A stretch of DNA of 64,000 nucleotides from Thermicanus aegyptius DSM 12793. Lineage in GTDB: Bacteria > Bacillota > Bacilli > Thermicanales > Thermicanaceae. Made by a program: the position numbers and the translations under genes. Positions within the stretch are counted from its first letter, which is position 1. The number at the start of each line of letters is the position of its first letter. Shown piece after piece: positions 1 through 64,000 of the stretch. The notes below the pieces were generated by a model. That model was not told the DNA's origin. It was given only the letters and a program-made list of their open reading frames with translations, and ran no database searches. The stretch lies in the NCBI RefSeq assembly GCF_000510645.1, contig NZ_KI783301.1:1728283-1792282 (forward strand), in the 5' to 3' direction.

Positions 1-1
1 C

Positions 2-139
2 TTTGAACAGTTAGGCCTCGTCGGCAAAAGGGATGGAACGGAAAAACGGGAACGTGTCGCCCATTGGGGGAACATGACCTTGCGGCATTATAGCACCGAA
101 GGTCCTGGCTTTTATGCTTTTTTTCTCCAATATCGCTGA
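2..139 (+). CDS. C-terminal fragment of an unrecognised protein (5' end outside window)
   Basis: An open frame enters from the left edge and ends at TGA 137-139, giving 45 residues with a strongly coding-like composition (HWGNMTLRHY followed by GPGFYAFFLQYR). I do not recognise the family. No terminator is visible between it and the EamA gene at 252; the roughly 110 bp between them hold no other reading frame that I can support. It could be co-transcribed with the next gene. Confidence 0.5.
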   Translation, partial: FEQLGLVGKRDGTEKRERVAHWGNMTLRHYSTEGPGFYAFFLQYR

Positions 140-251
140 AAGGAACGTAAGCAAGGAAAATCCCATGATTTTAACGAATCATGTAAATGGAACGCTAAAA
201 AGGAATGGATAAACCAGAGAGAGAAAAAGGTTAAAAGATGGGGGATGTAGG

Positions 252-1193
252 ATGAAAAGAAGGGAACAGGTTATGGGTAGCCTGGCTGTCTTGTTGGCAG
301 CCAGTTTTTATGGGGTGATGAGTCCTATTGTGAAGGGGGCGTACGGAGAAGGGCATACGTTTCCGCAAATTACTTTTTCTCAATTTTTTTATGCTACTCT
401 CTTTTATCTCCCTTTCTTTTTATGGCGTATGGGGAAGGTGAAGATACCTATCAGAGAAGGGGTATGGCTTTTTTTTGTTGGGGTCATAGGATTAGGAGGA
501 ACAAGCCTTTTCTATTATGCTTCTCTCCAATATCTGCCGGCCTCCATCTCACTCATTCTCTTATTTCAATTTGTCTGGATAGGTCTTCTCATGGATCGAT
601 TATTTTTTAAGAAGAAAGGATCCCCCTTACAACTTTTTTCCGTATTGATCGTTTTGTTGGGAACCTTTTTTGCGGTTCCTTTATCCTATGAAGGTGGAGG
701 GATTTATCTGCCCGGCTTCTTGTTAGGCTTAGCTGCAGCCGTAAGCTACTCCTTTTTCCTCATCGGCACCTCTCATATTTCTCACCATATGGAAGGGTGG
801 TTTAGGAGCGCATGGATGGTGATCGGCGCCATGACCGTGATCGGTCTCATCTTTCTCACGTACGTTCCATTGCAGGAGTTAAATCCCTTTGGCGGCATGA
901 CGAAATGGGGACTTCTACTTGGCCTATTGGGTCAGGTCTTTCCTCCCCTCCTCTTTTCCTACGGAGCTCCGAAGATCGGAGGGAGTCTTACTTCATTGCT
1001 TGGTTCCATGGAACTGCCGGTTGGGCTCTTGGCTGCATTCTTTCTGCTCAAAGAAGAGATCAACCTCGTACAATGGATGGGGATTCTCCTTATTTTCTCA
1101 GGAATTCTTCTTACCCAGCTTGAACAGTTCATAAACGGAAAGGGGCAAGGGAGGATTCCTTATAGAAGGAAAACTCATGGAGAAAATGGGTAA
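252..1193 (+). CDS. EamA/DMT-family transporter
   Basis: A 313-residue, very hydrophobic protein with about ten predicted transmembrane helices in two EamA repeats (about residues 8-140 and 150-290), the layout of drug/metabolite exporters such as RhaT or YdcZ relatives. The repeats show the family's typical small-residue helices (for example GTSLFYYASLQYLPAS near residue 83 and GSLTSLLGSMELPVG near 246). The ATG at 252 follows a GGGGGATGTAGG purine stretch. The substrate cannot be inferred. The C-terminal tail is basic and cytoplasmic. It stands alone ahead of a tRNA gene that has its own promoter. Confidence 0.85.
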   Translation: MKRREQVMGSLAVLLAASFYGVMSPIVKGAYGEGHTFPQITFSQFFYATLFYLPFFLWRMGKVKIPIREGVWLFFVGVIGLGGTSLFYYASLQYLPASISLILLFQFVWIGLLMDRLFFKKKGSPLQLFSVLIVLLGTFFAVPLSYEGGGIYLPGFLLGLAAAVSYSFFLIGTSHISHHMEGWFRSAWMVIGAMTVIGLIFLTYVPLQELNPFGGMTKWGLLLGLLGQVFPPLLFSYGAPKIGGSLTSLLGSMELPVGLLAAFFLLKEEINLVQWMGILLIFSGILLTQLEQFINGKGQGRIPYRRKTHGENG

Positions 1194-1226
1194 CGGATGG
1201 GATGCACGGTTTTCCTAAAAAAACCA

Positions 1227-1255
1227 TTGCAACGCGGATTGATTCGTGGTATAGT
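1227..1255 (+). promoter_or_regulatory. Vegetative promoter of tRNA-Leu
   Basis: TTGCAA (1227-1232), a 17-bp spacer and TATAGT (1250-1255) match the sigma-A consensus well. Transcription would begin near 1262, about 17 bp before the mature tRNA 5' end. Confidence 0.75.
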
Positions 1256-1278
1256 AAATATCGCTTGATTCGTTTTTT

Positions 1279-1365
1279 GCGGGTGTGGCGGAACTGGCAG
1301 ACGCACTAGATTCAGGGTCTAGCGCCTTTACGGGCGTGGGGGTTCGAATCCCTTCACCCGCACCA
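1279..1365 (+). tRNA. tRNA-Leu (anticodon CAG)
   Basis: The acceptor stem GCGGGTG (1279-1285) pairs with CACCCGC (1355-1361), followed by discriminator A and an encoded CCA. The anticodon stem CTAGA/TCTAG encloses the loop TTCAGGG, so the anticodon is CAG, reading CUG codons. A long variable arm (CGCC...GGGCG region) and the T-arm GGTTCGAATCC are those of a class II leucine tRNA. It is a single gene, not part of an array, with its own promoter upstream and a terminator 14 bp downstream. Confidence 0.97.
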
Positions 1366-1378
1366 TACAGGGCAGTTG

Positions 1379-1404
1379 AACTCCAAATGGTCTGGAGTTT
1401 TTTT
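1379..1404 (+). terminator. Intrinsic terminator of tRNA-Leu
   Basis: AACTCCA (1379-1385) and TGGAGTT (1393-1399) form a 7-bp stem with a 7-nt loop, followed directly by a run of Ts. Confidence 0.85.
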
Positions 1405-1496
1405 ATTGATAAGTTTATTTCACCGCAGGATGATAAGACCGATTCCAGACGTTGAAATGATTGCAAGAAAATCTTTAGCAACAGGTGTTGTTCTCT

Positions 1497-1527
1497 AGGG
1501 GCAGTTAAGACGGCTGCCTCTTTCTTT
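1497..1527 (+). terminator. Second hairpin, possible terminator
   Basis: AGGGGCAG (1497-1504) pairs with CTGCCTCT (1514-1521) with one G-T pair and a 9-nt loop, then TTCTTT. It could insulate malL from upstream read-through or lie in the malL leader. A TATAAT at 1566-1571, without a good -35, is the likely malL -10 element. Confidence 0.45.
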
Positions 1528-1616
1528 ATGCGTAAAGCTCCTTTTTCTCTTTCCCGCGAAAATGTTATAATACCCTTGTTTATTTAAGATTTCATCACCC
1601 TACGGAGGGAATGGGA

Positions 1617-3293
1617 ATGGAAAGAAAATGGTGGAAGGAAGCGGTTGTTTATCAAATTTATCCCCGAAGTTTTATGGATTCGAATGGAGACGGAATCGGA
1701 GATCTGAAGGGAATTATTTCGAAGCTTGACTATTTAAAGGAACTGGGGGTCGATGTGATCTGGCTTTCCCCGGTATACGAATCTCCCAATGACGATAATG
1801 GTTACGATATTAGCAATTATCAAGCGATCATGAAGGAATTCGGTACGATGGATGATTTTGATGAGCTGTTGAAAGAAGTGCACAAACGGGGAATGAAGCT
1901 TATGATGGATCTCGTCGTGAATCATACTTCCGACGAACATCCATGGTTTCAACATTCCCGGGATTCGAAGGAGAACCCGTATCGTAATTTTTACATCTGG
2001 AGAGCGGGCAAAGGGGGAAAGGAACCAAACAATTGGGAGTCTGTGTTCGGTGGTTCTGCATGGGAGTTTGACGAAAGGACAGGGGAGTATTACTTGCATC
2101 TCTTCAGTCGTAAACAACCGGATCTCAATTGGGAGAATGAAGCGGTTAGACAACACGTATATGAAATGATGCGATGGTGGTTGGATAAGGGCATCGACGG
2201 GTTTCGCATGGATGTGATTAATCTTCTGTCTAAGGTGCCCGATTTGCCGGACGGCATCCCTGCGCCGGGAAAGAAATATGCTTCCCCCTTCGATTACGTG
2301 GCCAATGGTCCGAAGATTCATGACTACTTGAAGGAGATGTCGGAGAAGGTCCTCTCCCATTATGATTTGATCACCGTGGGAGAGACACCGGGGGTAACTC
2401 CCGAGGAGGCTAAGCTTTATGTGGGAGAGGATCGAGGCGAATTGCAAATGGTTTTTCAGTTTGAGCATATGGATTTAGATAGTGAAGGGAGCAAATGGAA
2501 TGTAAAACCCTGGAAGCTTACCGATTTAAAAAAGGTGATGAGCAAGTGGCAAAAAGAACTGGACGGAATAGGCTGGAACAGTTTGTATCTCAATAACCAT
2601 GACCAACCTAGACTCGTCTCTCGCTTTGGCGATGATGGAAAATACCGCGTGGAGTCGGCGAAGATGCTGGCCACTTTTTTACATACGCTTCAGGGAACCC
2701 CTTACATCTACCAAGGGGAAGAGATTGGGATGACCAACGTCCGGTTTCCTTCCATTGATGATTATCGGGATATTGAAACCCTAAACATGTATCATGAAGC
2801 AGTCGTGGAGCGGGGAGAAGATCCTAGGAAGGTGATGGAGAGCATTTATGCAAAAGGAAGGGATAATGCCAGAACACCGATGCAGTGGGATGACTCGCCC
2901 CATGCCGGATTTACCACAGGAACGCCATGGATTCAGGTGAATCCGAATTATAGGGAGATCAATGTAAAAAAAGCGTTGGCTGAGGAAGATTCCATCCTTC
3001 ATTACTATCGGAAGTTGATCCGCCTGCGCAAGGAATATCCCATCATCATTTACGGCAGTTATGAGCTTCTGCTGCCTGAGGACGAAGAAATTTATGCGTA
3101 TTTAAGAAAATGGGAAGGCATGAAGCTCCTCACGATACTTAATTTTAAAGGAGGAACTCCGGTTTTCTCATTTCCGGACGGACTTTTCTCGGACAGGGCA
3201 AAATTGCTCATCAGCAATTATCCCGTTAATGAAGTTGAAAGTTTACAAAGGGTTAAGCTTCGCCCTTATGAAGCGAGGGTTTATCTTTTTTAA
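1617..3293 (+). CDS. malL: Oligo-1,6-glucosidase (GH13, MalL-like)
   Basis: Intracellular exo-alpha-glucosidase of GH13 subfamily 31, releasing glucose from isomaltose-type oligosaccharides and dextrin stubs. There is no signal peptide. Conserved regions are DLVVNH (98-103), the nucleophile in GFRMDVINLL (D199), the acid/base in TVGETPG (E256) and NNHD (D329). These positions almost coincide with D199/E255/D329 of the Bacillus cereus enzyme. Valine after the nucleophile is the residue linked to alpha-1,6 rather than alpha-1,4 preference in this subfamily. An ATG exists at 1611, but GGAGGG at 1604-1609 leaves only 1 nt there and 7 nt before the ATG at 1617, so I chose 1617 (558 aa). The GH31 gene follows after 50 bp, probably in the same operon. 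Confidence 0.93.
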   Translation: MERKWWKEAVVYQIYPRSFMDSNGDGIGDLKGIISKLDYLKELGVDVIWLSPVYESPNDDNGYDISNYQAIMKEFGTMDDFDELLKEVHKRGMKLMMDLVVNHTSDEHPWFQHSRDSKENPYRNFYIWRAGKGGKEPNNWESVFGGSAWEFDERTGEYYLHLFSRKQPDLNWENEAVRQHVYEMMRWWLDKGIDGFRMDVINLLSKVPDLPDGIPAPGKKYASPFDYVANGPKIHDYLKEMSEKVLSHYDLITVGETPGVTPEEAKLYVGEDRGELQMVFQFEHMDLDSEGSKWNVKPWKLTDLKKVMSKWQKELDGIGWNSLYLNNHDQPRLVSRFGDDGKYRVESAKMLATFLHTLQGTPYIYQGEEIGMTNVRFPSIDDYRDIETLNMYHEAVVERGEDPRKVMESIYAKGRDNARTPMQWDDSPHAGFTTGTPWIQVNPNYREINVKKALAEEDSILHYYRKLIRLRKEYPIIIYGSYELLLPEDEEIYAYLRKWEGMKLLTILNFKGGTPVFSFPDGLFSDRAKLLISNYPVNEVESLQRVKLRPYEARVYLF

Positions 3294-3343
3294 ATGCGCG
3301 ACGTAAAGAGAAAATGAGGATGTATTAGAAAGGGAGGATTTGT

Positions 3344-5650
3344 TTGTATAAGTTGGAACAATGCAGCGAAGTAAGCATGAATCCCAAATCGATCGAGCTG
3401 GTCTATCCATCTCAGGCCAAGATAAAAATCACCTCTCCCCATCGCGGTATCCTCCATTTTCAGGTGATCCGAATTACGCCTTGGAGTGAAGATCAGGCGG
3501 AATCTTCTTATTCCGTCCTTGATGAAGACCCCTTGCTTCTCGAAGCGGAGGATCAGGAGGAAATTCTAGTGATCCAAAGTGGGGAAGGATGGGTTCGTAT
3601 TCATAAGAATCCCTTTCATGTGGAGTTATATTCTCTGAGTGGGGACTTGCTGTTAACGGGGAGAAATCCTCATATCTTGTTGGACGGCTGGCGCTCCCGC
3701 CTCCACTTTTCTTTTCAAGAGGGAGAAAGAATTTATGGTTTGGGAGAATGGGAGATCGAAGAAGAGGGGATGAAATTGGATCACAGGGGAAGGATCCGTC
3801 ACGTGTGGAACAATCACCTTCCCGCCCCTTCCCGTCTACTTCTCCCGATCCTCTATAGTTCTAAAGGTTTTGGGCTCTTTATTGATAATCCTTGGCCTGC
3901 CCGATTTGATTTCGGGGTGGAGGATGAGGAGGGATGGTTTTATGAATCGGAAGGAGGAAACCTCTCCTATTATCTATTCCTCGGTGAAAATTTGAAAGAA
4001 CTGGTACGGAAATACCATCTCCTCACCGGAAGACCCCCCATACCCCCCCGATTCGCCTTTGGTTACCTTCAATCGAAGTTTGGTTATAGGACCCGACAGG
4101 AGGTGGAAGAGTTAGCTGCGACTTTTCGACAAAAAGGGATCCCTTGCGATGCGATCATTTTAGATCTCTATTGGTTTAAAAAAATGGGGGACCTTCAATT
4201 TAATCGGGATGCTTTCCCCCATCCGGAAGAGATGGTGGCACGACTAAGGGAGATGGGCTTCCATGTGATTCTTATCGAAGAGCCTTATGTCGTTAAAGAG
4301 AGCCGCCTTTACCCGGAAGGGAATCGACTGCAAATTTTTGGCAAGAAAGCGGATGGGACAACCTATCTTTTTCCCTTTTGGGCAGGGGAATCGGCGTTGG
4401 TTGATTTTACCGATCCCCTCGCCAAACAGTGGTGGGCTGACCGACACAAAGACCTTATAAAGATGGGGGTGGGGGGATGGTGGACCGACCTTAATGAACC
4501 GGAGGTTCATCCCATTGATATGATTCATCACGACGGCCCCGCCCATAAGGTTCATAATATTTATGCCCTGGAGATGCAAAAGGCGGTAGCCCTCGCCTAT
4601 GAACAGAATGCGCCGGATCAACGTCTTCTCATAATGAGCCGCTCTGCGTGGTCGGGCAGCCATCGTTACGGAGTAGGAGTTTGGTCCGGGGATGTGTCGA
4701 CCACGTGGGATCATCTGCGAAAACAACCAGGTTTGGCGTTAAGCATGTCGCTGGCAGGCATTTCTCTGTGGAACAGCGACATCGGTGGATTTACAGGCGA
4801 TGAGCCGTCGGCTGAACTATTTCTTCGCTGGATTCAATTTGGAACCTTTACTCCCCTCATGCGCCCACATGGGGCTCATCAGGCCAGAGAGCCTTGGGCT
4901 TTTGGCGAAGAAATGGAAAGGAAGATCCGTAAGTTTATTGAACTTCGATATCGTCTCCTGCCGTATATCTATTCCTTGGCCTATATAGCGTTTGATGCAG
5001 GACTTCCTTACATGCGCCCCCTGATCATGGAGGATCCTACAGATTTGGAAGCTGCTGATATGGAAGAGACCTATCTGTTCGGCCCCCATCTGCTGGTTGC
5101 GCCGATCCTGGAGGAAGGATCCAGGAAGCGTACTCTCTATCTTCCAAAAGGAAAGTGGTTTCACTATTGGTCCGATGTAGAAGTGGAAGGGGGGAGATGG
5201 ATTGAGGTGGAGGCTCCTCTGGAGGAGATTCCCTTGTTTGTCCGAGCAGGGGCAATTCTTCCTTTCCTTCCGGTCATGCAGCATACGGAAGAAGAGAAAT
5301 GGAAGGAACTTCACCTTATCGTCTACCCTGGAGAAGGAAGCGGGATCCTCCTCTATGAAGATGATGGAAAAACCACCGAATATCAAAAAGGGAGTTACCG
5401 CCTTACCCGTTACCGCATGGAGATTTTGGGCAAAAACCTTTTGATCGAGATTTATCCGGCGTATGATCGGCTGGAAGACGGGATCAAGGATCGGGAATGG
5501 ACCATTGAGATTCTCCTTCGTCGTCCTCCTGCACATCTTTTTGTAAATAATGAAGAATGGAATACATTCCTCTATAAAGAGGGCAGACTCATTTTACCGC
5601 TAGGCTTGCGAAGCGTCGATCAATCCATTACCCTTCTGATCCAAGGATAA
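3344..5650 (+). CDS. GH31 alpha-glucosidase
   Basis: A 768-residue glycoside hydrolase of family 31 with an N-terminal beta-sandwich, a (beta/alpha)8 barrel and C-terminal beta domains. The catalytic nucleophile lies in WWTDLNEPE (D382) and the acid/base in WSGDVSTTW (D450). The RPHGAH segment near residue 505 is also typical. No signal peptide is seen, so it should act on imported maltodextrins. The TTG at 3344 sits 6 nt after GGGAGG (3332-3337); the next ATG (3377) has no ribosome site. It follows malL closely, so both probably degrade alpha-glucosides of mixed linkage. Alpha-xylosidase is possible in this family, but the neighbours favour alpha-glucosidase. Confidence 0.9.
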   Translation: MYKLEQCSEVSMNPKSIELVYPSQAKIKITSPHRGILHFQVIRITPWSEDQAESSYSVLDEDPLLLEAEDQEEILVIQSGEGWVRIHKNPFHVELYSLSGDLLLTGRNPHILLDGWRSRLHFSFQEGERIYGLGEWEIEEEGMKLDHRGRIRHVWNNHLPAPSRLLLPILYSSKGFGLFIDNPWPARFDFGVEDEEGWFYESEGGNLSYYLFLGENLKELVRKYHLLTGRPPIPPRFAFGYLQSKFGYRTRQEVEELAATFRQKGIPCDAIILDLYWFKKMGDLQFNRDAFPHPEEMVARLREMGFHVILIEEPYVVKESRLYPEGNRLQIFGKKADGTTYLFPFWAGESALVDFTDPLAKQWWADRHKDLIKMGVGGWWTDLNEPEVHPIDMIHHDGPAHKVHNIYALEMQKAVALAYEQNAPDQRLLIMSRSAWSGSHRYGVGVWSGDVSTTWDHLRKQPGLALSMSLAGISLWNSDIGGFTGDEPSAELFLRWIQFGTFTPLMRPHGAHQAREPWAFGEEMERKIRKFIELRYRLLPYIYSLAYIAFDAGLPYMRPLIMEDPTDLEAADMEETYLFGPHLLVAPILEEGSRKRTLYLPKGKWFHYWSDVEVEGGRWIEVEAPLEEIPLFVRAGAILPFLPVMQHTEEEKWKELHLIVYPGEGSGILLYEDDGKTTEYQKGSYRLTRYRMEILGKNLLIEIYPAYDRLEDGIKDREWTIEILLRRPPAHLFVNNEEWNTFLYKEGRLILPLGLRSVDQSITLLIQG

Positions 5651-5729
5651 GGCGATGTAGGCTGTCCGACGCCATCCTTCTATGGTATACTATCGCCAAA
5701 AGGAAAATGATTGAGAAAGAGGAATCGGC

Positions 5730-6155
5730 ATGACCGGGATCTTCGGATGGTTTATTCTTTTTTGGATGTTTTTTTTAATCGTTACGATATCGATCGGTGG
5801 ATATTTCATGTTTCGAAAATTCCTTAAGGGGATGCCGAAGAAGGATGGCATGTCTACGCTGGATTGGCAGGAATATTATATAAAACAGAGCTTGCCGCTG
5901 TGGAATGAGGAAGGGAAGGCGCTTTTGAACAAGTTGGTTGCGCCTGTCCCTTCTCCGTTCCGGGAAGTGGCAAAGCAAACGATTGCGGCAAAAATCGGTG
6001 AACTGGCGTTGAGAGAAGGAGCAGGTGAGATCGATACCGACCTGATCATCCGGGGCTATATTATGGCTACCCCGAAACGGGATCATAAATGGTTAAAGAA
6101 CTATCTGGATCAGGAAGGCATCGACTATTCCCGATATACCGGCCTGCTTCGGTAG
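5730..6155 (+). CDS. DUF2621 (YneK-like) membrane-anchored protein
   Basis: 141 residues with one N-terminal membrane helix (about 5-28) and a soluble domain beginning LKGMPKKDGMSTLDWQ and containing the hallmark GYIMATPKRDHKWL near the end. This is the pattern of DUF2621 proteins such as B. subtilis YneK, conserved in spore formers and of unknown function. The start at 5730 follows GAAAGAGG. It is a single gene between the glucosidase operon and a small membrane protein gene, with no obvious functional link. Confidence 0.75.
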   Translation: MTGIFGWFILFWMFFLIVTISIGGYFMFRKFLKGMPKKDGMSTLDWQEYYIKQSLPLWNEEGKALLNKLVAPVPSPFREVAKQTIAAKIGELALREGAGEIDTDLIIRGYIMATPKRDHKWLKNYLDQEGIDYSRYTGLLR

Positions 6156-6219
6156 GTTCGGCAGGAGTACCCCCCGTATCAACAACCCTTTTATTCAGAT
6201 CTAGAAAGGATTATAAACG

Positions 6220-6663
6220 ATGATCGGTTATCTTTATCCTTGGCTTCTTTTTTTTCATGTTTTTAGTGTGATCCTTTCCATCGGGCCTTATTTTATCCTG
6301 TTCCCTCTTCTCCGACGTCTCCAGGAAGCCTCTCATGAAGAATTGGAGCATCATCTTTTTGTCTTTCGCTATGTCGTTTGGATCTCTAAGCATGCAGGCC
6401 ACCTTTTGGTAGTGACGGGGGTGTTATTGTGGTGGTTGGGGGGATACCGCTGGAACACATCTTGGATTCTGATCCCCATCTTTATTCTCCTGTCTGCTCT
6501 TTTCTTCCTGGCAAGAGCCTTTTCCCCAACAATCAAGGCGATACAGGAAGGAAAGATCGATCGCCGGGAAGCGGTCGGCAAACTGCGCTTTTCCCTTTAT
6601 GCCTACCTCGTCATTCTTCTTGCCTCTCTATGGTTTATGATTGCAAAACCCACTTATTGGTAA
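6220..6663 (+). CDS. Four-helix integral membrane protein (DUF2269/CopD-like)
   Basis: 147 residues with four predicted membrane helices (about 5-27, 51-73, 79-99, 124-144). The first helix carries a histidine (LLFFHVFSVI) and the second is preceded by HAGH, a histidine layout seen in DUF2269 and CopD-like proteins that may bind haem or metal. The ATG at 6220 follows AAAGGA. It is followed closely by a DUF309 gene at 6684, probably co-transcribed. The function is not known. Confidence 0.65.
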   Translation: MIGYLYPWLLFFHVFSVILSIGPYFILFPLLRRLQEASHEELEHHLFVFRYVVWISKHAGHLLVVTGVLLWWLGGYRWNTSWILIPIFILLSALFFLARAFSPTIKAIQEGKIDRREAVGKLRFSLYAYLVILLASLWFMIAKPTYW

Positions 6664-6683
6664 CGATTGAGGAGAGGGTGACG

Positions 6684-7148
6684 ATGTATCCTAAGCCCTA
6701 TTTAAATTATCTGTTTCATTTTTTTTGTACCCGCGATTACTTTGAATGCCATGAAATAATGGAAGAATATTGGAAAAGTGTGGGGAAGAAGAGAGATGTT
6801 TGGCTCGCACTCATTCAATTGGCCGTTTCTCTCTACCACCATCGGCGTGGAAATTTCTCCGGCTCCGTGAAAATGTTAGATTCTTGTTATACCTTATGTC
6901 GAAATATATCCTTTTCGGAAACAGGCATTGATCAACAAGGTTTTCTTGTTCTCCTGAGAGAAAAATTAGAAGAAATGAAAAGAGGGGAGGCTTATCGCCC
7001 CTTCCATATTCCTTTTTCCGACCCCTCCTTACTGAAGGAGATTTACCTGCATTGCGCACGCTTATCAATAGATCCGGATCAGATGGAGAGGGAAGAAATG
7101 ATTATAAATAAACATCGATTTCAAAAAAAGAAAAAAGGGGGAGGTTAA
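6684..7148 (+). CDS. DUF309 family protein (YpuF-like)
   Basis: 154 residues. The N-terminal RDYFECHEIMEEYWKS is the DUF309 signature (HE-x2-EE-x-W), followed by helices AWLALIQLAVSLYHHRRGN-like in the usual order. It is a small all-helical domain of unknown function found across Bacilli. The frame stays open upstream into the previous gene, but the ATG at 6684 has GGAGAGG about 6 nt before it and removes an uninformative extension. It ends 4 bp from a convergent methyltransferase gene. Confidence 0.8.
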   Translation: MYPKPYLNYLFHFFCTRDYFECHEIMEEYWKSVGKKRDVWLALIQLAVSLYHHRRGNFSGSVKMLDSCYTLCRNISFSETGIDQQGFLVLLREKLEEMKRGEAYRPFHIPFSDPSLLKEIYLHCARLSIDPDQMEREEMIINKHRFQKKKKGGG

Positions 7149-7152
7149 TCTG

Positions 7153-7875
7153 TTATTTTTTCCCCACAATCACCCCATGGTATAGATAAGGAGCTGACGC
7201 TAACGTTATTTCCGTATTCTTTATGGTTTTTTGGATGAGCTCAGGATCCAGGAGGGCATCCTCGTCAACCATCTGGTTAAGATCAGCCTCTTCATGCGCA
7301 GGGTTCTCCAGCTCTTCTACCACCGTTTGAAGATCCCATATGGAAACATCGGAAAAACCTTTTTGAAGGAAAAGTTTTTTCCATAGTTCCGGAGTGGGTA
7401 GGAATCCGATTCCATAGAAGCGGGAAATTTCATCAAAGAGGGGTTCTGGAAGGTCCTCTTTCGCCATCATCTCTCGATCAAAGATCATACCGTTCGGTCT
7501 TAAAAGCTCCGCATATCGAGAGATGATCTCCTCCACGTCCAGGAAAACCGTTAAAGATTCAATAAATAGAACATCAAAGGCTTCGGAAGGGAATGGAGGA
7601 TGATACGCATCCGCAACGAGAAAATGAACCGTTACCTTCTCTTGGGCTGCTCTTTTTTTCCCTTTCTCAATCATCTCCGGCCTCACATCTACACCTGTTA
7701 CCTCATACCCTCTCCTTGCCAACTCGCATGCACTTCTTCCTGTACCGCAACCCAGTTCAAGTATTTTGGCATTTCCTTCCGGGAAAAAATTATTTAATAA
7801 ACGAAGCGTAGCTCGATACCCTCCGGGGTGCGCGCTTCCGATTCCCATTTTCATTAAGAGATCGTGATACTCCAT
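7153..7875 (-). CDS. Class I SAM-dependent methyltransferase
   Basis: 240 residues. Motif I ILELGCGTGRS (38-48) with the acidic residue of motif II (VTGVDVRPEM, about 59-68) and FDVLFIESLTVFL (motif IV, about 97-112) define a Rossmann-fold methyltransferase. The substrate is not recognisable; the C-terminal half has no extra domain. The ATG at 7875 is preceded by GAGAGGAAG on the minus strand. It faces the DUF309 gene tail to tail, and lies just beyond the terminator of the next minus-strand gene, so it is probably a separate transcription unit. Confidence 0.85.
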   Translation of the reverse strand: MEYHDLLMKMGIGSAHPGGYRATLRLLNNFFPEGNAKILELGCGTGRSACELARRGYEVTGVDVRPEMIEKGKKRAAQEKVTVHFLVADAYHPPFPSEAFDVLFIESLTVFLDVEEIISRYAELLRPNGMIFDREMMAKEDLPEPLFDEISRFYGIGFLPTPELWKKLFLQKGFSDVSIWDLQTVVEELENPAHEEADLNQMVDEDALLDPELIQKTIKNTEITLASAPYLYHGVIVGKK

Positions 7876-7942
7876 AACGCATACTTCCTCTCCATTTAAT
7901 AAATAGCCCTGAGCATCTTATGTAGAGGAAGAGGAGAAGGTT

Positions 7943-7975
7943 CAAAAAAGGCAACCGATGAGAAACGGTTGCCTT
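7943..7975 (-). terminator. Intrinsic terminator of the 8.0-8.3 kb gene
   Basis: A 10-bp perfect stem, AAGGCAACCG (7948-7957) with CGGTTGCCTT (7966-7975) and an 8-nt loop. Read on the minus strand it is followed by six Ts. Confidence 0.85.
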
Positions 7976-7997
7976 CTTCATCCTTATTATTCTTTGG

Positions 7998-8303
7998 TTA
8001 CCACCAAAACAAGGGAATTAAAGCTAATAACACGAGAAAAGGAATCCACCACCACCATGCGGCATATCCAGGCCACCAAACTTCTTCAATCTCAGGTTCT
8101 TCCCCCCTTTTGCTTTCTAAGGATTCTACGATTGCTTCTTCATGGCTTGAAGCATAGGAAGTGGCAACAGCACGCACCGGCTCAAGAAAAATCCCGTCAG
8201 GAAGAACTCGTCTCACATATCCGTAAACTCTTCTTCCATCTCTAAAGTGTGCGATGACAGGTCGGCCGAGGTGAGCGATCGCGATTGCGTAGGTAACGGC
8301 CAC
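7998..8303 (-). CDS. Small protein with beta-barrel-like N-terminus and aromatic membrane tail (copy 1)
   Basis: 101 residues, family not recognised. The N-terminal half (LGRPVIAHFRDGRRVYGYVRR) has the turn-rich pattern of a small Sm/SH3-like beta-barrel. A short acidic linker follows, then one C-terminal hydrophobic helix with a Trp-rich start (AAWWWW) and an LFWW end. The GTG at 8303 follows AAGGAGG by 7 nt, a strong ribosome site. It is clearly paralogous to the protein at 9197-9493: same MAV-x-YA start, G-x-x-V...DG-x-R-x-YG core and FWW terminus. The nearby cwlJ and gerQ suggest, but do not prove, a role in the spore or forespore envelope. Confidence 0.8.
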   Translation of the reverse strand: MAVTYAIAIAHLGRPVIAHFRDGRRVYGYVRRVLPDGIFLEPVRAVATSYASSHEEAIVESLESKRGEEPEIEEVWWPGYAAWWWWIPFLVLLALIPLFWW

Positions 8304-8390
8304 GTCAAATCCTCCTTTCCTAACCTTTCTCTAACAACATATGTTGTGAAAGAAGGATAAGCCATCCACGTCTGCGGAATTTTTCATCTC

Positions 8391-9050
8391 CTATGAGAAG
8401 GGTTCAATAGAAACTTTTTGAAGCTCTAAATTTTTTTCAATGAGACGATCAATCTTATGCAGATCCTGAGTGGATTCGACCAAATCATAATCATCAATGT
8501 TTATTTTCAAGACAGGTGCGGCGGTAAAATGAGAGATCCATTCTTCGTAACGAGAATAAAGTTCCTTCCAGTAAGAGAGTGGTGTGGTGATTTCACTTTT
8601 CCTCCCCCTTCTCTCAATCCTTTCCATAATTTTTTCAAAAGGGCCGTATAAATAGATGACTAAAGTGGGAGGTGAGAAATAAGGATTCTCAATGATCGAT
8701 TCATAAAGGGCAGAGTAGGTTTCATAATCCCTCTGGCTCATGTTTCCTCGTTCGTATTGAATCCTGGCAAAGATCTCCGCATCCTCGAAAATGGTACGAT
8801 CCTGAATAATCCCCCTTCCCGCATGATGGATACGATTTTGTTCTTTAAATCGTTCTATGAGGAAGTAGATTTGCATATGAAAACTCCACTTCTTAAAATC
8901 ACGGTAATAATCATCAAGATATGGATTTCCTTCCACTTTTTCAAGGATCATTTTTAGTCCTAAAGAGTCGGCTAAGTGAGCGGCGAAGGTTGTTTTTCCC
9001 ACACCAACCATACCGGCCACTGAGAGTAGGATAGGGGAAGAAATAAGCAT
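8391..9050 (-). CDS. Deoxynucleoside kinase (dGK/dAK family)
   Basis: Phosphorylates deoxyribonucleosides in the salvage pathway. The P-loop GMVGVGKTT lies at about 13-21, the substrate-site motif EKVEGNPYLDDYY follows near 32-45, QDRTIFED carries the DR(S/T) motif and the lid is ERIERRGRKSE. The length (219 aa) is typical of Bacillus Dgk/Dck. A TTG at 9056 is possible, but AAAAGAGG lies only 2 nt from it and 8 nt from the ATG at 9050, which I chose. It is flanked by two paralogous small-protein genes on the same strand. Which base it prefers cannot be told. Confidence 0.9.
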   Translation of the reverse strand: MLISSPILLSVAGMVGVGKTTFAAHLADSLGLKMILEKVEGNPYLDDYYRDFKKWSFHMQIYFLIERFKEQNRIHHAGRGIIQDRTIFEDAEIFARIQYERGNMSQRDYETYSALYESIIENPYFSPPTLVIYLYGPFEKIMERIERRGRKSEITTPLSYWKELYSRYEEWISHFTAAPVLKINIDDYDLVESTQDLHKIDRLIEKNLELQKVSIEPFS

Positions 9051-9155
9051 AAACAAAACCTCTTTTCAATCAGACTTTCCGTACAAAGGTACAGTTTCTA
9101 TCGGGATGGGGCATTAGCATTGTACCACAGGTGGAGCGGAAAAGGTATGGAAAAA

Positions 9156-9175
9156 GAAAAAGCCCCGTCAGGGGC
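9156..9175 (-). terminator. Intrinsic terminator of the 9.2-9.5 kb gene
   Basis: GCCCC (9162-9166), loop GTCA, GGGGC (9171-9175). On the minus strand the stem is followed by TTTTTCTTTTT. Confidence 0.8.
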
Positions 9176-9196
9176 CCATTGGCTTAAAGAGGGAGA

Positions 9197-9493
9197 TTAC
9201 CACCAAAAAAGAGAGAGCGCTAAGATGGTGTAGAGAGGAAGGGCTAATCCGGCATAACCAAGTGGGTAATACGTAGGAACAATCCATGGTTTGCCGGCCT
9301 GTTCCAACGTGGTAACCTCAAACTCTTTATCCATCGTGTGGGAAGCAAGCCTTACAGAAGGCCGAATCGGTGCTATACGAAGGTGGGTTGGAGTCACGTG
9401 ATGAACGATGCCGTAATGTCTCATGCCATCATGGCAATCGCAAACGACGGCTTTCCCTACAAATTGCCTAGCATAAGCATAAGAGACAGCCAA
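9197..9493 (-). CDS. Small protein with beta-barrel-like N-terminus and membrane tail (copy 2)
   Basis: 98 residues, paralogue of the protein at 7998-8303. The shared core is MAVSYA, then VGKAVVCDCHDGMRHYGIV, a PIRP segment and AS near residue 50. The C-terminal hydrophobic helix ends LSLFWW, as in copy 1, which ends IPLFWW. This copy has two cysteines (CDC) in the barrel-like part and lacks the Trp cluster. The TTG at 9493 follows AAAGGAGGG by 6 nt. It is divergent from cwlJ (9688), with about 195 bp between, so the two may share a control region. The function is unknown. Confidence 0.8.
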   Translation of the reverse strand: MAVSYAYARQFVGKAVVCDCHDGMRHYGIVHHVTPTHLRIAPIRPSVRLASHTMDKEFEVTTLEQAGKPWIVPTYYPLGYAGLALPLYTILALSLFWW

Positions 9494-9687
9494 TGTTTTC
9501 CCTCCTTTACGTTAGATCCATTCCCTTTATCTTACGTTTATTTTCAGGAATGGCCCTCCACATTAGCCGTTTTTTAATTCGTGAGGATCAAGAAAAAATA
9601 GGCGTGGCAATGGAGAGTGGGCAAGTTCCCAAACCGGGAGTAGGCAATAGATTAGAATTGAAAGAGGAAAGAAACAGGGGTGAAGGG

Positions 9688-10116
9688 ATGGCGGTTATTA
9701 AGGCAAACCGTGAAGAGATTAAGCTTTTAGCACGCCTGATTCGAGCAGAAGCGGAAGAGGACGGGAAGTTGGGGATGTTGATGGTTGGTAATGTGGGAGT
9801 GAATCGGGTAAAGGGGGACTGTCTCGACTTTAAGGGAATACGGACCATAAAACAAATGGTTTTTCAACGCCCAGGAGGTTTTGAAGCAACACAGAAAGGA
9901 TACTTCTATCAAAGGGCGAGGGATAGTGAAATCCGACTTGCCATCAAGGTAATTAATGGGGAGAGATATTATCCGGCAACCTTTGCACTTTGGTTCTTCA
10001 AACCTTATACAGGAGGATGTCCACCCCAATGGTTTAACCAATGGAATAGCGGAAGATATAAATCCCATTGTTTCTATCAACCCACCGTATCCAGCTGTCC
10101 AGGCGTATATCGTTAG
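9688..10116 (+). CDS. cwlJ: Spore cortex-lytic enzyme CwlJ
   Basis: 142 residues, the same length as B. subtilis CwlJ, covering a single Hydrolase_2 (SleB/CwlJ) domain. The conserved helix LLARLIRAEAEEDGKLG (about 11-27) holds the probable catalytic glutamate, and FALWFFKPYTGG and CPPQWFNQWNSG near the C-terminus are family blocks. There is no signal peptide, in keeping with a mother-cell protein placed in the coat that cuts cortex during germination. The frame is open upstream to 9493, but only ATG 9688 has a ribosome site (AGGGGTGAAGGG). gerQ follows after 15 bp; GerQ is needed for CwlJ localisation, and the two form an operon in several Bacilli. Confidence 0.95.
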   Translation: MAVIKANREEIKLLARLIRAEAEEDGKLGMLMVGNVGVNRVKGDCLDFKGIRTIKQMVFQRPGGFEATQKGYFYQRARDSEIRLAIKVINGERYYPATFALWFFKPYTGGCPPQWFNQWNSGRYKSHCFYQPTVSSCPGVYR

Positions 10117-10131
10117 AAGGAGTGATGTTTG

Positions 10132-10560
10132 ATGAGTTATCCCTATATGGAATGGGAATACCCCTTATCTTCTCATTATCCTATCTTCTCTCCTCATGCG
10201 GCGCCCACCCCCACAACACCATTACAACCCAGTGGCGCCACGATCCCAGGCATTCCCCTCACTCCCCAAGAGATGCTGGAAGAAGAGATTTCCTATGTAG
10301 AAAACATCTTGCGGTTTAACCGGGGAAAGATGGCTACCTTCTTCATGACCTATGAAAATAACCCGGAGTGGACTGCGAAAGTATTTAGGGGAGAGATCGA
10401 GACGGCGGGTCGAGATCATATCATTATTAGTGATCCCAATACCGGCAAGAGATTTCTTCTTCTCACCGTAAATTTGGATTATGTGGAGTTTGACGAAAGA
10501 ATCGCTTATGTACCGCCGAGGATTCCACCCTATGTACAGATGCAACTGGAAGAAAGATAA
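10132..10560 (+). CDS. gerQ: Spore coat protein GerQ
   Basis: 142 residues. The C-terminal domain (about 50-142), with GKMATFFMTY, FRGEIETAGRDHIIISDP and the YVEFDERIAY block, is the GerQ core. The N-terminus is a Pro/Ser/Thr/Tyr-rich tail. GerQ holds CwlJ in the coat and is normally cross-linked by transglutaminase Tgl through lysines near its N-terminus. Here the first lysine is residue 66, so that cross-linking route seems absent (see findings). A TTG at 10129 directly precedes the ATG at 10132; AAGGAGTG upstream fits the ATG better. It is in an operon with cwlJ and ends at a strong terminator. Confidence 0.9.
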   Translation: MSYPYMEWEYPLSSHYPIFSPHAAPTPTTPLQPSGATIPGIPLTPQEMLEEEISYVENILRFNRGKMATFFMTYENNPEWTAKVFRGEIETAGRDHIIISDPNTGKRFLLLTVNLDYVEFDERIAYVPPRIPPYVQMQLEER

Positions 10561-10573
10561 TGGAAATACTATG

Positions 10574-10603
10574 AAGGCCTACTCGATAGGCCTTATTTTC
10601 TTT
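10574..10603 (+). terminator. Terminator of cwlJ-gerQ
   Basis: AAGGCCTA (10574-10581) and TAGGCCTT (10587-10594) form an 8-bp perfect stem with a CTCGA loop, then ATTTTCTTT. Confidence 0.9.
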
Positions 10604-10622
10604 ATGAAGGAGGGATCGATCC

Positions 10623-11174
10623 ATGTTCCACTCTTTGTTGATCAAATCATTGGTTCTCTGCTTCTTCATCGTTACTCCTGTAGGGGAGGAAAAATTCCAT
10701 GAGCTAACGGATATTGAAGCACCTGTACAACAAGCCCATTCGTTTCATGAATTGGTGCATGCGGCCGACATCATAGCTTACGGATCGTTCGGAGAGGTGA
10801 CAAGAAGGGAAGATACCACCCAATTGGTAGAGGGGAGAAGAATCATCCACTATATACAACCTTTTTATGGGCAGACTTATATAAAAGGCGGAGCTTTTGA
10901 ATTCGTTGATGTTCTTACGACAGGAGTAGAACCTTCTCCTCCCTTGGCAGATCCCTTAAATAAACGTTTTCCGGGGGCGGTGGCAGAAGGCGAGTATGTC
11001 GTATTTCTTAAGAAAATTCCCGGCCGGCCTCTTTATTATTTGATAGGCGGTTGGCAAGGGTTATATCCGGTTTATGAAGATGAAATCATTGTTTTAGAGG
11101 AGGGGGGGTTTCAGGAACTGGGCGGTTTAACGGTGGAACAACTGAAGAAAAAGGTGGAACTTCTTGAAAAGTAG
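10623..11174 (+). CDS. Probable secreted protein of unknown function
   Basis: 183 residues, family not recognised. An N-terminal hydrophobic stretch (about 5-20, LLIKSLVLCFFIVTPV) could be a signal peptide or anchor. The rest is soluble and mixed alpha/beta, with segments SFHELVHAADIIAYGSFGEV and GAVAEGEYVVFLKKIPG that resemble a beta-rich domain ending in a helix (LTVEQLKKKVELLEK). The ATG at 10623 has AAGGAGGGA about 7 nt upstream, so the gene is credible. It sits between the gerQ terminator and a tiny membrane-peptide gene. A sporulation role is possible from position only. Confidence 0.65.
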   Translation: MFHSLLIKSLVLCFFIVTPVGEEKFHELTDIEAPVQQAHSFHELVHAADIIAYGSFGEVTRREDTTQLVEGRRIIHYIQPFYGQTYIKGGAFEFVDVLTTGVEPSPPLADPLNKRFPGAVAEGEYVVFLKKIPGRPLYYLIGGWQGLYPVYEDEIIVLEEGGFQELGGLTVEQLKKKVELLEK

Positions 11175-11312
11175 TTTTATTGATGGAAATAGGAAGAGAG
11201 TAAAGATGGGATAAAAAGTGAAGAAAGGAGAGAAAAAATCTAGGTAGAAGCCGTTTCCTCTTTCATATGATTACATAGGATAGCAAAGAATAAGAATCGG
11301 GAGGTAGAAGGC

Positions 11313-11411
11313 ATGGGAGCGCATGTTACGCCAGGTGGTGCCATCGCCATCACTCTATTCTCCTTTGCAGTGGTGGTCTATGTATTATTGGTCATATCGG
11401 CAAAAGCATAA
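11313..11411 (+). CDS. 32-residue single-helix membrane peptide
   Basis: MGAHVTPGGAIAIT, then a hydrophobic helix of about 18 residues and a short basic end (SAKA). A GGGAGGT ribosome site lies at 11299-11305, and a 13-bp-stem terminator follows 18 bp after the stop, so the unit looks like a deliberate monocistronic small gene. The P-x-G-A then hydrophobic pattern recalls tiny oxidase subunits (CoxIIa type) and short spore membrane peptides, but I cannot assign it. It lies between the spore cluster and amtB. Confidence 0.6.
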   Translation: MGAHVTPGGAIAITLFSFAVVVYVLLVISAKA

Positions 11412-11428
11412 CCGCAAATGAGATCATG

Positions 11429-11460
11429 AAAAACTCCGTGAGCTTCACGGAGTTTTTCGT
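11429..11460 (+). terminator. Intrinsic terminator after the 32-residue peptide gene
   Basis: A stem of up to 13 bp (11429-11441 with 11445-11457), core ACTCCGTGA/TCACGGAGT, loop GCT. The T-run is part of the 3' arm. Confidence 0.9.
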
Positions 11461-11515
11461 ATGTGTACTGGGGCAGATCTCTAAGGGATACATATTAATT
11501 TTTATAATCGGGAAA

Positions 11516-11532
11516 TGTAAAAAAAACTTACA
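11516..11532 (+). promoter_or_regulatory. TnrA/GlnR-type box upstream of amtB
   Basis: TGTAAAAAAAACTTACA matches the TnrA/GlnR consensus TGTNANAWWWTMTNACA at every fixed position but one (A for T at position 11). It lies 18 bp upstream of the amtB -35 element. In B. subtilis the nrgAB ammonium-transport operon is activated by TnrA from a site just upstream of the promoter. Confidence 0.75.
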
Positions 11533-11550
11533 CAAGAATGAAAAAGAGTA

Positions 11551-11579
11551 TTGACTAGATGAGAAATAACACGTATAAT
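11551..11579 (+). promoter_or_regulatory. Sigma-A promoter of amtB
   Basis: TTGACT (11551-11556), a 17-bp spacer, TATAAT (11574-11579). The -10 is perfect and the -35 has one mismatch. Confidence 0.85.
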
Positions 11580-11633
11580 GGCATCATAAGAAATGATGTT
11601 ATTTAATATTACAAAAGATGTTAGGAGAGGAGA

Positions 11634-12998
11634 GTGTTCCGTGTGAAGAAAAGACCGTTTTTATTCCTTCCCGTCTTACTTTTTCTTCTTCTTCCCCAGA
11701 CAGCCTTTGCTGCTGAAGATCCTGTGGCTGCCGTGGCAAAATCGGTCGATTTGCTCTGGGTTCTCATTGCAGCGGTTTTGGTCATTTTTATGCAGGCCGG
11801 TTTTGCTTTGTTGGAGGCAGGTTCAACGCGGATGAAAAATGCAGGACATATTGCAGGGAAAACGGTCCTTGCTTTCGGTCTTGCCACCCTTACTTTTTGG
11901 GCCGTAGGCTTTGCATTTACATTCGGTGAAGGAAATGCCCTTATTGGTTTGAAAGGGTTTTTCCTTCAAGGTGTGGTTGAAGTTTTTGGTATACCCATCC
12001 CTCATTTCTTCCTCTTCCAATTTGCGTTCGCTGCGGTTTCTTTGGCGATCGCGCTAGGCGGATTTGCGGAGAGGGCGAAATTATCCATCTATTTTATCTT
12101 TGGAATTCTCTTCACCGCCATCATCTATCCGGTGGTTGGTCACTGGGTCTGGGGTGGAGGTTGGTTAGGGACGATGGGAATGCAGGATTTTGCAGGATCC
12201 ACGGTCGTTCACCTTCAGGGAGGGCTTGCCGCCTTAATTGCTACGATCATGCTTAAACCCCGATTAGGGAAGTTTAATAAAGACGGCACCGCCAATTTTA
12301 TGCCGGGACATAACCAGGTCTACACCGTCTTAGGAGTAATCATCCTCTGGGTGGGTTGGTTTGGTTTTAATGCAGGGAGTACCCTAGGCGTTGCCAATGG
12401 ACTTTACGGGCATGTAGCCCTAACCACCCAACTGGCTACCGCTGCAGGAGCGGTTGCCGCCATCCTAGCTGCCTGGGCTTACTCGGGGAAAGCGGATATC
12501 CCCAGCATGTTAAACGGAGTCCTTGCCGCTCTTGTTGCCATCACTGCTGCTTGTGCTTTCGTCGAGCCGTGGGCTGCCGTACTTATCGGGGCCTTGGCGG
12601 GGATTCTCACCTACTTCAGCGCAGTTGTTTTGGAAAAGATGGGCGTAGATGATCCCATCGGCGCCTTCTCCGTTCATGGGATTGCCGGGATCTGGGGGAC
12701 CTTGTCTACAGGTTTCTTTGCTTCTCCTCGCCTTGTGGAAATTACCGGAGTTGGAAAAGCAGGGTTATTCTACGGCGCCGGTTTTGAACAGCTTGGCGTT
12801 CAAGCCTTAGGTGTGGCAGGTGCCGCTCTCTATGTTGCCGTAGTTAGCTATATCATCTTCGCAATCTTAAAGGCCACCATCGGACTTCGTGTAACGGAAG
12901 AGGAGGAAATTGTAGGCCTTGATCTTTCCGAGCACGGATCCTATGGATACCCTGAACAGATTGAAGCATTGCAACAGCTTCACTCCGCCAAATCTTGA
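11634..12998 (+). CDS. amtB: Ammonium transporter AmtB/NrgA
   Basis: Trimeric membrane channel for ammonium. It has 454 residues with an N-terminal signal-like helix (LLFLLLPQTAFA) followed by eleven membrane helices. The twin pore histidines lie in VVHLQGG (about H193) and FSVHGIAGIWG (about H348); GWFGFNAGS is the other family hallmark. The C-terminal tail, after about residue 415, keeps the EEEE...LDLSEHG pattern of the regulatory tail that contacts PII proteins, yet no glnK/glnB is adjacent. Starts GTG 11634 and GTG 11643 are both possible behind AGGAGAGG. The TnrA-type box and strong promoter upstream suggest induction under nitrogen limitation. A hairpin follows at 13092. Confidence 0.96.
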   Translation: MFRVKKRPFLFLPVLLFLLLPQTAFAAEDPVAAVAKSVDLLWVLIAAVLVIFMQAGFALLEAGSTRMKNAGHIAGKTVLAFGLATLTFWAVGFAFTFGEGNALIGLKGFFLQGVVEVFGIPIPHFFLFQFAFAAVSLAIALGGFAERAKLSIYFIFGILFTAIIYPVVGHWVWGGGWLGTMGMQDFAGSTVVHLQGGLAALIATIMLKPRLGKFNKDGTANFMPGHNQVYTVLGVIILWVGWFGFNAGSTLGVANGLYGHVALTTQLATAAGAVAAILAAWAYSGKADIPSMLNGVLAALVAITAACAFVEPWAAVLIGALAGILTYFSAVVLEKMGVDDPIGAFSVHGIAGIWGTLSTGFFASPRLVEITGVGKAGLFYGAGFEQLGVQALGVAGAALYVAVVSYIIFAILKATIGLRVTEEEEIVGLDLSEHGSYGYPEQIEALQQLHSAKS

Positions 12999-13059
12999 CG
13001 GACTAACTTACGCCCCCCCTTCTTTTAATCATATATCTTTTTTCGCCCCGAAACCTTTC

Positions 13060-13088
13060 TTGACACCTCTCCTCATATTGGATAAGAG
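13060..13088 (+). promoter_or_regulatory. Possible promoter for the nucleotidyltransferase-exonuclease pair
   Basis: A perfect TTGACA (13060-13065) with 17 bp to TAAGAG (13083-13088); the -10 is poor. Transcription would start at about 13095, at or inside the hairpin at 13092-13116. Confidence 0.4.
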
Positions 13089-13091
13089 TAA

Positions 13092-13116
13092 AGAGAGGAA
13101 TCGGGGCCTCTTTTTT
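13092..13116 (+). terminator. Terminator-like hairpin between amtB and the DUF294 gene
   Basis: AGAGG (13094-13098) and CCTCT (13107-13111) with an 8-nt loop AATCGGGG, then TTTTT. The stem is short. The loop and 3' arm (TCGGGGC, 13101-13107) can instead pair with GCCCCGA at 13045-13051. Confidence 0.6.
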
Positions 13117-13139
13117 ACTCAAGTTTGAGGGGTGAGAGG

Positions 13140-14201
13140 ATGGAGGAGCATCTCCTACGATGTATCGATGAAAGTCAAACGATTGAAAACTTAATCGTTT
13201 TGCGACAAAAAGGTTTGGATGATTACCGCTCTACCATCACAGACCGATGGATGAGCCATTCAGAATTTAAACAGTTAGGAGAATTCCATCGCCACCTTTA
13301 TAAACGGGTCATCGAGATCACCTTACAAGAATTAGAAATAGAGGGTAAAATACCTAAAAAATTTAAGCCTTTCTCTTTTGTTTTACTTGGAAGCGGAGGC
13401 CGTGAAGAATTGACGTCGGCCAGTGATCAGGATCATATGATGATCATCCAGGGGACAGATGAAATGGATGAGGAAGAGGAATTGTTTTATGCCCATTTCA
13501 CCCAACGAATTGCCGTCTCAATGGTTCAGATCGGTCTTCCCCTTTGTGAAGGGAATGTGTTAGCCACCAATCGTAAATGGCGCCTCCTCGAAGGGGAATT
13601 ACGGCTCCAATTGGACGAATGGTTTTACGATCATGACTGGAAGCAAGTGAGAAATTTTATCATTCTCTATGACATGAATTCCGTTTATGGGGATGTTGAG
13701 ATTGTAGATCGTATCCGTCAGTACATTTACCGCAAATTAGAACAGAGCCCCTTTTTCCTAAAGAGAATCTTTGAAAATATGAAAAAAAACGAGGTTCCGT
13801 TAACGCCGTTTGGAAAGATTATGATATCTATGTATGGACCTCATCAGGGTTCCATCTCGGTTAAACAGGGAATGTATCTTCCCCTGGTTAAATCGATTCG
13901 TCTTATCTCCATAGGAGAGCAAATCCATGCCAACTCAACGCTAAGCCGAATTCAACATCTCGTAGATCAAGGATTTTGGGATGAAAACACGGGGAATTAT
14001 TGGTCATTCACCTTCCTAAAAATAATGACTTTGCGTTACGGAATGCCGATTCGGTTTGCGATGAAGGATGGTGATCATCTCCCCTATTCGCATCTCGCGG
14101 CCCGGGAACAGGGAGAAATCAAAGAGATCTTAAGAAGCTTGAAAGATTTACAGAAAGAAGCGGAAAGCTACGTTAAACATAAATTAGGCGAAAGGAGGTA
14201 A
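13140..14201 (+). CDS. GlnD-like nucleotidyltransferase (DUF294 family)
   Basis: 353 residues. The nucleotidyltransferase motif is GSGGREE followed by SDQD (D96 and D98), the same G-S-x-G-R-x-E...D-x-D pattern as PII uridylyltransferase GlnD and DUF294 proteins. The C-terminal two thirds is helical, like the DUF294 C-terminal domain. No HD or ACT domains are present, so it is not a complete GlnD, and no PII gene is in the window. ATG 13140 is preceded by GAGGGGTGAG; an in-frame TTG at 13125 has no ribosome site. The next gene begins 5 bp after its stop, so the pair is an operon. The target of nucleotidylation is unknown. Confidence 0.8.
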   Translation: MEEHLLRCIDESQTIENLIVLRQKGLDDYRSTITDRWMSHSEFKQLGEFHRHLYKRVIEITLQELEIEGKIPKKFKPFSFVLLGSGGREELTSASDQDHMMIIQGTDEMDEEEELFYAHFTQRIAVSMVQIGLPLCEGNVLATNRKWRLLEGELRLQLDEWFYDHDWKQVRNFIILYDMNSVYGDVEIVDRIRQYIYRKLEQSPFFLKRIFENMKKNEVPLTPFGKIMISMYGPHQGSISVKQGMYLPLVKSIRLISIGEQIHANSTLSRIQHLVDQGFWDENTGNYWSFTFLKIMTLRYGMPIRFAMKDGDHLPYSHLAAREQGEIKEILRSLKDLQKEAESYVKHKLGERR

Positions 14202-14206
14202 TTCAG

Positions 14207-14935
14207 GTGAGGGTTCCTTGGACTCATCTCATCTCTACCATTAAAGAGCAAGGAATCGCCCAAAAGAAATTAGGTTTTCCTAATCTTGACGACCCTAATC
14301 ACCTCGCTTATCTTCGATATCTGCTAAAAGAGAGCAGGCAAGAGCAAGATCTTGCGATTCCCCTCGATCAATTGGACGTGATCGTCTTTGATTTCGAAAC
14401 GACCGGTTTCTATCCGCAAAGGGGAGATGAGATCATCTCCATCGGGGCGATACGATTTCGAGGTTTGGGTGATGAGGAAGAATTTTTTTATACACTGGTA
14501 AAACCGAATAAGGCGATTCCACCTCATATTCAAGAACTTACGGGAATAAATCAGGATGCGGTATCAACAGCTCCAACGATTAAGACGGCTATCCATGAAT
14601 TTATGAAATTTGCGGGAAGTCGCGTCATGGTTGCCCATTATGCCAACCATGATAAGCGTTTTTTGGATGAGAACCTTTGGAGATTATATCGGTTGAAAGT
14701 ACAGAATCGTCTGTTTGACACCAAACATATATATCAGTTTTTATACCCTGAATGGGAAGATTACACGTTGGAATCCATATTATCCCATCTAAACCGAGAG
14801 GTGGGGAAAAGACATCATGCGTTAAGTGATGCTCAAATGGCAGCGGATTTATGGAAAACGGCGATGCATGAAGTGTCGAAACGAGGAGCCCGGAATTTGG
14901 GAGATCTATACCATCTTCTTGCCGTAGCAAGATAG
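14207..14935 (+). CDS. DEDDh 3'-5' exonuclease (DnaQ/PolC-epsilon-like)
   Basis: 242 residues. The exonuclease domain holds Exo I VFDFETTGF (D62, E64), Exo II AHYANHDKRFL and Exo III RHHALSDAQMAA, the full DEDDh set, so activity is expected. The N-terminal 50 residues are helical and not assigned. The start is GTG 14207, 8 nt after GAAAGGAGG, placed inside the end of the previous gene. It pairs with the GlnD-like gene; this two-gene arrangement recurs in Bacilli but has no settled function. A terminator follows about 100 bp downstream. Confidence 0.88.
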   Translation: MRVPWTHLISTIKEQGIAQKKLGFPNLDDPNHLAYLRYLLKESRQEQDLAIPLDQLDVIVFDFETTGFYPQRGDEIISIGAIRFRGLGDEEEFFYTLVKPNKAIPPHIQELTGINQDAVSTAPTIKTAIHEFMKFAGSRVMVAHYANHDKRFLDENLWRLYRLKVQNRLFDTKHIYQFLYPEWEDYTLESILSHLNREVGKRHHALSDAQMAADLWKTAMHEVSKRGARNLGDLYHLLAVAR

Positions 14936-15032
14936 TTTTCCCACGCTATGTTGAAATTCGTTATAAAGACGAAGAGACTTTTTTTACGATGTATGCATAT
15001 GCAACTGGGATTTGCCATAAAAGGGATTTCCC

Positions 15033-15063
15033 ATAGAAAGGATCTTTCTATCTTTTTTTTTTT
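15033..15063 (+). terminator. Terminator upstream of argC
   Basis: ATAGAAAG (15033-15040), loop GAT, CTTTCTAT (15044-15051), then a long T-run. It separates the exonuclease transcript from the argC promoter, which starts 8 bp later. Confidence 0.88.
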
Positions 15064-15070
15064 GAATGGA

Positions 15071-15105
15071 TTGCATAAATAAACGTAAGGATGTATTATA
15101 ATTCA
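15071..15105 (+). promoter_or_regulatory. argC promoter with two ARG boxes
   Basis: TTGCAT (15071-15076), a 17-bp spacer, TATTAT (15094-15099). TGTATTATAATTCA (15092-15105) matches the ArgR/AhrC half-palindrome TGAATWWWWATTCA at 13 of 14 positions and covers the -10. A weaker copy, TGCATAAATAAACG (15072-15085), covers the -35. The same layout occurs at argF. Arginine-dependent repression is expected. Confidence 0.75.
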
Positions 15106-15130
15106 TAACAGAGAAAAAGGGGTGGGGAAG

Positions 15131-16162
15131 GTGAAAATCGCTCTCATCGGGACAGGATATAGCAGTATAGAGTTGGTTCGTATTTTGCTCCAACATCCGA
15201 ATGCTGAATTGAAGAAGGTGATCACACACTCCCAAGGGGGAAAAGAGCTTCAGGAGATGTATCCTCACCTGGCTTCAATCGCTGATTTTTCTTTGGAAGA
15301 TTTAGAGATGGATTCTTTTCGTTCCGGTCTGGATGTTGTTTTCCTTGGTACCCCTGCCGGAGTGAGTGGAAAATGGACACCAAAGCTTTTAGATCTGGGC
15401 GTGCGGGTGATTGATTTATCAGGAGATTACCGACTAAAGGATCCCAAAGAATATGAAGCATGGTATAAAAAGGAGGCTTCCCTCTCTTATTTAGGCGAGG
15501 CGGTTTATGGGTTAAGCGAAATCTATAAGGAAGAGATTAAAGGAGCAAGACTCGTCGCCAACCCTGGTTGTTATCCGACAGCTTCATTGCTAACGCTGAT
15601 CCCTGCGCTCAAGGAAGGGTTGATTTCCCACGAGGGGATTATCATCGATGCAAAATCCGGAATATCGGGAGCGGGAAGGGGAGTAAGTCTCTCACTCCAT
15701 TACTCAGAGGTAAATGAAAATTTTAAGGCTTATAAAGTGGGGATTCATCAACATATCCCGGAGATTGAACAGGAATTAAGCAAGATTAAAATGGAGAAGG
15801 TTTTCCTTACCTTTATCCCCCACTTGGCTCCCATGACCAGGGGAATTTTGGTTACCGTCTACGGTCGAAGGAAATCAAACACAACAACCCGTGACCTGAT
15901 CGAGCTATACCGGGAGTTTTACCGCGGAAGCCCCTTTGTGCGGATTCGAGGTGAAGGTTCTTATCCGGCGACCAAAGAAGTGTATGGATCAAATTATTGT
16001 GATATTGGGGTTTATGTAGATGAAAGAAGCGATCAGATCATTCTTTTTGGCGCCATCGATAACATGGTAAAGGGTGCCGCCGGTCAAGCGGTTCAGAATA
16101 TGAACCTCATGTTTGGTCTCGATGAAAGAACCGGTCTTCTCCAAACGCCGATCTATCCTTAA
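15131..16162 (+). CDS. argC: N-acetyl-gamma-glutamyl-phosphate reductase
   Basis: Third step of arginine synthesis: NADPH-dependent reduction of N-acetylglutamyl phosphate to the semialdehyde. The dinucleotide-binding start IALIGTGYSSIELVRIL, the catalytic cysteine in ANPGCYPTAS (C147) and the active-site segment HQHIPEIEQEL are present. The length is 343 aa, normal for the family. The GTG at 15131 follows GGGGTGG by 5 nt; the in-frame GTG at 15122 would overlap that ribosome site. It is the first gene of argCJBD-carAB, but unlike the other genes of the unit it is separated from the next one by 236 bp. Confidence 0.96.
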   Translation: MKIALIGTGYSSIELVRILLQHPNAELKKVITHSQGGKELQEMYPHLASIADFSLEDLEMDSFRSGLDVVFLGTPAGVSGKWTPKLLDLGVRVIDLSGDYRLKDPKEYEAWYKKEASLSYLGEAVYGLSEIYKEEIKGARLVANPGCYPTASLLTLIPALKEGLISHEGIIIDAKSGISGAGRGVSLSLHYSEVNENFKAYKVGIHQHIPEIEQELSKIKMEKVFLTFIPHLAPMTRGILVTVYGRRKSNTTTRDLIELYREFYRGSPFVRIRGEGSYPATKEVYGSNYCDIGVYVDERSDQIILFGAIDNMVKGAAGQAVQNMNLMFGLDERTGLLQTPIYP

Positions 16163-16398
16163 TCTCCGGGATCAGTGATGGAAAGTGGCAAAAGGGAAGA
16201 GGAGGAATGAGAAGGAAGAAAGGGTGAGAAGAGAGGGACCGGGGAAGTTAGAAAACGAGAAATGAAATTCATGTGAAAACGAATGGGAAGTACATGGACG
16301 AAATCAAGATATACAAGAAAATGAATGAAAAACAAAGAGAATAAGGGAAAAAAGAAAAGAAATGAAGAAAAAGATAAGCGAGAAAGAAGGAGCGGGCG
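16163..16398. other. Polypurine-rich spacer between argC and argJ
   Basis: 236 bp with no gene that I can support. From about 16181 the plus strand is strongly purine-biased, made mainly of GA/AG and A-runs with few pyrimidines. All other junctions in argCJBD-carAB are short or overlapping. No terminator and no sigma-A promoter were recognised in it; only the last bases (AAGGAGCGGGCG) serve as the argJ ribosome site. Confidence 0.6.
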
Positions 16399-17640
16399 AT
16401 GATCGAGAAAAATATCATGCTGGAGAAAGAAGGCGGAGTAAAAGTTTTCGAAGGGGGAATTACCTCTCCTCAAGGTTTTCACGCAGGGGGGATCCATATC
16501 GGACTGAAGAAAAAACGACTTGATTTAGGCTGGATCTACTCAGAGATTCCTGCCAATTCAGCCGCCGTATATACGGTGAACCTTTTTCAAGCAGCCCCCC
16601 TTCTGGTGACCAAAGAAAGCATAGGAAAGGAAGGCTGTCTGCAAGCGGTCCTGGTTAATTCGGGAAATGCAAATGCTTGTACCGGGGAAGAGGGATTACG
16701 GGATGCCTATGAAATGAGAGATTCTTTTGCGGAGTTTTTGCATCTTCCTCCCCATCGGGTTGCCGTCTCTTCTACGGGAGTGATTGGTGAGCCTTTGCCG
16801 ATGGAGAAAATAAGAAACGGAATTAGGCAAATATCAAGGATCATTAAAGAAGGAGACGCAACAGATTTTGAACAGGCCATATTGACGACCGACACGACGC
16901 GGAAAAGGTTTAGCGTGGAAGTAGCCATTGATGGAAAAAAGGTTGTGATCGGCGGGGCTGCGAAAGGTTCAGGGATGATTCATCCGAATATGGCGACGAT
17001 GCTCGCCTTTCTTACCACCGATGCTGCCGTGGAACAGCAGGCTCTTCAACTGGCCCTTCGCCAAGTAACCGATGAAACGTTTAACATGATTACCGTAGAT
17101 GGCGATATGAGCACAAATGACATGGTCCTGATCATGGCCAACGGATTGGCGGCTAACCGGCCTTTGCACCCGGAACATCCTGAATGGAGCCTTTTTCTTG
17201 CTGCGCTTAAGGAGGTCGCGAAGAATCTGGCAAAACAGATTGCCAGGGATGGGGAAGGTGCGACGAAGCTTATCGAGGTGCATGTTACGGGAGCCTCGGA
17301 TGAAGAGACGGCAAAAGCGGTAGGAAAAGCGATTGTGGGATCAAGCCTTGTTAAAACGGCAGTCTACGGTGCCGATGCCAATTGGGGGAGAATCATTGCA
17401 GCGATCGGATATAGCCGAAGCCCCATTGATCCGAACCTGGTTAGCATCCGTCTCGGTTCTCTTACCCTCTTCCAAAATGGGAAAAAGGCAGTATACTCGG
17501 AAGAAGAAGCCACCGAGGAGTTGAAGAAAGAGACGGTGCGAATAGAGGTCCTTTTAGGCGGTGGAAAGGGAGAGGCGACAGCCTGGGGCTGTGATTTAAC
17601 CTACGATTATGTACGCATTAATGCCTCGTATAGGACTTAA
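16399..17640 (+). CDS. argJ: Bifunctional ornithine acetyltransferase / N-acetylglutamate synthase
   Basis: Recycles the acetyl group from N-acetylornithine to glutamate, and in bifunctional members also makes N-acetylglutamate from acetyl-CoA. 413 residues, a normal length. The self-cleavage motif KGSGMIHPNMATMLAF places the new N-terminal nucleophile at about T200, giving alpha and beta chains. No argA or argE appears in the cluster, which fits the cyclic pathway. ATG 16399 follows AAGGAGCGGGCG; a second ATG at 16417 is possible. It is the second gene of the arginine operon, with argB beginning 119 bp after its stop. Confidence 0.96.
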   Translation: MIEKNIMLEKEGGVKVFEGGITSPQGFHAGGIHIGLKKKRLDLGWIYSEIPANSAAVYTVNLFQAAPLLVTKESIGKEGCLQAVLVNSGNANACTGEEGLRDAYEMRDSFAEFLHLPPHRVAVSSTGVIGEPLPMEKIRNGIRQISRIIKEGDATDFEQAILTTDTTRKRFSVEVAIDGKKVVIGGAAKGSGMIHPNMATMLAFLTTDAAVEQQALQLALRQVTDETFNMITVDGDMSTNDMVLIMANGLAANRPLHPEHPEWSLFLAALKEVAKNLAKQIARDGEGATKLIEVHVTGASDEETAKAVGKAIVGSSLVKTAVYGADANWGRIIAAIGYSRSPIDPNLVSIRLGSLTLFQNGKKAVYSEEEATEELKKETVRIEVLLGGGKGEATAWGCDLTYDYVRINASYRT

Positions 17641-17759
17641 TCGATTGTTTCATATGAACGCATGTGATAAGAGAAAGGATCGAAGCGGACTTTAGCGTAA
17701 AAGGTCCGGAGAAAAAGAGAAGAACCCATAAGCAACGGAAATGGATAGGGGGGGAAGAT

Positions 17760-18581
17760 GTGAAAAGCATCGTGATAAAGCTGGGGGGGAGCATATTGAA
17801 TGAGATCCCGGATGCTTTTTACGAGCAAATCGTCTTATTTTTTAAAGAAGGAAAAATTAAGCCGATTCTCATTCACGGTGGAGGACCTGCCATCACCGAC
17901 GTCCTAAATCGCTTTGACGTTCCTACCCGATTCGTTCAGGGAATTCGGTACACCGATGAGGAAACCGTGGAGATCGTTGAGATGGTATTAAGTGGAGCGA
18001 TGAACAAGAAGCTGGTTCGAAAGATCATCCAAGCAGGCGGGAAGGCGATGGGGCTAAGCGGCGTCGACGGAGGCCTTTTTCTTGCAGAACAGGTGGATGA
18101 CAAGGAAAGGCTGGGCTTGGTTGGAAAGATTGTCGAGGTAAAGAGGGAGTGGCTTGACCTGCTTCTGGATCAAGGGGTAATCCCGGTCATTTCTCCCCTC
18201 TCCCTAGATGCATCATCCAGGCTTCTTAATGTGAATGCGGATCAAGCGGCTGCGAAAGTTGCGGAAATCTATGGGGGCAGACTTATTTACGTAAGCGATA
18301 TTCCAGGCATCCTGGTTCAGAAAGGGGAGGATCGTCAAATCCTCCATGAAGCGACCGCCGCCGAAATCCTCCGTTATATCTCGGAAGGAGAAATCACAGG
18401 GGGGATGATCCCCAAAGTAGAAACGGCCTTGGCAGCCCTCTCTCAGGGTGCTTCAGAGGCGATCATTATTGATGGGCATGATCCTCAGGCACTGGGGGCA
18501 TCCCTATTGGGAGAAAAGGTTGGAACGAGAATACGTTGGGAGGAGAAGAGTCATGCATCCGCCACTCATGGAGACCTATAA
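17760..18581 (+). CDS. argB: Acetylglutamate kinase
   Basis: Second step of arginine synthesis: phosphorylates N-acetylglutamate. KSIVIKLGGSIL at the N-terminus, HGGGPAIT (substrate and phosphate binding), RLLNVNADQAAAKVAE and GGMIPKVETAL are amino-acid-kinase blocks. The frame is open from 17664, but GTG 17760 lies just after AGGGGGGG and starts the protein at the usual MKSIVIKLGG, so I use it (273 aa). The extra C-terminal residues beyond the family core arise where the frame runs into argD, which it overlaps by 29 bp, indicating translational coupling. Confidence 0.95.
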   Translation: MKSIVIKLGGSILNEIPDAFYEQIVLFFKEGKIKPILIHGGGPAITDVLNRFDVPTRFVQGIRYTDEETVEIVEMVLSGAMNKKLVRKIIQAGGKAMGLSGVDGGLFLAEQVDDKERLGLVGKIVEVKREWLDLLLDQGVIPVISPLSLDASSRLLNVNADQAAAKVAEIYGGRLIYVSDIPGILVQKGEDRQILHEATAAEILRYISEGEITGGMIPKVETALAALSQGASEAIIIDGHDPQALGASLLGEKVGTRIRWEEKSHASATHGDL

Positions 18582-19734
18582 ACGCTACCCCATAAAAATC
18601 GTCAAAGGAAAGGGAAGTTGGGTATGGGACGAAAAGGGGAAAAAGTATCTTGATTTTACTTCCGGCATCGCCGTTTTGAACCTAGGGCATGTTCCCCAGG
18701 AAGTGAAGGAAATGTTGCAACAACAATTGGATGCGGTTTGGCATACCTCCAACCTCTTTCACATCCCCTCCCAAGAAGAACTGGCAAAAAAACTTACGGA
18801 AGTTAGCGTTGCAGATCAAGTCTTTTTCTGCAATAGCGGAACCGAGGCAAATGAAGGAGCGATTAAACTGGCTAGACTATACGCCCATAAAATCCTCGGG
18901 AAAAAGGGAAGTGAAATCATCACCTTTACCCATTCCTTTCACGGGCGAACCTTGGGATCTCTTTCCGCCACTGCCCAAGAACATCTGCAAAAGGGGTTTG
19001 AACCGCTCCTAGAGGGATTTCGTTATCTCCCCTACAATGATATGGAGGCGTTAAACGAGCTGGTCGGGGAGAATACCATTGCGGTCATGTTGGAATTCAT
19101 CCAGGGAGAAGGTGGAGTGATTCCTGCAGAAGAAGAATGGCTGAAGAAGCTTTATACGATCGTAAAGGAAAACGGACTTCTTCTTATTGCCGACGAAGTG
19201 CAGACCGGCATGGGAAGAACAGGGAGCCTTTTCGCTTATGAAGAATATCACATTGAACCGGATATCATAACCCTTGCCAAGGGACTTGGGTCCGGCTTTC
19301 CCATCGGAGCGATTTTGGCAAAGAAAGAAGTAGCAGCTGCCTTTACTCCGGGAACCCATGGCAGCACTTTTGGCGGAAATCCCCTGTCCACAACGGCAGG
19401 TTTGGCTACTTTAAAAGTACTGACCAGAGAGGGATTTCTGGATGAAGTAAAGAGAAAGAGTCAAATGCTAAAAGAAGGGCTCCTCCAATTAGAAAAAAAG
19501 TTTTCCTTCCTTACGGTTAGGGGAAAAGGGTTTCTTTTGGGTATTCAACCGAAAGGAGATGTGGGTACGTTCATCACCATGGCCCGGGAACGGGGAGTTC
19601 TTCTATTAACGGCAGGATCCGGAGTGATCCGTATTTTGCCACCTTTGACCGTGACTGAAGAGGAAATCAAGGAGTTCCTTCAGGTGATGGAGGAGATATT
19701 TGCAGCCTATGCCTTGACGACGCAAGGGGTGTAG
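18553..19734 (+). CDS. argD: Acetylornithine aminotransferase
   Basis: Fourth step: PLP-dependent transamination of N-acetylglutamate semialdehyde to N-acetylornithine. 393 residues. The PLP lysine is in ITLAKGLGSG (K243), with FCNSGTEANEGAIKLAR and LLIADEVQTGMGRTG as further class-III aminotransferase motifs. The frame extends upstream within argB, but ATG 18553, 5-6 nt after GGAGGAGAAGAG, gives the normal N-terminus. carA starts 3 bp after the stop codon. Confidence 0.96.
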   Translation: MHPPLMETYKRYPIKIVKGKGSWVWDEKGKKYLDFTSGIAVLNLGHVPQEVKEMLQQQLDAVWHTSNLFHIPSQEELAKKLTEVSVADQVFFCNSGTEANEGAIKLARLYAHKILGKKGSEIITFTHSFHGRTLGSLSATAQEHLQKGFEPLLEGFRYLPYNDMEALNELVGENTIAVMLEFIQGEGGVIPAEEEWLKKLYTIVKENGLLLIADEVQTGMGRTGSLFAYEEYHIEPDIITLAKGLGSGFPIGAILAKKEVAAAFTPGTHGSTFGGNPLSTTAGLATLKVLTREGFLDEVKRKSQMLKEGLLQLEKKFSFLTVRGKGFLLGIQPKGDVGTFITMARERGVLLLTAGSGVIRILPPLTVTEEEIKEFLQVMEEIFAAYALTTQGV

Positions 19735-19737
19735 AAG

Positions 19738-20835
19738 ATGAAAAAGGGCATGCTGATTTTAGAAAATGGAGCGGTATTTCAAGGAACTTGGATAGGTGCG
19801 GAAGAAGAACGGATCGGTGAAGTGGTTTTTACCACCTCAATGACGGGATATCAAGAGACCCTGACCGACCCCTCTTATGCCGGGCAGATCGTCACTTTCA
19901 CCTACCCCCTTATCGGGAATTACGGGATTAATCTTTATGACGATGAGGCGATAAAACCTGCCGTAGCAGGTCTCATTATGGGAGAAATCGCTGAACTTCC
20001 TAGCCATTATTTATCCGTACAATCTTTTTCCGATCACCTGGAGGACCTAAAGATCAGTGCCCTGACTGGTGTTGACACCAGGGCGCTGGTCCGGATGATT
20101 CGGGAGAAGGGAACGATGTTGGGGACCCTTCATGTTCAACAGGAAGAAGGGGAGGCGAAGGCCAGGCATTTAAAAATGATCGAGGAGTATACTCCACCCT
20201 TTTGGATCGAGGAGGTTTCGTCTCCCAATCTAAAACATTTTGGAGGGGAAGGTCCCCATATTCTACTCATTGACTATGGTTTTAAAAAGTCGATTGTGGA
20301 TGCTTTGCTAAAGGAAGGCTGTCGGGTAACGGTTGCCCCCTATTCGATTTCATTTGAAGAGGTAAAAAAGATGGCCCCCGACGGAATCCTTTTTAGCAAC
20401 GGGCCCGGGGATCCAATGGAGTTGCATCCTTGGTTTAAAGAAGTTAAAGCGATGACAATGCAATACCCTTCCTTGGGGATCTGCTTGGGACATCAGGTCA
20501 TTGCTTTAGCCCATGGGGCGAAGACGGAAAAATTACCTTTTGGACACAGGGGCGCCAATCATCCCGTCAAGGAAAGTTTAACTGGAAAAGTATGGATAAC
20601 CACCCAAAATCACGGGTATGTGGTGACGGAGGAAAGCCTTAATCAAGAAGAGTTTATCATCACGTATCGGAACTTAAACGATCAAAGCATAGAGGGGCTT
20701 AAACACCGGATCTATCCCATTGAAACGGTACAATTCCACCCGGAAGCACATCCGGGCCCTACAGATACCCAATTTATCATTGCTTCCTTTGTGGAAAGAG
20801 TAAGGATGGGAGAGAAAACGTATGCCGTTAGATAA
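19738..20835 (+). CDS. carA: Carbamoyl-phosphate synthase small (glutaminase) subunit
   Basis: Supplies ammonia from glutamine to CarB. 365 residues: an N-terminal small-subunit domain (about 1-140) and a class I glutamine amidotransferase domain with the nucleophile in LGICLGHQ (C249) and the His/Glu of FHPEAHPGP. Its place inside the arginine operon suggests the arginine-specific isoform (as in B. subtilis carAB) rather than the pyrimidine one. It overlaps carB by 14 bp, so the two subunits should be made in balance. Confidence 0.96.
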   Translation: MKKGMLILENGAVFQGTWIGAEEERIGEVVFTTSMTGYQETLTDPSYAGQIVTFTYPLIGNYGINLYDDEAIKPAVAGLIMGEIAELPSHYLSVQSFSDHLEDLKISALTGVDTRALVRMIREKGTMLGTLHVQQEEGEAKARHLKMIEEYTPPFWIEEVSSPNLKHFGGEGPHILLIDYGFKKSIVDALLKEGCRVTVAPYSISFEEVKKMAPDGILFSNGPGDPMELHPWFKEVKAMTMQYPSLGICLGHQVIALAHGAKTEKLPFGHRGANHPVKESLTGKVWITTQNHGYVVTEESLNQEEFIITYRNLNDQSIEGLKHRIYPIETVQFHPEAHPGPTDTQFIIASFVERVRMGEKTYAVR

Positions 20836-23800
20836 AGATCTACGAAAAGTGTTGGTCATCGGCTCCGGTCCCATCGTGATCGGGCAAGCGGCCGAATTTG
20901 ATTACGCGGGGACACAAGCTTGTCTTGCCTTAAAAGAAGAAGGAATTAAGGTGGTTCTTATCAATAATAATCCGGCTACGATCATGACTGACCCTGCGAT
21001 CGCCGACGCTCTTTATCTTGAACCGCTGACGGTAGAAAGTGTAGAGAAAGTGATTGCCCGGGAACGCCCCGACGGACTGATCGCAACCCTTGGAGGTCAA
21101 ACAGGGCTAAATCTAGCTACGGAGCTTTACAACCAGGGAATATTGAAAAAATATGGGGTAAAAGTTTTGGGAACTTCGATTGCGGCGATTAAAAAGGGAG
21201 AGGATCGGGAGGCGTTTCGAAATTTAATGCTTACCATCGGTGAACCAATCCCCGAATCGAAGGTGGTTCATACCGTGGAAGAGGGAGTCGCTTTCGCAGA
21301 GGAGATCGGATACCCTCTCATCCTACGCCCGGCCTATACGCTAGGCGGCGAAGGAGGAGGATTTGCAGGGGACAGAGAGGAATTGCTTACCCTTCTTCCT
21401 AAAGCCCTCTCCCTGAGCCCGATCCATCAAGTGTTATTGGAACGGAGTATCCGGGGATGGAAAGAGATTGAATATGAGGTAATGCGGGATGCGAATGATA
21501 CGGCCATTATTGTATGCAACATGGAAAATTTTGATCCCGTAGGGGTTCATACCGGTGATTCGATCGTGGTTGCCCCGGCTCAAACCTTAACAGACCGGGA
21601 ACATCAAATGCTCCGTTCGGCGGCGATCAAGGTAATCCGTGCTTTGGGGGTTATAGGGGGATGCAATATCCAGTTTGCTTTAGATCCCCATTCCAATCGC
21701 TACACCATCATTGAAGTAAATCCTCGGGTTAGCCGTTCTTCCGCATTGGCCTCTAAAGCGACCGGCTATCCCATTGCCCGCATCGCTACAAAATGCGCAA
21801 TCGGCTATCACTTAGATGAAATCTTAAATCCGGTCACAGGCCACACCTTTGCCGCTTTTGAACCTTCTTTAGATTATGTGGTGGTGAAACTGCCCCGTTT
21901 TCCTTTCGACAAGTTTACCCATGCCGATCGGACTTTAGGGACGCAAATGAAGGCGACGGGGGAAACGATGGCGATTGATCGTACCTTTGAAGGTGCTTTT
22001 TATAAGGCCCTCCGATCCCTTGAGATGAAGCATACCGGGCTTTTAAAAGAGGAATTGGAGAAGGTTTCGGAGGACCTCTTGATGAAGGGATTAATTTCCC
22101 CCCATGATCTTCGGCCTTTTTATTTGGCCGAAGCCTTTCGGAGAGGGATGAGCATCGATGAAATGAATCGTCTCACGTCGATCGATGCCTGGTTTCTCGG
22201 TAAAATTAAAAAGATGGTAGATTTGGAGCAAGAGCTAAGGGAGTACGAATGGCTAAACCTGCCGGATGATCTTCTAAGACGTGCCAAGGAAATACAACTC
22301 CCCGATGCCCGTATCGCAGAAATCTATAAAATATCCGAAGAGGAAATACGTAACCGATATAAAAGGATGGGGATTTCCCCCGGATTTAAAATGGTAGATA
22401 CCTGCGCAGCGGAATTTGAGGCGGCTACCCCTTATTATTACTCAACCTGGAAAGGGTATGATGAAGCACGCGCATTAGAACAGGGGAAAAAGGTGGTCGT
22501 ATTGGGTTCGGGACCGATCCGCATCGGCCAGGGGGTTGAGTTTGACTACGCCTCTGTTCATGCTGTCTGGGCACTGAAGGAAACGGGAATAAAAGCCATC
22601 GTCATCAACAACAACCCGGAAACGGTAAGCACCGATTTCTCCGTTGCGGACCGCCTCTATTTTGAACCTTTGGCACCGGAAGATATTCTTCATATTATAG
22701 AGAAAGAAAAAGCAGACGGGGTTCTTATCCAATTTGGAGGTCAAACTGCGATCAATGTGGCAAAACCCCTCGAGAAAGCAGGAGTAAACATCATTGGCCC
22801 AACCGTGGATGCCATCGACCAACTGGAGGATCGGGAACGGTTCTATGCTTTGCTAGAGAGACTGGATATTCCACACATCCGTGGAGAAATGGCAAAAACT
22901 CCTGAAGAACTGAGGAAGAGTGCCACAAGGTTAGGATTTCCCATCTTAGTGCGCCCCTCCTATGTCATCGGTGGGCAATCCATGGTCCTCTTTTATTCGG
23001 AAGTGGAACTTCTCGACTATCTCGCTTCCTGGAAGGAATATGACGAGGCTTCTTTTCCCACCTTCTTGGTTGATCAATATTTGCCGGGACTCGAATGCGA
23101 AGTAGATCTCATCTGTGATGGGGAGGAAGTTCTCATTCCGGGGGTTTTTGAACATGTGGAGAGGGCAGGTGTTCACTCGGGCGATAGTTTTGCCCTTTTC
23201 CCCTCCGTTACCCTTAGTCAAGAGATAAAGAAAAAGATTGAGGAGTATTCCCGCCGCATTACCCGAGAACTAAATTTTTCCGGCATCATGAACATTCAAT
23301 TCCTCTTAAAAGATGAGGTGCTGTACGTCCTGGAGGTAAACCCAAGGGCTTCACGGACCGTTCCTATTGTTAGTAAGGTAACGGGAATTCCTATGGTTGA
23401 GTGGGCGGTTCATGCTTTGCTCGGTAAAAAAATCTCTGAGATGACGGAAAAGAAGGGTTTGATCCATGAGCCTTTCTTTTATACCGTGAAAGCCCCCATT
23501 TTTTCCACGGGCAAACTGAAGGGAGTGGATCCGGTCCTCGGACCGGAAATGAAATCGACGGGAGAGGTTCTCTCTTTAGGCTGCACTCCGGAAGAAGCAT
23601 TAAGGAAAGCTTTTTCGATGGGCGGCTTTCCACCTCTAAGCAAAAAAGAGCTGGAGGGAAAAGGGATTCTTCTCGCCATCTCGGATCGGGAGAAGGAGAG
23701 AAGTTTACCATTGATTCATCAATTATCGATCAACATACGTTCCATCCTCTATGCGACCCGAGGTACGGCTCGCTTTTTGAAAGAGCATGGAATTGCCGTG

Positions 23801-24061
23801 CAGAAGATCGTGGAGACAAAGGAAGAAGTGCTAAGATTATTTAAAGAAAAGGAGATCACCATGGGAATTGTCCTTCCTACCCATGGAGGAAGGAAAAAGA
23901 GCCTTGGTTATACGATACGCGAGACGGCTCTTCGCCAACGGGTTCCGCTCTTTACCTGCATCGATACTCTCAAATATTTCTTGCAAACAGAAGAGGTACC
24001 ACTCACCGTTAGAAGCTTAGAGGGATACCGGTTACAAAACTCATCCAGCCCCGTTATTTAA
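20822..24061 (+). CDS. carB: Carbamoyl-phosphate synthase large subunit
   Basis: Makes carbamoyl phosphate from bicarbonate, ATP and ammonia passed from CarA. 1079 residues: two ATP-grasp halves, each starting with a Rossmann-like block (KVLVIGSGPIVIGQAAEFDY near 9 and KVVVLGSGPIRIGQGVEFDY near 556), a middle oligomerisation region, and a C-terminal MGS-like allosteric domain from about 940 (ILLAISDREKE; TRGTARFLKEHG). The length is near normal. It is the last gene of the first arginine unit, before a weak terminator and the argF promoter. The C-terminal domain is rather divergent, which is common in arginine-specific copies. Confidence 0.95.
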   Translation: MPLDKDLRKVLVIGSGPIVIGQAAEFDYAGTQACLALKEEGIKVVLINNNPATIMTDPAIADALYLEPLTVESVEKVIARERPDGLIATLGGQTGLNLATELYNQGILKKYGVKVLGTSIAAIKKGEDREAFRNLMLTIGEPIPESKVVHTVEEGVAFAEEIGYPLILRPAYTLGGEGGGFAGDREELLTLLPKALSLSPIHQVLLERSIRGWKEIEYEVMRDANDTAIIVCNMENFDPVGVHTGDSIVVAPAQTLTDREHQMLRSAAIKVIRALGVIGGCNIQFALDPHSNRYTIIEVNPRVSRSSALASKATGYPIARIATKCAIGYHLDEILNPVTGHTFAAFEPSLDYVVVKLPRFPFDKFTHADRTLGTQMKATGETMAIDRTFEGAFYKALRSLEMKHTGLLKEELEKVSEDLLMKGLISPHDLRPFYLAEAFRRGMSIDEMNRLTSIDAWFLGKIKKMVDLEQELREYEWLNLPDDLLRRAKEIQLPDARIAEIYKISEEEIRNRYKRMGISPGFKMVDTCAAEFEAATPYYYSTWKGYDEARALEQGKKVVVLGSGPIRIGQGVEFDYASVHAVWALKETGIKAIVINNNPETVSTDFSVADRLYFEPLAPEDILHIIEKEKADGVLIQFGGQTAINVAKPLEKAGVNIIGPTVDAIDQLEDRERFYALLERLDIPHIRGEMAKTPEELRKSATRLGFPILVRPSYVIGGQSMVLFYSEVELLDYLASWKEYDEASFPTFLVDQYLPGLECEVDLICDGEEVLIPGVFEHVERAGVHSGDSFALFPSVTLSQEIKKKIEEYSRRITRELNFSGIMNIQFLLKDEVLYVLEVNPRASRTVPIVSKVTGIPMVEWAVHALLGKKISEMTEKKGLIHEPFFYTVKAPIFSTGKLKGVDPVLGPEMKSTGEVLSLGCTPEEALRKAFSMGGFPPLSKKELEGKGILLAISDREKERSLPLIHQLSINIRSILYATRGTARFLKEHGIAVQKIVETKEEVLRLFKEKEITMGIVLPTHGGRKKSLGYTIRETALRQRVPLFTCIDTLKYFLQTEEVPLTVRSLEGYRLQNSSSPVI

Positions 24062-24080
24062 GGCGGGTATTTTTTTTTAC
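24050..24080 (+). terminator. Weak terminator-like hairpin at the end of carB
   Basis: CCCG (24050-24053) can pair with CGGG (24064-24067), followed by TATTTTTTTTT. The stem is only 4 bp and includes the carB stop region, so some read-through into argFGH is likely. Confidence 0.35.
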
Positions 24081-24088
24081 ATTTATAG

Positions 24089-24123
24089 TTGCATAATTAT
24101 CCGTTTAGTTGTATTATAATCCA
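24089..24123 (+). promoter_or_regulatory. argF promoter with two ARG boxes
   Basis: TTGCAT (24089-24094), 17 bp, TATTAT (24112-24117). TGTATTATAATCCA (24110-24123) covers the -10 and TGCATAATTATCCG (24090-24103) the -35. Spacing and sequence follow the argC control region, so both units should respond together to ArgR/AhrC. Confidence 0.75.
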
Positions 24124-24151
24124 TATCAGATATGATGAAGGGGTGGGGAGA

Positions 24152-25144
24152 ATGGGAACCGCATTCCAAAGTGCAGAGATAGTAAAAAATGAGAGAAAGC
24201 GGTTGGGAACATCTTTTAAGGGGAAAGATTTTCTCAAACTCTCCGATTTTACACCGTCAGAAATACACCTCTTATTAGAGGAAGCAGCCCGACTAAAACG
24301 GATGAAAAAGGAAGGGATCCCCCATCCATTCCTTGCAGGTAAAATCTTGGGGATGATCTTCGAAAAATCATCCACAAGGACCCGGGTTTCTTTTGAAGCC
24401 GGAATGATCCAGCTCGGAGGGAACGCAATTTTTTTAAGCTCCCGGGATTTGCAATTGGGGAGAGGAGAGAGCATTCATGACACCGGAAAAGTTCTTTCCC
24501 GCTATGTGGATGGGATCATGATTCGTACTTACTCCCATGAGATGGTAGAGGAATTGGCCAGGGAAGCCACCGTTCCCGTCATTAACGGTTTAACCGATAC
24601 ACACCATCCCACCCAGGTTCTCGCCGATCTCTTAACCATAAAAGAGGTAAAGGGGGATTTAAAAGGTTTAAAGGTTGCTTTTGTCGGAGACGGCAAAAAT
24701 AACATGGCCCACTCTCTATTAGAAGGCGCGGCCTTAACCGGGATGCATCTGGTGATTGGTACACCTGCAGGGTTTGAACCGGATCCGGAGATATTTCACC
24801 AAGCGAAGAGGATTTCATCCATGACGGAAGGTTCAGTACAGGTAACCACATCGCCTGAAGAGGCGGTGGCAGAGGCAGATGTAGTAATCACCGATGTGTG
24901 GGCCAGCATGGGGCAGGAAGAGGAGAGCGAAAAACGAAAAATTCTCCTTGCTCCATACCAGGTGAACAGCCGCTTGGTCCAATATGCCAAGTCGGACTAT
25001 ATCTTTCTCCATTGTTTACCTGCCCATCGTGGAGAAGAGGTGACGGAAGAGATTATTGACGGGGATCATTCGGTCGTCTTTGAAGAAGCGGAGAATCGGC
25101 TTCACGCCCACAAAGCGATCCTCCATCTCTTTATGGGAACATAA
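24152..25144 (+). CDS. argF: Ornithine carbamoyltransferase (anabolic)
   Basis: Joins ornithine and carbamoyl phosphate to citrulline. 330 residues. The carbamoyl-phosphate site FEKSSTRTRVSFE and the HPTQVLADLLT, FVGDGKNNMAHS and HCLPAHRGEEVTEE blocks are complete, so it is an OTC rather than an ATC. The frame is open from 24089, inside the promoter, but ATG 24152 follows GGGGTGGGGA, the same leader type as argC. It begins the argFGH unit. With carB just upstream it completes the pathway to arginine. Confidence 0.96.
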   Translation: MGTAFQSAEIVKNERKRLGTSFKGKDFLKLSDFTPSEIHLLLEEAARLKRMKKEGIPHPFLAGKILGMIFEKSSTRTRVSFEAGMIQLGGNAIFLSSRDLQLGRGESIHDTGKVLSRYVDGIMIRTYSHEMVEELAREATVPVINGLTDTHHPTQVLADLLTIKEVKGDLKGLKVAFVGDGKNNMAHSLLEGAALTGMHLVIGTPAGFEPDPEIFHQAKRISSMTEGSVQVTTSPEEAVAEADVVITDVWASMGQEEESEKRKILLAPYQVNSRLVQYAKSDYIFLHCLPAHRGEEVTEEIIDGDHSVVFEEAENRLHAHKAILHLFMGT

Positions 25145-25212
25145 ATCATTTTCCGCTATGCTTTTTTCACCTGTTTTAAAAATCTATTCATCGGAAAAAG
25201 GAGAGAGAATTC

Positions 25213-26460
25213 ATGGCGAAAGAAAAGATCGTATTGGCCTATTCCGGCGGATTAGATACTTCCGTCTCAATCAAGTGGATTCAAGAAAAGTACGGGTACG
25301 ATGTGATTGCCTTAAGTTTAGATGTGGGGGAAGGAAAAAACCTGGAGGCGATCCGCCAAAAAGCACTAAACGTTGGCGCCATTAAATCGATCGTGCTCGA
25401 TGTAAAAGAGGTCTTTGCCGAAGAATATATTCTTCCTGCATTAAAGGCAAATGCCCTTTATGAAGGGAAATATCCCCTTCATTCTTCCCTTTCCCGCCCC
25501 CTCATATCCAGGTATCTCGTCGAGGTGGCGGAAAAAGAAGGGGCGGTGGCGGTGGCCCATGGCTGCACCGGAAAGGGGAATGACCAGGTTCGGTTTGAAG
25601 TTTCCATCAATGCCCTAAATCCCTCGCTAAAAGTGGTTGCTCCGGTAAGGGAGTGGGGGATGAATCGGGAAGAGGAGATTGAGTATGCAAAGGCGAATGG
25701 GATTCCGATTCCCGTCGATCTTGACAATCCTTTCTCCATTGATGCCAACATCTGGGGAAGGTCTTGCGAAGCAGGAGTGTTAGAAAACCCATGGAGTGAA
25801 GCTCCGGAAGAGGCGTTTGCCTGGACCAATCCCATCGAAAAAACGCCGGACCATCCCGAGTATATCGAAATCGAGTTTGTCAAAGGCGTTCCGGTCTCCT
25901 TAAACGGCGAGAAACTTCCTCTGGTTGCCCTCATTGAGAAGCTAAACGAACTTGGAGGAAAACACGGAATTGGCCGCATTGACCACATAGAGGATCGCCT
26001 GGTTGGGATCAAATCCAGGGAAGTGTATGAAAATCCCGCGGCGGTCATTCTGATTCAAGCCCACAAAGAATTGGAGTTTCTAACTCTCCCACGGGAGGTT
26101 ATACAGTTTAAACCCATGATCGACCTTCACATGGGAAAAGTTATCTATGAAGGCTTATGGTATTCTCCCATTCGGAATGCGTTGGAGGCGTTTGTTGAAG
26201 AAACACAAAAGGTTGTGACAGGAACCTTGCGGGTGAAACTTTTCAAAGGACAATTCATGGTTGTAGGCCGGAAATCTCCGTATAGCCTTTACAATGAAGA
26301 ATTGGCCACCTATTCCAGGGGAGACCTCTTCGACCATAATGCAGCCGTCGGATTTATTAAATTGTGGGGTCTTCCGACCCGTATATTTAGCGAAGTGGAA
26401 AAGGAGGTAAAAGGGGAGAAATTAGTGAACCAAATCGACAATCATCTTGTTAAAAGCTAA
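25213..26460 (+). CDS. argG: Argininosuccinate synthase
   Basis: Condenses citrulline and aspartate with ATP. 415 residues. The N-type ATP pyrophosphatase P-loop [13 protein letters not shown] lies at about 7-19; [12 protein letters not shown] and [11 protein letters not shown] (aspartate and citrulline sites) follow. ATG 25213 follows AAAGGAGAG. It is the second gene of argFGH; argH starts 68 bp after the stop from a TTG. Confidence 0.97.
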
Positions 26461-26527
26461 AGTTCCACTTATGATGGTTCATTTCATCGAAGGAAGATCA
26501 AACGCAGCAGGTTCGGGAGGGGTTCGA

Positions 26528-27910
26528 TTGGATAAATTATGGGGGGGGCGTTTCAGCAAGGAAACAGACCAATTGGTTGACCAATTTACCGCCTCCATCT
26601 TTTTTGACCAAAAACTAGCCGCCTATGATATAGAAGGAAGCATTGCTCATGTGGAGATGCTTGGGTCGTGTGGAATCTTATCGGATGGGGAAGTAAAGAA
26701 AATCAAAGACGGGTTGTTGGAGATGAAGAGGAAGGCCGAAAAAGGGGAGCTCCATTACCGTCAGGAAGATGAAGATATCCATATGAATATCGAGCGCTCC
26801 CTGCTGGATGCGATTGGGCCTGTGGCAGGAAAGCTTCATACAGCCCGCAGTAGGAATGATCAGGTTGCCACAGATATGCATCTCTATCTTCGAGAGAAAA
26901 TCGATGAGATTCTATCCCTTCTCCTTCAGGTGGAAAAGGAAATCGTAGAGCAAGCGAAAAAAAATGTAGAGACCATTTTTCCTGGATATACCCATTTACA
27001 GCGGGCACAGCCCATCTCATTTGCCCATCATCTTCTTGCCTATTTTTGGATGTTTGAACGAGACCGGGAGAGATATAAAGACAGCTTGAAGCGGGTCAAT
27101 TGGCTACCTCTTGGAGCAGGGGCATTGGCAGGAACCACATTCCCCATTGATCGTTTTTTGACGGCAAAAAAATTAGGATTCGATTTTGTCTATCCCAATA
27201 GCATTGACGCCGTAAGCGATCGGGATTTTATCTTGGAGTTTTTAGCGAATTCTTCCATATTGATGATGCACCTGTCCCGGCTAGCTGAGGAATTGGTTCT
27301 TTGGTCTAGCCAGGAGTTCCAGTTTATCGAGATTGATGACGCCTTCTGCACCGGTTCAAGCATTATGCCCCAAAAGAAGAATCCCGATGTTCCGGAACTG
27401 ATTCGGGGAAAGACAGGGCGTGTCTATGGGAATCTCATTGGGCTTCTAACCGTAATGAAAGGACTACCCCTCGCCTACAATAAAGATCTTCAGGAAGATA
27501 AAGAAGGGATGTTTGATACGGTAATCACGATAGAACAATCCCTTCAAATTTTAGCCCCCCTCTTGCGAACGATGGAAGTGAGGAAAGAGAGGATGGCGGA
27601 AGCGATACGTACGGATTATTCAAACGCGACAGACTTGGCCGATTACTTGGCAAAGAAAGGGATACCTTTCAGGGAGGCGCATGATATTACCGGGAAGATC
27701 GTTTATTACGCGATTACAAAGAAGAAAAGTTTACTTGAATTATCCTTGAATGAATATCGATCTTATTCCCCTTTATTTGAAGAGGACCTTTATCAAGCGA
27801 TCGATCCCAGGCAGGTCATGGCTGCACGAAACAGCTACGGAGGAACCTCTCCGGAGCAAGTGGCGGTTCAATTGAGGTTAGCCGAGGAAAGGGTGCGAAC
27901 GAACCCCTAA
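26528..27910 (+). CDS. argH: Argininosuccinate lyase
   Basis: Last step: splits argininosuccinate into arginine and fumarate. Fumarase/aspartase superfamily with [12 protein letters not shown], the [13 protein letters not shown] block and the signature [15 protein letters not shown], which carries the catalytic serine. An open frame starts further upstream in the end of argG, but TTG 26528 has GGAGGGG 5 nt before it and gives MDKLWGGRF with 460 residues, the family's usual start and length. It ends the arginine gene set. Confidence 0.96.
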
Positions 27911-27971
27911 GCGTCACAAAGAGAGAATCATTATGTATAATGACGTATATTTATACAGCACATTTTTTAAA

Positions 27972-27994
27972 AAGGCGGCTCAAAAAGCCGCCTT
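27972..27994 (-). terminator. Terminator between argH and gltC
   Basis: AAGGCGGCT (27972-27980), loop CAAAA, AGCCGCCTT (27986-27994). The T-run lies on the minus-strand side, so it mainly ends gltC; on the plus strand the hairpin after argH lacks a T-run but may still slow transcription. Confidence 0.85.
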
Positions 27995-28022
27995 ATCCAT
28001 GGAGACCGGAGCATTTAAAAAT

Positions 28023-28928
28023 TTAGTGATTAAATCGATTTATTCTAGCAAAAAATTGGATGAGAAATTGTAAGAAGAGTTTCTCGGAAGGAGAGAGATC
28101 CCGTTGATTGGGAACTACGATTCCCACGTTTCGGGAGATGACGGGTTCTGAAATCGGGATTCTTACCGATGCTCTTGGAATGTTGTCGATCAAGGTGATC
28201 TCCGGTAAGATGGTTACCCCTAATCCGGCCGCAACCAGTCCCTTTATGGTATCAATTTCTTCCCCCTCAAATGCTACCTTCGGTTGAAATCCCATCTGCT
28301 TGCATGCATCATCGACGATCTTACGCAGGAACATCCCGGAACGGAATAATACAAACGGTTCATTTCGTAATTGGTCAAGACGAAGGCTCGTCTCGGTAGA
28401 TAAGGGATGGGTAGCGGGGAGCAGGGCCGTCATTTGTTCCGTGAAAAGGATATAGCCGGTTAATTCTTTATCATTGGTTGGTACGGGGGTGACAAATGCC
28501 ATATCAATCTCTGCGTTGAGAACGGAGTCGATCAAATTCTTGATCATTCCTTGTCTGAGTTCGAAGTGAATGCCCGGATGTTGGCTTCTAAAGGCAGAGA
28601 TGACCGTAGGAAGCGTATAACTGGCTAAGCTGCTGGGAAAGCCGATGCGGATCGTTCCTTCTTCAGGATTTAGAAACTCATCAATTTGCTGTTTTGCTTT
28701 TTCAATCTCTTTCATCACATTTTCCATATGTTCTAAAAACATCTTTCCCACCGGCGTTAAACGAACATTTCTCCCTTCACGAATAAACAGCTGTACTCCC
28801 AATTCTCCCTCAAGGTTGGCGATCTGCCTGCTAATCGCCGATTGGGCCACATTCAAGGCAAAAGCCGCTTCGGTTACATGTTCTCTTTTTGCCACCTCAA
28901 TAAAATAACGAATTTGCGTCAGTTCCAT
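28023..28928 (-). CDS. gltC: LysR-type regulator GltC
   Basis: 301 residues. The N-terminal winged helix-turn-helix begins MELTQIRYFIEVAKREHVTE, with VAQSAISRQIANLEGELGVQLF as the recognition region. The effector domain follows (from about 90), with IKGLVAAGLGVTILPE near 220. The sequence and the divergent position next to the glutamate synthase gene match B. subtilis GltC, which activates gltAB when glutamate is needed and is modulated by glutamate dehydrogenase RocG. ATG 28928 follows AAGGGAG. GltC would bind the box at 28954-28968 in the shared intergenic region and repress itself. Confidence 0.92.
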   Translation of the reverse strand: MELTQIRYFIEVAKREHVTEAAFALNVAQSAISRQIANLEGELGVQLFIREGRNVRLTPVGKMFLEHMENVMKEIEKAKQQIDEFLNPEEGTIRIGFPSSLASYTLPTVISAFRSQHPGIHFELRQGMIKNLIDSVLNAEIDMAFVTPVPTNDKELTGYILFTEQMTALLPATHPLSTETSLRLDQLRNEPFVLFRSGMFLRKIVDDACKQMGFQPKVAFEGEEIDTIKGLVAAGLGVTILPEITLIDNIPRASVRIPISEPVISRNVGIVVPNQRDLSPSEKLFLQFLIQFFARINRFNH

Positions 28929-28953
28929 CTTTTCTCCCTTCTGACCACAAACA

Positions 28954-28968
28954 ATCTCATTGTTCGAT
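28954..28968 (+). promoter_or_regulatory. GltC box I-like site
   Basis: ATCTCATTGTTCGAT has the ATC-N9-GAT form of the B. subtilis GltC box and an identical left half (ATCTCATT). Its centre is about 64 bp upstream of the predicted gltA start site. A half-conserved second copy (ATC-N9-TAT, 28976-28990) lies 22 bp further on, next to the -35. Confidence 0.65.
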
Positions 28969-28989
28969 TAAACTTATCTAAATAATATA

Positions 28990-29018
28990 TTGTTTGTATG
29001 ATTAATTATACATATACT
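28990..29018 (+). promoter_or_regulatory. gltA promoter
   Basis: TTGTTT (28990-28995), a 17-bp spacer, TATACT (29013-29018). The imperfect -35 suits an activator-dependent promoter. Confidence 0.7.
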
Positions 29019-29109
29019 ATGAGGTAAAGAAAAGAGAGAATGATAAATAGTTTCTCAGGGTTTGTCCTTATAAAAAAAGAGGGACGCTCTGGAAGAAGGG
29101 GTGTGGATC

Positions 29110-32100
29110 ATGAACCATCAGTTTTTTCAACAAAGAGGTTTGTACGATCCGTTCTTTGAGCATGACGCTTGCGGAATCGGATTTATCGCCCGATTGGGTG
29201 GCGATTCCTCCCACGAAGTCTTAAAGAGCGGAATAGAGATGTTAACCAGATTAGATCATAGAGGTGGGAAGGGAAGTGATCCCAATACAGGGGATGGAGC
29301 AGGGATCCTGGTCCGGATCCCCCACCACTATTTCCTAGAAGAAGCTAAGAAGGTAGGGATTCATCTTCCGAAGGCCGGTTCCTATGGAATAGGGATGATT
29401 TTTTTTCCTCAGGAGGAATCGCTTCGGATAAAACAAGAGGAAAAAATTGTCGAAATTGCAGAAAAGGAAGGCTTTGAGATCCTCTGGTGGAGGACGGTGC
29501 CCGTCGATCCATCTTCTATTGGAGAAGGGGCGAAAAAGAGCATGCCCTTTATCAGGCAGCTCTTTCTAAGGTATAAATTTCCTCTCGCCAGTGAATTGGA
29601 TTTGGAGCGGAAACTGTTCCTGGTTAGGAAACAGGCGGAGAATTGGGTCAAAAACTCTTCTTTTCCCCATTCTTTTTACTTTGCCAGTCTTTCGAGTCGT
29701 ACCATCGTTTATAAAGGAATGCTGACACCTGCTCAGATCACCGCCTTTTATCTCGATCTACGAGAGGAAAAGTTTACAACTCCTTTCATCATGGTTCATT
29801 CCAGGTATAGCACGAATACTTTCCCCAGCTGGGAGCGGGCTCATCCGAACCGATACCTTGTTCATAACGGCGAGATCAACACCTTAAGAGGTAATATTAA
29901 CTGGATGTTGGCTAGAGAAAAGAGTTTTCAATCCGAAGTTTTTGGCGATGAACTTTCTAAAGTGATTCCGGTCCTTGATGTAGACGGCAGCGATTCTGCC
30001 ATGTTGGATAATGCATTGGAATTTTTCTATTTGAGTGGGCGTTCTTTGCCCCACGCGGCGATGATGATGATTCCCGAGCCGTGGGAAAAAGATCCGAACA
30101 TTACGCCCGAAAAGAAAGCTTTTTATGAGTATCACAGTAATTTGATGGAACCATGGGATGGGCCGACGGCCATTTGTTTTACCGACGGAAACGAAATCGG
30201 GGCGATGCTGGATCGGAATGGCCTTCGTCCCGCACGGTACACCATCACGAAGGATGGATGGATCTATTTTTCTTCGGAAGCAGGGGTGATAGAAACGCCT
30301 CCTGCCCAGGTGAAACATAAAGGGAAACTAGGCCCGGGAAAGATGATATGGGTAGATGTAAGATCGGGAGAGATCCTTTTTGATGCGGAGATCAAGAAGA
30401 AGGTAGCTACGGAGAAACCGTATGAAGTATGGCTTAAGGAAAACAGAATGACCTTGAAGGATCTTCCACAGGTGAAAGCCGACCTTCTCGTCGAAGATCA
30501 GATTTTGTTACGCCATCAAGTGGCTCACGGCTATACCCGTGAAGAACTGGATAAGCTTCTCATTCCGATGGCCCGGGAGGGGAAAGATCCTGTAGGATCG
30601 ATGGGTTATGATGCTCCCCTCGCTGTTTTGTCAGACCGGCCGCAGCTTTTGTTCCATTATTTTAAACAATCTTTTGCCCAAGTAACCAATCCTCCCATCG
30701 ATGCATTAAGGGAAGAATTGGTTACTTCTACATCCACTTTGCTTGGAGCCGAGGGAAATCTTTTACGGCCGAGGCCTGAAAATGCCCGCCGTATTCGGAT
30801 CGAGCGCCCCCTTTTGACCGGGAGTGAATTGCTAAGCCTTAAGAATCTGGATGATCCGGCATTCCGACTGAAAAAGTTAGATATTCTCTTTCCCGTCTCG
30901 GAAGGAGAGAAAGGTTTAGAAAAGGCGCTGGAACAACTCTTCAAAGAGGCGGATGAAGCGATCCTCGAGGGATATACCCTCCTTCTCCTCAGTGATCGGG
31001 CGATGAATAAAGAATTGGCTCCCATCCCTTCTCTTCTTGCCGTCAGCGGACTTCATCATCATCTGATCCGTCGGGGAACGAGAATGAAAGTAAGCCTCCT
31101 CCTCGAGACAGGGGAAGCAAGGGAGGTTCATCATTTCTCTGTTTTGGTTGGGTATGGAGCGGATGCGATTTACCCCTATCTCTCTTTTGCAACGATTCGT
31201 TCGTTGATCGAGAACGGTGAATTGCAAGGAATCGATTATGAACAAGCGGAGAAAAATTACCTAAAGGCGGTAACCGATGGAATCTTAAAAGTCATGTCCA
31301 AAATGGGTATATCTTCTATTCAAAGCTATAGGGGTGCCCAGATCTTCGATGCCATCGGCATTTCGAAGGATGTAATCGAGAAATACTTTACCCGTACCGC
31401 CTCTCCCATCGGGGGAATCTCCCTCGAAACGATCGCAAAGGAGACGTTGATGCGTCATCAAAATGCTTATTCGGATCGCGAAGATCTGGCCTTAGACGTA
31501 GGCGGGGAGCTGCAATATCGAAAAAATGGGGAAGAGCATGTCTTCGTTCCAAAGACGAACCAGACCTTACAGCAAGCGGTTAGAAAAGGGGATTATGAAC
31601 TGTATAAGAAGTATACGGAGCTAGTGCAGAATGAGAAACCCTTCTTTATTCGCCATCTGCTGGATCTAAAACCTTCCTCCACACCGGTTCCCCTTGAGGA
31701 AGTGGAATCAATCGAGTCGATCTTAACCCGCTTTAAGACAGGGGCCATGTCCTACGGAGCGTTAAGTCAAGAGGTTCATGAAACATTGGCGATCGCCATG
31801 AACCGGATTGGTGGGAAGAGCAATAGCGGGGAAGGCGGGGAGGATCCGAAACGGTATGTGCCGGATGCTTCCGGTGATTCCCGAAGCAGCGCCATTAAAC
31901 AGGTGGCTTCCGGACGATTTGGTGTCAACAGTCACTATCTGGTCAATGCAAAAGAACTGCAAATTAAGATGGCTCAAGGTGCAAAACCTGGAGAAGGAGG
32001 GCAATTGCCCGGGAAGAAGGTATATCCATGGATTGCCCAGGTGCGCCGTTCCACTCCCGGAGTAGGGCTAATTTCTCCACCCCCTCATCATGATATTTAT

Positions 32101-33708
32101 TCCATTGAGGACCTGGCCCAATTGATCTACGATTTAAAGAATGCAAATCGCGATGCGAAGATTAGCGTGAAATTGGTTTCCAAGCCGGGAGTAGGTACGA
32201 TCGCTGCCGGGGTTGCCAAAGGACTGGCCGATACCATCCTGATTAGTGGTTATGACGGCGGGACGGGAGCCTCTCCTTTAACCAGCATTCGTCACGCCGG
32301 GTTTCCATGGGAGATTGGTCTTGCGGAGACTCACCAGACCCTCCTTTTAAATGGTCTTCGGGATAGGGTTAGGTTAGAAACGGATGGAAAGCTCTTGACA
32401 GGTCGGGATGTGATAATCGCGGCTCTGTTGGGTGCGGAAGAGTACGGGTTCTCCACGGCCCCCCTGATTGCATTAGGTTGTGCGATGGCTAGGGTTTGCC
32501 ATAACGATACCTGCCCTGTCGGGATTGCCACGCAAAATCCTGAGCTGAGGAAACGATTCAAAGGGAAACCGGAACACCTCATCAACTTTATGCGCTTTGT
32601 CGCCCAGGAAGTACGGGAGATTATGGCTCAGTTAGGGTTTAGAACCATTGATGAGATGATTGGGCGAACCGATGTACTACAGGTCAGCGAAAGGGCAAAA
32701 AGACATTGGAAGGCGCAAAGTCTCGACTTTTCCGCTTTGTTGTATCAACCTGAAGTCCCTGAATCGGTGGGGCGTTACAAAAAGCGGGAGCAGGAGTACC
32801 ATCTGGAAGAGACCCTCGATATGAAGGTACTTCTCCCACTGGCGGAAGAAGCGCTTAAGGAACGTTATCCCGTCTCCATCGATCTAAAGATCAATAATAC
32901 CAACCGCACGGTCGGTACGATACTGGGAAGCGAATTAACACGAAGGTATGGAGAGGCAGGGCTTCCTGAAGACTTGATCCGTCTTAATTTCTATGGCGCT
33001 GCGGGCCAGAGTTTCGGCGCTTTTCTCCCCCACGGGATCACCCTCCGTCTCGAAGGGGAAGCCAACGATTATGTAGGGAAGGGGCTATCTGGAGGCAAGA
33101 TGATCATCACACCTCCAGCGGAATGGAACCTCCCTGCAGAGGAAAACGTATTGATCGGAAACGTAGCCTTCTATGGCGCAACCGCTGGAGAGGCGTATAT
33201 TGCCGGTGTGGCAGGAGAACGATTCTGTGTCCGTAATAGTGGGATGAAGGCGGTGGTTGAAGGAGTTGGCGATCATGGATTGGAATATATGACAGGAGGC
33301 CGGGTTGTCATTCTCGGATCGGTGGGTAAGAATTTCGCTGCAGGGATGTCCGGCGGCATCGCATACCTCTTAACCACAGATTTGGAGGAACTTAAAAGAC
33401 GAACCAACCAGGATTTGATTCTCTTTGAAACCCTTACGGATTCTAGGGAGATTGGTCGAGTAAAACAAATGATCGAAAACCACTATCATTATACGGGCAG
33501 CAAAAAGGCAGCAGAAGTCTTAGAAAACTGGGATCAATACCTCCCCCAATTCGTGAAGATCATTCCTGTGGAGTATAAGGCGATGGTTGAAGCGATTGAA
33601 AGATATAAGAGGAACGGCCATACCCACGATGAAGCCGCCTTAGTCGCTTTTAGAAATCACTATATGACCAAGAGCGAGAAAGAAGAGGAGATTGAGAAGG
33701 TGGTTTAA
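29110..33708 (+). CDS. gltA: Glutamate synthase (NADPH) large subunit
   Basis: Makes glutamate from glutamine and 2-oxoglutarate. About 1532 residues: an N-terminal class II glutaminase domain whose nucleophile would be C21 after removal of a short propeptide (HDACGIGF), a central domain, the FMN-binding synthase barrel (SPPPHHDIYSIEDLAQ; DGGTGASP) and the C-terminal GXGXG beta-helix. The 3Fe-4S cysteines are in CAMARVCHNDTCPVG (C-x5-C-x4-C). ATG 29110 follows AAGGGGTG; the GTG at 29101 overlaps that site. The name follows B. subtilis (gltB in E. coli). The NADPH-binding small subunit normally next to it is absent here: a terminator follows at once. Confidence 0.96.
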   Translation: MNHQFFQQRGLYDPFFEHDACGIGFIARLGGDSSHEVLKSGIEMLTRLDHRGGKGSDPNTGDGAGILVRIPHHYFLEEAKKVGIHLPKAGSYGIGMIFFPQEESLRIKQEEKIVEIAEKEGFEILWWRTVPVDPSSIGEGAKKSMPFIRQLFLRYKFPLASELDLERKLFLVRKQAENWVKNSSFPHSFYFASLSSRTIVYKGMLTPAQITAFYLDLREEKFTTPFIMVHSRYSTNTFPSWERAHPNRYLVHNGEINTLRGNINWMLAREKSFQSEVFGDELSKVIPVLDVDGSDSAMLDNALEFFYLSGRSLPHAAMMMIPEPWEKDPNITPEKKAFYEYHSNLMEPWDGPTAICFTDGNEIGAMLDRNGLRPARYTITKDGWIYFSSEAGVIETPPAQVKHKGKLGPGKMIWVDVRSGEILFDAEIKKKVATEKPYEVWLKENRMTLKDLPQVKADLLVEDQILLRHQVAHGYTREELDKLLIPMAREGKDPVGSMGYDAPLAVLSDRPQLLFHYFKQSFAQVTNPPIDALREELVTSTSTLLGAEGNLLRPRPENARRIRIERPLLTGSELLSLKNLDDPAFRLKKLDILFPVSEGEKGLEKALEQLFKEADEAILEGYTLLLLSDRAMNKELAPIPSLLAVSGLHHHLIRRGTRMKVSLLLETGEAREVHHFSVLVGYGADAIYPYLSFATIRSLIENGELQGIDYEQAEKNYLKAVTDGILKVMSKMGISSIQSYRGAQIFDAIGISKDVIEKYFTRTASPIGGISLETIAKETLMRHQNAYSDREDLALDVGGELQYRKNGEEHVFVPKTNQTLQQAVRKGDYELYKKYTELVQNEKPFFIRHLLDLKPSSTPVPLEEVESIESILTRFKTGAMSYGALSQEVHETLAIAMNRIGGKSNSGEGGEDPKRYVPDASGDSRSSAIKQVASGRFGVNSHYLVNAKELQIKMAQGAKPGEGGQLPGKKVYPWIAQVRRSTPGVGLISPPPHHDIYSIEDLAQLIYDLKNANRDAKISVKLVSKPGVGTIAAGVAKGLADTILISGYDGGTGASPLTSIRHAGFPWEIGLAETHQTLLLNGLRDRVRLETDGKLLTGRDVIIAALLGAEEYGFSTAPLIALGCAMARVCHNDTCPVGIATQNPELRKRFKGKPEHLINFMRFVAQEVREIMAQLGFRTIDEMIGRTDVLQVSERAKRHWKAQSLDFSALLYQPEVPESVGRYKKREQEYHLEETLDMKVLLPLAEEALKERYPVSIDLKINNTNRTVGTILGSELTRRYGEAGLPEDLIRLNFYGAAGQSFGAFLPHGITLRLEGEANDYVGKGLSGGKMIITPPAEWNLPAEENVLIGNVAFYGATAGEAYIAGVAGERFCVRNSGMKAVVEGVGDHGLEYMTGGRVVILGSVGKNFAAGMSGGIAYLLTTDLEELKRRTNQDLILFETLTDSREIGRVKQMIENHYHYTGSKKAAEVLENWDQYLPQFVKIIPVEYKAMVEAIERYKRNGHTHDEAALVAFRNHYMTKSEKEEEIEKVV

Positions 33709-33784
33709 CTTCAATTCCTGAAAGAGAGGAGTAATCCTCGTCGAATGAACCCGGATGGTTTCACTTTAAATGGGTAAAGAAAAG

Positions 33785-33812
33785 GGAAGCTGGAACAGCT
33801 TCCTTTTTCTTT
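33785..33812. terminator. Bidirectional terminator between gltA and the GH65 gene
   Basis: GGAAGCTG (33785-33792), loop GAA, CAGCTTCC (33796-33803), then TTTTTCTTT. The minus strand also shows CCCTTTTCTTT after the stem, so it can serve both convergent genes. Confidence 0.9.
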
Positions 33813-33886
33813 GCTCCTAGATTGCTTTCGTCCTAAAATCATTTCTTGAAGAGGTCATCTTTACTTCAATTTCCGATGGATTCGAT

Positions 33887-36211
33887 TTATATCTCCGCTT
33901 TCGTCCTTTGCTGGAGAGCGATCTCCAATTCCCCCTGAGCTCCAATCGTGTATTCATTGCCAAAGATGAGAAGATCTGCGGGGGTTTCCGTCTCATTGCG
34001 GAGGAGGACCTTTTCCTTCGTCACCGTCACCTTTAATCGAGAGCCCCGGAAAAGAATTTTGAAGGAGAATCCCTTCCAATGATCCGGGGTATAAGGATTT
34101 AAGACGAGTCGTCCATTGCGAACCCGTAGGCCTCCAAAACCCATCACCACCGACATCCATGTACCTGCCATGCTTGTGATATGCAACCCATCCTCCGTGT
34201 CATGATTGTAATTCTCCAGGTCCAAACGGGCAGTTCGGAGATAAAGCTCATACGCTTTCTCTTTATATCCCAATTCACTGGCCAGGATGGAGTGAACACA
34301 GGGGGAGAGGGAGGATTCATGGACGGTCATCGGCTCATAAAAGTCGAAATTCCTTCTTTTTGTTTCAAGGTCATACTGATCGCCGAGAAAAAATAACCCT
34401 TGGAGGACATCCGCTTGTTTAATATAGCAGGAGCGTAGAATGCGGTCCCAGGACCAGTGCTGGTTAATAGGACGCTCTTTGGGATCTAATTGATCCACCG
34501 TTTTTAATTCCTTATCTAAAAATCCGTCTTGTTGTAGGAAAATACCCCGGTTTTCATCAACAGGGTAGTACATCTTCTCAATCATTTCTTTCCATTTCTC
34601 GGTTTCTTCCTCCCGAAGCTTCGTCTTCTCCATCATCTCCTCATATCGTTCGGGATATTCTTTTCTCACAAATTCAAGGGTTTCTAGGGTATACTGGAGG
34701 GTCCATGCGGCGATTCGGTTTGTATACCAGTTATTGTTCACGTTGTTTTCGTATTCGTTGGGGCCGGTAACCCCTAAAATGACATAACCTTTGTGCTCGG
34801 TATATTGAATCCGTTCTTCCCAAAAGCGGGAGATCTCGATCAAAACCTCTAAGCCATACTGGGGTAAATAGGCGTTGTCCCCGGTATAATGGACATAATT
34901 ATAAATGGCGTAGGCGATCGCTCCGTTGCGATGAATCTCCTCAAATGTGATCTCCCATTCATTATGGCATTCCTCACCGTTCATCGTCACCATGGGATAG
35001 AGGGCACCTTTTTTAAAGCCGAGTTTCCTCGCATTTTCTTTCGCCTTTTCTAGATGGTTATAACGGTAAAGGAGAAGGTTCCTGGCGATATGGGAATCGG
35101 CCGTGCTGAGGTAAAAGGGGAGACAGTACGCTTCCGTGTCCCAATAGGTGCTTCCCCCATATTTTTCCCCGGTAAATCCTTTTGGCCCGATATTTAAGCG
35201 AGGGTCGTCGCCGGTATAAGTTTGATGAAGTTGGAAAATATTGAAGCGAATCCCCTGTTGGGCTTCAGAGTCTCCTTCGATCACGATGTCGCTATCCTGC
35301 CATTTTTTAGCCCAAGCCTCTCTTTGCTCCTCTAAAAGGGAAGAGTAGCCGATTCCAAAAGCTTCCTGCACCCGAAGTCTACCTACATTTTCCAAACTAT
35401 CAACCGGATAATCCCTTGAGGTGACATTGGCCACATATTTTTCAATGGACGTCCTTTCGCCTTGAATCATGGGAAGGTTAAACTCATAGGCGAGATATTT
35501 TTCTTTGGAATGAAGAAGTGGGGAAAGGGAGAGGGGTTGATTCCCCTGTATTATTTTACAACGCATCGCGGAAGTTAAATAAAAATCAAGTTTCTTTGTT
35601 CTCATGGTAAGAATCGCTTCTGCCGTATCGATGGTTCTGTGGTTTTCCACCCAAAATTTCTCATCATAATTGGCATCCTGATTCCTCACATCTCCGTCTA
35701 AATAGAGAATGATCTTTAGATTTCCTGAGAAATTGAGGGGCTTTATCGAATAAGATATCACGCCGATTTCAGGACGCGCGATGCTTAAAAAACGGATCGC
35801 ATTCACTTCAACTTCCCGGCCACCGGAAAATAGGGCGATAAAATTCCGTTCAAGATAGCCTTCTTTCATGTTTAAAATCCGGGTAAAATCTTTAACATGA
35901 ACCCGGGCCAGATCTAATTCTTCCCCATCAAAGAGAAGGCGCAATCCAATCCAATTGGTGGAGTTGATTACTTTGGCAAAATATTCGGGATAGCCGATCT
36001 TCCACCAACCCACCCTCGTTTTGTCGGGATAGTAAACCCCCGCCATATAGCTTCCTTGCAGCGATTCTCCCGAGTAGGTTTCTTCAAAATTGGCCCGTTG
36101 CCCCATATGCCCGTTTCCCAGGCTGAACAGGCTTTCCGATACCAGATGATTTTTCGGATCAAAACCTTCCTCGATGATCTTCCACTCATCCACTTTAATG
36201 TACTTCTTCAT
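33887..36211 (-). CDS. GH65 family phosphorylase, probable maltose phosphorylase
   Basis: 774 residues, intracellular. Cleaves maltose with phosphate to glucose and beta-glucose 1-phosphate. The family blocks are ESLFSLGNGHMGQRANFEE at the N-terminus, the AGVYYPDKTRVGWWK segment, GGSTYWDTEAYCLPF, and the catalytic acid in GPNEYENN (E486; Glu487 in the Lactobacillus brevis maltose phosphorylase). The NEYENNVNNNWYTN signature favours maltose over trehalose phosphorylase; kojibiose or nigerose specificity cannot be excluded. A beta-phosphoglucomutase gene directly upstream would consume the beta-glucose 1-phosphate. The start at 36211 follows AAGGAAGGAG. A LacI-type operator and an internal promoter precede it. 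Confidence 0.88.
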   Translation of the reverse strand: MKKYIKVDEWKIIEEGFDPKNHLVSESLFSLGNGHMGQRANFEETYSGESLQGSYMAGVYYPDKTRVGWWKIGYPEYFAKVINSTNWIGLRLLFDGEELDLARVHVKDFTRILNMKEGYLERNFIALFSGGREVEVNAIRFLSIARPEIGVISYSIKPLNFSGNLKIILYLDGDVRNQDANYDEKFWVENHRTIDTAEAILTMRTKKLDFYLTSAMRCKIIQGNQPLSLSPLLHSKEKYLAYEFNLPMIQGERTSIEKYVANVTSRDYPVDSLENVGRLRVQEAFGIGYSSLLEEQREAWAKKWQDSDIVIEGDSEAQQGIRFNIFQLHQTYTGDDPRLNIGPKGFTGEKYGGSTYWDTEAYCLPFYLSTADSHIARNLLLYRYNHLEKAKENARKLGFKKGALYPMVTMNGEECHNEWEITFEEIHRNGAIAYAIYNYVHYTGDNAYLPQYGLEVLIEISRFWEERIQYTEHKGYVILGVTGPNEYENNVNNNWYTNRIAAWTLQYTLETLEFVRKEYPERYEEMMEKTKLREEETEKWKEMIEKMYYPVDENRGIFLQQDGFLDKELKTVDQLDPKERPINQHWSWDRILRSCYIKQADVLQGLFFLGDQYDLETKRRNFDFYEPMTVHESSLSPCVHSILASELGYKEKAYELYLRTARLDLENYNHDTEDGLHITSMAGTWMSVVMGFGGLRVRNGRLVLNPYTPDHWKGFSFKILFRGSRLKVTVTKEKVLLRNETETPADLLIFGNEYTIGAQGELEIALQQRTKAEI

Positions 36212-36235
36212 CCAGCGATTCTCCTTCCTTTTAGA

Positions 36236-36247
36236 GCAAACGTTTGC
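36236..36247 (-). promoter_or_regulatory. LacI/MalR-type operator
   Basis: GCAAACGTTTGC is a perfect 12-bp palindrome of the LacI/GalR class with a central CG. It differs from a CcpA cre site at the outer TG/CA positions, so a MalR-like repressor is more likely. It lies about 10-25 bp downstream of the predicted start site of the promoter at 36265-36292, where repressor binding would block transcription. Confidence 0.75.
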
Positions 36248-36264
36248 GCAAATAAAGAAAAAAA

Positions 36265-36292
36265 ATTATAGCTTTTTTTCTAAATCAAGCAA
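36265..36292 (-). promoter_or_regulatory. Internal promoter for the GH65 gene
   Basis: On the minus strand, TTGCTT (36287-36292), a 16-bp spacer and a perfect TATAAT (36265-36270) sit at the 3' end of pgmB. The operator at 36236-36247 follows directly. Confidence 0.65.
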
Positions 36293-36919
36293 TGTAAACC
36301 CATTTAACGAGGGGATGACCAAATCGGCTTTACTCAAGCGTTGATAAGAACCGATTCCTACCGCGTACATCCCAGCTCGCTTAGCAGCCTCAATGCCTGC
36401 CTCGGCATCTTCAAAAACTACACATTCTTTCGGCTCAACATCGAGCTCCTTGGCACCGAGTAAAAAAACTTCGGGATCCGGCTTTGCTTTTGTCACTTTC
36501 GTGCCATCGATCACCGCATCAAAATAGGGGAGAAGACCTGTGTTTGTTACGATGGTCATCGCGTTTTTGCTGGCGGAGCCAAGGGCGGTTTTCTTTCCTG
36601 CATTTTTTAATTCTTGAAGAAATTCTTTTACTCCAGGGAGGATCTGCGAAGGATCCATCGTTGAGATATACTCCACATACCATTCATTCTTCTTAGACGC
36701 CAATTCCTCCTTTTTTTCCACGCCCACTTCTATGTTACCGATTTCAAGCAGAATTTCAAGGGAACGCATGCGACTTACTCCTTTAAGCCGTTCATTTTGT
36801 TCCTCGGTAAAATCGAAGCCTAACTCATTGGCGAGGCGTTTCCAAGCGAGGAAATGATATTTTGCGGTATCCACCAAAACTCCGTCTAAGTCAAATAAAA
36901 AAGCTTTGAATGACTTCAA
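36266..36919 (-). CDS. pgmB: Beta-phosphoglucomutase
   Basis: Converts beta-glucose 1-phosphate to glucose 6-phosphate through a phospho-aspartate. HAD superfamily, 217 residues. FLFDLDGVLVDTA (nucleophile D10, acid/base D12), the cap domain with the substrate segment RLKGVSRMRSLEILLE, TALGSASKNA (motif II Ser) and KPDPEVFLLGA plus VVFEDAEAGIEAA (motifs III and IV) are all present. The TTG at 36919 follows GAGGG by about 6 nt. It lies upstream of the GH65 phosphorylase on the same strand, a classic substrate-product pair. Confidence 0.93.
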   Translation of the reverse strand: MKSFKAFLFDLDGVLVDTAKYHFLAWKRLANELGFDFTEEQNERLKGVSRMRSLEILLEIGNIEVGVEKKEELASKKNEWYVEYISTMDPSQILPGVKEFLQELKNAGKKTALGSASKNAMTIVTNTGLLPYFDAVIDGTKVTKAKPDPEVFLLGAKELDVEPKECVVFEDAEAGIEAAKRAGMYAVGIGSYQRLSKADLVIPSLNGFTLLDLEKKL

Positions 36920-37051
36920 TCTCTTCCCTCACTTCTTATGTTTGTTATAATGAATAGGTAGCCGCAAAGTTCATTATACCTCATGAAAGAGACAAAAGAG
37001 AAGCGAAAAATTGGTGAATAATAAAAATGAAATAGGAGGGGAGAGGATTCT

Positions 37052-37438
37052 GTGCGAGGAATTGTGCTTATTTTTCTTTTTTACTTTCTAGGGCATCTTC
37101 TGCAAAAAACCGTTCTTCCCTTGCCTGGGAATGTAAACGGCTTAATACTTCTCACCATGTCCTTATTTTTGGGATGGGTCAAATTAGAGTGGGTTGAGAA
37201 GGAGGCGGAGATTCTTAACCGTTCTATGCTTCTTTTTTTTGCACCTGTCATCGTCGGAATCATGCCTCTTTTCCCGAAGTACCAATCGGAGTTATTGCCC
37301 ATTACGGTGAGCCTTTTGGGAAGCACCTTAGTGGTCCTTATTTCTACGGGCTGGATGGTGAAGATCTTCACCGGACGAAAAATTAAAGCGGAGATGGGCG
37401 CCGGAACCCTGGATGGGGAGGGGAACCTAGATGTTTGA
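37052..37438 (+). CDS. LrgA/CidA-family holin-like protein
   Basis: 128 residues with four predicted membrane helices and the family pattern VLIFLFYFLGHLLQK, LPLPGNVNGLILL (P-G-x-x-G-x-x-x-L) and FFAPVIVGIM. CidA/LrgA proteins form oligomers in the membrane, have been tied to murein hydrolase control and programmed lysis, and more recently to pyruvate uptake together with LrgB. GTG 37052 follows AGGAGGGGAGAGG. It overlaps the LrgB-type gene by 8 bp. The upstream region holds an inverted repeat, TATAATGAA/TTCATTATA (36946-36978), between it and the divergent pgmB. Confidence 0.88.
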   Translation: MRGIVLIFLFYFLGHLLQKTVLPLPGNVNGLILLTMSLFLGWVKLEWVEKEAEILNRSMLLFFAPVIVGIMPLFPKYQSELLPITVSLLGSTLVVLISTGWMVKIFTGRKIKAEMGAGTLDGEGNLDV

Positions 37439-38108
37439 TACTCCCCTCTTTGGCATTACCATTACTCTTCTCTTTTATTTTTTATCTCAAGAGGTGGCAA
37501 AGCGAAAGCCTCAAATTCATCCTTTACTCCTCACGGTGGGGGGAATTATTCTTTTCCTCCTTTTTTCAGGAATCCCTTATGAGGCTTATGCGAAGGGGGG
37601 AGAGATGCTTTCTTTTCTTCTTGGTCCAGCCACCGTTGCCTTAGCCGTACCCATCTATAAACATTTTTCCTCCATTCGTAAGCATTTTATCTCTCTATTT
37701 GCGGCGATTACGTTAGGCCATTTGGCGGGCCTTCTTTCCGTTTTTTTTATTCTCTTTCTTATGAAAGGGTCCAAGGAAGTGATTCTCTCGATGCTTCCTA
37801 AAAGCGTCACGACTCCTATTTCGGTGGAATTAAGCCGTTTCATCGGAGGAATCCCAGAATTGGCGGGACTATTTACCGTTCTTGCAGGATTGATCGGAAG
37901 CGTGGTGGGGCCTTTTATCTTGAGAAGATGCGGGATTAAGGAGGATGTGGCTATAGGCACCGCCATGGGAACGGCGGCTCATGGGATCGGAACCGCCCGC
38001 TTGCTGCAGGAAAATGAAATGCAAGGGAGCGTCAGCGGTTTTGCCATGGGGGTTTCCGGGATCATCCTCTCTTTGCTCATTGCAGGGGCGGTTTTTCTCA
38101 AGCTGTAA
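37431..38108 (+). CDS. LrgB/CidB-family membrane protein
   Basis: 225 residues, six or more predicted membrane helices. The motifs LLGPATVALAVPIYK (about 61-75), GGIPELAGLFTVLAGLIGSVVGPF and GTAMGTAAHGIGTARLLQ are those of LrgB/CidB. It is the partner of the LrgA-type protein and translationally coupled to it (overlap of 8 bp). A LytSR-type regulator is not in the window. The 230 bp after the stop hold only weak small frames with no ribosome site. Confidence 0.9.
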   Translation: MFDTPLFGITITLLFYFLSQEVAKRKPQIHPLLLTVGGIILFLLFSGIPYEAYAKGGEMLSFLLGPATVALAVPIYKHFSSIRKHFISLFAAITLGHLAGLLSVFFILFLMKGSKEVILSMLPKSVTTPISVELSRFIGGIPELAGLFTVLAGLIGSVVGPFILRRCGIKEDVAIGTAMGTAAHGIGTARLLQENEMQGSVSGFAMGVSGIILSLLIAGAVFLKL

Positions 38109-38341
38109 GGAATGGATACCGAGATCTATCGAAGCTTTATGAAGGAAGATCACGACCGATTTATGGGTCGATTGATTTAAGCCAAAATGTGGATTTTTAA
38201 AGAGAAAAACATGTATGAAACGGCAGACGATAATGAACAGATCGTGATTTGTCTTGCGGAGTTTAGTAGAATAGGATTAGAGGGATTCCCTCTCATTTGT
38301 GGGAAACTAGCCACATCGTTCGAAAGAAAGGAAGTTGAAAC

Positions 38342-39331
38342 ATGGACCTTTATCCTGTAAAGTTCGCTCCCATTCCCCATGCCCGTATTTGGGGCGGGGA
38401 GAGCCTAAAAACGTCTTTTTCCGTTCAAGAGAAGGGACCCATTGGTGAGTATTGGGTCTTATCGGCGCATCCGAGTTCCCCTAGTGTGGTAACCCACGGT
38501 TTGTTGAAAGGAAAATCTTTATTATCCCTTACGGAAGAATATCCGAAGGAATTTTTAGGCTCTTCACCTCAACCTCGATTTCCTCTCCTGATCAAATTTC
38601 TGGATGTGGAGGATGATCTTTCGATCCAGGTACATCCGGATAACGATTATGCGTTAAGGGAGGAGAAAGATTACGGCAAGACGGAAGCATGGTATTTTCT
38701 TAATGCAAAAAAAGGGGCAAAAATCATCTTTGGAGATACATTTCAAAATCGTGAAGAATATTTAAAAGCGGTTGAGGAAGGAAGAATCCGGGATTATTTA
38801 AAATATAAGGACGTTAAAGCAGGGGATGTGGTGTATGTTCCTGCCGGCACCCTTCACGCCCTTTTGGCGGGCACACAACTGATTGAGGTGCAGCAGACGT
38901 CCGATGTAACCTACCGGGTGTACGACTGGGATCGGGTCGATCAAGGGGGAAAGAAAAGGGAATTGCATGTGGAAAAAGCGGCCGCCGTGATGACCTACGG
39001 AAAGGAGAGCGGACACGAAGATGCCGATCTTATCCGGAGGGTGATTCGTGATGAAGAAGGCTTCCTGCACGAACATCTGGTTACTTCCCCCTACTTCGTG
39101 ATGGAAAAAATCACGTTGAGAGGAAAGAAGGTGCGCCTCAGCGGGGGGAAAGAAGGAAATCCCGATATCTTGATCATCTCTTCCGGCGAAGGAAGATTAT
39201 CCTGGACGGAGAAAGAGGCACCCATCTCCCTTCATTTCGGCGACACTCTCCTCATTCCCAGCTCGATTTCTCAGGAAGGATACGACCTAGAAACAAGTGG
39301 AACGTTGGAGATCTTACGCACGTTCTATTGA
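38342..39331 (+). CDS. manA: Mannose-6-phosphate isomerase, class I
   Basis: Interconverts mannose 6-phosphate and fructose 6-phosphate. 329 residues, cupin fold with zinc. The metal and active-site segments are SIQVHPDNDYA, GKTEAWYFL and PAGTLHALLAGTQLIEVQQ, followed by the conserved YRVYDWDR. ATG 38342 follows AAAGGAAG. It is a single gene. It fits the sugar-use theme of this stretch, but no mannose PTS gene is adjacent. Confidence 0.92.
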   Translation: MDLYPVKFAPIPHARIWGGESLKTSFSVQEKGPIGEYWVLSAHPSSPSVVTHGLLKGKSLLSLTEEYPKEFLGSSPQPRFPLLIKFLDVEDDLSIQVHPDNDYALREEKDYGKTEAWYFLNAKKGAKIIFGDTFQNREEYLKAVEEGRIRDYLKYKDVKAGDVVYVPAGTLHALLAGTQLIEVQQTSDVTYRVYDWDRVDQGGKKRELHVEKAAAVMTYGKESGHEDADLIRRVIRDEEGFLHEHLVTSPYFVMEKITLRGKKVRLSGGKEGNPDILIISSGEGRLSWTEKEAPISLHFGDTLLIPSSISQEGYDLETSGTLEILRTFY

Positions 39332-39534
39332 TAAAATCTAATCCTTACATTACAAAGGTGCATTCTAGGTTCGACCTGAAGTCCCATATTTTGAGACACC
39401 GGATAGAAGTTTTATGGTTTTTGCAAGGGAAGGAGTTAAAAGGAACCGTTTTTTGGGTCTCATCTTTTGCTTTGAGATGAAGTCTATGACATTATGCGGA
39501 AAGTAAAAAGTAAATGGAGAGGAGCTGTGCAACG

Positions 39535-39999
39535 TTGGGATATATCATGGAATTACGGAAATGGGTGGGAAAACGTCCGCTCATCATGGCAGCTGCAGGA
39601 GTAGCCGTTATGGATGAAGAGGAGAAGATCCTCCTGCAACAGCGAGTCGACAATGATATGTGGGGGCTCCCCGGAGGCGCCTTGGAACTTGGGGAGACCT
39701 TAGAAGAGGCGGCCAAAAGGGAACTGTTGGAAGAAACGGGCCTTACCGCCCGCTCGTTAGAGCTTTTTAACGTTTTTTCCGGAGAAGAGCTTCATTACAC
39801 ATATCCCAACGGCGACGAAGTATACATCGTGTCAGCCGTATATCTTTGCAGAGATTTTACAGGAAATCCAGTCAATGATGATGAAGAGACCAAAGATTTA
39901 AGGTTCTTCAGAAAAGATGAGATCGATTTTAAATGGGTAAATCCTCCGGATCGTCCGATTTTAGCAGCTGTGCTTCAATATACTGCAAAAAGTGAATAA
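39535..39999 (+). CDS. Nudix hydrolase
   Basis: 154 residues. The Nudix box G-x5-E-x7-REL-x-EE-x-G-L runs from GGALELGETLEEAAKREL into LEETGL (about residues 45-67). It probably hydrolyses a nucleoside diphosphate derivative; the substrate is not predictable. An ATG at 39514 lies before the GGAG ribosome site and cannot use it. TTG 39535 has that site about 10 nt upstream and gives the common MGYIMELRKWVG start; the next ATG (39547) is too far. It is a single gene at the edge of a degraded AT-rich patch. Confidence 0.85.
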   Translation: MGYIMELRKWVGKRPLIMAAAGVAVMDEEEKILLQQRVDNDMWGLPGGALELGETLEEAAKRELLEETGLTARSLELFNVFSGEELHYTYPNGDEVYIVSAVYLCRDFTGNPVNDDEETKDLRFFRKDEIDFKWVNPPDRPILAAVLQYTAKSE

Positions 40000-40153
40000 T
40001 AATTCTTTACATTAGGTCCATCCCAGATTATAGTGAAATTGGAGAGTAGTTAGTAAAAGTTTTTCTGCCAATATGAAACATTGGGAAGTAACGACATTGG
40101 AAGTAGCGCTATGAAGTTGCAAGTGATTAAATCTTTAAAGAGGAGGTTTTAAA

Positions 40154-40335
40154 ATTCTGAAGCGAGTTTTTATACTTTATCTCTGACATTGGTTTTCTTA
40201 TAGTCTTTCACCAGTGTTTTTGCAGAAGCTCCTTTTGTTTTAGACGTTGACGACTCTACAAAGTTCATCATCGCTTCTAGTGTCTCTTTGATCATGGAGA
40301 TTTTCAAACTGGCTGGTATAGTCTTTTTGCGATAA
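40154..40335 (+). pseudogene. Decayed gene for a secreted protein
   Basis: A strong ribosome site AAAGAGGAGG (40137-40146) is followed not by a start codon but by ATT CTG, then LKRVFILYL and a stop. Shifting the frame restores LTLVFL, a TAG (40201-40203), then SFTSVFAEAPFVLDVDDSTK and more, ending at TAA 40333-40335. Read together these give a basic start, a hydrophobic core and an SVFAEA-type signal-peptidase site, a broken signal peptide plus mature start. At least three lesions (start, frameshift, nonsense) suggest a dead gene. The family is not recognised. The rest of the 395-bp gap (40000-40394) holds nothing else I can support. Confidence 0.6.
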
Positions 40336-40394
40336 ACTCTGAGACCTTTAAAAAACTCTCCTTTATTACTTTAAAAACAGGAGGTAAACCGATA

Positions 40395-41150
40395 TTGGAT
40401 AGAAAAAGTTTTCATAAAATGGCTTTTTCGTGTTATTATATCCTTTTTTTGATAGGGATTTTATTGATATCCGGGGGGTGCAGCTCTTTACCTCAGACTG
40501 GCAAGGAAGTGCAGAATGAAGATGTCGATGACAAAACTCAAGAAAATATTGTTTTCGGTAAAAGTTTAAAACAGATGGGACTAACCATCTTAATCAATGA
40601 TTCGGCTCAATTTACCGACCCAAATCGAAAAAATTATAAACCCACTTTTGAGGTGGTAAACTCGGATGTTTGCATCTCCTGTATTAAAGAAGCAGGGAAG
40701 CTAAAAGGTTCTATGTCATCAATTGATCTATATTTTTCCGATTCCGGAATCGATATGAATCAGCTTGCGGTTAAATATCTTCAAGGCTTTCAAAAAGAAG
40801 AAACGATGAATGAACAAAATGTAGTGGAGATAAATTCGAAAAAGTACAAATTTGCGGAGTTAAGAGAGAATAAGATCTTTGAAGATGAACGATGGGTCAT
40901 TTATGAATTGAGTGACAAACTAGACGTTGCAGATATCGATGAAAAGATTCATCAACTTTCGATGAATGGCGTTGATGGGTACGATTATACGTGGCTGAAA
41001 GAGATGTATAGATATTTAGATCTGAATCTGAAAGAGATGATTATTTATAAGGCTTTGGCATCAACAAGTGCTGATCTTGCTGGGATTCTGTTTCAGGGAG
41101 TCATCAACAGTTCTCAGGCTCTAACATTCTCCTCTAACATTCTCCTCTAA
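40395..41150 (+). CDS. Putative lipoprotein with repeat-truncated C-terminus
   Basis: 251 residues, family not recognised. An N-terminal membrane segment ends in the lipobox LISGGC (about residue 29), so it should be a membrane-anchored lipoprotein. The middle is acidic and mixed alpha/beta (for example SMSSIDLYFSDSG and WVIYELSDKLDVAD). TTG 40395 follows AGGAGGTA by 8 nt. The stop codon lies inside a 13-bp tandem repeat, so the last eight or so residues (TFSSNILL) are encoded by the repeat and would change with copy number. The AT-rich composition and neighbouring debris suggest acquired or decaying DNA. Confidence 0.65.
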   Translation: MDRKSFHKMAFSCYYILFLIGILLISGGCSSLPQTGKEVQNEDVDDKTQENIVFGKSLKQMGLTILINDSAQFTDPNRKNYKPTFEVVNSDVCISCIKEAGKLKGSMSSIDLYFSDSGIDMNQLAVKYLQGFQKEETMNEQNVVEINSKKYKFAELRENKIFEDERWVIYELSDKLDVADIDEKIHQLSMNGVDGYDYTWLKEMYRYLDLNLKEMIIYKALASTSADLAGILFQGVINSSQALTFSSNILL

Positions 41151-41170
41151 CATTCTCCTCTAACATTCTC
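41119..41170 (+). repeat. 13-bp tandem repeat, four perfect copies
   Basis: CTCTAACATTCTC is repeated four times without interruption (41119-41131, 41132-41144, 41145-41157, 41158-41170). The unit is not a multiple of three and contains TAA; the lipoprotein stop codon is the TAA of the third copy. Confidence 0.95.
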
Positions 41171-41566
41171 CATGGAATGGAACTGCTTTTCGTTCGTAGC
41201 TTAGTTTTTATTATAAGTTAACATAATATACATTATCGGACGTTGTAGAAAAAAAGAAAATCGAGTTTTAAAACCCGGCTGTGGGGTTGGCCCAAATCTC
41301 CCTATTTCTTTGTTTTTATTTTCCTCCTTGGTGAGAAACCAAATTCTCATCTGAAGCATATTGAATGAAGCATATTGAGAAGCATATTGAATTGAAATGA
41401 AGCATATTGAAATGAAGCTTATTGATACGCTTCAAGATGGTTTTCGCGGCGGTTATCATGTTCGTAAAAATGCTCTACACACATTGGTCAAAGTGGGGTT
41501 TTATCTGAGTTTCTCAAATCTAAAGTACTTCTCAAGATGAAGAAAAATGAGATGTTTGAAACACAG
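41171..41566. other. Gene-poor AT-rich region
   Basis: About 400 bp between the lipoprotein and the histidine kinase. No gene with a ribosome site was found. A 47-codon frame (41397-41540: MKHIEMKLIDTLQDG, then GGYHVRKNALHTLV) starts inside the short repeats and may be a relic of a larger gene, but it is not called. Several palindromic fragments occur (for example around AAAACCCGGCTGTGGGGTT near 41264), none clearly a terminator. Confidence 0.4.
41353..41425 (+). repeat. Cluster of five GAAGCATATTGA direct repeats
   Basis: Exact copies at 41353-41364, 41367-41378, 41379-41390 and 41399-41410, and one with a single mismatch (GAAGCTTATTGA) at 41414-41425. The spacers are 2, 0, 8 and 3 bp. Confidence 0.9.
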
Positions 41567-42985
41567 CTATAGGTCGTTATCGCTTTCGAGCGGGATCCTG
41601 ATTGTAAAAATGCTCCCACCTTCCGGATGGTTTTCCGCCTGAATGCTACCTCCGTGGGCTTCCACATATCCCTTGGCTATGGCTAATCCTAATCCCGTCC
41701 CCCCTTCAGTGCGGGATCTCCCTTTATCGGACCTATAAAAACGTTCAAAGAGATAAGGTAGATCATCCGGCGCAATGCCCGGTCCTGTATCACGGACGGA
41801 GATGATCATCCTCTCCCCTTCCCTTCTGCCTGTAATTTCAATAACCCCATCGTTGGGAGTATACCGAATCCCGTTGCCGATGAGATTTACCAAGACCTGC
41901 TCGATCCGTTTGGGGTCCAGGGAAACGAAAGTTAACTCTTCTCCTAAATCAAGATGTATGGAGATCTTCTTTTCTTCCAATTGAGCAGAAAAAATTTGAA
42001 CTACCTTTTGCACCAAGGAAATAAGATTTACCTTTTCCTTGTGCAGGGGGAGCTTCCCCGCCTCCGCTAAACTAATATTTTGGAGATCATTTACCATGTG
42101 GGCCATACGTACGGTTTCGTCGTGGAGAAGCGCTAACCGCTCTTCATTGGGCGGGTCTCCCTTCATGAGCATCGATTCTAAGTTCCCTCTCAGTATGAAA
42201 AGAGGGGTTCTCAGCTCATGAGCAACATCAGCGATCAGGTTTTTCCGCACCTTCTCCAATTGCTCCAAACGATCTGCCATCCGGTTAAATGAGAGAGCCA
42301 ACGCTCCAATCTCATCGTTGCTTTTGATCTTCACTCTCTTTGACCAATCTCCTTTAGCAAAACCCTGGGTGGCTTGCGTTAATTTTTTTAAGGGGCGAGT
42401 AAGACCTACAGAGATGAGGAGACTAATAAGAATAGCAATAACGAGGGCTATTCCACCGCTGATCCAGACCGCTTCATTTACAGATTTCAGGAAAGAATTT
42501 TCTAAACGAGTGTAACCGGATTGGGGAGATAAACCAAGAAGGATAAATCCGATTCTCTCTCCTTTCTCATCATAGAGGGGACGAATTTGCCCTTTATAGG
42601 TATCCGGGGAGATTTTTTCCCCGATCCGGGAGGAGGTAGAATCTGCGATAACCACTCCTTCCGGGGATAAAAGAAGAAGTTCCTCCGGAGTTCCGGAAGT
42701 GAAAGAAGGAGGCCCGTTTCGCCCCATCCCTATTCCTCTCCCCCATCTTCTTCCTCCTTCCGCAGCCATTCCTTGGAGAAGGGATTCCACCCCATCCCAG
42801 CTCCCTCTGGTAAGGTAATAATTCCTGAAAAGTTGCTCATATTGATTTAATCGATTTTCCCGCACCGCTCCCATATACTGAAGGAGATTTTTATCGATAG
42901 ACCCGTAGGAGAGCAGGCTAAAGAGGATGGCAGAAAGGAGAACAATAAGGACGAAAGAAAATAAGAGCTTTTTTTGCAGCTTCAT
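41567..42985 (-). CDS. Sensor histidine kinase
   Basis: 472 residues. An N-terminal helix (about 7-28), an extracellular loop of about 140 residues with a Gly/Arg-rich stretch (GGRRWGRGIGMG), a second helix (about 172-195), HAMP (196-248), HisKA with the phospho-acceptor in DVAHELRTPL (H256), and a HATPase domain with N (LIGNGIRYTP), G1 (DTGPGIAPDD) and G2 (GGTGLGLAIAKGY) boxes. It resembles BaeS-type envelope-stress kinases. It overlaps its response regulator by 1 bp. The genes on the other side (GH18-type and DUF2680 proteins) are extracytoplasmic and may be targets. Confidence 0.93.
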   Translation of the reverse strand: MKLQKKLLFSFVLIVLLSAILFSLLSYGSIDKNLLQYMGAVRENRLNQYEQLFRNYYLTRGSWDGVESLLQGMAAEGGRRWGRGIGMGRNGPPSFTSGTPEELLLLSPEGVVIADSTSSRIGEKISPDTYKGQIRPLYDEKGERIGFILLGLSPQSGYTRLENSFLKSVNEAVWISGGIALVIAILISLLISVGLTRPLKKLTQATQGFAKGDWSKRVKIKSNDEIGALALSFNRMADRLEQLEKVRKNLIADVAHELRTPLFILRGNLESMLMKGDPPNEERLALLHDETVRMAHMVNDLQNISLAEAGKLPLHKEKVNLISLVQKVVQIFSAQLEEKKISIHLDLGEELTFVSLDPKRIEQVLVNLIGNGIRYTPNDGVIEITGRREGERMIISVRDTGPGIAPDDLPYLFERFYRSDKGRSRTEGGTGLGLAIAKGYVEAHGGSIQAENHPEGGSIFTIRIPLESDNDL

Positions 42986-43671
42986 TATCCATCCCCTCCA
43001 AATTTATAACCGACTCCATAGACGGTCAGAATATACCGGGGATGAGAAGGATCCTCTTCGATCTTCCTTCTTAGATTGCTAATGTGGGTATCCAGGACTC
43101 GCTCATACCCCATATACGCTTCTCCAAGGGTCTCCAAGAGCTGCATCCGCGTAAAAACTCTTTTAGGATGACGCGCCAGAATTTCCAGCAGCTTGTATTC
43201 CGTCGGCGTTAAAGCGATTTTCTTCCCTTCTTTCTCCACCTCCATCCTTTCCGTATAAAGGGTTAAATGGTTATAAACAAGGGCTGGCTCTTGGACTTCC
43301 TTCTCCCCTTTCTTCAACCTTCTTAACACAACCCGAATTCTTGCCACCAATTCCCTTAGGCTGAATGGTTTGGTAATGTAGTCGTCCGCCCCAATTTCCA
43401 AGCCTAATACTTTATCCACTTCTTCCGATTTGGCCGTTAAAAGAATAACGGGGAGTTCTCCTTTTTTTCTGATCTCCTTCAAGATTTCAAAACCGTTTTT
43501 TCCCGGCATAAGAACGTCGAGAATGATCAAATCGGGAGAAAACGAGTCGATCTTCTCTAAAACTTCCTCGCTCTTCGTAATTCCGAGGGTGATAAAACCT
43601 TCGCTTTGAAGATATTGTTCGATCATCTCGACGATTTTTATCTCATCATCTACGACCAGCAGTTTCTCCAT
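42985..43671 (-). CDS. OmpR-family response regulator
   Basis: 228 residues. The receiver domain has acidic D8-D9, the phospho-acceptor D52 (LIILDVLMPG) and K (LLTAKSEEVD); the C-terminal winged helix ends with YGVGYKFGGDG. The frame could begin at 43692, but the ribosome site AAGGAG fits the ATG at 43671 (7 nt), while the ATG two codons upstream is too close. It is the first gene of the two-component operon. It probably binds 11-bp-phased direct repeats; a matching TCTTAAGA pair lies upstream of the DUF2680 gene. Confidence 0.93.
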   Translation of the reverse strand: MEKLLVVDDEIKIVEMIEQYLQSEGFITLGITKSEEVLEKIDSFSPDLIILDVLMPGKNGFEILKEIRKKGELPVILLTAKSEEVDKVLGLEIGADDYITKPFSLRELVARIRVVLRRLKKGEKEVQEPALVYNHLTLYTERMEVEKEGKKIALTPTEYKLLEILARHPKRVFTRMQLLETLGEAYMGYERVLDTHISNLRRKIEEDPSHPRYILTVYGVGYKFGGDG

Positions 43672-43706
43672 GTCCATTCTCCTTCTCTGCAAGGAGCTTT
43701 TTATTT

Positions 43707-43734
43707 ATCATACCATATAGGGTATGAATTGTAA
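43707..43734 (-). promoter_or_regulatory. Promoter of the two-component operon with an inverted repeat
   Basis: Minus strand: TTACAA (43729-43734), a 16-bp spacer, TATGAT (43707-43712). CATACC/GGTATG (43709-43714 and 43721-43726), with a 6-bp centre, spans the -10 and spacer and could be an operator. Confidence 0.55.
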
Positions 43735-43874
43735 TCATTTGACGTTCTATCGTTTCCATATTACGAGGGATTATTTCCTTGACCCATTTCCACCGCTAAT
43801 ACCTTCTCAGGATCGAGTCACTCTCTTGGGAAAACCCATTTACTTCTCTGCAATGGCATTTTTATCATCTGATG

Positions 43875-43911
43875 ATGTCACGAGTGACATGAGGGGCCAT
43901 TATGATATAAT
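43875..43911 (+). promoter_or_regulatory. Promoter of the GH18-type gene with an operator-like palindrome
   Basis: GTGACA (43884-43889), a 16-bp spacer, TATAAT (43906-43911). The perfect palindrome ATGTCAC-GA-GTGACAT (43875-43890) covers the -35, so binding there would block RNA polymerase. Confidence 0.6.
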
Positions 43912-43944
43912 TCTCGAAGAGGAATCGATTAGGAGATGACCGCT

Positions 43945-45225
43945 ATGAAACCAAAAAAGAAGATTTATAGCCTTACGCTGATCGTTGCCCTAGTCATTTT
44001 CATAGTATCCAACTCTTTTGCACAGGCTGAGAGCAGTGAACAAGGGAAAATCAAAGTCCTCATCGATGGGCTCCCCGTAACTTTTGATGCTCCTCCTATA
44101 ATTCAAGATCAACGTACACTCGTTCCTTTTCGGGCCATCGCCGAAGCATTAAACATAAACGTAAGCTGGGATGAGAAGACCCGGACCGTAAGCGCAACCG
44201 ATGGAATGAATTCGGTCAGATTGCAGGTTGGGAATAAAACGGCCTATCGGAATGATACCCCTATCCTTCTTGATACCGCCCCGATTCTTCTTGATGGGAG
44301 GACGCTCATTCCCGTACGGTTTTTTAGCGAAGCCTTTCGTTGTGACGTCGTATGGGATGGAGCTCGTAAGACGGTACAGATTACCTCGCCTGCAAAAGAA
44401 ATGAATCTGATAGGTTTTTATGCTTTAGGAGATAAAGAAACAAGCAGTTGGACCGACCTTTTCAGCGTACCCTATCCCGAAACAAGTATCGGAAACACCG
44501 ACATCGTCAGAGAACTGGCTTTAGGTTGGTATAGCGTCGACAAGGAAGGAAACCTACTTACCAAAAGCAAGACCGGTTGGCAAAGGCCGGACGGGTGGGA
44601 AAAAGTCCTGGAAACATCGAACGAGTTTCACCTGAGAACCGAGATGGTAGTTCACGCAACGGACGGGGATGGCACCCTCTCTTCTCTATTAGGCGATAAG
44701 ACCGCGATGGAGAGAGTCGTAAATCAGATTGTGGCAGAAGCGAAGTTATTTGATGGAATAAACCTAGATTTTGAGGGTTTAGGTTTTAAAGATACCGATG
44801 AGCAACGTAGAAGCGTACAAAATCGTTTTTCGGAATTTGTGCGCCTATTAGCGGAGGAGCTAAAAGCGATGGACAAAACCCTAACACTAACCCTCCATGC
44901 CCCCAACAGCGCCTACCCGGGATATGATTATAAAACTTTAGGGGAAATAGCCGATAAGATCATCGTTATGGCGTATGATTATGGTACGAAACCGGAACCC
45001 ATCAACCTGGTCGTCCAAGCGGTGGAGATGGCTAAAAAAGATGTGCCTTCCGATAAACTCATCTTAGGAATCTCCGCACCTACCGAGACCGCGGAAAGTA
45101 TGTTGACCAAGATTGGAGTCGCGAAACGATATGATCTCGATGGGATTGCCCTCTGGCGGTTAGGGGTTATTTCGGATGAGATGTGGAAAAATATAAAAAC
45201 CAGCATTCTACCAAAATTGAACTAA
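43945..45225 (+). CDS. Secreted protein with copper-amine-oxidase-N and GH18 domains
   Basis: 426 residues. A signal peptide (about 1-28, ending SFAQA), a copper amine oxidase N-terminal-like domain (about 36-150; TLVPFRAIAEAL and TLIPVRFFSEAF are its two repeats), then a glycosyl hydrolase 18 barrel (about 155-426). The catalytic motif is DGINLDFE, with E277 as proton donor, and VMAYDYG forms the later active-site strand. It probably acts on peptidoglycan or another N-acetylglucosamine polymer outside the cell; the CAO-N part is thought to bind the wall or dimerise. ATG 43945 is 9 nt after AGGAG; the ATG at 43936 abuts it. Confidence 0.88.
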   Translation: MKPKKKIYSLTLIVALVIFIVSNSFAQAESSEQGKIKVLIDGLPVTFDAPPIIQDQRTLVPFRAIAEALNINVSWDEKTRTVSATDGMNSVRLQVGNKTAYRNDTPILLDTAPILLDGRTLIPVRFFSEAFRCDVVWDGARKTVQITSPAKEMNLIGFYALGDKETSSWTDLFSVPYPETSIGNTDIVRELALGWYSVDKEGNLLTKSKTGWQRPDGWEKVLETSNEFHLRTEMVVHATDGDGTLSSLLGDKTAMERVVNQIVAEAKLFDGINLDFEGLGFKDTDEQRRSVQNRFSEFVRLLAEELKAMDKTLTLTLHAPNSAYPGYDYKTLGEIADKIIVMAYDYGTKPEPINLVVQAVEMAKKDVPSDKLILGISAPTETAESMLTKIGVAKRYDLDGIALWRLGVISDEMWKNIKTSILPKLN

Positions 45226-45359
45226 ATTCCAGGAAGAGCGATGGAAAGGCAGGAAGCCCGATCTCATTTGAGCATCGAGCTCTCCTTGCCATCTTAAGCC
45301 CTTTTTACATGGCTATATGGCGATGTTTCGTTGCAAGTATGGCTCATCTGAAGTATGGT

Positions 45360-45890
45360 TTATCCGTTATCCTGCTGGACATAAGGGCAAACTCCGCCAT
45401 TTCCCTGGCCAACTCCTCCGGCTCCATGAAGTCCTCCGCCGGCAGCACCTCTATCCATTCCTTTGCCAAAACCTTGGCCATTTCCACTTTTTCCTGCCCA
45501 GTCGGGCTTACCCACGGTGGTACGTTCGACGCTTGCTTTTATCCTCGTCTCCATCTGGGAGAGCATATAATCCGCTTGTGTTTGAGTCATCTTCCCGTCT
45601 TTCACCCATTGGTCAATCTGGTCCTTTCGAGCAGCCATAGCCTCTTGGATTAGTTTTTCCTCCGTTACCCCCTTCCCTTCAGCAATCTGAGCGAGCGATT
45701 TCCCCTGAATGCGTTCTGCTTGGATTTCTGCCGGTGTCATACCCAGAAGTTTGGAGAAGGTATCCAGGAGATTCCCCCCCAAAGATCCGACTCCGTTTCC
45801 ATGGTTAGGTCCTGCCGCCCAGGCAAAAGCCGGAATGGCCACCACCAGAATGAGTGCCAGGGCCGTTACCATTGCCGCTCCTTTTTTCAT
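45360..45890 (-). CDS. DUF2680/YckD-like secreted protein
   Basis: 176 residues. A signal peptide (about 1-26, ending FAWAA), then a helical region with the two repeated helix-turn units LLGMTPAEIQAERIQGKSLA and KMTQTQADYMLSQMETRI that mark DUF2680, and a Gly-rich tail (about 135-176) ending CPYVQQDNG. The function is unknown; related proteins are often near two-component systems. ATG 45890 follows AAGGAGG by 8 nt. A pair of TCTTAAGA direct repeats lies just upstream of its promoter. Confidence 0.8.
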   Translation of the reverse strand: MKKGAAMVTALALILVVAIPAFAWAAGPNHGNGVGSLGGNLLDTFSKLLGMTPAEIQAERIQGKSLAQIAEGKGVTEEKLIQEAMAARKDQIDQWVKDGKMTQTQADYMLSQMETRIKASVERTTVGKPDWAGKSGNGQGFGKGMDRGAAGGGLHGAGGVGQGNGGVCPYVQQDNG

Positions 45891-45937
45891 CTTTCATTCC
45901 TCCTTTGGTTTTTATTCGAGGTTTCCCTCTCGATTTG

Positions 45938-45993
45938 ATCATAGCAGGAGAACCTTTATTTCTTATCGATCCATTCTTAAGAAAATCTTAAGA
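45938..45993 (-). promoter_or_regulatory. Promoter and response-regulator-type direct repeat for the DUF2680 gene
   Basis: Two exact TCTTAAGA copies (45975-45982 and 45986-45993) repeat at 11-bp intervals, as expected for a dimer of an OmpR-type regulator. On the minus strand they lie upstream of a poor -35 (ATAAGA, 45961-45966) and a TATGAT -10 (45938-45943), about 53 bp before the likely start site. The remaining 120 bp, up to the terminator at 46114, show nothing clear. Confidence 0.65.
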
Positions 45994-46113
45994 TGGGTGC
46001 ACGATCCTCGGAAAATCACTCCGGTCTAAGGAACTCTTGGCCCTTTTAGCCGCTGTGATGGTTAACCGCCGACTCCGTTGCCCCAATGAAGTAAGATTTT
46101 CATATGTTCATAA

Positions 46114-46149
46114 AAAAAGTTCGATCTCGGTGAGGAGATCGAACTTTTT
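46114..46149 (-). terminator. Terminator of the aldo/keto reductase gene
   Basis: A 15-bp perfect stem, AAAAAGTTCGATCTC (46114-46128) with GAGATCGAACTTTTT (46135-46149) and a 6-nt loop, with extra Ts on the minus-strand side. Confidence 0.92.
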
Positions 46150-46228
46150 CTTTATAAGGGTTTCCTTGGTATCATTTACTCGGGTTTCCGGATCAATCAA
46201 CCACAAGTCCACACGTTACGGTGTGCGA

Positions 46229-47176
46229 TTAGGCCAAGATCTCTTCGATTTGATCCAATACCTCTTGGGAAAGCTTGATACCGGAAGCCTTCACATTCTC
46301 TTCGATCTGAGAAGGCCTTGATGCTCCCACCAGGGCGCTGGCCACATTCTCCTGACGCAAGATCCAAGCCAGTGCGAGTTGGGCGGTGGTGATTCCCATC
46401 TCCTTGGCGATCTTGTTGATTTTATCCACCTTCTTTAACATCTCTTCCGTCATGAAACGTTGGATAAAGGTATTAATCCGCGGATCCGCCGCCCTCGTTC
46501 CTTCGGGAATCGGTTCTCCCACCTTATATTTCCCGGTAAGAACTCCTTGAGCGAGGGGAGAGAAGACGACTTGACCAAAACCCTCCTTCATGCCCAGCGG
46601 AATGATCTCCTTCTCGATATAACGATTCAGCATGTTATAAACGGGTTGATTTACCACGATTCGATCGAGGAGATAGCGGTCGGCAATGTGTAATGCCTCC
46701 CGGATCTGTTCGGCGGTCCATTCACTGACGCCAATATAAAGCACCTTTCCCTGACGGACGAGGTCGTCAAAAGCCCGCATGGTTTCATAAACGGGGGTTT
46801 CCGGATCATAACGGTGACAGTAATAGATATCGACATAATCTACCCCTAAGCGCTTCAGGCTGGCGTGGGCTTGTTCCATCACATGCTTGCGGGAAAGACC
46901 TCGGTCATTCACTCCATCGCCCATCGGCCAAAATACCTTGGTGGCAAGGACATAGGACTCCCTGGGAAATGCCTTTAGGGCTTCTCCGACGACCTTTTCC
47001 GCCTCTCCCCCGGCATAGACATTGGCCGTATCGAAGAAGTTGATCCCCAGTTCGTATGCCCTATGTATGGTGGCGGTCGCCGTCTCTTTTTCAACCGTAC
47101 TCCCGTAGGTTAGCCAACTGCCAAGGCTGATTTCACTCACTTTAAGGCCTGTTTTTCCTAATCTGCGATAATTCAT
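46229..47176 (-). CDS. Aldo/keto reductase (Kv-beta/YghZ type)
   Basis: 315 residues, a single TIM-barrel NADPH-dependent oxidoreductase. The catalytic tetrad is D49 and Y54 (FFDTANVYAGG), K80 (LATKVF) and H121 (YYCHRYD). The C-terminal GASRPSQIEENVKA block binds the cofactor. The sequence resembles the potassium-channel beta-subunit subgroup (AKR6/14), often active on methylglyoxal or other small aldehydes. ATG 47176 follows GGGAGG. It is a single gene; it and the metNIQ operon upstream have separate terminators. Confidence 0.9.
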   Translation of the reverse strand: MNYRRLGKTGLKVSEISLGSWLTYGSTVEKETATATIHRAYELGINFFDTANVYAGGEAEKVVGEALKAFPRESYVLATKVFWPMGDGVNDRGLSRKHVMEQAHASLKRLGVDYVDIYYCHRYDPETPVYETMRAFDDLVRQGKVLYIGVSEWTAEQIREALHIADRYLLDRIVVNQPVYNMLNRYIEKEIIPLGMKEGFGQVVFSPLAQGVLTGKYKVGEPIPEGTRAADPRINTFIQRFMTEEMLKKVDKINKIAKEMGITTAQLALAWILRQENVASALVGASRPSQIEENVKASGIKLSQEVLDQIEEILA

Positions 47177-47258
47177 GGAAATCCTCCCTTACCCCATTTT
47201 CGTCTTCTATTATACATCGATTCCTACTTCAAGCCAATGCGGGAAGGTTACTCTTGGA

Positions 47259-47291
47259 ATAAAATAGAGCCCCCATGAAGAGAGCTCTATT
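47259..47291 (-). terminator. Terminator of metNIQ
   Basis: AATAGAGC (47263-47270) pairs with GCTCTATT (47284-47291) over a 13-nt loop; TTTTATT follows on the minus strand. Confidence 0.8.
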
Positions 47292-47345
47292 GTTGGAGAA
47301 CGATACATTGAATGATCGTGCTTCATGGTCGCGAAGAAAAAGTTT

Positions 47346-48173
47346 CTAAAAGAGTTTCTGGGCCGGTACAATTGCTCCTTTATATTTCTCCTCGATGTAG
47401 TTCTTTACCGCATCGGAAGTTAAAACCTCCGCCAATTTTTTGATCTTTGGATCATCCTTGTTGTCGGTACGGGTTACGAGAATATTCACATAGGGAGAAT
47501 CCTTATCTTCTAAAATTAAAGCATCTTTTAACGGATTGAGGCCTGCTTGAAGGGCGAAGTTGGTGTTGATCACCGCAATATCCACCTTCGGATCTTCAAT
47601 GGCCCGGGGAAGGAGGGGAGGATCCATGGAGAGGAAATTATAATTCTTCGGATTCTCTGCGATATCCTGAAGTGTACCATTGGTTCCTACTCCCTCTTTC
47701 AGTTTGATGAGGCCGTTTTTCTCCAAAAGGGCCAAGAAGCGCCCTAAGTTTGACGGGTCGTTGGTCACGGCGATGGTGGCTCCATCAGGCACTTGATCGA
47801 TGGAAGTGTATTTCTTCTCTTTATTGGAATAGACGCCGACCGGTTCAATGTGAACCCCTGCTACAGGAACGAGGGTATACCCTTTCTCCTTGTTTGTTGT
47901 CTCCAGGAAGGGAAGATGCTGGAAATAGTTGGCGTCCAGTTGCTTCTCCGCCAGCTGTGTGTTGGGAAGTTGATAGTCTTGGAAGGTTACAACCTCCAAG
48001 GTAATCCCTTGCTTGGCCAGTTCAGGCTTTACCACGTCATTGAGGATTTCTGCATGGGGGACGGGTGTGGCCCCTACCTTAAGGACATTTCCTCCGTTTC
48101 CACCGGTTCCGCCACAGGCGGTTAACGAAATCACGAGGAAAATTGCAGTTAGAAAAAAGACGATTTTTTTCAT
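47346..48173 (-). CDS. metQ: Methionine ABC transporter, substrate-binding lipoprotein
   Basis: 275 residues. The lipobox LTAC places the lipid-modified cysteine at C20. The NLPA domain starts VLKVGATPVPHAEIL and contains DANYFQHLPFLE and the DVAVINTNFALQAGLNP-like ligand pocket (written here as IAVINTNFALQAGLNP). It delivers methionine to MetNI. It is the last gene of the metNIQ operon, 17 bp after metI. Confidence 0.93.
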   Translation of the reverse strand: MKKIVFFLTAIFLVISLTACGGTGGNGGNVLKVGATPVPHAEILNDVVKPELAKQGITLEVVTFQDYQLPNTQLAEKQLDANYFQHLPFLETTNKEKGYTLVPVAGVHIEPVGVYSNKEKKYTSIDQVPDGATIAVTNDPSNLGRFLALLEKNGLIKLKEGVGTNGTLQDIAENPKNYNFLSMDPPLLPRAIEDPKVDIAVINTNFALQAGLNPLKDALILEDKDSPYVNILVTRTDNKDDPKIKKLAEVLTSDAVKNYIEEKYKGAIVPAQKLF

Positions 48174-48190
48174 TCTTGCCCCTCTCTTTC

Positions 48191-48856
48191 TTATCTTTTA
48201 TCTATCGCACGAACTAAGCGGTCTCCAATGGACTGCGTTAGTTGGACGATCAAAATAAGTAGAACGGTGGTAACGAGGAGTGTATCGTTTTGGAAGGAAT
48301 TATAGCCTAAATTCCAGGCCATACTTCCTAACCCTCCCCCCGCTACCAAACCCGCCATGGCGGAATAGCCGACAAGGCCTACGGCCGTAACGGTAATCCC
48401 TGAAATAATCCCCGGGAGGCTCTCAGGAAGGAGAACCTTTAAGATGATTTGCCAGCGATTTGCCCCCATCGCCTGCGCCGCTTCAATCACACCCCGATCC
48501 ACTTCTCTCATGGCGCTTTCCACCAATCTTCCCACGAAGGGAGCTGATCCTGCAATCAAGGATAATATGGCGGCATTGGGACCGAATGAACTGCCGATGA
48601 GGGCTCTGGAAACAGGTATGGTCCAAAGAATGAGTACGATATAAGGAACGGACCGGAAAATATTCACCAACGTTCCAACCATTTTGTACAAATAAGGATT
48701 TGGAGAGAGATGCCCCGGGCTTGTGATGATAAGAATGACACCGATGGGTATGCCCAACAAGGTGGAAAAGAAGAGGGAGAGACCGACCATGTAGAGGGTT
48801 TCTAATGTAGCCCAAAGAATGGCCGGATAATTGGCAATAACGTGTTCAAAACTCAT
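48191..48856 (-). CDS. metI: Methionine ABC transporter, permease
   Basis: 221 residues, five or six membrane helices. The EAA loop (AQAMGANRWQIILKVLLPESLPGI) that contacts MetN is intact. The frame is open from 48877, inside metN, but ATG 48856 follows AGGAGGTG by 7 nt and gives the family length. It overlaps the 3' end of metN by 11 bp, so translation is probably coupled. Confidence 0.93.
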   Translation of the reverse strand: MSFEHVIANYPAILWATLETLYMVGLSLFFSTLLGIPIGVILIITSPGHLSPNPYLYKMVGTLVNIFRSVPYIVLILWTIPVSRALIGSSFGPNAAILSLIAGSAPFVGRLVESAMREVDRGVIEAAQAMGANRWQIILKVLLPESLPGIISGITVTAVGLVGYSAMAGLVAGGGLGSMAWNLGYNSFQNDTLLVTTVLLILIVQLTQSIGDRLVRAIDKR

Positions 48857-49883
48857 CTTTCCCCACCTCCTCTCCATCCATATGTTCTACCCGAATATGG
48901 TGGTCCCTTAGATATTGAATCGCCCTCTCCTGTTCCTTCGCATCACCGGAAAGTTCAAGGATAAGAGAGCCGTAAGAGGTTTGTTGAATGCGGTTGATTT
49001 TCCCTTGCAAAATGTTCACATCAATGTCAAATCGTTTAATCATTTGACTTATAATCGGCTGCTGCGCATTTTCCCCCAAAAAGGAACATTGGATGATCCT
49101 CTTTCGATGATTAGGGGAGAGAACTTCTTCCCACTGATGTAAGTCCATCACCTGTTGAACAAATTCCTTCGTTATGTCGGCTTTAGGATTGCTAAACACT
49201 TCAAGAACCGTCCCCTTTTCCACGATGCGGCCTTTTTCTAAGACGGCCACGCGATGGCAGATCTTCTGTACCACATGCATTTCATGGGTGATGAGAACAA
49301 TGGTGATCCCCAATTCTCGATTGATCTTCTGCAAGAGTTCCAGAATCGAATCGGTGGTTTTCGGATCCAAAGCAGAAGTGGCTTCATCGGAAAGAAGAAG
49401 GTTTGGTTCATTAGCTAGGGCCCGGGCAATACCTACCCTCTGTTTTTGCCCTCCACTCAGTTGGGACGGATAAACATGTTCTTTATCCTCAAGTCCGACC
49501 AAATGCAAAAGTTCCTTAACGCGTTTTCCAATCTTCTCCTTAGGCCAGCCTGCAATTTCGAGGGGGAAGGCGATATTGCCGTAGACCGTTCTGGACCAAA
49601 GCAGGTTAAAATGTTGAAAAATCATGCCGATCTTTTCTCGTCGCTTCCGCAGTTCTTTATCGGAGAGGGAGAGCATCTCTTCGCCGTTTATCCATATTTT
49701 CCCCTGTGAGGGTTTTTCCAATAGGTTAAGCATGCGAATTAACGTGCTCTTACCTGCGCCGCTGTAGCCGATAATCCCAAAGATTTCACCCGGATCGATC
49801 TCCAGGTTGATTTGATCCAAGGCGATGATTCCATCCCCTTTTTTTAGAGGAAATTGCTTTGATACATTTTCTAAACGAATCAT
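48846..49883 (-). CDS. metN: Methionine ABC transporter, ATP-binding protein
   Basis: 345 residues. Walker A GYSGAGKST (about 38-46), signature LSGGQKQRV, Walker B NLLLSDEAT and the H-loop ITHEMHV are intact. The C-terminal NIL domain (about 265-340) binds methionine and shuts transport when the cytoplasm is replete. ATG 49883 follows ATAGGAGC. It is the first gene of metNIQ, under a SAM-I riboswitch. Confidence 0.95.
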   Translation of the reverse strand: MIRLENVSKQFPLKKGDGIIALDQINLEIDPGEIFGIIGYSGAGKSTLIRMLNLLEKPSQGKIWINGEEMLSLSDKELRKRREKIGMIFQHFNLLWSRTVYGNIAFPLEIAGWPKEKIGKRVKELLHLVGLEDKEHVYPSQLSGGQKQRVGIARALANEPNLLLSDEATSALDPKTTDSILELLQKINRELGITIVLITHEMHVVQKICHRVAVLEKGRIVEKGTVLEVFSNPKADITKEFVQQVMDLHQWEEVLSPNHRKRIIQCSFLGENAQQPIISQMIKRFDIDVNILQGKINRIQQTSYGSLILELSGDAKEQERAIQYLRDHHIRVEHMDGEEVGKDEF

Positions 49884-49989
49884 GAAATTACGCTCCTATT
49901 TTACCAGTGTTCCATAATGTGACTCCCAACGTAACCCGACACCCATCGATTTCCGCATCCCCAAAAATAAAGGTTGCGATCAGATGATA

Positions 49990-50021
49990 CAAAAAAACCT
50001 TTCTGCAGATAAGCAGAAAGG
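49990..50021 (-). terminator. Riboswitch-controlled terminator of metNIQ
   Basis: CCTTTCTGC (49998-50006) and GCAGAAAGG (50013-50021) form a 9-bp stem with loop AGATAA; on the minus strand seven Ts follow. Its 5' part (CTGCTTATCTGCAG region) is complementary to the aptamer's 3' strand (GGCAGATAAG), giving the antiterminator. Confidence 0.92.
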
Positions 50022-50037
50022 GGGTTGTTTCTACTTC

Positions 50038-50148
50038 TCTTATCTGCCAGAACAGCATGTTCTGCAGGAATTGGCACCATTGCAGAAGCTAGGAATCTGC
50101 CGGTTGCCGGGTTTCATAGGGCCAGTCCCTCCACCTCTCGTGATAAGA
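50038..50148 (-). promoter_or_regulatory. SAM-I riboswitch (S-box)
   Basis: Read on the minus strand it opens CTTATCACGAGAGGTGGAGG, continues with GACTGGCCCTATGAAACCC and GGCAACC, contains GGTGCCAATTCC with TGCAGAAC, and closes with GCAGATAAG. P1 is GATAAG (50142-50147) with CTTATC (50039-50044). These are the invariant S-box elements. When SAM is high the terminator at 49990-50021 forms and metNIQ is off. Confidence 0.96.
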
Positions 50149-50181
50149 TCATCACAACTATTCAATTCCTAACGCTTATTG

Positions 50182-50210
50182 ATAATACCTTGTTCTATTC
50201 TTCTTGTCAA
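50182..50210 (-). promoter_or_regulatory. Promoter of metNIQ
   Basis: Minus strand: perfect TTGACA (50205-50210), a 17-bp spacer, TATTAT (50182-50187). The start site would lie near 50175, about 27 nt before the aptamer. Confidence 0.85.
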
Positions 50211-50251
50211 CAGGGAAAAAAAGAAAATCATTTTCCACTTTTTATGATTAA

Positions 50252-50279
50252 GGAACACGTGTTACGGAACTTTTGTTTG
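50252..50279 (+). promoter_or_regulatory. Two adjacent LexA (DinR) boxes
   Basis: GGAACACGTGTTAC (50252-50265) fits CGAACRNRYGTTYC at 12 of 14 positions. GGAACTTTTGTTTG (50266-50279) directly follows, is weaker, and overlaps the lexA -35. This is the layout expected for LexA autorepression. Confidence 0.7.
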
Positions 50280-50305
50280 TTTTATAGGAATTAGGATGAT
50301 ATAAT
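50277..50305 (+). promoter_or_regulatory. lexA promoter
   Basis: TTGTTT (50277-50282), a 17-bp spacer, perfect TATAAT (50300-50305). Confidence 0.8.
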
Positions 50306-50339
50306 AAACTCAAAAGTTTACGAGGATGGGGTGGTTAAC

Positions 50340-50954
50340 GTGAAGAAGTTATCCAGTCGACAGCGGGAAATTTTAGAGTTTATCAAAAAAGAGGTACAAA
50401 CGAAGGGATACCCACCCTCTGTACGGGAGATCGGAGACGCCGTAGGCCTTGCTTCCAGTTCCACGGTTCACGGACATCTGACGAGGTTGGAGAAAAAAGG
50501 ATTGATTCGCCGCGATCCCACGAAACCGCGTGCGATTGAGATCCTGGACGGAGATCGGAAAAAAGAGTTTTACCCGATCGCGCATGTCCCGATCGTTGGA
50601 AAAGTGACCGCCGGTGTCCCCATTACCGCTGTCGAAAATATCGAAGAATATTTCCCCCTTCCCCTCTCCATGGTAGGTGACGAACAAGTCTTCATGCTGC
50701 TGGTTGAAGGGGACAGCATGATTGAAGCGGGCATATTGGATGGGGATTATGTGATCGTGCGTCAGCAAGAATATGCCAACAATGGAGAGATTGTGGTCGC
50801 CATGACCGATGAAAATGAGGCAACGATAAAGCGCTTTTTTAGAGAAAAAGATCACATCCGCCTGCAACCGGAAAATTCCCGTTTGGAACCGATTATCCTT
50901 TCCAACGCTACCATTTTAGGCAAAGTGATCGGTTTATATCGTAAAATCGAATAA
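50340..50954 (+). CDS. lexA: LexA repressor
   Basis: SOS-response repressor that cleaves itself when RecA filaments form. 204 residues (B. subtilis has 205). The N-terminal winged helix includes [19 protein letters not shown]; the cleavage site is A91-G92 (KVTAGVPIT); the S24-type catalytic pair is S126 (EGDSMIEAG) and K164 (ATIKRF). The GTG at 50331 is also in frame, but the GTG at 50340 follows GGGGTG by 6 nt and yields the usual MKKLSSRQ start. The gene is monocistronic, with LexA boxes at its own promoter. Confidence 0.95.
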
Positions 50955-51013
50955 AAAGCCCCCCTTCTTTCGCTTGTGAAGGCAGCATTCTCTCGGTCAT
51001 TAGGAAGAATAGG

Positions 51014-51049
51014 AAAAGGCTCTATGGGAATTTTCCCATAGAGCCTTTT
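51014..51049. terminator. Bidirectional terminator between lexA and glnA
   Basis: AAAAGGCTCTATGGG (51014-51028) pairs with CCCATAGAGCCTTTT (51035-51049) over AATTTT. It is A/T-flanked on both strands, so it can end both convergent genes. Confidence 0.92.
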
Positions 51050-51067
51050 CGTTCCGTTCACAAGCAA

Positions 51068-52402
51068 TTAATAGGAATGAATGTATTGATCCCGTTCCCA
51101 TTGATGGACTTGGGTCCGATAAATATCCCACTCAATCTCTTTTGCCTCTACGAAATGGGTTAAGGCATGATCACCCAAAGCGGCGCATAAAATCTCATCC
51201 GACTTCAGGTTTTCAATCGCCTCTTTTAAATCTGCGGGGAGCGTTTCGATCCCTGCCTCGATCCGTTCCATATCACCCATCTTATAAATGTTCCGATCGG
51301 TTGACTTAGGTGGGGTCATCTTATTCTTTATGCCATCCAACCCCGCTTTTAAAAGAACGGCCAACGCAAGATAGGGATTCGTGGAGGGATCAGGATTTCT
51401 AACCTCAAGGCGAGTGCTTAATCCCCTGGCTGCAGGAATCCGAATCATGGGACTTCTGTTTTTGGATGACCATGCGACGTAAACAGGGGCTTCATAGCCG
51501 GGAACGAGCCGTTTATATGAGTTCACCGTCGGATTGGTGATGGCTGCAAAATTTCGGGCATGAGCTAAAAGGCCGGCCATAAACTGATAAGCGGTCTCCG
51601 ACAATCCTAGAGGGTCTTTCTCGTTATAGAAGGCATTTTCCTTCCCCCTAAACAAAGAAACATGGCAGTGCATGCCGGATCCATTAATCCCATGAAGGGG
51701 TTTAGGCATAAAGGTAGCATGAAGGTTATGTTTGCGGGCAACCGATTTTACAACAAGCTTAAAGGTTTGGATATTGTCGGCTGTCGTTACGGCATTGGCA
51801 TACTTGAAGTCAATCTCATGTTGTCCTGGAGCTACTTCATGGTGGGAGGCTTCGATCTCAAAGCCCATCTCCTCAAGGGTTAAGACGATATCCCGTCGGC
51901 AATTCTCTCCGAGATCAACAGGCGCTAAATCAAAATACCCCCCTTGGTCATTTAAATCAAGGGTCGCTTCCCCATCGGCGTTTGTTTTAAATAAAAAGAA
52001 CTCGGGTTCAGGGCCTACATTAAATGCGGTGAACCCCATCTCCTCCGCTTCCTTTAGCACCCTTTTCAAAATTCCCCGGGGATCACCGGAAAATGGAGTC
52101 CCATCCGGCATGTACACATCACAGATGAGGCGGGCGATTTTCCCTTCTTCAAAGGACCAAGGAAGAATTAACCAGGTGTCCAGATCTGGATAAAGGTACA
52201 TATCCGATTCTTCGATGCGCACAAAACCCTCGATGGAAGATCCGTCAAACATGATCTTGTTGTCTAAAGCTTTTTCCAATTGGCTTCGTGGAATCTCAAC
52301 ATTTTTAATGGTACCGAACAGGTCGGTAAACTGAAGCCGAATAAACTTCACATCCTTCTCATCTGCAATTTGTAAAATTTCTTCCTTTGTAAAACGACTC
52401 AT
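51068..52402 (-). CDS. glnA: Glutamine synthetase type I
   Basis: Makes glutamine from glutamate, ammonium and ATP; dodecamer. 444 residues, the length of the Bacillus GSI-alpha form, which is feedback-inhibited rather than adenylylated. The segments [20 protein letters not shown] (latch loop, with the arginine equivalent to R62 of B. subtilis), [20 protein letters not shown] and [17 protein letters not shown] are intact. ATG 52402 follows AGGAGGGGGG. It lies 99 bp after glnR in the glnRA operon. In B. subtilis the feedback-inhibited enzyme also controls GlnR and TnrA. Confidence 0.97.
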
Positions 52403-52501
52403 GGTCCCCCTCCTACTCCTATACTCAATCTATTTGGAAACTGCCCGAAAGCAGGAATTCCCTCTCCTTATTTTTTTCTTTTTATCGTATGGTTCTCTCC
52501 T

Positions 52502-52918
52502 TTAGTGAAAAAAACGGGACAATTCACCTCGGATCAAAAGGTCTCGGTTAGCGGGGCCTTCTGCAAACAATTGATCCCGAAGCATTTTGAGAAGCTCTTT
52601 TTCCGATAGCTCCTTCTCTTCCCCTTTTATTTTTCCTCTCTGATCCTCTTTATCCATTTCTAGGGTTTCATTTTCTTCCTTTAATTTAAGAACCTGTTTA
52701 ATACCTGCAATATTTAAGCCCTGGTCAATGAGTGACTTTATCTCCAGAAGACGTTCCACATCGTTAAATGAGAAAAGGCGTTGTTTCCCTTTATTTCTCT
52801 GGGGAGTGATCAGCTCTTGTTCTTCATAATATCGGATTTGCCTGGCGCTGAGTTGAGTGAGCTGTGTCACGATGCCGATCGGAAACAAGGGTTGGGTCCT
52901 ACGGAACTGGTCGTTCAA
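52502..52918 (-). CDS. glnR: Transcriptional regulator GlnR
   Basis: 138 residues, MerR-family. The N-terminal wHTH (PIGIVTQLTQLSARQIRYYEEQELITPQR) is followed by the dimerisation helix and a C-terminal tail which in B. subtilis is autoinhibitory and released by glutamine-bound GS. TTG 52918 follows AAGGAGGG by about 6 nt. It is the first gene of glnRA, and its promoter carries a perfect 17-bp GlnR box. It should repress glnRA when nitrogen is plentiful and may act at the similar box before amtB. Confidence 0.94.
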   Translation of the reverse strand: MNDQFRRTQPLFPIGIVTQLTQLSARQIRYYEEQELITPQRNKGKQRLFSFNDVERLLEIKSLIDQGLNIAGIKQVLKLKEENETLEMDKEDQRGKIKGEEKELSEKELLKMLRDQLFAEGPANRDLLIRGELSRFFH

Positions 52919-52951
52919 TCCATTCCCTCCTTCCTAATAGGGTACATTTCT

Positions 52952-52980
52952 ATTCTATTCTTGATAACATTTGGTGTCAA
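52952..52980 (-). promoter_or_regulatory. glnRA promoter
   Basis: Minus strand: TTGACA (52975-52980), a 17-bp spacer, TAGAAT (52952-52957). A degenerate second box (TGACACCAAATGTTATC) overlaps the -35, as the second operator does in B. subtilis. Confidence 0.85.
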
Positions 52981-52984
52981 TATA

Positions 52985-53001
52985 TGTTATATAATTTAAC
53001 A
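52985..53001 (-). promoter_or_regulatory. GlnR/TnrA box (perfect consensus)
   Basis: TGTTAAATTATATAACA on the minus strand fits TGTNANAWWWTMTNACA at all defined positions. It lies 4 bp upstream of the glnR -35 and overlaps the last codons of the ynbB-like gene. Confidence 0.85.
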
Positions 53002-54276
53002 CTTTACCATTCTTTTTTCCAGTAGTCGATCTACCGCTGTCAGAACGGCTACTTTCACGTGGGCAAAGGTTAATCCCCCTTGAACATATCCTGTATAAGG
53101 AGGACGTAATGGGCCGTCTGCCGTGAGTTCAATGCTGGAACCCTGGATAAACGTTCCGGCCGCCATGATGACACGATCCTCGTACCCCGGCATAGGGTTA
53201 GGCACAGGTTTAACGAAGGAGTCCACCGGCGAAGCCGATTGGATCGCTTGGCAGAAGGTGATTAGGGTATCAGGATCTCCCAGTTCTATCGATTGCACCA
53301 GATCGGTGCGAGATTGATTCCATCGAGGGTTAACAGAGAAACCTATTTTTTCAAGGAGCGCGGCGGTAAACACCGCCCCCTTTAGTGCCTCTCCCACAAT
53401 GTGGGGGGCTAGAAAAAAGCCTTGAAACATTTCATGGAGGCTGTACAAGGTAGCCCCCCCCTCCGCCCCAATCCCTGGAGCCCCAAAGCGGTAAGAAGCA
53501 AGCCGTATCGCCTCTTCGCTACCCACCAGATAGCCACCGCTCTTTACGATTCCCCCTCCGGGATTTTTGATGAGGGAGCCGGCGATGAGATCGGCCCCTA
53601 CATGGGTGGGTTCCCTCTCTTCCACAAATTCTCCGTAACAATTGTCGACGAAAAAAAAGAGATCCCGCTTCATTTTTTTTACAAACCGGACAGCTTCACC
53701 TATTTCTTCTATCGATATGGAAGGTCTCTCTTCGTATCCCCGCGATCGCTGAAGTGCAACCACCTTCGTACGCGGGGTGATGGAGGCAGCAATTTCATCC
53801 CAGTTTAAGGCTCCGTCAGGAGTGAGGGGAATTGCCTTATAGGTCACCCCCCACTCCTGCAAGGATCCCATATTGACTCCCCTCGAACCGATCACTTCTT
53901 CCAATGTATCGTAAGGCTTGCCGGTAATGTAGAGCAGCTCGTCACCGGGTCTTAAGAGTCCAAAAAGGGCAATGGCGATCGCATGGGTACCCGATAGGAT
54001 TTGAGGACGAACGAGAGCCTTCTCTCCCCCAAAGACAGCGGCATATACTTCTTCCAGTTTCTCTCTCCCTGCATCACCATACCCGTACCCGGTGGAGGGA
54101 GTAAAATGAAAAGTAGAAACCCGCGCCTCTTGAAATGCTTTGAGGAGACGATACTGATGCACCTCAGTTCGCCGATCTATTTCCTTCCATAATGGGGCAA
54201 TTTCCCGCTCGATCTCCCCCACCCACTCCCGCAAAAGAGAACCGTTTTTAAAAAACTGATAGATATCTTTTTCCAT
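52996..54276 (-). CDS. ynbB: YnbB-like PLP enzyme (methionine gamma-lyase-like)
   Basis: 426 residues, cystathionine gamma-synthase-type PLP fold, from the group annotated as aluminium-resistance or methionine gamma-lyase-related proteins. HFTPSTGYGYGDAGREKLEEVYA is the N-terminal family block, GTHAIAIALFGLLRPGDEL binds the PLP phosphate region, FFVDNCYGEFVEE holds the PLP-ring aspartate, and SLIKNPGGGI contains the Schiff-base lysine. The true reaction is unknown. It sits directly upstream of glnR, as in B. subtilis (hflX-ynbB-glnR-glnA). The ribosome site before ATG 54276 is poor, so the start is less certain. Confidence 0.85.
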   Translation of the reverse strand: MEKDIYQFFKNGSLLREWVGEIEREIAPLWKEIDRRTEVHQYRLLKAFQEARVSTFHFTPSTGYGYGDAGREKLEEVYAAVFGGEKALVRPQILSGTHAIAIALFGLLRPGDELLYITGKPYDTLEEVIGSRGVNMGSLQEWGVTYKAIPLTPDGALNWDEIAASITPRTKVVALQRSRGYEERPSISIEEIGEAVRFVKKMKRDLFFFVDNCYGEFVEEREPTHVGADLIAGSLIKNPGGGIVKSGGYLVGSEEAIRLASYRFGAPGIGAEGGATLYSLHEMFQGFFLAPHIVGEALKGAVFTAALLEKIGFSVNPRWNQSRTDLVQSIELGDPDTLITFCQAIQSASPVDSFVKPVPNPMPGYEDRVIMAAGTFIQGSSIELTADGPLRPPYTGYVQGGLTFAHVKVAVLTAVDRLLEKRMVKC

Positions 54277-54334
54277 GTGAGTCGTTCTTCGATCCTTCCC
54301 TCGCCTAAATTTCTTATTCCCCTTGCTAAAAGGT

Positions 54335-55276
54335 TTAATTCTCTTTAAAATCTTCTGCTCGTAAGGTCATGAGGACCTCACGGTTGAAATAACTTTGTTT
54401 TAGAATTCGAACGGCATGGTGCCGAATTGCCCTTTCAATTAAATTTCGAACAAAGCGGGCATTGCTAAAAGGAGTAAGGGGGTCGGTCATAAAACGTTGC
54501 AGGATCTGTTTCATTCGAAAGCGGCCATTGACATCAATTCGGTATTCACGGTTTTCACACATCAAATCACCGATCTCCAACAGTTGTTCCAGGGAATAAT
54601 CGGGAAAATGAAGTTGTATGGGAAAACGCGAGGGGAGGCCAGGATTGGTTTGCAAAAAGCGCTCCATTTCATCCTCGTAACCCGCCAGGATGAGGACAAA
54701 ACTGTTGCGGTAATCTTCCATGCCCTTCACCAGAGTATCGATTGCTTCTCGACCAAAATCCTTTTCTCCACCCCGGGTGAGGGAGTAAGCTTCATCAATA
54801 AAGAGAATCCCTCCTAATGCCCGCTTCATCATTTCTCTCGTTTTTTGAGCGGTATGACCAATATATTCCCCGACCAGATCGGCCCTTTCCACTTCAACGA
54901 GGTGTCCTTTAGACAAAACCCCCATTTCACGGAAAATATTCCCTAAGATACGGGCCACCGTCGTTTTTCCCGTTCCCGGGTTCCCACGGAAGATCATGTG
55001 AAAGACCTGTGGCTCGGTCTTTAGGCCTAACTCACTTCGCTTTTGATTCACGTAGAGGAGGGCAAAGATTTCAAAGATTAAACGTTTTAATTCTTCCAAG
55101 CCGACCAGACGATCCAATTCCTGAATCGCCTTTAGTAATTCCACTCGTTCTTTCAGTTCAGGATAAGATAAGGCAATATCTGTAAAAGATTGGGATAAAC
55201 GATTCGTTTCTTTGGCAGAGTCTATAACGACGGACAATTGGCGGGAACTCGTCTGGGTGATATTGGGTCTCGACAA
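54335..55276 (-). CDS. spoVK: Stage V sporulation protein K (AAA ATPase)
   Basis: 313 residues, CbxX/CfqX-type AAA protein. Walker A is FRGNPGTGKTTVARILG, Walker B ILFIDEAYSL, with sensor 1 ILAGYEDEMERFL and the arginine finger near LPSRFP. SpoVK is needed for late spore maturation in B. subtilis; its substrate is not known. A GTG at 55285 lies inside the ribosome site GAGGTGGGG, so TTG 55276 is the better start. B. subtilis has hflX between spoVK and ynbB; here they are neighbours with about 58 bp between. Confidence 0.9.
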   Translation of the reverse strand: MSRPNITQTSSRQLSVVIDSAKETNRLSQSFTDIALSYPELKERVELLKAIQELDRLVGLEELKRLIFEIFALLYVNQKRSELGLKTEPQVFHMIFRGNPGTGKTTVARILGNIFREMGVLSKGHLVEVERADLVGEYIGHTAQKTREMMKRALGGILFIDEAYSLTRGGEKDFGREAIDTLVKGMEDYRNSFVLILAGYEDEMERFLQTNPGLPSRFPIQLHFPDYSLEQLLEIGDLMCENREYRIDVNGRFRMKQILQRFMTDPLTPFSNARFVRNLIERAIRHHAVRILKQSYFNREVLMTLRAEDFKEN

Positions 55277-55359
55277 TTTCCCCACCTCGCTTCTAAGGCT
55301 CCTTTACCCTATGCATTAGCCCAGGTTCATGTGCTTGAAGCCTGAATCCGTCCGTTGCC

Positions 55360-56520
55360 TCATAACGCCATGCGATAGATGGCCCGTGTCTCCTCCTCGC
55401 CCAGCACCTTAAACCTCCCGTATTTCCCCCTGGCCATCGCCTTTTCCACCATCAGTTCCAGTTTTGAATCATCAATCTTATAATCGGAGAGGCGGGATGG
55501 GGCTCCAATGCTCTTCCAGAATTCCTCCAGTCGGGATATTCCTTCCAACCCAATCTCTTTATCGGTTCGTCCTTTTTCCTCAACGTGGAAGACGCGAACG
55601 GCAAATTGTCTGAAACGAGCCGGATTTTCATCGATGACAAATCTCATCCACTGAGGAAAGAGAATGGCTAATCCTCCGCCATGGGGTATATCATAAACGG
55701 CTGAAACCGCATGTTCGAGATTGTGCGTAGCCCAATCTCCTTCCACACCCATGGAGAGGATTCCGTTTAATGCGATGGTTCCACTGTATAAAATGGTCTC
55801 CCTGTATTCATCATTGGTGAGATCCTCCAGAAGGAGAGGAGCGGTCTCTATAATCGTTCTCAATACCCCTTCTCCCATACGATCTTGGAGGGGTGTATTA
55901 GGGGTATGGTGAAAGTACTGTTCAAAGACATGGGACATCATATCAACAATCCCATAGACGGTTTGATCTCTCGGTACCGTTTTAGTAAACTCAGGATCCA
56001 ATATGGAGAATCTAGGATAGATGAGAGGACTTCCCCATCCATATTTTTCTTTTGTTTCCCAATTGGTAATCACCGAGCTATTGTTCATCTCGGAACCCGT
56101 AGCCGCGAGCGTTAAAACCGTCCCAAGGGGCAACGCATCCCTTGCTTCATCTTTGCGGGTAATAATATCCCAGACATCTCCATCATACTTCGCCCCCACG
56201 GCAATCGCCTTCGTGGCATCGATGACGCTCCCTCCTCCAACGGCAAGGAGGACATCAATTTTTTCGTTCCTGCATAGTTCGACTCCCTTATGTACGGAGC
56301 TAAGGCGGGGATTTGGTTCAATGCCCGGAAGTTCAAAGAGAATAAACTGATTTTTTAAAAGGGAGAGGATTTCATCATACAGCCCATTCCTTTTAATGCT
56401 CCCTCCCCCATAAACGAGAAGTACTCGTTTCCCGTATTTCTCTAGTTCTTGGGGCAATGTTTTTAATTGTCCCCGGCCAAAAATCAGCTTGGTCGGATTG
56501 TGAAAAGAAAATGGACGCAT
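55360..56520 (-). CDS. Iron-containing alcohol dehydrogenase (YugJ/butanol dehydrogenase type)
   Basis: 386 residues, group III ADH. The cofactor motif [13 protein letters not shown] lies near 94-106. Metal ligands come from [13 protein letters not shown] and [20 protein letters not shown]. It resembles NADH/NADPH-dependent butanol dehydrogenases that reduce aldehydes during fermentation or detoxification. ATG 56520 follows AAGGAGGGA. It lies 15 bp after the AI-2E-family gene on the same strand, so the two may be co-transcribed; the link is probably incidental. Confidence 0.92.
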
Positions 56521-56535
56521 CGTAAAAATCCCTCC

Positions 56536-57696
56536 TTATTTTTTTTCCTCTTTATTATCCACCTTTCTCTCCTTCTTTTCAATTGGGAGAAAAGAGAGGG
56601 GATCTCCCTCCGTATCGTATTCCCCCTCCGGAAGGTGAATCCAGCGGGCAAAATATCCGTGATCATAAAGGGCTTTCATGAGAATCACCAGAATCGGGGA
56701 GAGGATTAACCCGGCGACACCAAAGAGAGAAGTGGAAAGGATCACGAAGGAAAGCATCGTAAAGGCGGAGACTCCGAGCGTTTCCCCCATGATCTTAGGC
56801 TCTGCAAACTGTCGAAATAGGATGACCACAAGCCACAAAAGGGTGATCCACAAGGCAAGAGTGAAGTTTTTCACGATTAAGAGATAAATGATCCATGGAA
56901 TAAAAAGGGTGGAGACCCCTAAGATGGGAAGCAGGTCAAAAATAGCAGCCAATAAGGATATGGAAAAGGCGTTTCCAACCCGGAGGATTAAAAGGCCGAT
57001 AAAAATGATCAAAAAGGTGAAGGAGATCAATTTCAATTGTGCTTTTAAATAAAGAAGAATTCCTTTTAAAACATTTTCTCTTAAGAAAGTAAATGCATTC
57101 ATAAAGGTTTTTGGCGTTTTCTCCTTTGCCATCTTCTGCAAATTGTCATATTCTAGGCTTAAAAAGAAGGAAAGGATGAGGCCCATGCCAAAATTGAATA
57201 GGAGAGCAGGAATGGAGGTAAGCATGCGAAAAAGGGACAAGAAGAAGGAAGAGAGGAATTGGGAGCTTTTCTCCGCGATGAGCATCATATATTGCTGCAG
57301 TTTCGTTACATATTCTGTCGGAAGATTTTCAAGTGAGCCTCTTAGTTGATTAACCTGTTTGATCACTTCCTCTTGAAGCAAGGAGAAATAAGTAGGAATG
57401 GAAAGGGAGAGCTGATAAACCTCGGTGGTGAAAATGATCCCACCTGTTACCACCACCCCTAAAAGGACTGCGATAAAAAGAAACATGGCGATGGAGGTGG
57501 CGAGCAGCGGCTTAAGACCTCTTCGCCTCAAAAATTGAACAAAAGGGTGAATGAGCAAAAAGATTACGAAGCCTATGAAGATGGGCTTTGCGATAGAGTA
57601 GAGATAACTAAAGATCACCATGATGAGATAAACCGTAAGAATAATAAGAGCTATATCAAAGACGGTACGGGCATATCGTTTGTAAAACTGAAGCAT
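56536..57696 (-). CDS. AI-2E-family transporter
   Basis: 386 residues with seven or eight membrane helices and the family's C-terminal blocks (GLILSPILVILMKALYDHG; PILGVSTLFIPWIIY; QFAEPKIMGETLGVS). Members include TqsA (autoinducer-2) and sodium/proton antiporters, so the substrate is open. The C-terminal tail (about 355-386) is charged and Lys-rich. The frame starts at 57723, but ATG 57696 has GGAG 8 nt upstream and gives the common N-terminus. Confidence 0.88.
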   Translation of the reverse strand: MLQFYKRYARTVFDIALIILTVYLIMVIFSYLYSIAKPIFIGFVIFLLIHPFVQFLRRRGLKPLLATSIAMFLFIAVLLGVVVTGGIIFTTEVYQLSLSIPTYFSLLQEEVIKQVNQLRGSLENLPTEYVTKLQQYMMLIAEKSSQFLSSFFLSLFRMLTSIPALLFNFGMGLILSFFLSLEYDNLQKMAKEKTPKTFMNAFTFLRENVLKGILLYLKAQLKLISFTFLIIFIGLLILRVGNAFSISLLAAIFDLLPILGVSTLFIPWIIYLLIVKNFTLALWITLLWLVVILFRQFAEPKIMGETLGVSAFTMLSFVILSTSLFGVAGLILSPILVILMKALYDHGYFARWIHLPEGEYDTEGDPLSFLPIEKKERKVDNKEEKK

Positions 57697-57875
57697 GTTC
57701 CATTCTCCGTTCGATGAAATCATTGGGTTTCTATCTACATCTTAGACAAGAAGGGATCGGTTCAACCGAACCGGAAGATGAAGAATCTAGATTTTTCCTG
57801 AAATCTCCCTATTTCCAATCTCCTAACGGTTCGATAATATAAAAATAAGAAATTTTTTCCCGGAGGGGATCAAAC

Positions 57876-58736
57876 ATGAAAAGGTTTTTTGGGCTATTCT
57901 TCTTTCTTCTATTCACCATTTTTCTCTGGATCGCCGGATGTGGTAACGGAAATCCTTCTTCCGTGGTCCCGTCAGAAGATGGGGCCTCCCCTTCCCCTTC
58001 TCCCCCCTCTCCTTTGCAGTCCTCAGATTCTGTGGTGCCACCCACCGATTCACGCCACTCCCAGGAGACTTCCACCTCCAATGCGCCGGAAGAATCTTCT
58101 CCTCCTTCAACCGGCTATTATGTGGACGACAAAAGTTTCATCCGTCCCGTCGATCCTGACCGGAATAAGGAAAAGATCCTTCTCCTCACTTTCGACGATT
58201 CCCCCTCCGGCAAATCAACCACTAAGATCCTCGACATCTTGGACAAGTATCATGCAAAGGCGATTTGGTTTGTCAACGGATACTACGCAGAGAAACATCA
58301 GGACCTTCTCAAGGAGATTCATGATCGGGGAAATCTGATCGGAAATCACACCTGGTGGCACGAGAATCTGAAAAAAATATCCCCGGAGAAGACGAAGGAA
58401 GAGATTGTTTCGCTCAACGACTTGATTGAAAAAGTGACGGGAGTTCGCCCTGTCTATTTTCGCCCTCCCTTTGGCGTAAATTCTGAAGCAGCCTTTAACG
58501 TCTTAAAAGATGAGAAGATGCAGTCGATGAATTGGACCTGGGGATCCTTGGATTGGGTACTAAAGAAACCGGCAGAGATCGAGAAAAATGTACTGGATCA
58601 CGTAAAGAGTGGCTCAAACATCCTCTTTCATGATAAGGAAGTGACTGCAGAAGCGTTGGAAGCCATCTTGAAGAAATTATCCGATGAAGGGTATCATTTC
58701 GTCCTGCCGACGGAAGTGAAGGTGAAATCACCATAG
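57876..58736 (+). CDS. Polysaccharide deacetylase lipoprotein
   Basis: 286 residues. The lipobox WIAGC (C22) anchors it to the membrane. A Pro/Ser-rich linker (about 26-80) follows, then a NodB homology domain: LLLTFDDSP (D107, D108), the zinc pair H158-x3-H162 (NHTWWHENL), RPPFG and LDWVLKKP, ending LFHDKEVTAEALEAIL. It probably N-deacetylates peptidoglycan or a related polymer at the surface. ATG 57876 follows GGAGGGGATC. It is a single gene; the 285 bp downstream show no gene. Confidence 0.92.
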   Translation: MKRFFGLFFFLLFTIFLWIAGCGNGNPSSVVPSEDGASPSPSPPSPLQSSDSVVPPTDSRHSQETSTSNAPEESSPPSTGYYVDDKSFIRPVDPDRNKEKILLLTFDDSPSGKSTTKILDILDKYHAKAIWFVNGYYAEKHQDLLKEIHDRGNLIGNHTWWHENLKKISPEKTKEEIVSLNDLIEKVTGVRPVYFRPPFGVNSEAAFNVLKDEKMQSMNWTWGSLDWVLKKPAEIEKNVLDHVKSGSNILFHDKEVTAEALEAILKKLSDEGYHFVLPTEVKVKSP

Positions 58737-59021
58737 AGAGAACGCTTTCTGTTTCATTGTATGTAAATCCCAGGGAAAAAAGTAATGCTTTTCACCCGGT
58801 GCATGAAACCCATCTCGTAGGCTCTTTATTTTTTCAATTCCTTGCTACGAACCGCAATACCACATGACGATGCGAAACCGGGTATCCTTCTTTTTCACTT
58901 CATAGCGTATTGTCGTCCCCTTTTTACCATTTCCTTTTTCATTTTGTACAGGATTTTTATTTGTTTTCCCCTTACCGATTTCAATCATACCTGTCTGCTT
59001 CCACTTTCTCCCTTTCCCCTT

Positions 59022-59366
59022 TCACAGGGGTATATCCATTGAGATCGATCCCTTTGGAGAAAGGGGGATGCTAGGATAGGCGCCAGGAAGGAAAGGAGGT
59101 GTTCCCTCCTTTTGAATGGATAAAGAAGAGGAAGAAAAGAAGGGAAGTGAATGATTGGAACCTTTGGTATAGAAATAGAGAAAGAGAGTTATTAAAAGAG
59201 CAACAAAGAGGAGAAAGAGAAGAAAAGTAAAAAGGGGCTTCTCAAAAAAAGATTTTGGTTTTGGATGGGTGATCTTCCGGGAAGGTAAGGAGGAGACATC
59301 TCCATCGTTCTTATTTTCCATCTCTTTTATCTCTTCATTTCCAGGATTGTACAGTACATCTTTCAT
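59022..59366 (-). CDS. Small membrane protein of unknown function
   Basis: 114 residues with one strong membrane helix (about 46-66, FTFLLFLLFVALLITLFLYF), an acidic N-terminal part (EEIKEMENKND) and a Ser/Pro-rich C-terminal part likely outside. The family is not recognised. ATG 59366 has AAGGTGGA 8 nt upstream, which supports translation. It is divergent from ppa, with about 260 bp between. The low-complexity ends make a false call possible. Confidence 0.5.
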   Translation of the reverse strand: MKDVLYNPGNEEIKEMENKNDGDVSSLPSRKITHPKPKSFFEKPLFTFLLFLLFVALLITLFLYFYTKGSNHSLPFFSSSSLSIQKEGTPPFLPGAYPSIPLSPKGSISMDIPL

Positions 59367-59559
59367 TCTTCATTCCACCTTAATCCATACCGTTGATTCC
59401 CTTATCTTTTTTCCAATCTTACCATATCACATTCGGAAGGAGAAGAGAAGGAAGGGTTGAAAGAGAAGAGAATAAGAAAAAAGACCTCCTGCCAGGGAGC
59501 TCACAGGAGAGGAAGATCAAAATAAATTTCATTAAACTTCTTAACTTTTAAAATGGATT

Positions 59560-59588
59560 TTGTGATGCTTCCTCTTTTTTGGTATAAT
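59560..59588 (+). promoter_or_regulatory. ppa promoter
   Basis: TTGTGA (59560-59565), a 17-bp spacer, perfect TATAAT (59583-59588). Confidence 0.8.
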
Positions 59589-59625
59589 AACCTTTGTGTA
59601 TGAATGCCTTATAGGAGGGAAACGT

Positions 59626-60126
59626 ATGACAGGAACAAAAAAAGTTGTGGATGCTCTGATTGAAATTCCTACCGGAAGTCAGAACAAGTATGAATTTGAC
59701 AAGGAACGGGGAGTTTTCGTTTTGGACCGCGTTCTTTATTCCCCCATGCATTATCCGGCGGAATATGGATATCTGCCCAATACCCTCGCTTTAGATGGAG
59801 ATCCGTTGGACATCCTCGTCCTCACCACTTTTCCCACTTTTCCAGGTTGCATGATCAAGGCCAGGGTCGTAGGAGTCCTCATCATGTCCGATGATAAGGG
59901 ACAGGATGAAAAACTGCTGGGTGTTCCGGAAGATGACCCGCGGTGGGATGAGGTGAATAGCCTAGACGATGTACCCTCCCATCGCTTAAAGGAAATCGCC
60001 CACTTTTTCCAGGTCTATAAAGATTTAGAGAATAAGAAGACTGAGATTGTTGGATGGGAAGGAACGGAAAAGGCGATTCAGCTCATCGATGAATGTTTGC
60101 AACGCTATCGGGAAAAACATGCATAG
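59626..60126 (+). CDS. ppa: Inorganic pyrophosphatase (family I)
   Basis: Hydrolyses pyrophosphate to drive biosynthesis. 166 residues. The N-terminal IPTGSQNKYEFDKERG, the substrate segment MHYPAEYGYLPNTL and the metal site DGDPLDILVL are the family I signature. ATG 59626 follows AGGAGGG; an in-frame ATG at 59600 has none. Many Bacilli use the unrelated family II enzyme (PpaC); family I is seen in thermophilic and Paenibacillus-like lineages. The gene is monocistronic with a clear promoter and terminator. Confidence 0.95.
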   Translation: MTGTKKVVDALIEIPTGSQNKYEFDKERGVFVLDRVLYSPMHYPAEYGYLPNTLALDGDPLDILVLTTFPTFPGCMIKARVVGVLIMSDDKGQDEKLLGVPEDDPRWDEVNSLDDVPSHRLKEIAHFFQVYKDLENKKTEIVGWEGTEKAIQLIDECLQRYREKHA

Positions 60127-60154
60127 GGGCCTTAAAAGGAAGGAAAAATCGAGC

Positions 60155-60180
60155 AAAGGACCGTTGGACGGTCCTTTTGC
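60155..60180 (+). terminator. Terminator of ppa
   Basis: AAAGGACCG (60155-60163), loop TTGGA, CGGTCCTTT (60169-60177), then T. Confidence 0.85.
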
Positions 60181-60193
60181 CTATTTTACTAAC

Positions 60194-60331
60194 CTATTTT
60201 ACTAAAAAGAATTGAAGAATCATGGCAAGGATCCCAATTCCCAAGAAGAAACCGAATCCAACGAGGAAGCCTGTAATCGCATCGGTGAGGTCGTTTTCAT
60301 TTTCTATTCTGCTCTTCATCTCTTCCGTCAT
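60194..60331 (-). CDS. yqzM: YqzM-like small membrane protein
   Basis: 45 residues: an acidic/basic N-terminus (MTEEMKSRIENENDLTDAI) and one membrane helix (GFLVGFGFFLGIGILAMIL) ending QFFLVK. The helix start resembles YqzM proteins (SFGFFAT-type), short conserved Bacillus proteins of unknown function. The ribosome site GAGGAGGGA lies about 7 nt before the ATG, and a good promoter is at 60365-60393. It was found only by reading the intergenic DNA between ppa and resE. Confidence 0.7.
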   Translation of the reverse strand: MTEEMKSRIENENDLTDAITGFLVGFGFFLGIGILAMILQFFLVK

Positions 60332-60364
60332 CTTTATCCCTCCTCAACAAATTGACTTAAGATG

Positions 60365-60399
60365 ATTATACCACGCGGTGAACTCTTAACCAAGAGTTC
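60365..60399 (-). promoter_or_regulatory. Promoter of the YqzM-like gene with a palindrome over the -35
   Basis: Minus strand: TTGGTT (60388-60393), a 17-bp spacer, TATAAT (60365-60370). GAACTCTT (60380-60387) and AAGAGTTC (60392-60399), with a 4-bp centre, form a perfect inverted repeat over the -35. Confidence 0.7.
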
Positions 60400-60495
60400 G
60401 GTTCAAAGCCCCACTCTCACCTCACACTATTTCCCCGGCAAGCGCAAAAGTTGAACTTTTCTTCCCTGTTTTTCTTCCCTTCGACAGAATAAGGC

Positions 60496-62232
60496 TCATA
60501 CTTCTTCGCACGGGATCTGGATGATAAACGTTGTCCCCTTTCCCACCTTGCTCTGAACGAAAATTCTCCCCCCGTGCGCCTCAACGATATTTTTTACGAT
60601 GGCTAATCCTAACCCGGTCCCTCCGGAATTTCCTCTGGTTCTTGCTTTATCCCCTTTATAAAAGCGTTCAAAAAGGAAAGGAATATCTTCCTCCGCGATG
60701 CCGCTTCCTGTGTCCGTCACTTCAAGGATAAGCATTCCCTCTTTTTTGTTGGCCGAAACCAGGATTTCTCCACCGTAGGGAGTATAGCGAAAGGCATTAT
60801 CGATAAGATTGGTCAATACTTGTTCCATCCGGTCCGCATCAATGTAAACCAGGTCATTTTGTTGGAGATGAAAAAATTTGAGTTGTATTCCCTTATCTTT
60901 GGCCAAGGATTGAAACTTGCGGTTTACCTTTTGCAGTAATTTGTCCAGGTGTACGTCATCACGGTTTAATTCAAAATGGCCTGCTTCCATTCTGGCTAAA
61001 TCTAATAGTTCCCGTACCAACCTCCCCATCCGTAATGACTCATCGTAGATAATTTTAACCAATTCCATGCGATCTTCTTCAGTTTCCGCCACACCGTCGA
61101 GAATGGCTTCGCTGTAACCTTGCAGCATCGCGATGGGGGTTTTTAACTCATGGGATACATTGGCGATAAAGTCACGCCGCAATTTATCCATTTGCTTTTC
61201 ATAAGTAACATCCCGGATAACGGCTACCGCTCCATTTAATTCATTCCTTTCATAGAGAGGGGTAGCGACTACCGCAAGATAATGGCCGTTCATCTCAAGA
61301 ATCTGCGTCGTCTCTTTATTCTCTCTCATCGCTTTATCCAGGATTTCTTCAACTTTGGTTGGCAATCGTTTCCTTCCCGTCTGCCATGCGAAAAGCATCT
61401 CTTCGGCCAGCGGATTGATGATCTTTATTTCCTTTTCGATATCAACGGAGATTACACCATCCCCCATGCTCTTTAAGATCCGGTCTAACCGATCTTTTTC
61501 ATACTGCAGCTCGGTGATCGTTTCATCGAGTTGAGTGGCCATGTGGTTAAAAGAACGGGATAGTTTTCCGATTTCATCGTGAAATCCGATCGATAAGCGT
61601 TGATCCAATTCTCCTTCGGCAATCCTTTCCGCCGCTTCTTGGATCTGGCGCAGAGGGCGCGTAATCCTTCGGGTCAGGAATAGGGCAAAAAAAGTGGTGA
61701 AAAGAAGGGATACTCCTATGGCATAGAGGATAATCCGATTAATACCTGCTGCCGTAGCACTTACAACCTTCATGGATTCATAAATGATGACTAAAACTCT
61801 CTCATCCTTTAAATCGTAGGATGAAGCGATTACGAGTAATTCGGTGTACGTTCTCTTTCCCTCGATAAGGAGAGGATAGGTTTCCCGATAAGCGGTCTTC
61901 CCTCCTTGCCATGCTTTCGTTACCCGCTCATCTTGAATGATCTCCTTAACAGGGGAAGGGAGAACTTCCCTGTTTTCTTTCGTGACGACAAATAACTTCC
62001 GGTTTTCATTTTCGAAAAGCTGGGTAAGATAGCTTAAGGCAGAGGGCCAGTCGTTGCTGTTATTAAGAACATGGGCCACCGAGTCGGAAATCAGCATCAG
62101 ATCCTTCGACTCTTGATTATTGGCGTAACGTTCAAACATTTGCGTGAGTAACAACCCCAAAACGATCAGGATGAGTGTAACAAATCCTAAAATCGTAAGC
62201 CACAGCTTCCCGACCACGCTTCTAAAGATCAC
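60496..62232 (-). CDS. resE: Sensor histidine kinase ResE
   Basis: 578 residues. Two membrane helices (about 10-30 and 166-186) enclose a 135-residue extracytoplasmic loop; HAMP (187-240), a PAS domain (about 245-345, MGDGVISVDIEKEIKIINPLAEEML), HisKA with H361 (NVSHELKTPIAML) and HATPase follow. The domain order and place after resD match B. subtilis ResE, which senses oxygen limitation or nitric oxide and controls ResD. GTG 62232 overlaps the resD stop (GTGA). Confidence 0.93.
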   Translation of the reverse strand: MIFRSVVGKLWLTILGFVTLILIVLGLLLTQMFERYANNQESKDLMLISDSVAHVLNNSNDWPSALSYLTQLFENENRKLFVVTKENREVLPSPVKEIIQDERVTKAWQGGKTAYRETYPLLIEGKRTYTELLVIASSYDLKDERVLVIIYESMKVVSATAAGINRIILYAIGVSLLFTTFFALFLTRRITRPLRQIQEAAERIAEGELDQRLSIGFHDEIGKLSRSFNHMATQLDETITELQYEKDRLDRILKSMGDGVISVDIEKEIKIINPLAEEMLFAWQTGRKRLPTKVEEILDKAMRENKETTQILEMNGHYLAVVATPLYERNELNGAVAVIRDVTYEKQMDKLRRDFIANVSHELKTPIAMLQGYSEAILDGVAETEEDRMELVKIIYDESLRMGRLVRELLDLARMEAGHFELNRDDVHLDKLLQKVNRKFQSLAKDKGIQLKFFHLQQNDLVYIDADRMEQVLTNLIDNAFRYTPYGGEILVSANKKEGMLILEVTDTGSGIAEEDIPFLFERFYKGDKARTRGNSGGTGLGLAIVKNIVEAHGGRIFVQSKVGKGTTFIIQIPCEEV

Positions 62233-62948
62233 TTGGTCGGCACCTCTAATTTATAGCCCACTCCCCATACGGTTCCAATCATATGGGCTGCTTCCGGCGA
62301 TACCTTGTTCAGTTTTTCCCTGAGGCGTTTAATATGGGTATCTACGGTTCTAAGATCACCAAAGAAATCATACTGCCATACGTCTTTCAACAGCTGCTCC
62401 CTGGTGAACACTTTGTCGGGAGTTTGGGCCAGATAATAGAGAAGTTCATATTCTTTAGGGGTAAGATTAACCTCCACCCCATCTGCCATCACCCGGTGGG
62501 CGTCATGGTTAATGGTTAGGTGGGGAAAGACGATCGTCTCCTTGGAATTGGCCGTATTCAGATAAGCGGTGGCAGAGGTACGCCGCAATAAGGCACGAAC
62601 GCGGAAGACGACCTCCCTCGGGCTGAAAGGCTTCGTTACGTAATCATCGGCTCCAGCCTCAAATCCTTGAATCCGATTGGCTTCCTCACCTTTTGCAGTG
62701 AGCATGAGCACCGGGGTTGATTTTTTCTCCCTCAATTTCTCACATACCTCGATCCCATCCATTCCGGGGAGCATGAGATCGAGGAGGATAATATCATAGT
62801 CTTTTTCTAAAGCCATTTGCAATGCTTTCTCCCCGTTATCCGCCTCTTCAATCTCATACTGTTCCCGTTCCAAGTACATTCTCAACAGTCTACGGATTCT
62901 TTCTTCATCATCAACAACGAGAACTGTAGGCGTTTTTTTCAATTCCAA
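62229..62948 (-). CDS. resD: Response regulator ResD
   Basis: 239 residues, OmpR/PhoB type. The receiver phospho-acceptor is D57 (IILLDLMLPG), the same position as in B. subtilis ResD; the C-terminal winged helix includes LRTVDTHIKRLREKL and VWGVGYKLE. It controls aerobic and anaerobic respiration genes. TTG 62948 follows AGGGGGGT. It is downstream of resC and upstream of resE, in res operon order. Confidence 0.95.
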   Translation of the reverse strand: MELKKTPTVLVVDDEERIRRLLRMYLEREQYEIEEADNGEKALQMALEKDYDIILLDLMLPGMDGIEVCEKLREKKSTPVLMLTAKGEEANRIQGFEAGADDYVTKPFSPREVVFRVRALLRRTSATAYLNTANSKETIVFPHLTINHDAHRVMADGVEVNLTPKEYELLYYLAQTPDKVFTREQLLKDVWQYDFFGDLRTVDTHIKRLREKLNKVSPEAAHMIGTVWGVGYKLEVPTK

Positions 62949-62985
62949 GCGAATACCCCCCTAACATTTATTTCAAGGCCCACCC

Positions 62986-64000
62986 TTATGCATAAGAATG
63001 GAGCCCGAAGATGACTAAATTAACGACGACTAAGGTGATCATTACTACCACGAAACCGAGAACCGCCATCCAAGAGGACCTTTTCCCATGCCAACCGCTG
63101 TTTAAACGAAGGTGGAGATAGATTGCATAAAAAAACCAGGTAATGAGAGCCCATACCTCTTTCGGATCCCATCCCCAAGGTCGCCCCCACGCCTCCGCCG
63201 CCCAGATCATGGCGAAGATGAGTGCCCCTAAGGTAAAAAGTGGAAATCCTATGGCGATCGAACGATAACTGACTTCATCAATGGTCTCCTCGTCGACGTC
63301 CACCAGCCGAAGCCAGCCTTGGATCACGGCCCCCAATCGCCTTCGAGCAATCAGCCGTAGGAGGAGATAGAAGAGGCTCCCTAAGAGGATCGACCACAAG
63401 ACGGTGTTAAATTTCATCCCCGCATTTGTCCCCTTCATCCAGCCAGGAGTTTCGATAAAAGGACCGAAGCCGTTATTTGTAATCTTCTCTCCTTGATAGG
63501 GGGAAGCAATGCTGGGGATGTCGTAGGTAATCACCATCTGCCCACCCATCGGATTCGGCACGGAAAACTGCTCGCTAAATCCAATCGCCTTACAGACAAA
63601 GTTGATGGAGAGAAAACCGACTAAGGATAATATGGCCCACAATGTAAATTCTAACAAACGGTTTTCCCAATTGGAATGGGTTTGATCAACTTTATAAAGA
63701 AGATAGAGAAACCCTGCGGCAAAAGCAATCGCAAAGGCCCCCTCCCCAAGGGCGGCGGTTGTTACGTGAATTTGCAGCCAGTAGCTTTTCAAAGCCGGGA
63801 TGAGAGGGGTGACCTTTGTTGGGAAGACGGATGCATAGGCAATCATGATGATTACGATTGGAATTGAAATCATTCCTAGGAGGGGAATTTTATAGATTCG
63901 GTAAATGATGAGAAAGGCGAGCGAAATGGAAAAAGAGAGGAAGGACATAAATTCAAACATATTGCTTGTGGGAGCATGTCCCCCTACAATCCATCGAAGA
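62986..64000 (-). CDS. resC: Cytochrome c biogenesis protein CcsB/ResC (5' end outside window)
   Basis: At least 338 residues visible. Although an ATG lies at 63960, the frame stays open to the window edge and the upstream codons (LRWIVGGHAPTSN) continue into MFEF, the conserved GHAP-x-(S/T)N segment of CcsB, so the gene starts outside. The WWD haem-handling domain is WGRPWGWDPKEVWALITWF (about residue 270 of the visible part), with flanking histidines (QIHVTTAALGEGA; LHLRLNSGWHG). With ResB it delivers haem for cytochrome c maturation outside the membrane. About eight membrane helices are visible. Confidence 0.93.
   Translation of the reverse strand, partial: LRWIVGGHAPTSNMFEFMSFLSFSISLAFLIIYRIYKIPLLGMISIPIVIIMIAYASVFPTKVTPLIPALKSYWLQIHVTTAALGEGAFAIAFAAGFLYLLYKVDQTHSNWENRLLEFTLWAILSLVGFLSINFVCKAIGFSEQFSVPNPMGGQMVITYDIPSIASPYQGEKITNNGFGPFIETPGWMKGTNAGMKFNTVLWSILLGSLFYLLLRLIARRRLGAVIQGWLRLVDVDEETIDEVSYRSIAIGFPLFTLGALIFAMIWAAEAWGRPWGWDPKEVWALITWFFYAIYLHLRLNSGWHGKRSSWMAVLGFVVVMITLVVVNLVIFGLHSYA

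Follow-up and report, generated by a model that had tools for sequence, protein, structure and literature searches.

The known proteins closest to the family reported here are the Sm, LSm, and Hfq proteins (Pfam SM-ATX, PF14438, and LSM, PF01423; archaeal SmAP and Hfq). Both groups have an N-terminal helix followed by 3 strands, and the Sm1 pattern G..V.V...DG....G....V.....L is common to them. The family differs from the Sm, LSm, and Hfq proteins in that (i) the Sm2 half is not predicted; (ii) the residues of the RNA site are replaced; (iii) the C-terminus forms a hydrophobic helix; and (iv) its members are found in spore formers only. The SM-ATX and LSM14 matches for which scores were shown lay under the Pfam cut-offs. 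A second comparison is offered by GerQ, a small β coat protein whose nine-subunit rings are formed via edge-to-edge strand pairing (PMC11405398). GerQ, which is encoded next to the family genes in the host, is likewise a small spore protein composed of helix and β strands, but it has 2 helices, 5 strands, and no hydrophobic tail. Homology between the two was rejected for want of profile support: the hhalign probability of the GerQ profile against the family was 2.9, and neither member at the locus described below (P1 and P2) matched PF09671 or TIGR02728. The GerQ rings show that strand-paired assembly is possible for a coat protein. Weak matches to DUF2642 (PF10842) occurred in a minority of members (8 of 68, best 6e-4), and no paper on this domain was found in the open-licence literature.

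The window analysed here is a stretch of 64,000 nucleotides from Thermicanus aegyptius DSM 12793 (NZ_KI783301.1, positions 1,728,283 to 1,792,282), in which 2 family members, P1 and P2, lie close to gerQ (Table 1). P1 and P2 are real reading frames with 36% identity in an end-to-end alignment (E 1e-13) and one predicted shape, in agreement with the homology proposed in an earlier sequence-only reading. That reading had also placed them on either side of a deoxynucleoside kinase (dNK) gene, with one of the two divergent from cwlJ, and the domain matches and coordinates agree with this arrangement, P2 being the divergent one. A AAAGGAGG-type ribosome site precedes both genes and bears out the strong ribosome sites that had been described. 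The claim that each gene has its own terminator stands for P1 and is weaker for P2, the stem of which carries a T tail but has an energy no stronger than that of shuffled sequences (z -0.33).

Table 1. Coordinates of P1, P2, and neighboring features in the window
Feature	Position	Strand	Remarks
Class I SAM methyltransferase	7153..7875	minus	Kept in the gerQ-cwlJ/dNK block; context
Terminator hairpin 3' of P1	7944..7979	minus	-23.8 kcal/mol, z -5.6
P1, 101-aa family member	7998..8303	minus	GTG start
P1 secondary structure (predicted)			Helix 3-9; strands 15-19, 25-34, and 37-42; disordered linker; C-terminal hydrophobic helix 79-94; FWW end
P1 ribosome binding site (GGAAAGGAGGA)	8310..8320	minus	
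P1 sigma-E/K-type -10 box CATATGTTG	8335..8343	minus	40 nt 5' of start
dNK, between P1 and P2	8391..9056	minus	PF01712, 4e-55
Terminator-like hairpin 3' of P2	9160..9177	minus	7-bp GC stem and T tail
P2, 98-aa family member	9197..9493	minus	TTG start; P1-like topology
P2 C-terminal helix (predicted)			Residues 78-97; ends FWW
P2 ribosome binding site (AAAGGAGGG)	9500..9508	minus	
P2 sigma-E/K-type -10 box CGTAAGATA	9528..9536	minus	43 nt 5' of start
CwlJ-type cortex hydrolase	9676..10116	plus	PF07486; divergent from P2; context
GerQ	10132..10560	plus	PF09671, 3e-40; context
183-aa protein (orf183)	10623-11174	plus	Directly 3' of gerQ

AlphaFold2 models of P1 and P2, built from alignments of 36 and 68 sequences, agree with each other and include a short helix, 3 strands, a disordered linker (residues ~43 to 77), and a C-terminal helix. 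The pLDDT is about 90 in the Sm1 region of both models and about 50–60 in the linker, and neither model has a strand past residue 42, that is, strands 4 and 5 of the Sm2 half that would close the barrel are not predicted. P1 and P2 had no significant match in Pfam or NCBIfam; the sole Pfam listing for P2 was an Sm domain at chance level (E 0.3). At the level of the family, the SM-ATX model (the ataxin-2 Sm model) matched 32 of 68 members (best 3e-6), and an hmmsearch of the PDB with the family profile returned mostly Sm/LSm chains, aligned mainly along the Sm1 segment (best E 0.0011). The high-probability Foldseek matches were Hfq/Sm structures with E-values above 0.3, the ordered part being short. 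Alignment, models, and profile searches thus agree on an Sm1 motif consisting of the helix and strands 1–3 with conserved glycines. The small Sm/SH3-type barrel that had been proposed therefore holds as an Sm-type β domain with a three-strand Sm1 sheet, at best half of the full barrel.

The residues of the canonical Sm1 RNA site are D..MN in loop 3. In the family, columns 34–38 are mostly T, P/D, D, G, and I/V in their place. Given the absence of strands 4 and 5 from the predictions and the exchange of the usual RNA-site residues, the ordered N-terminal part is, according to the models, Sm1-like rather than an Sm protein or a complete barrel. The same 2 features bear on the idea that P1 and P2 are membrane-tethered, Sm/Hfq-like proteins that capture mRNA or sRNA at the forespore surface. 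Although the Sm, LSm, and Hfq proteins that the family resembles bind RNA, the exchange of the loop-3 D..MN mostly for T-P/D-D-G and the lack of a predicted Sm2 half with its RNA-binding loop make this very unlikely.

The C-terminal membrane helix ending in FWW, which had been read from the sequence, is predicted in both proteins, and its character extends across the family. Of 107 members, 105 contain a 17-residue stretch whose hydropathy averages 1.2 or more; at least 2 of the last 4 residues are aromatic in 97. About a quarter of the members have Gly/Tyr-rich tails. A single C-terminal hydrophobic helix with no N-terminal signal corresponds, by prediction, to the tail-anchored pattern; instead of a membrane anchor, the tail could be a segment buried in coat packing.

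The family is a large one. Of 400 sampled Bacilli genomes, the family-alignment search detected at least one member in 172, and a single genome may have as many as 8 copies. The sporulation protein SpoIVA is encoded in 171 of these 172, and 131 of 132 SpoIVA-negative genomes have no member (Fisher P 5e-41). The lone SpoIVA-negative carrier has Spo0A and SpoIIID, as do the only 2 family-positive genomes outside Bacilli in the phylum sample, which belong to one genus. The link of the family to spore formation is well supported, and the spore association suggested for P1 and P2, including the co-occurrence with spore genes that a profile search was to check, extends over the class. No member was detected in 97 of 268 SpoIVA-positive genomes; sporulation in general does not therefore require the family. 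Some weak matches at the edge are stand-alone Sm-like domains with no tail, and the outer limit of the family is therefore soft. Neither Pfam nor NCBIfam has an entry for the family. For DUF2642 and Sm-like proteins of the spore coat, the titles and abstracts listed from the open-licence literature contained no description of the family, in line with the earlier remark that no function had been described. A phage origin was rejected (no PHROG match), as was a class-wide conserved operon partner, since clustering of neighbors gave lineage-specific neighbors only. One member, annotated as hypothetical, is carried by an Alicyclobacillus fastidiosus plasmid (NZ_CP104069.1, 12001-23536; our locus L211), some kilobases from DUF4183 and glycosyltransferase genes and with a VapBC pair near. 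This setting may fit the spore surface, although it proves nothing.

Promoters were scanned 15–80 nt 5' of the start in 100 family genes left after removal of near-duplicates and in 695 intergenic controls. The strict pattern CATANNNTA, which was set beforehand and is the -10 form of sigma-E and sigma-K, was found in 32 of 100 family genes, 35 of 695 controls (P 6e-14), and 5 of 100 opposite strands. A relaxed form, C[AG]TANNNT[AG], which was picked after the sequences had been viewed, was present in 64 of 100 genes, 72 of 695 controls, and 9 of 100 opposite strands. Most family -10 boxes lie 31–54 nt from the start. The boxes of P1 (CATATGTTG) and P2 (CGTAAGATA) are near but inexact matches to CATANNNTA and fit the relaxed form only. 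The -35 region has no clear match to the sigma-K consensus, and sigma-E and sigma-K are therefore indistinguishable here. An element AATCAGC...GCGGAACGC is conserved ~20–40 nt 5' of the -10 box in several loci (L009, L012, L142, L174, and others); it may represent a -35 region or a site for a regulator. A -10 box of mother-cell type, for which a sigma-E/K scan had been proposed, is thus strongly enriched across the family. These boxes also bear on whether P1 and P2 are small tail-anchored proteins of the inner membrane or forespore with a role in germination or dormancy rather than in the coat. The restriction to spore formers and the hydrophobic tail are compatible with such a location, but -10 boxes of mother-cell type and the Gly/Tyr-rich tails of paralogues, which would be more like those of coat proteins than of inner-membrane proteins, make it unlikely.

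In 6 genomes of the same order, orf183-gerQ-cwlJ and a downstream group whose last gene encodes the methyltransferase are divergently oriented. Among the relatives, a narrow profile scan named Hydrogenibacillus schlegelii and Candidatus Carbobacillus altaicus. The dNK genes are 2 in tandem in 4 of 5 relatives and a single gene in the host, where P1 sits between the remaining dNK and the methyltransferase; Hydrogenibacillus has no dNK at the locus. The gerQ-cwlJ/dNK/methyltransferase block dates back to the ancestor of the order. The dNK gene is part of this order-wide block, and a tie to P1 and P2 is not supported. The 183-aa protein encoded 3' of gerQ is conserved in the 5 relatives and has no Pfam or NCBIfam match. 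In the host and 2 relatives (G001 and G003), the interval from cwlJ to the dNK genes contains a family gene, which is missing there in the other 3 (G002, G004, which is Hydrogenibacillus, and G005). When the listed positions of gerQ and family members were compared by eye in gerQ-positive genomes outside the order, no family gene was close to gerQ; G001 and G003 were the only other genomes in which one was. With a family gene in 3 of 6 block loci and none found close to gerQ in the genomes compared outside the order, the link to germination is local and not maintained, whereas that to spore formation is general. Proximity to cwlJ-gerQ is mostly incidental, and a specific tie to cwlJ/gerQ, as had been suggested, or to dNK is not supported. 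It is accordingly quite unlikely that P2, and perhaps P1, is a dedicated CwlJ/GerQ partner by which the germination hydrolase is positioned or retained at the spore membrane. In favor of such a role, host P2 and cwlJ are divergent, and 2 genomes of a related genus also have a family gene near cwlJ; against it, cwlJ-gerQ is intact with no family gene at the locus in 3 other same-order genomes, no member was found close to gerQ in the genomes compared outside the order, and 2 family-rich lineages have no gerQ.

P1 and P2 are, judging from the tree, not sister copies. P2 clusters with a third host paralogue (G000:C1:2960275) and same-order homologues, which rules out a recent tandem duplication giving P1 and P2, and P1 forms a separate long branch. 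The third paralogue lies elsewhere in the host chromosome, beside L,D-transpeptidase and M50 peptidase genes. Its neighbors (locus L003, 217-1839 and 2725-2931) are genes for an M50 peptidase, a YkuD L,D-transpeptidase, and a DUF1657 protein, and the M50 neighbor is seen again beside family genes of related genomes. Genomes carry 1–8 scattered family copies, and the 2 proteins are thus not a pair. Of the spore membrane or coat tethering pair envisaged for this locus, the spore link remains, with mother-cell type -10 boxes enriched across the family; the pairing and the tie to cwlJ/gerQ do not, and the coat role stays conditional.

We judge the chance slightly better than even that P1 and P2 are undescribed, tail-anchored sporulation proteins made by the mother cell for the outer forespore membrane or the coat, with self-association via the Sm1 sheet. 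Each gene would be transcribed in the mother cell from a sigma-E/K-type promoter of its own, and the N-terminal 45 residues of the product would fold as the Sm1 half of the Sm fold. The hydrophobic helix, which lies almost at the very C-terminus, would serve as a tail anchor whose most plausible site of insertion is the outer forespore membrane, so that the Sm1 sheet would face the mother-cell side. We infer that neighboring copies may then join at their edges to form a coat layer or tether one, while paralogues with Gly/Tyr-rich tails could serve other coat depths. Alternatively, within the same reading, the proteins would lie packed within the inner coat and assemble through the Sm1 sheet. 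A bolder version, which we regard as doubtful, is that endospore formers adopted a half-Sm module as a structural unit, the membrane-tethered Sm1 sheets of which pair along their edges and give rise to rings or a lattice at the outer forespore membrane, with up to 8 paralogues per genome building successive envelope layers.

Although the Sm fold itself is not new, we found no published description of a half version that has a hydrophobic tail, exists in many copies, and is confined to spore formers. Little is known of how the coat is assembled in species other than Bacillus subtilis, and a multi-copy family seen only in spore formers offers immediate targets for work on Alicyclobacillus and other spore formers. 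Should the Sm1 module prove to self-assemble, an RNA-protein fold would have been turned into envelope scaffolding. Most likely, the family helps build the outer shell of the spore.
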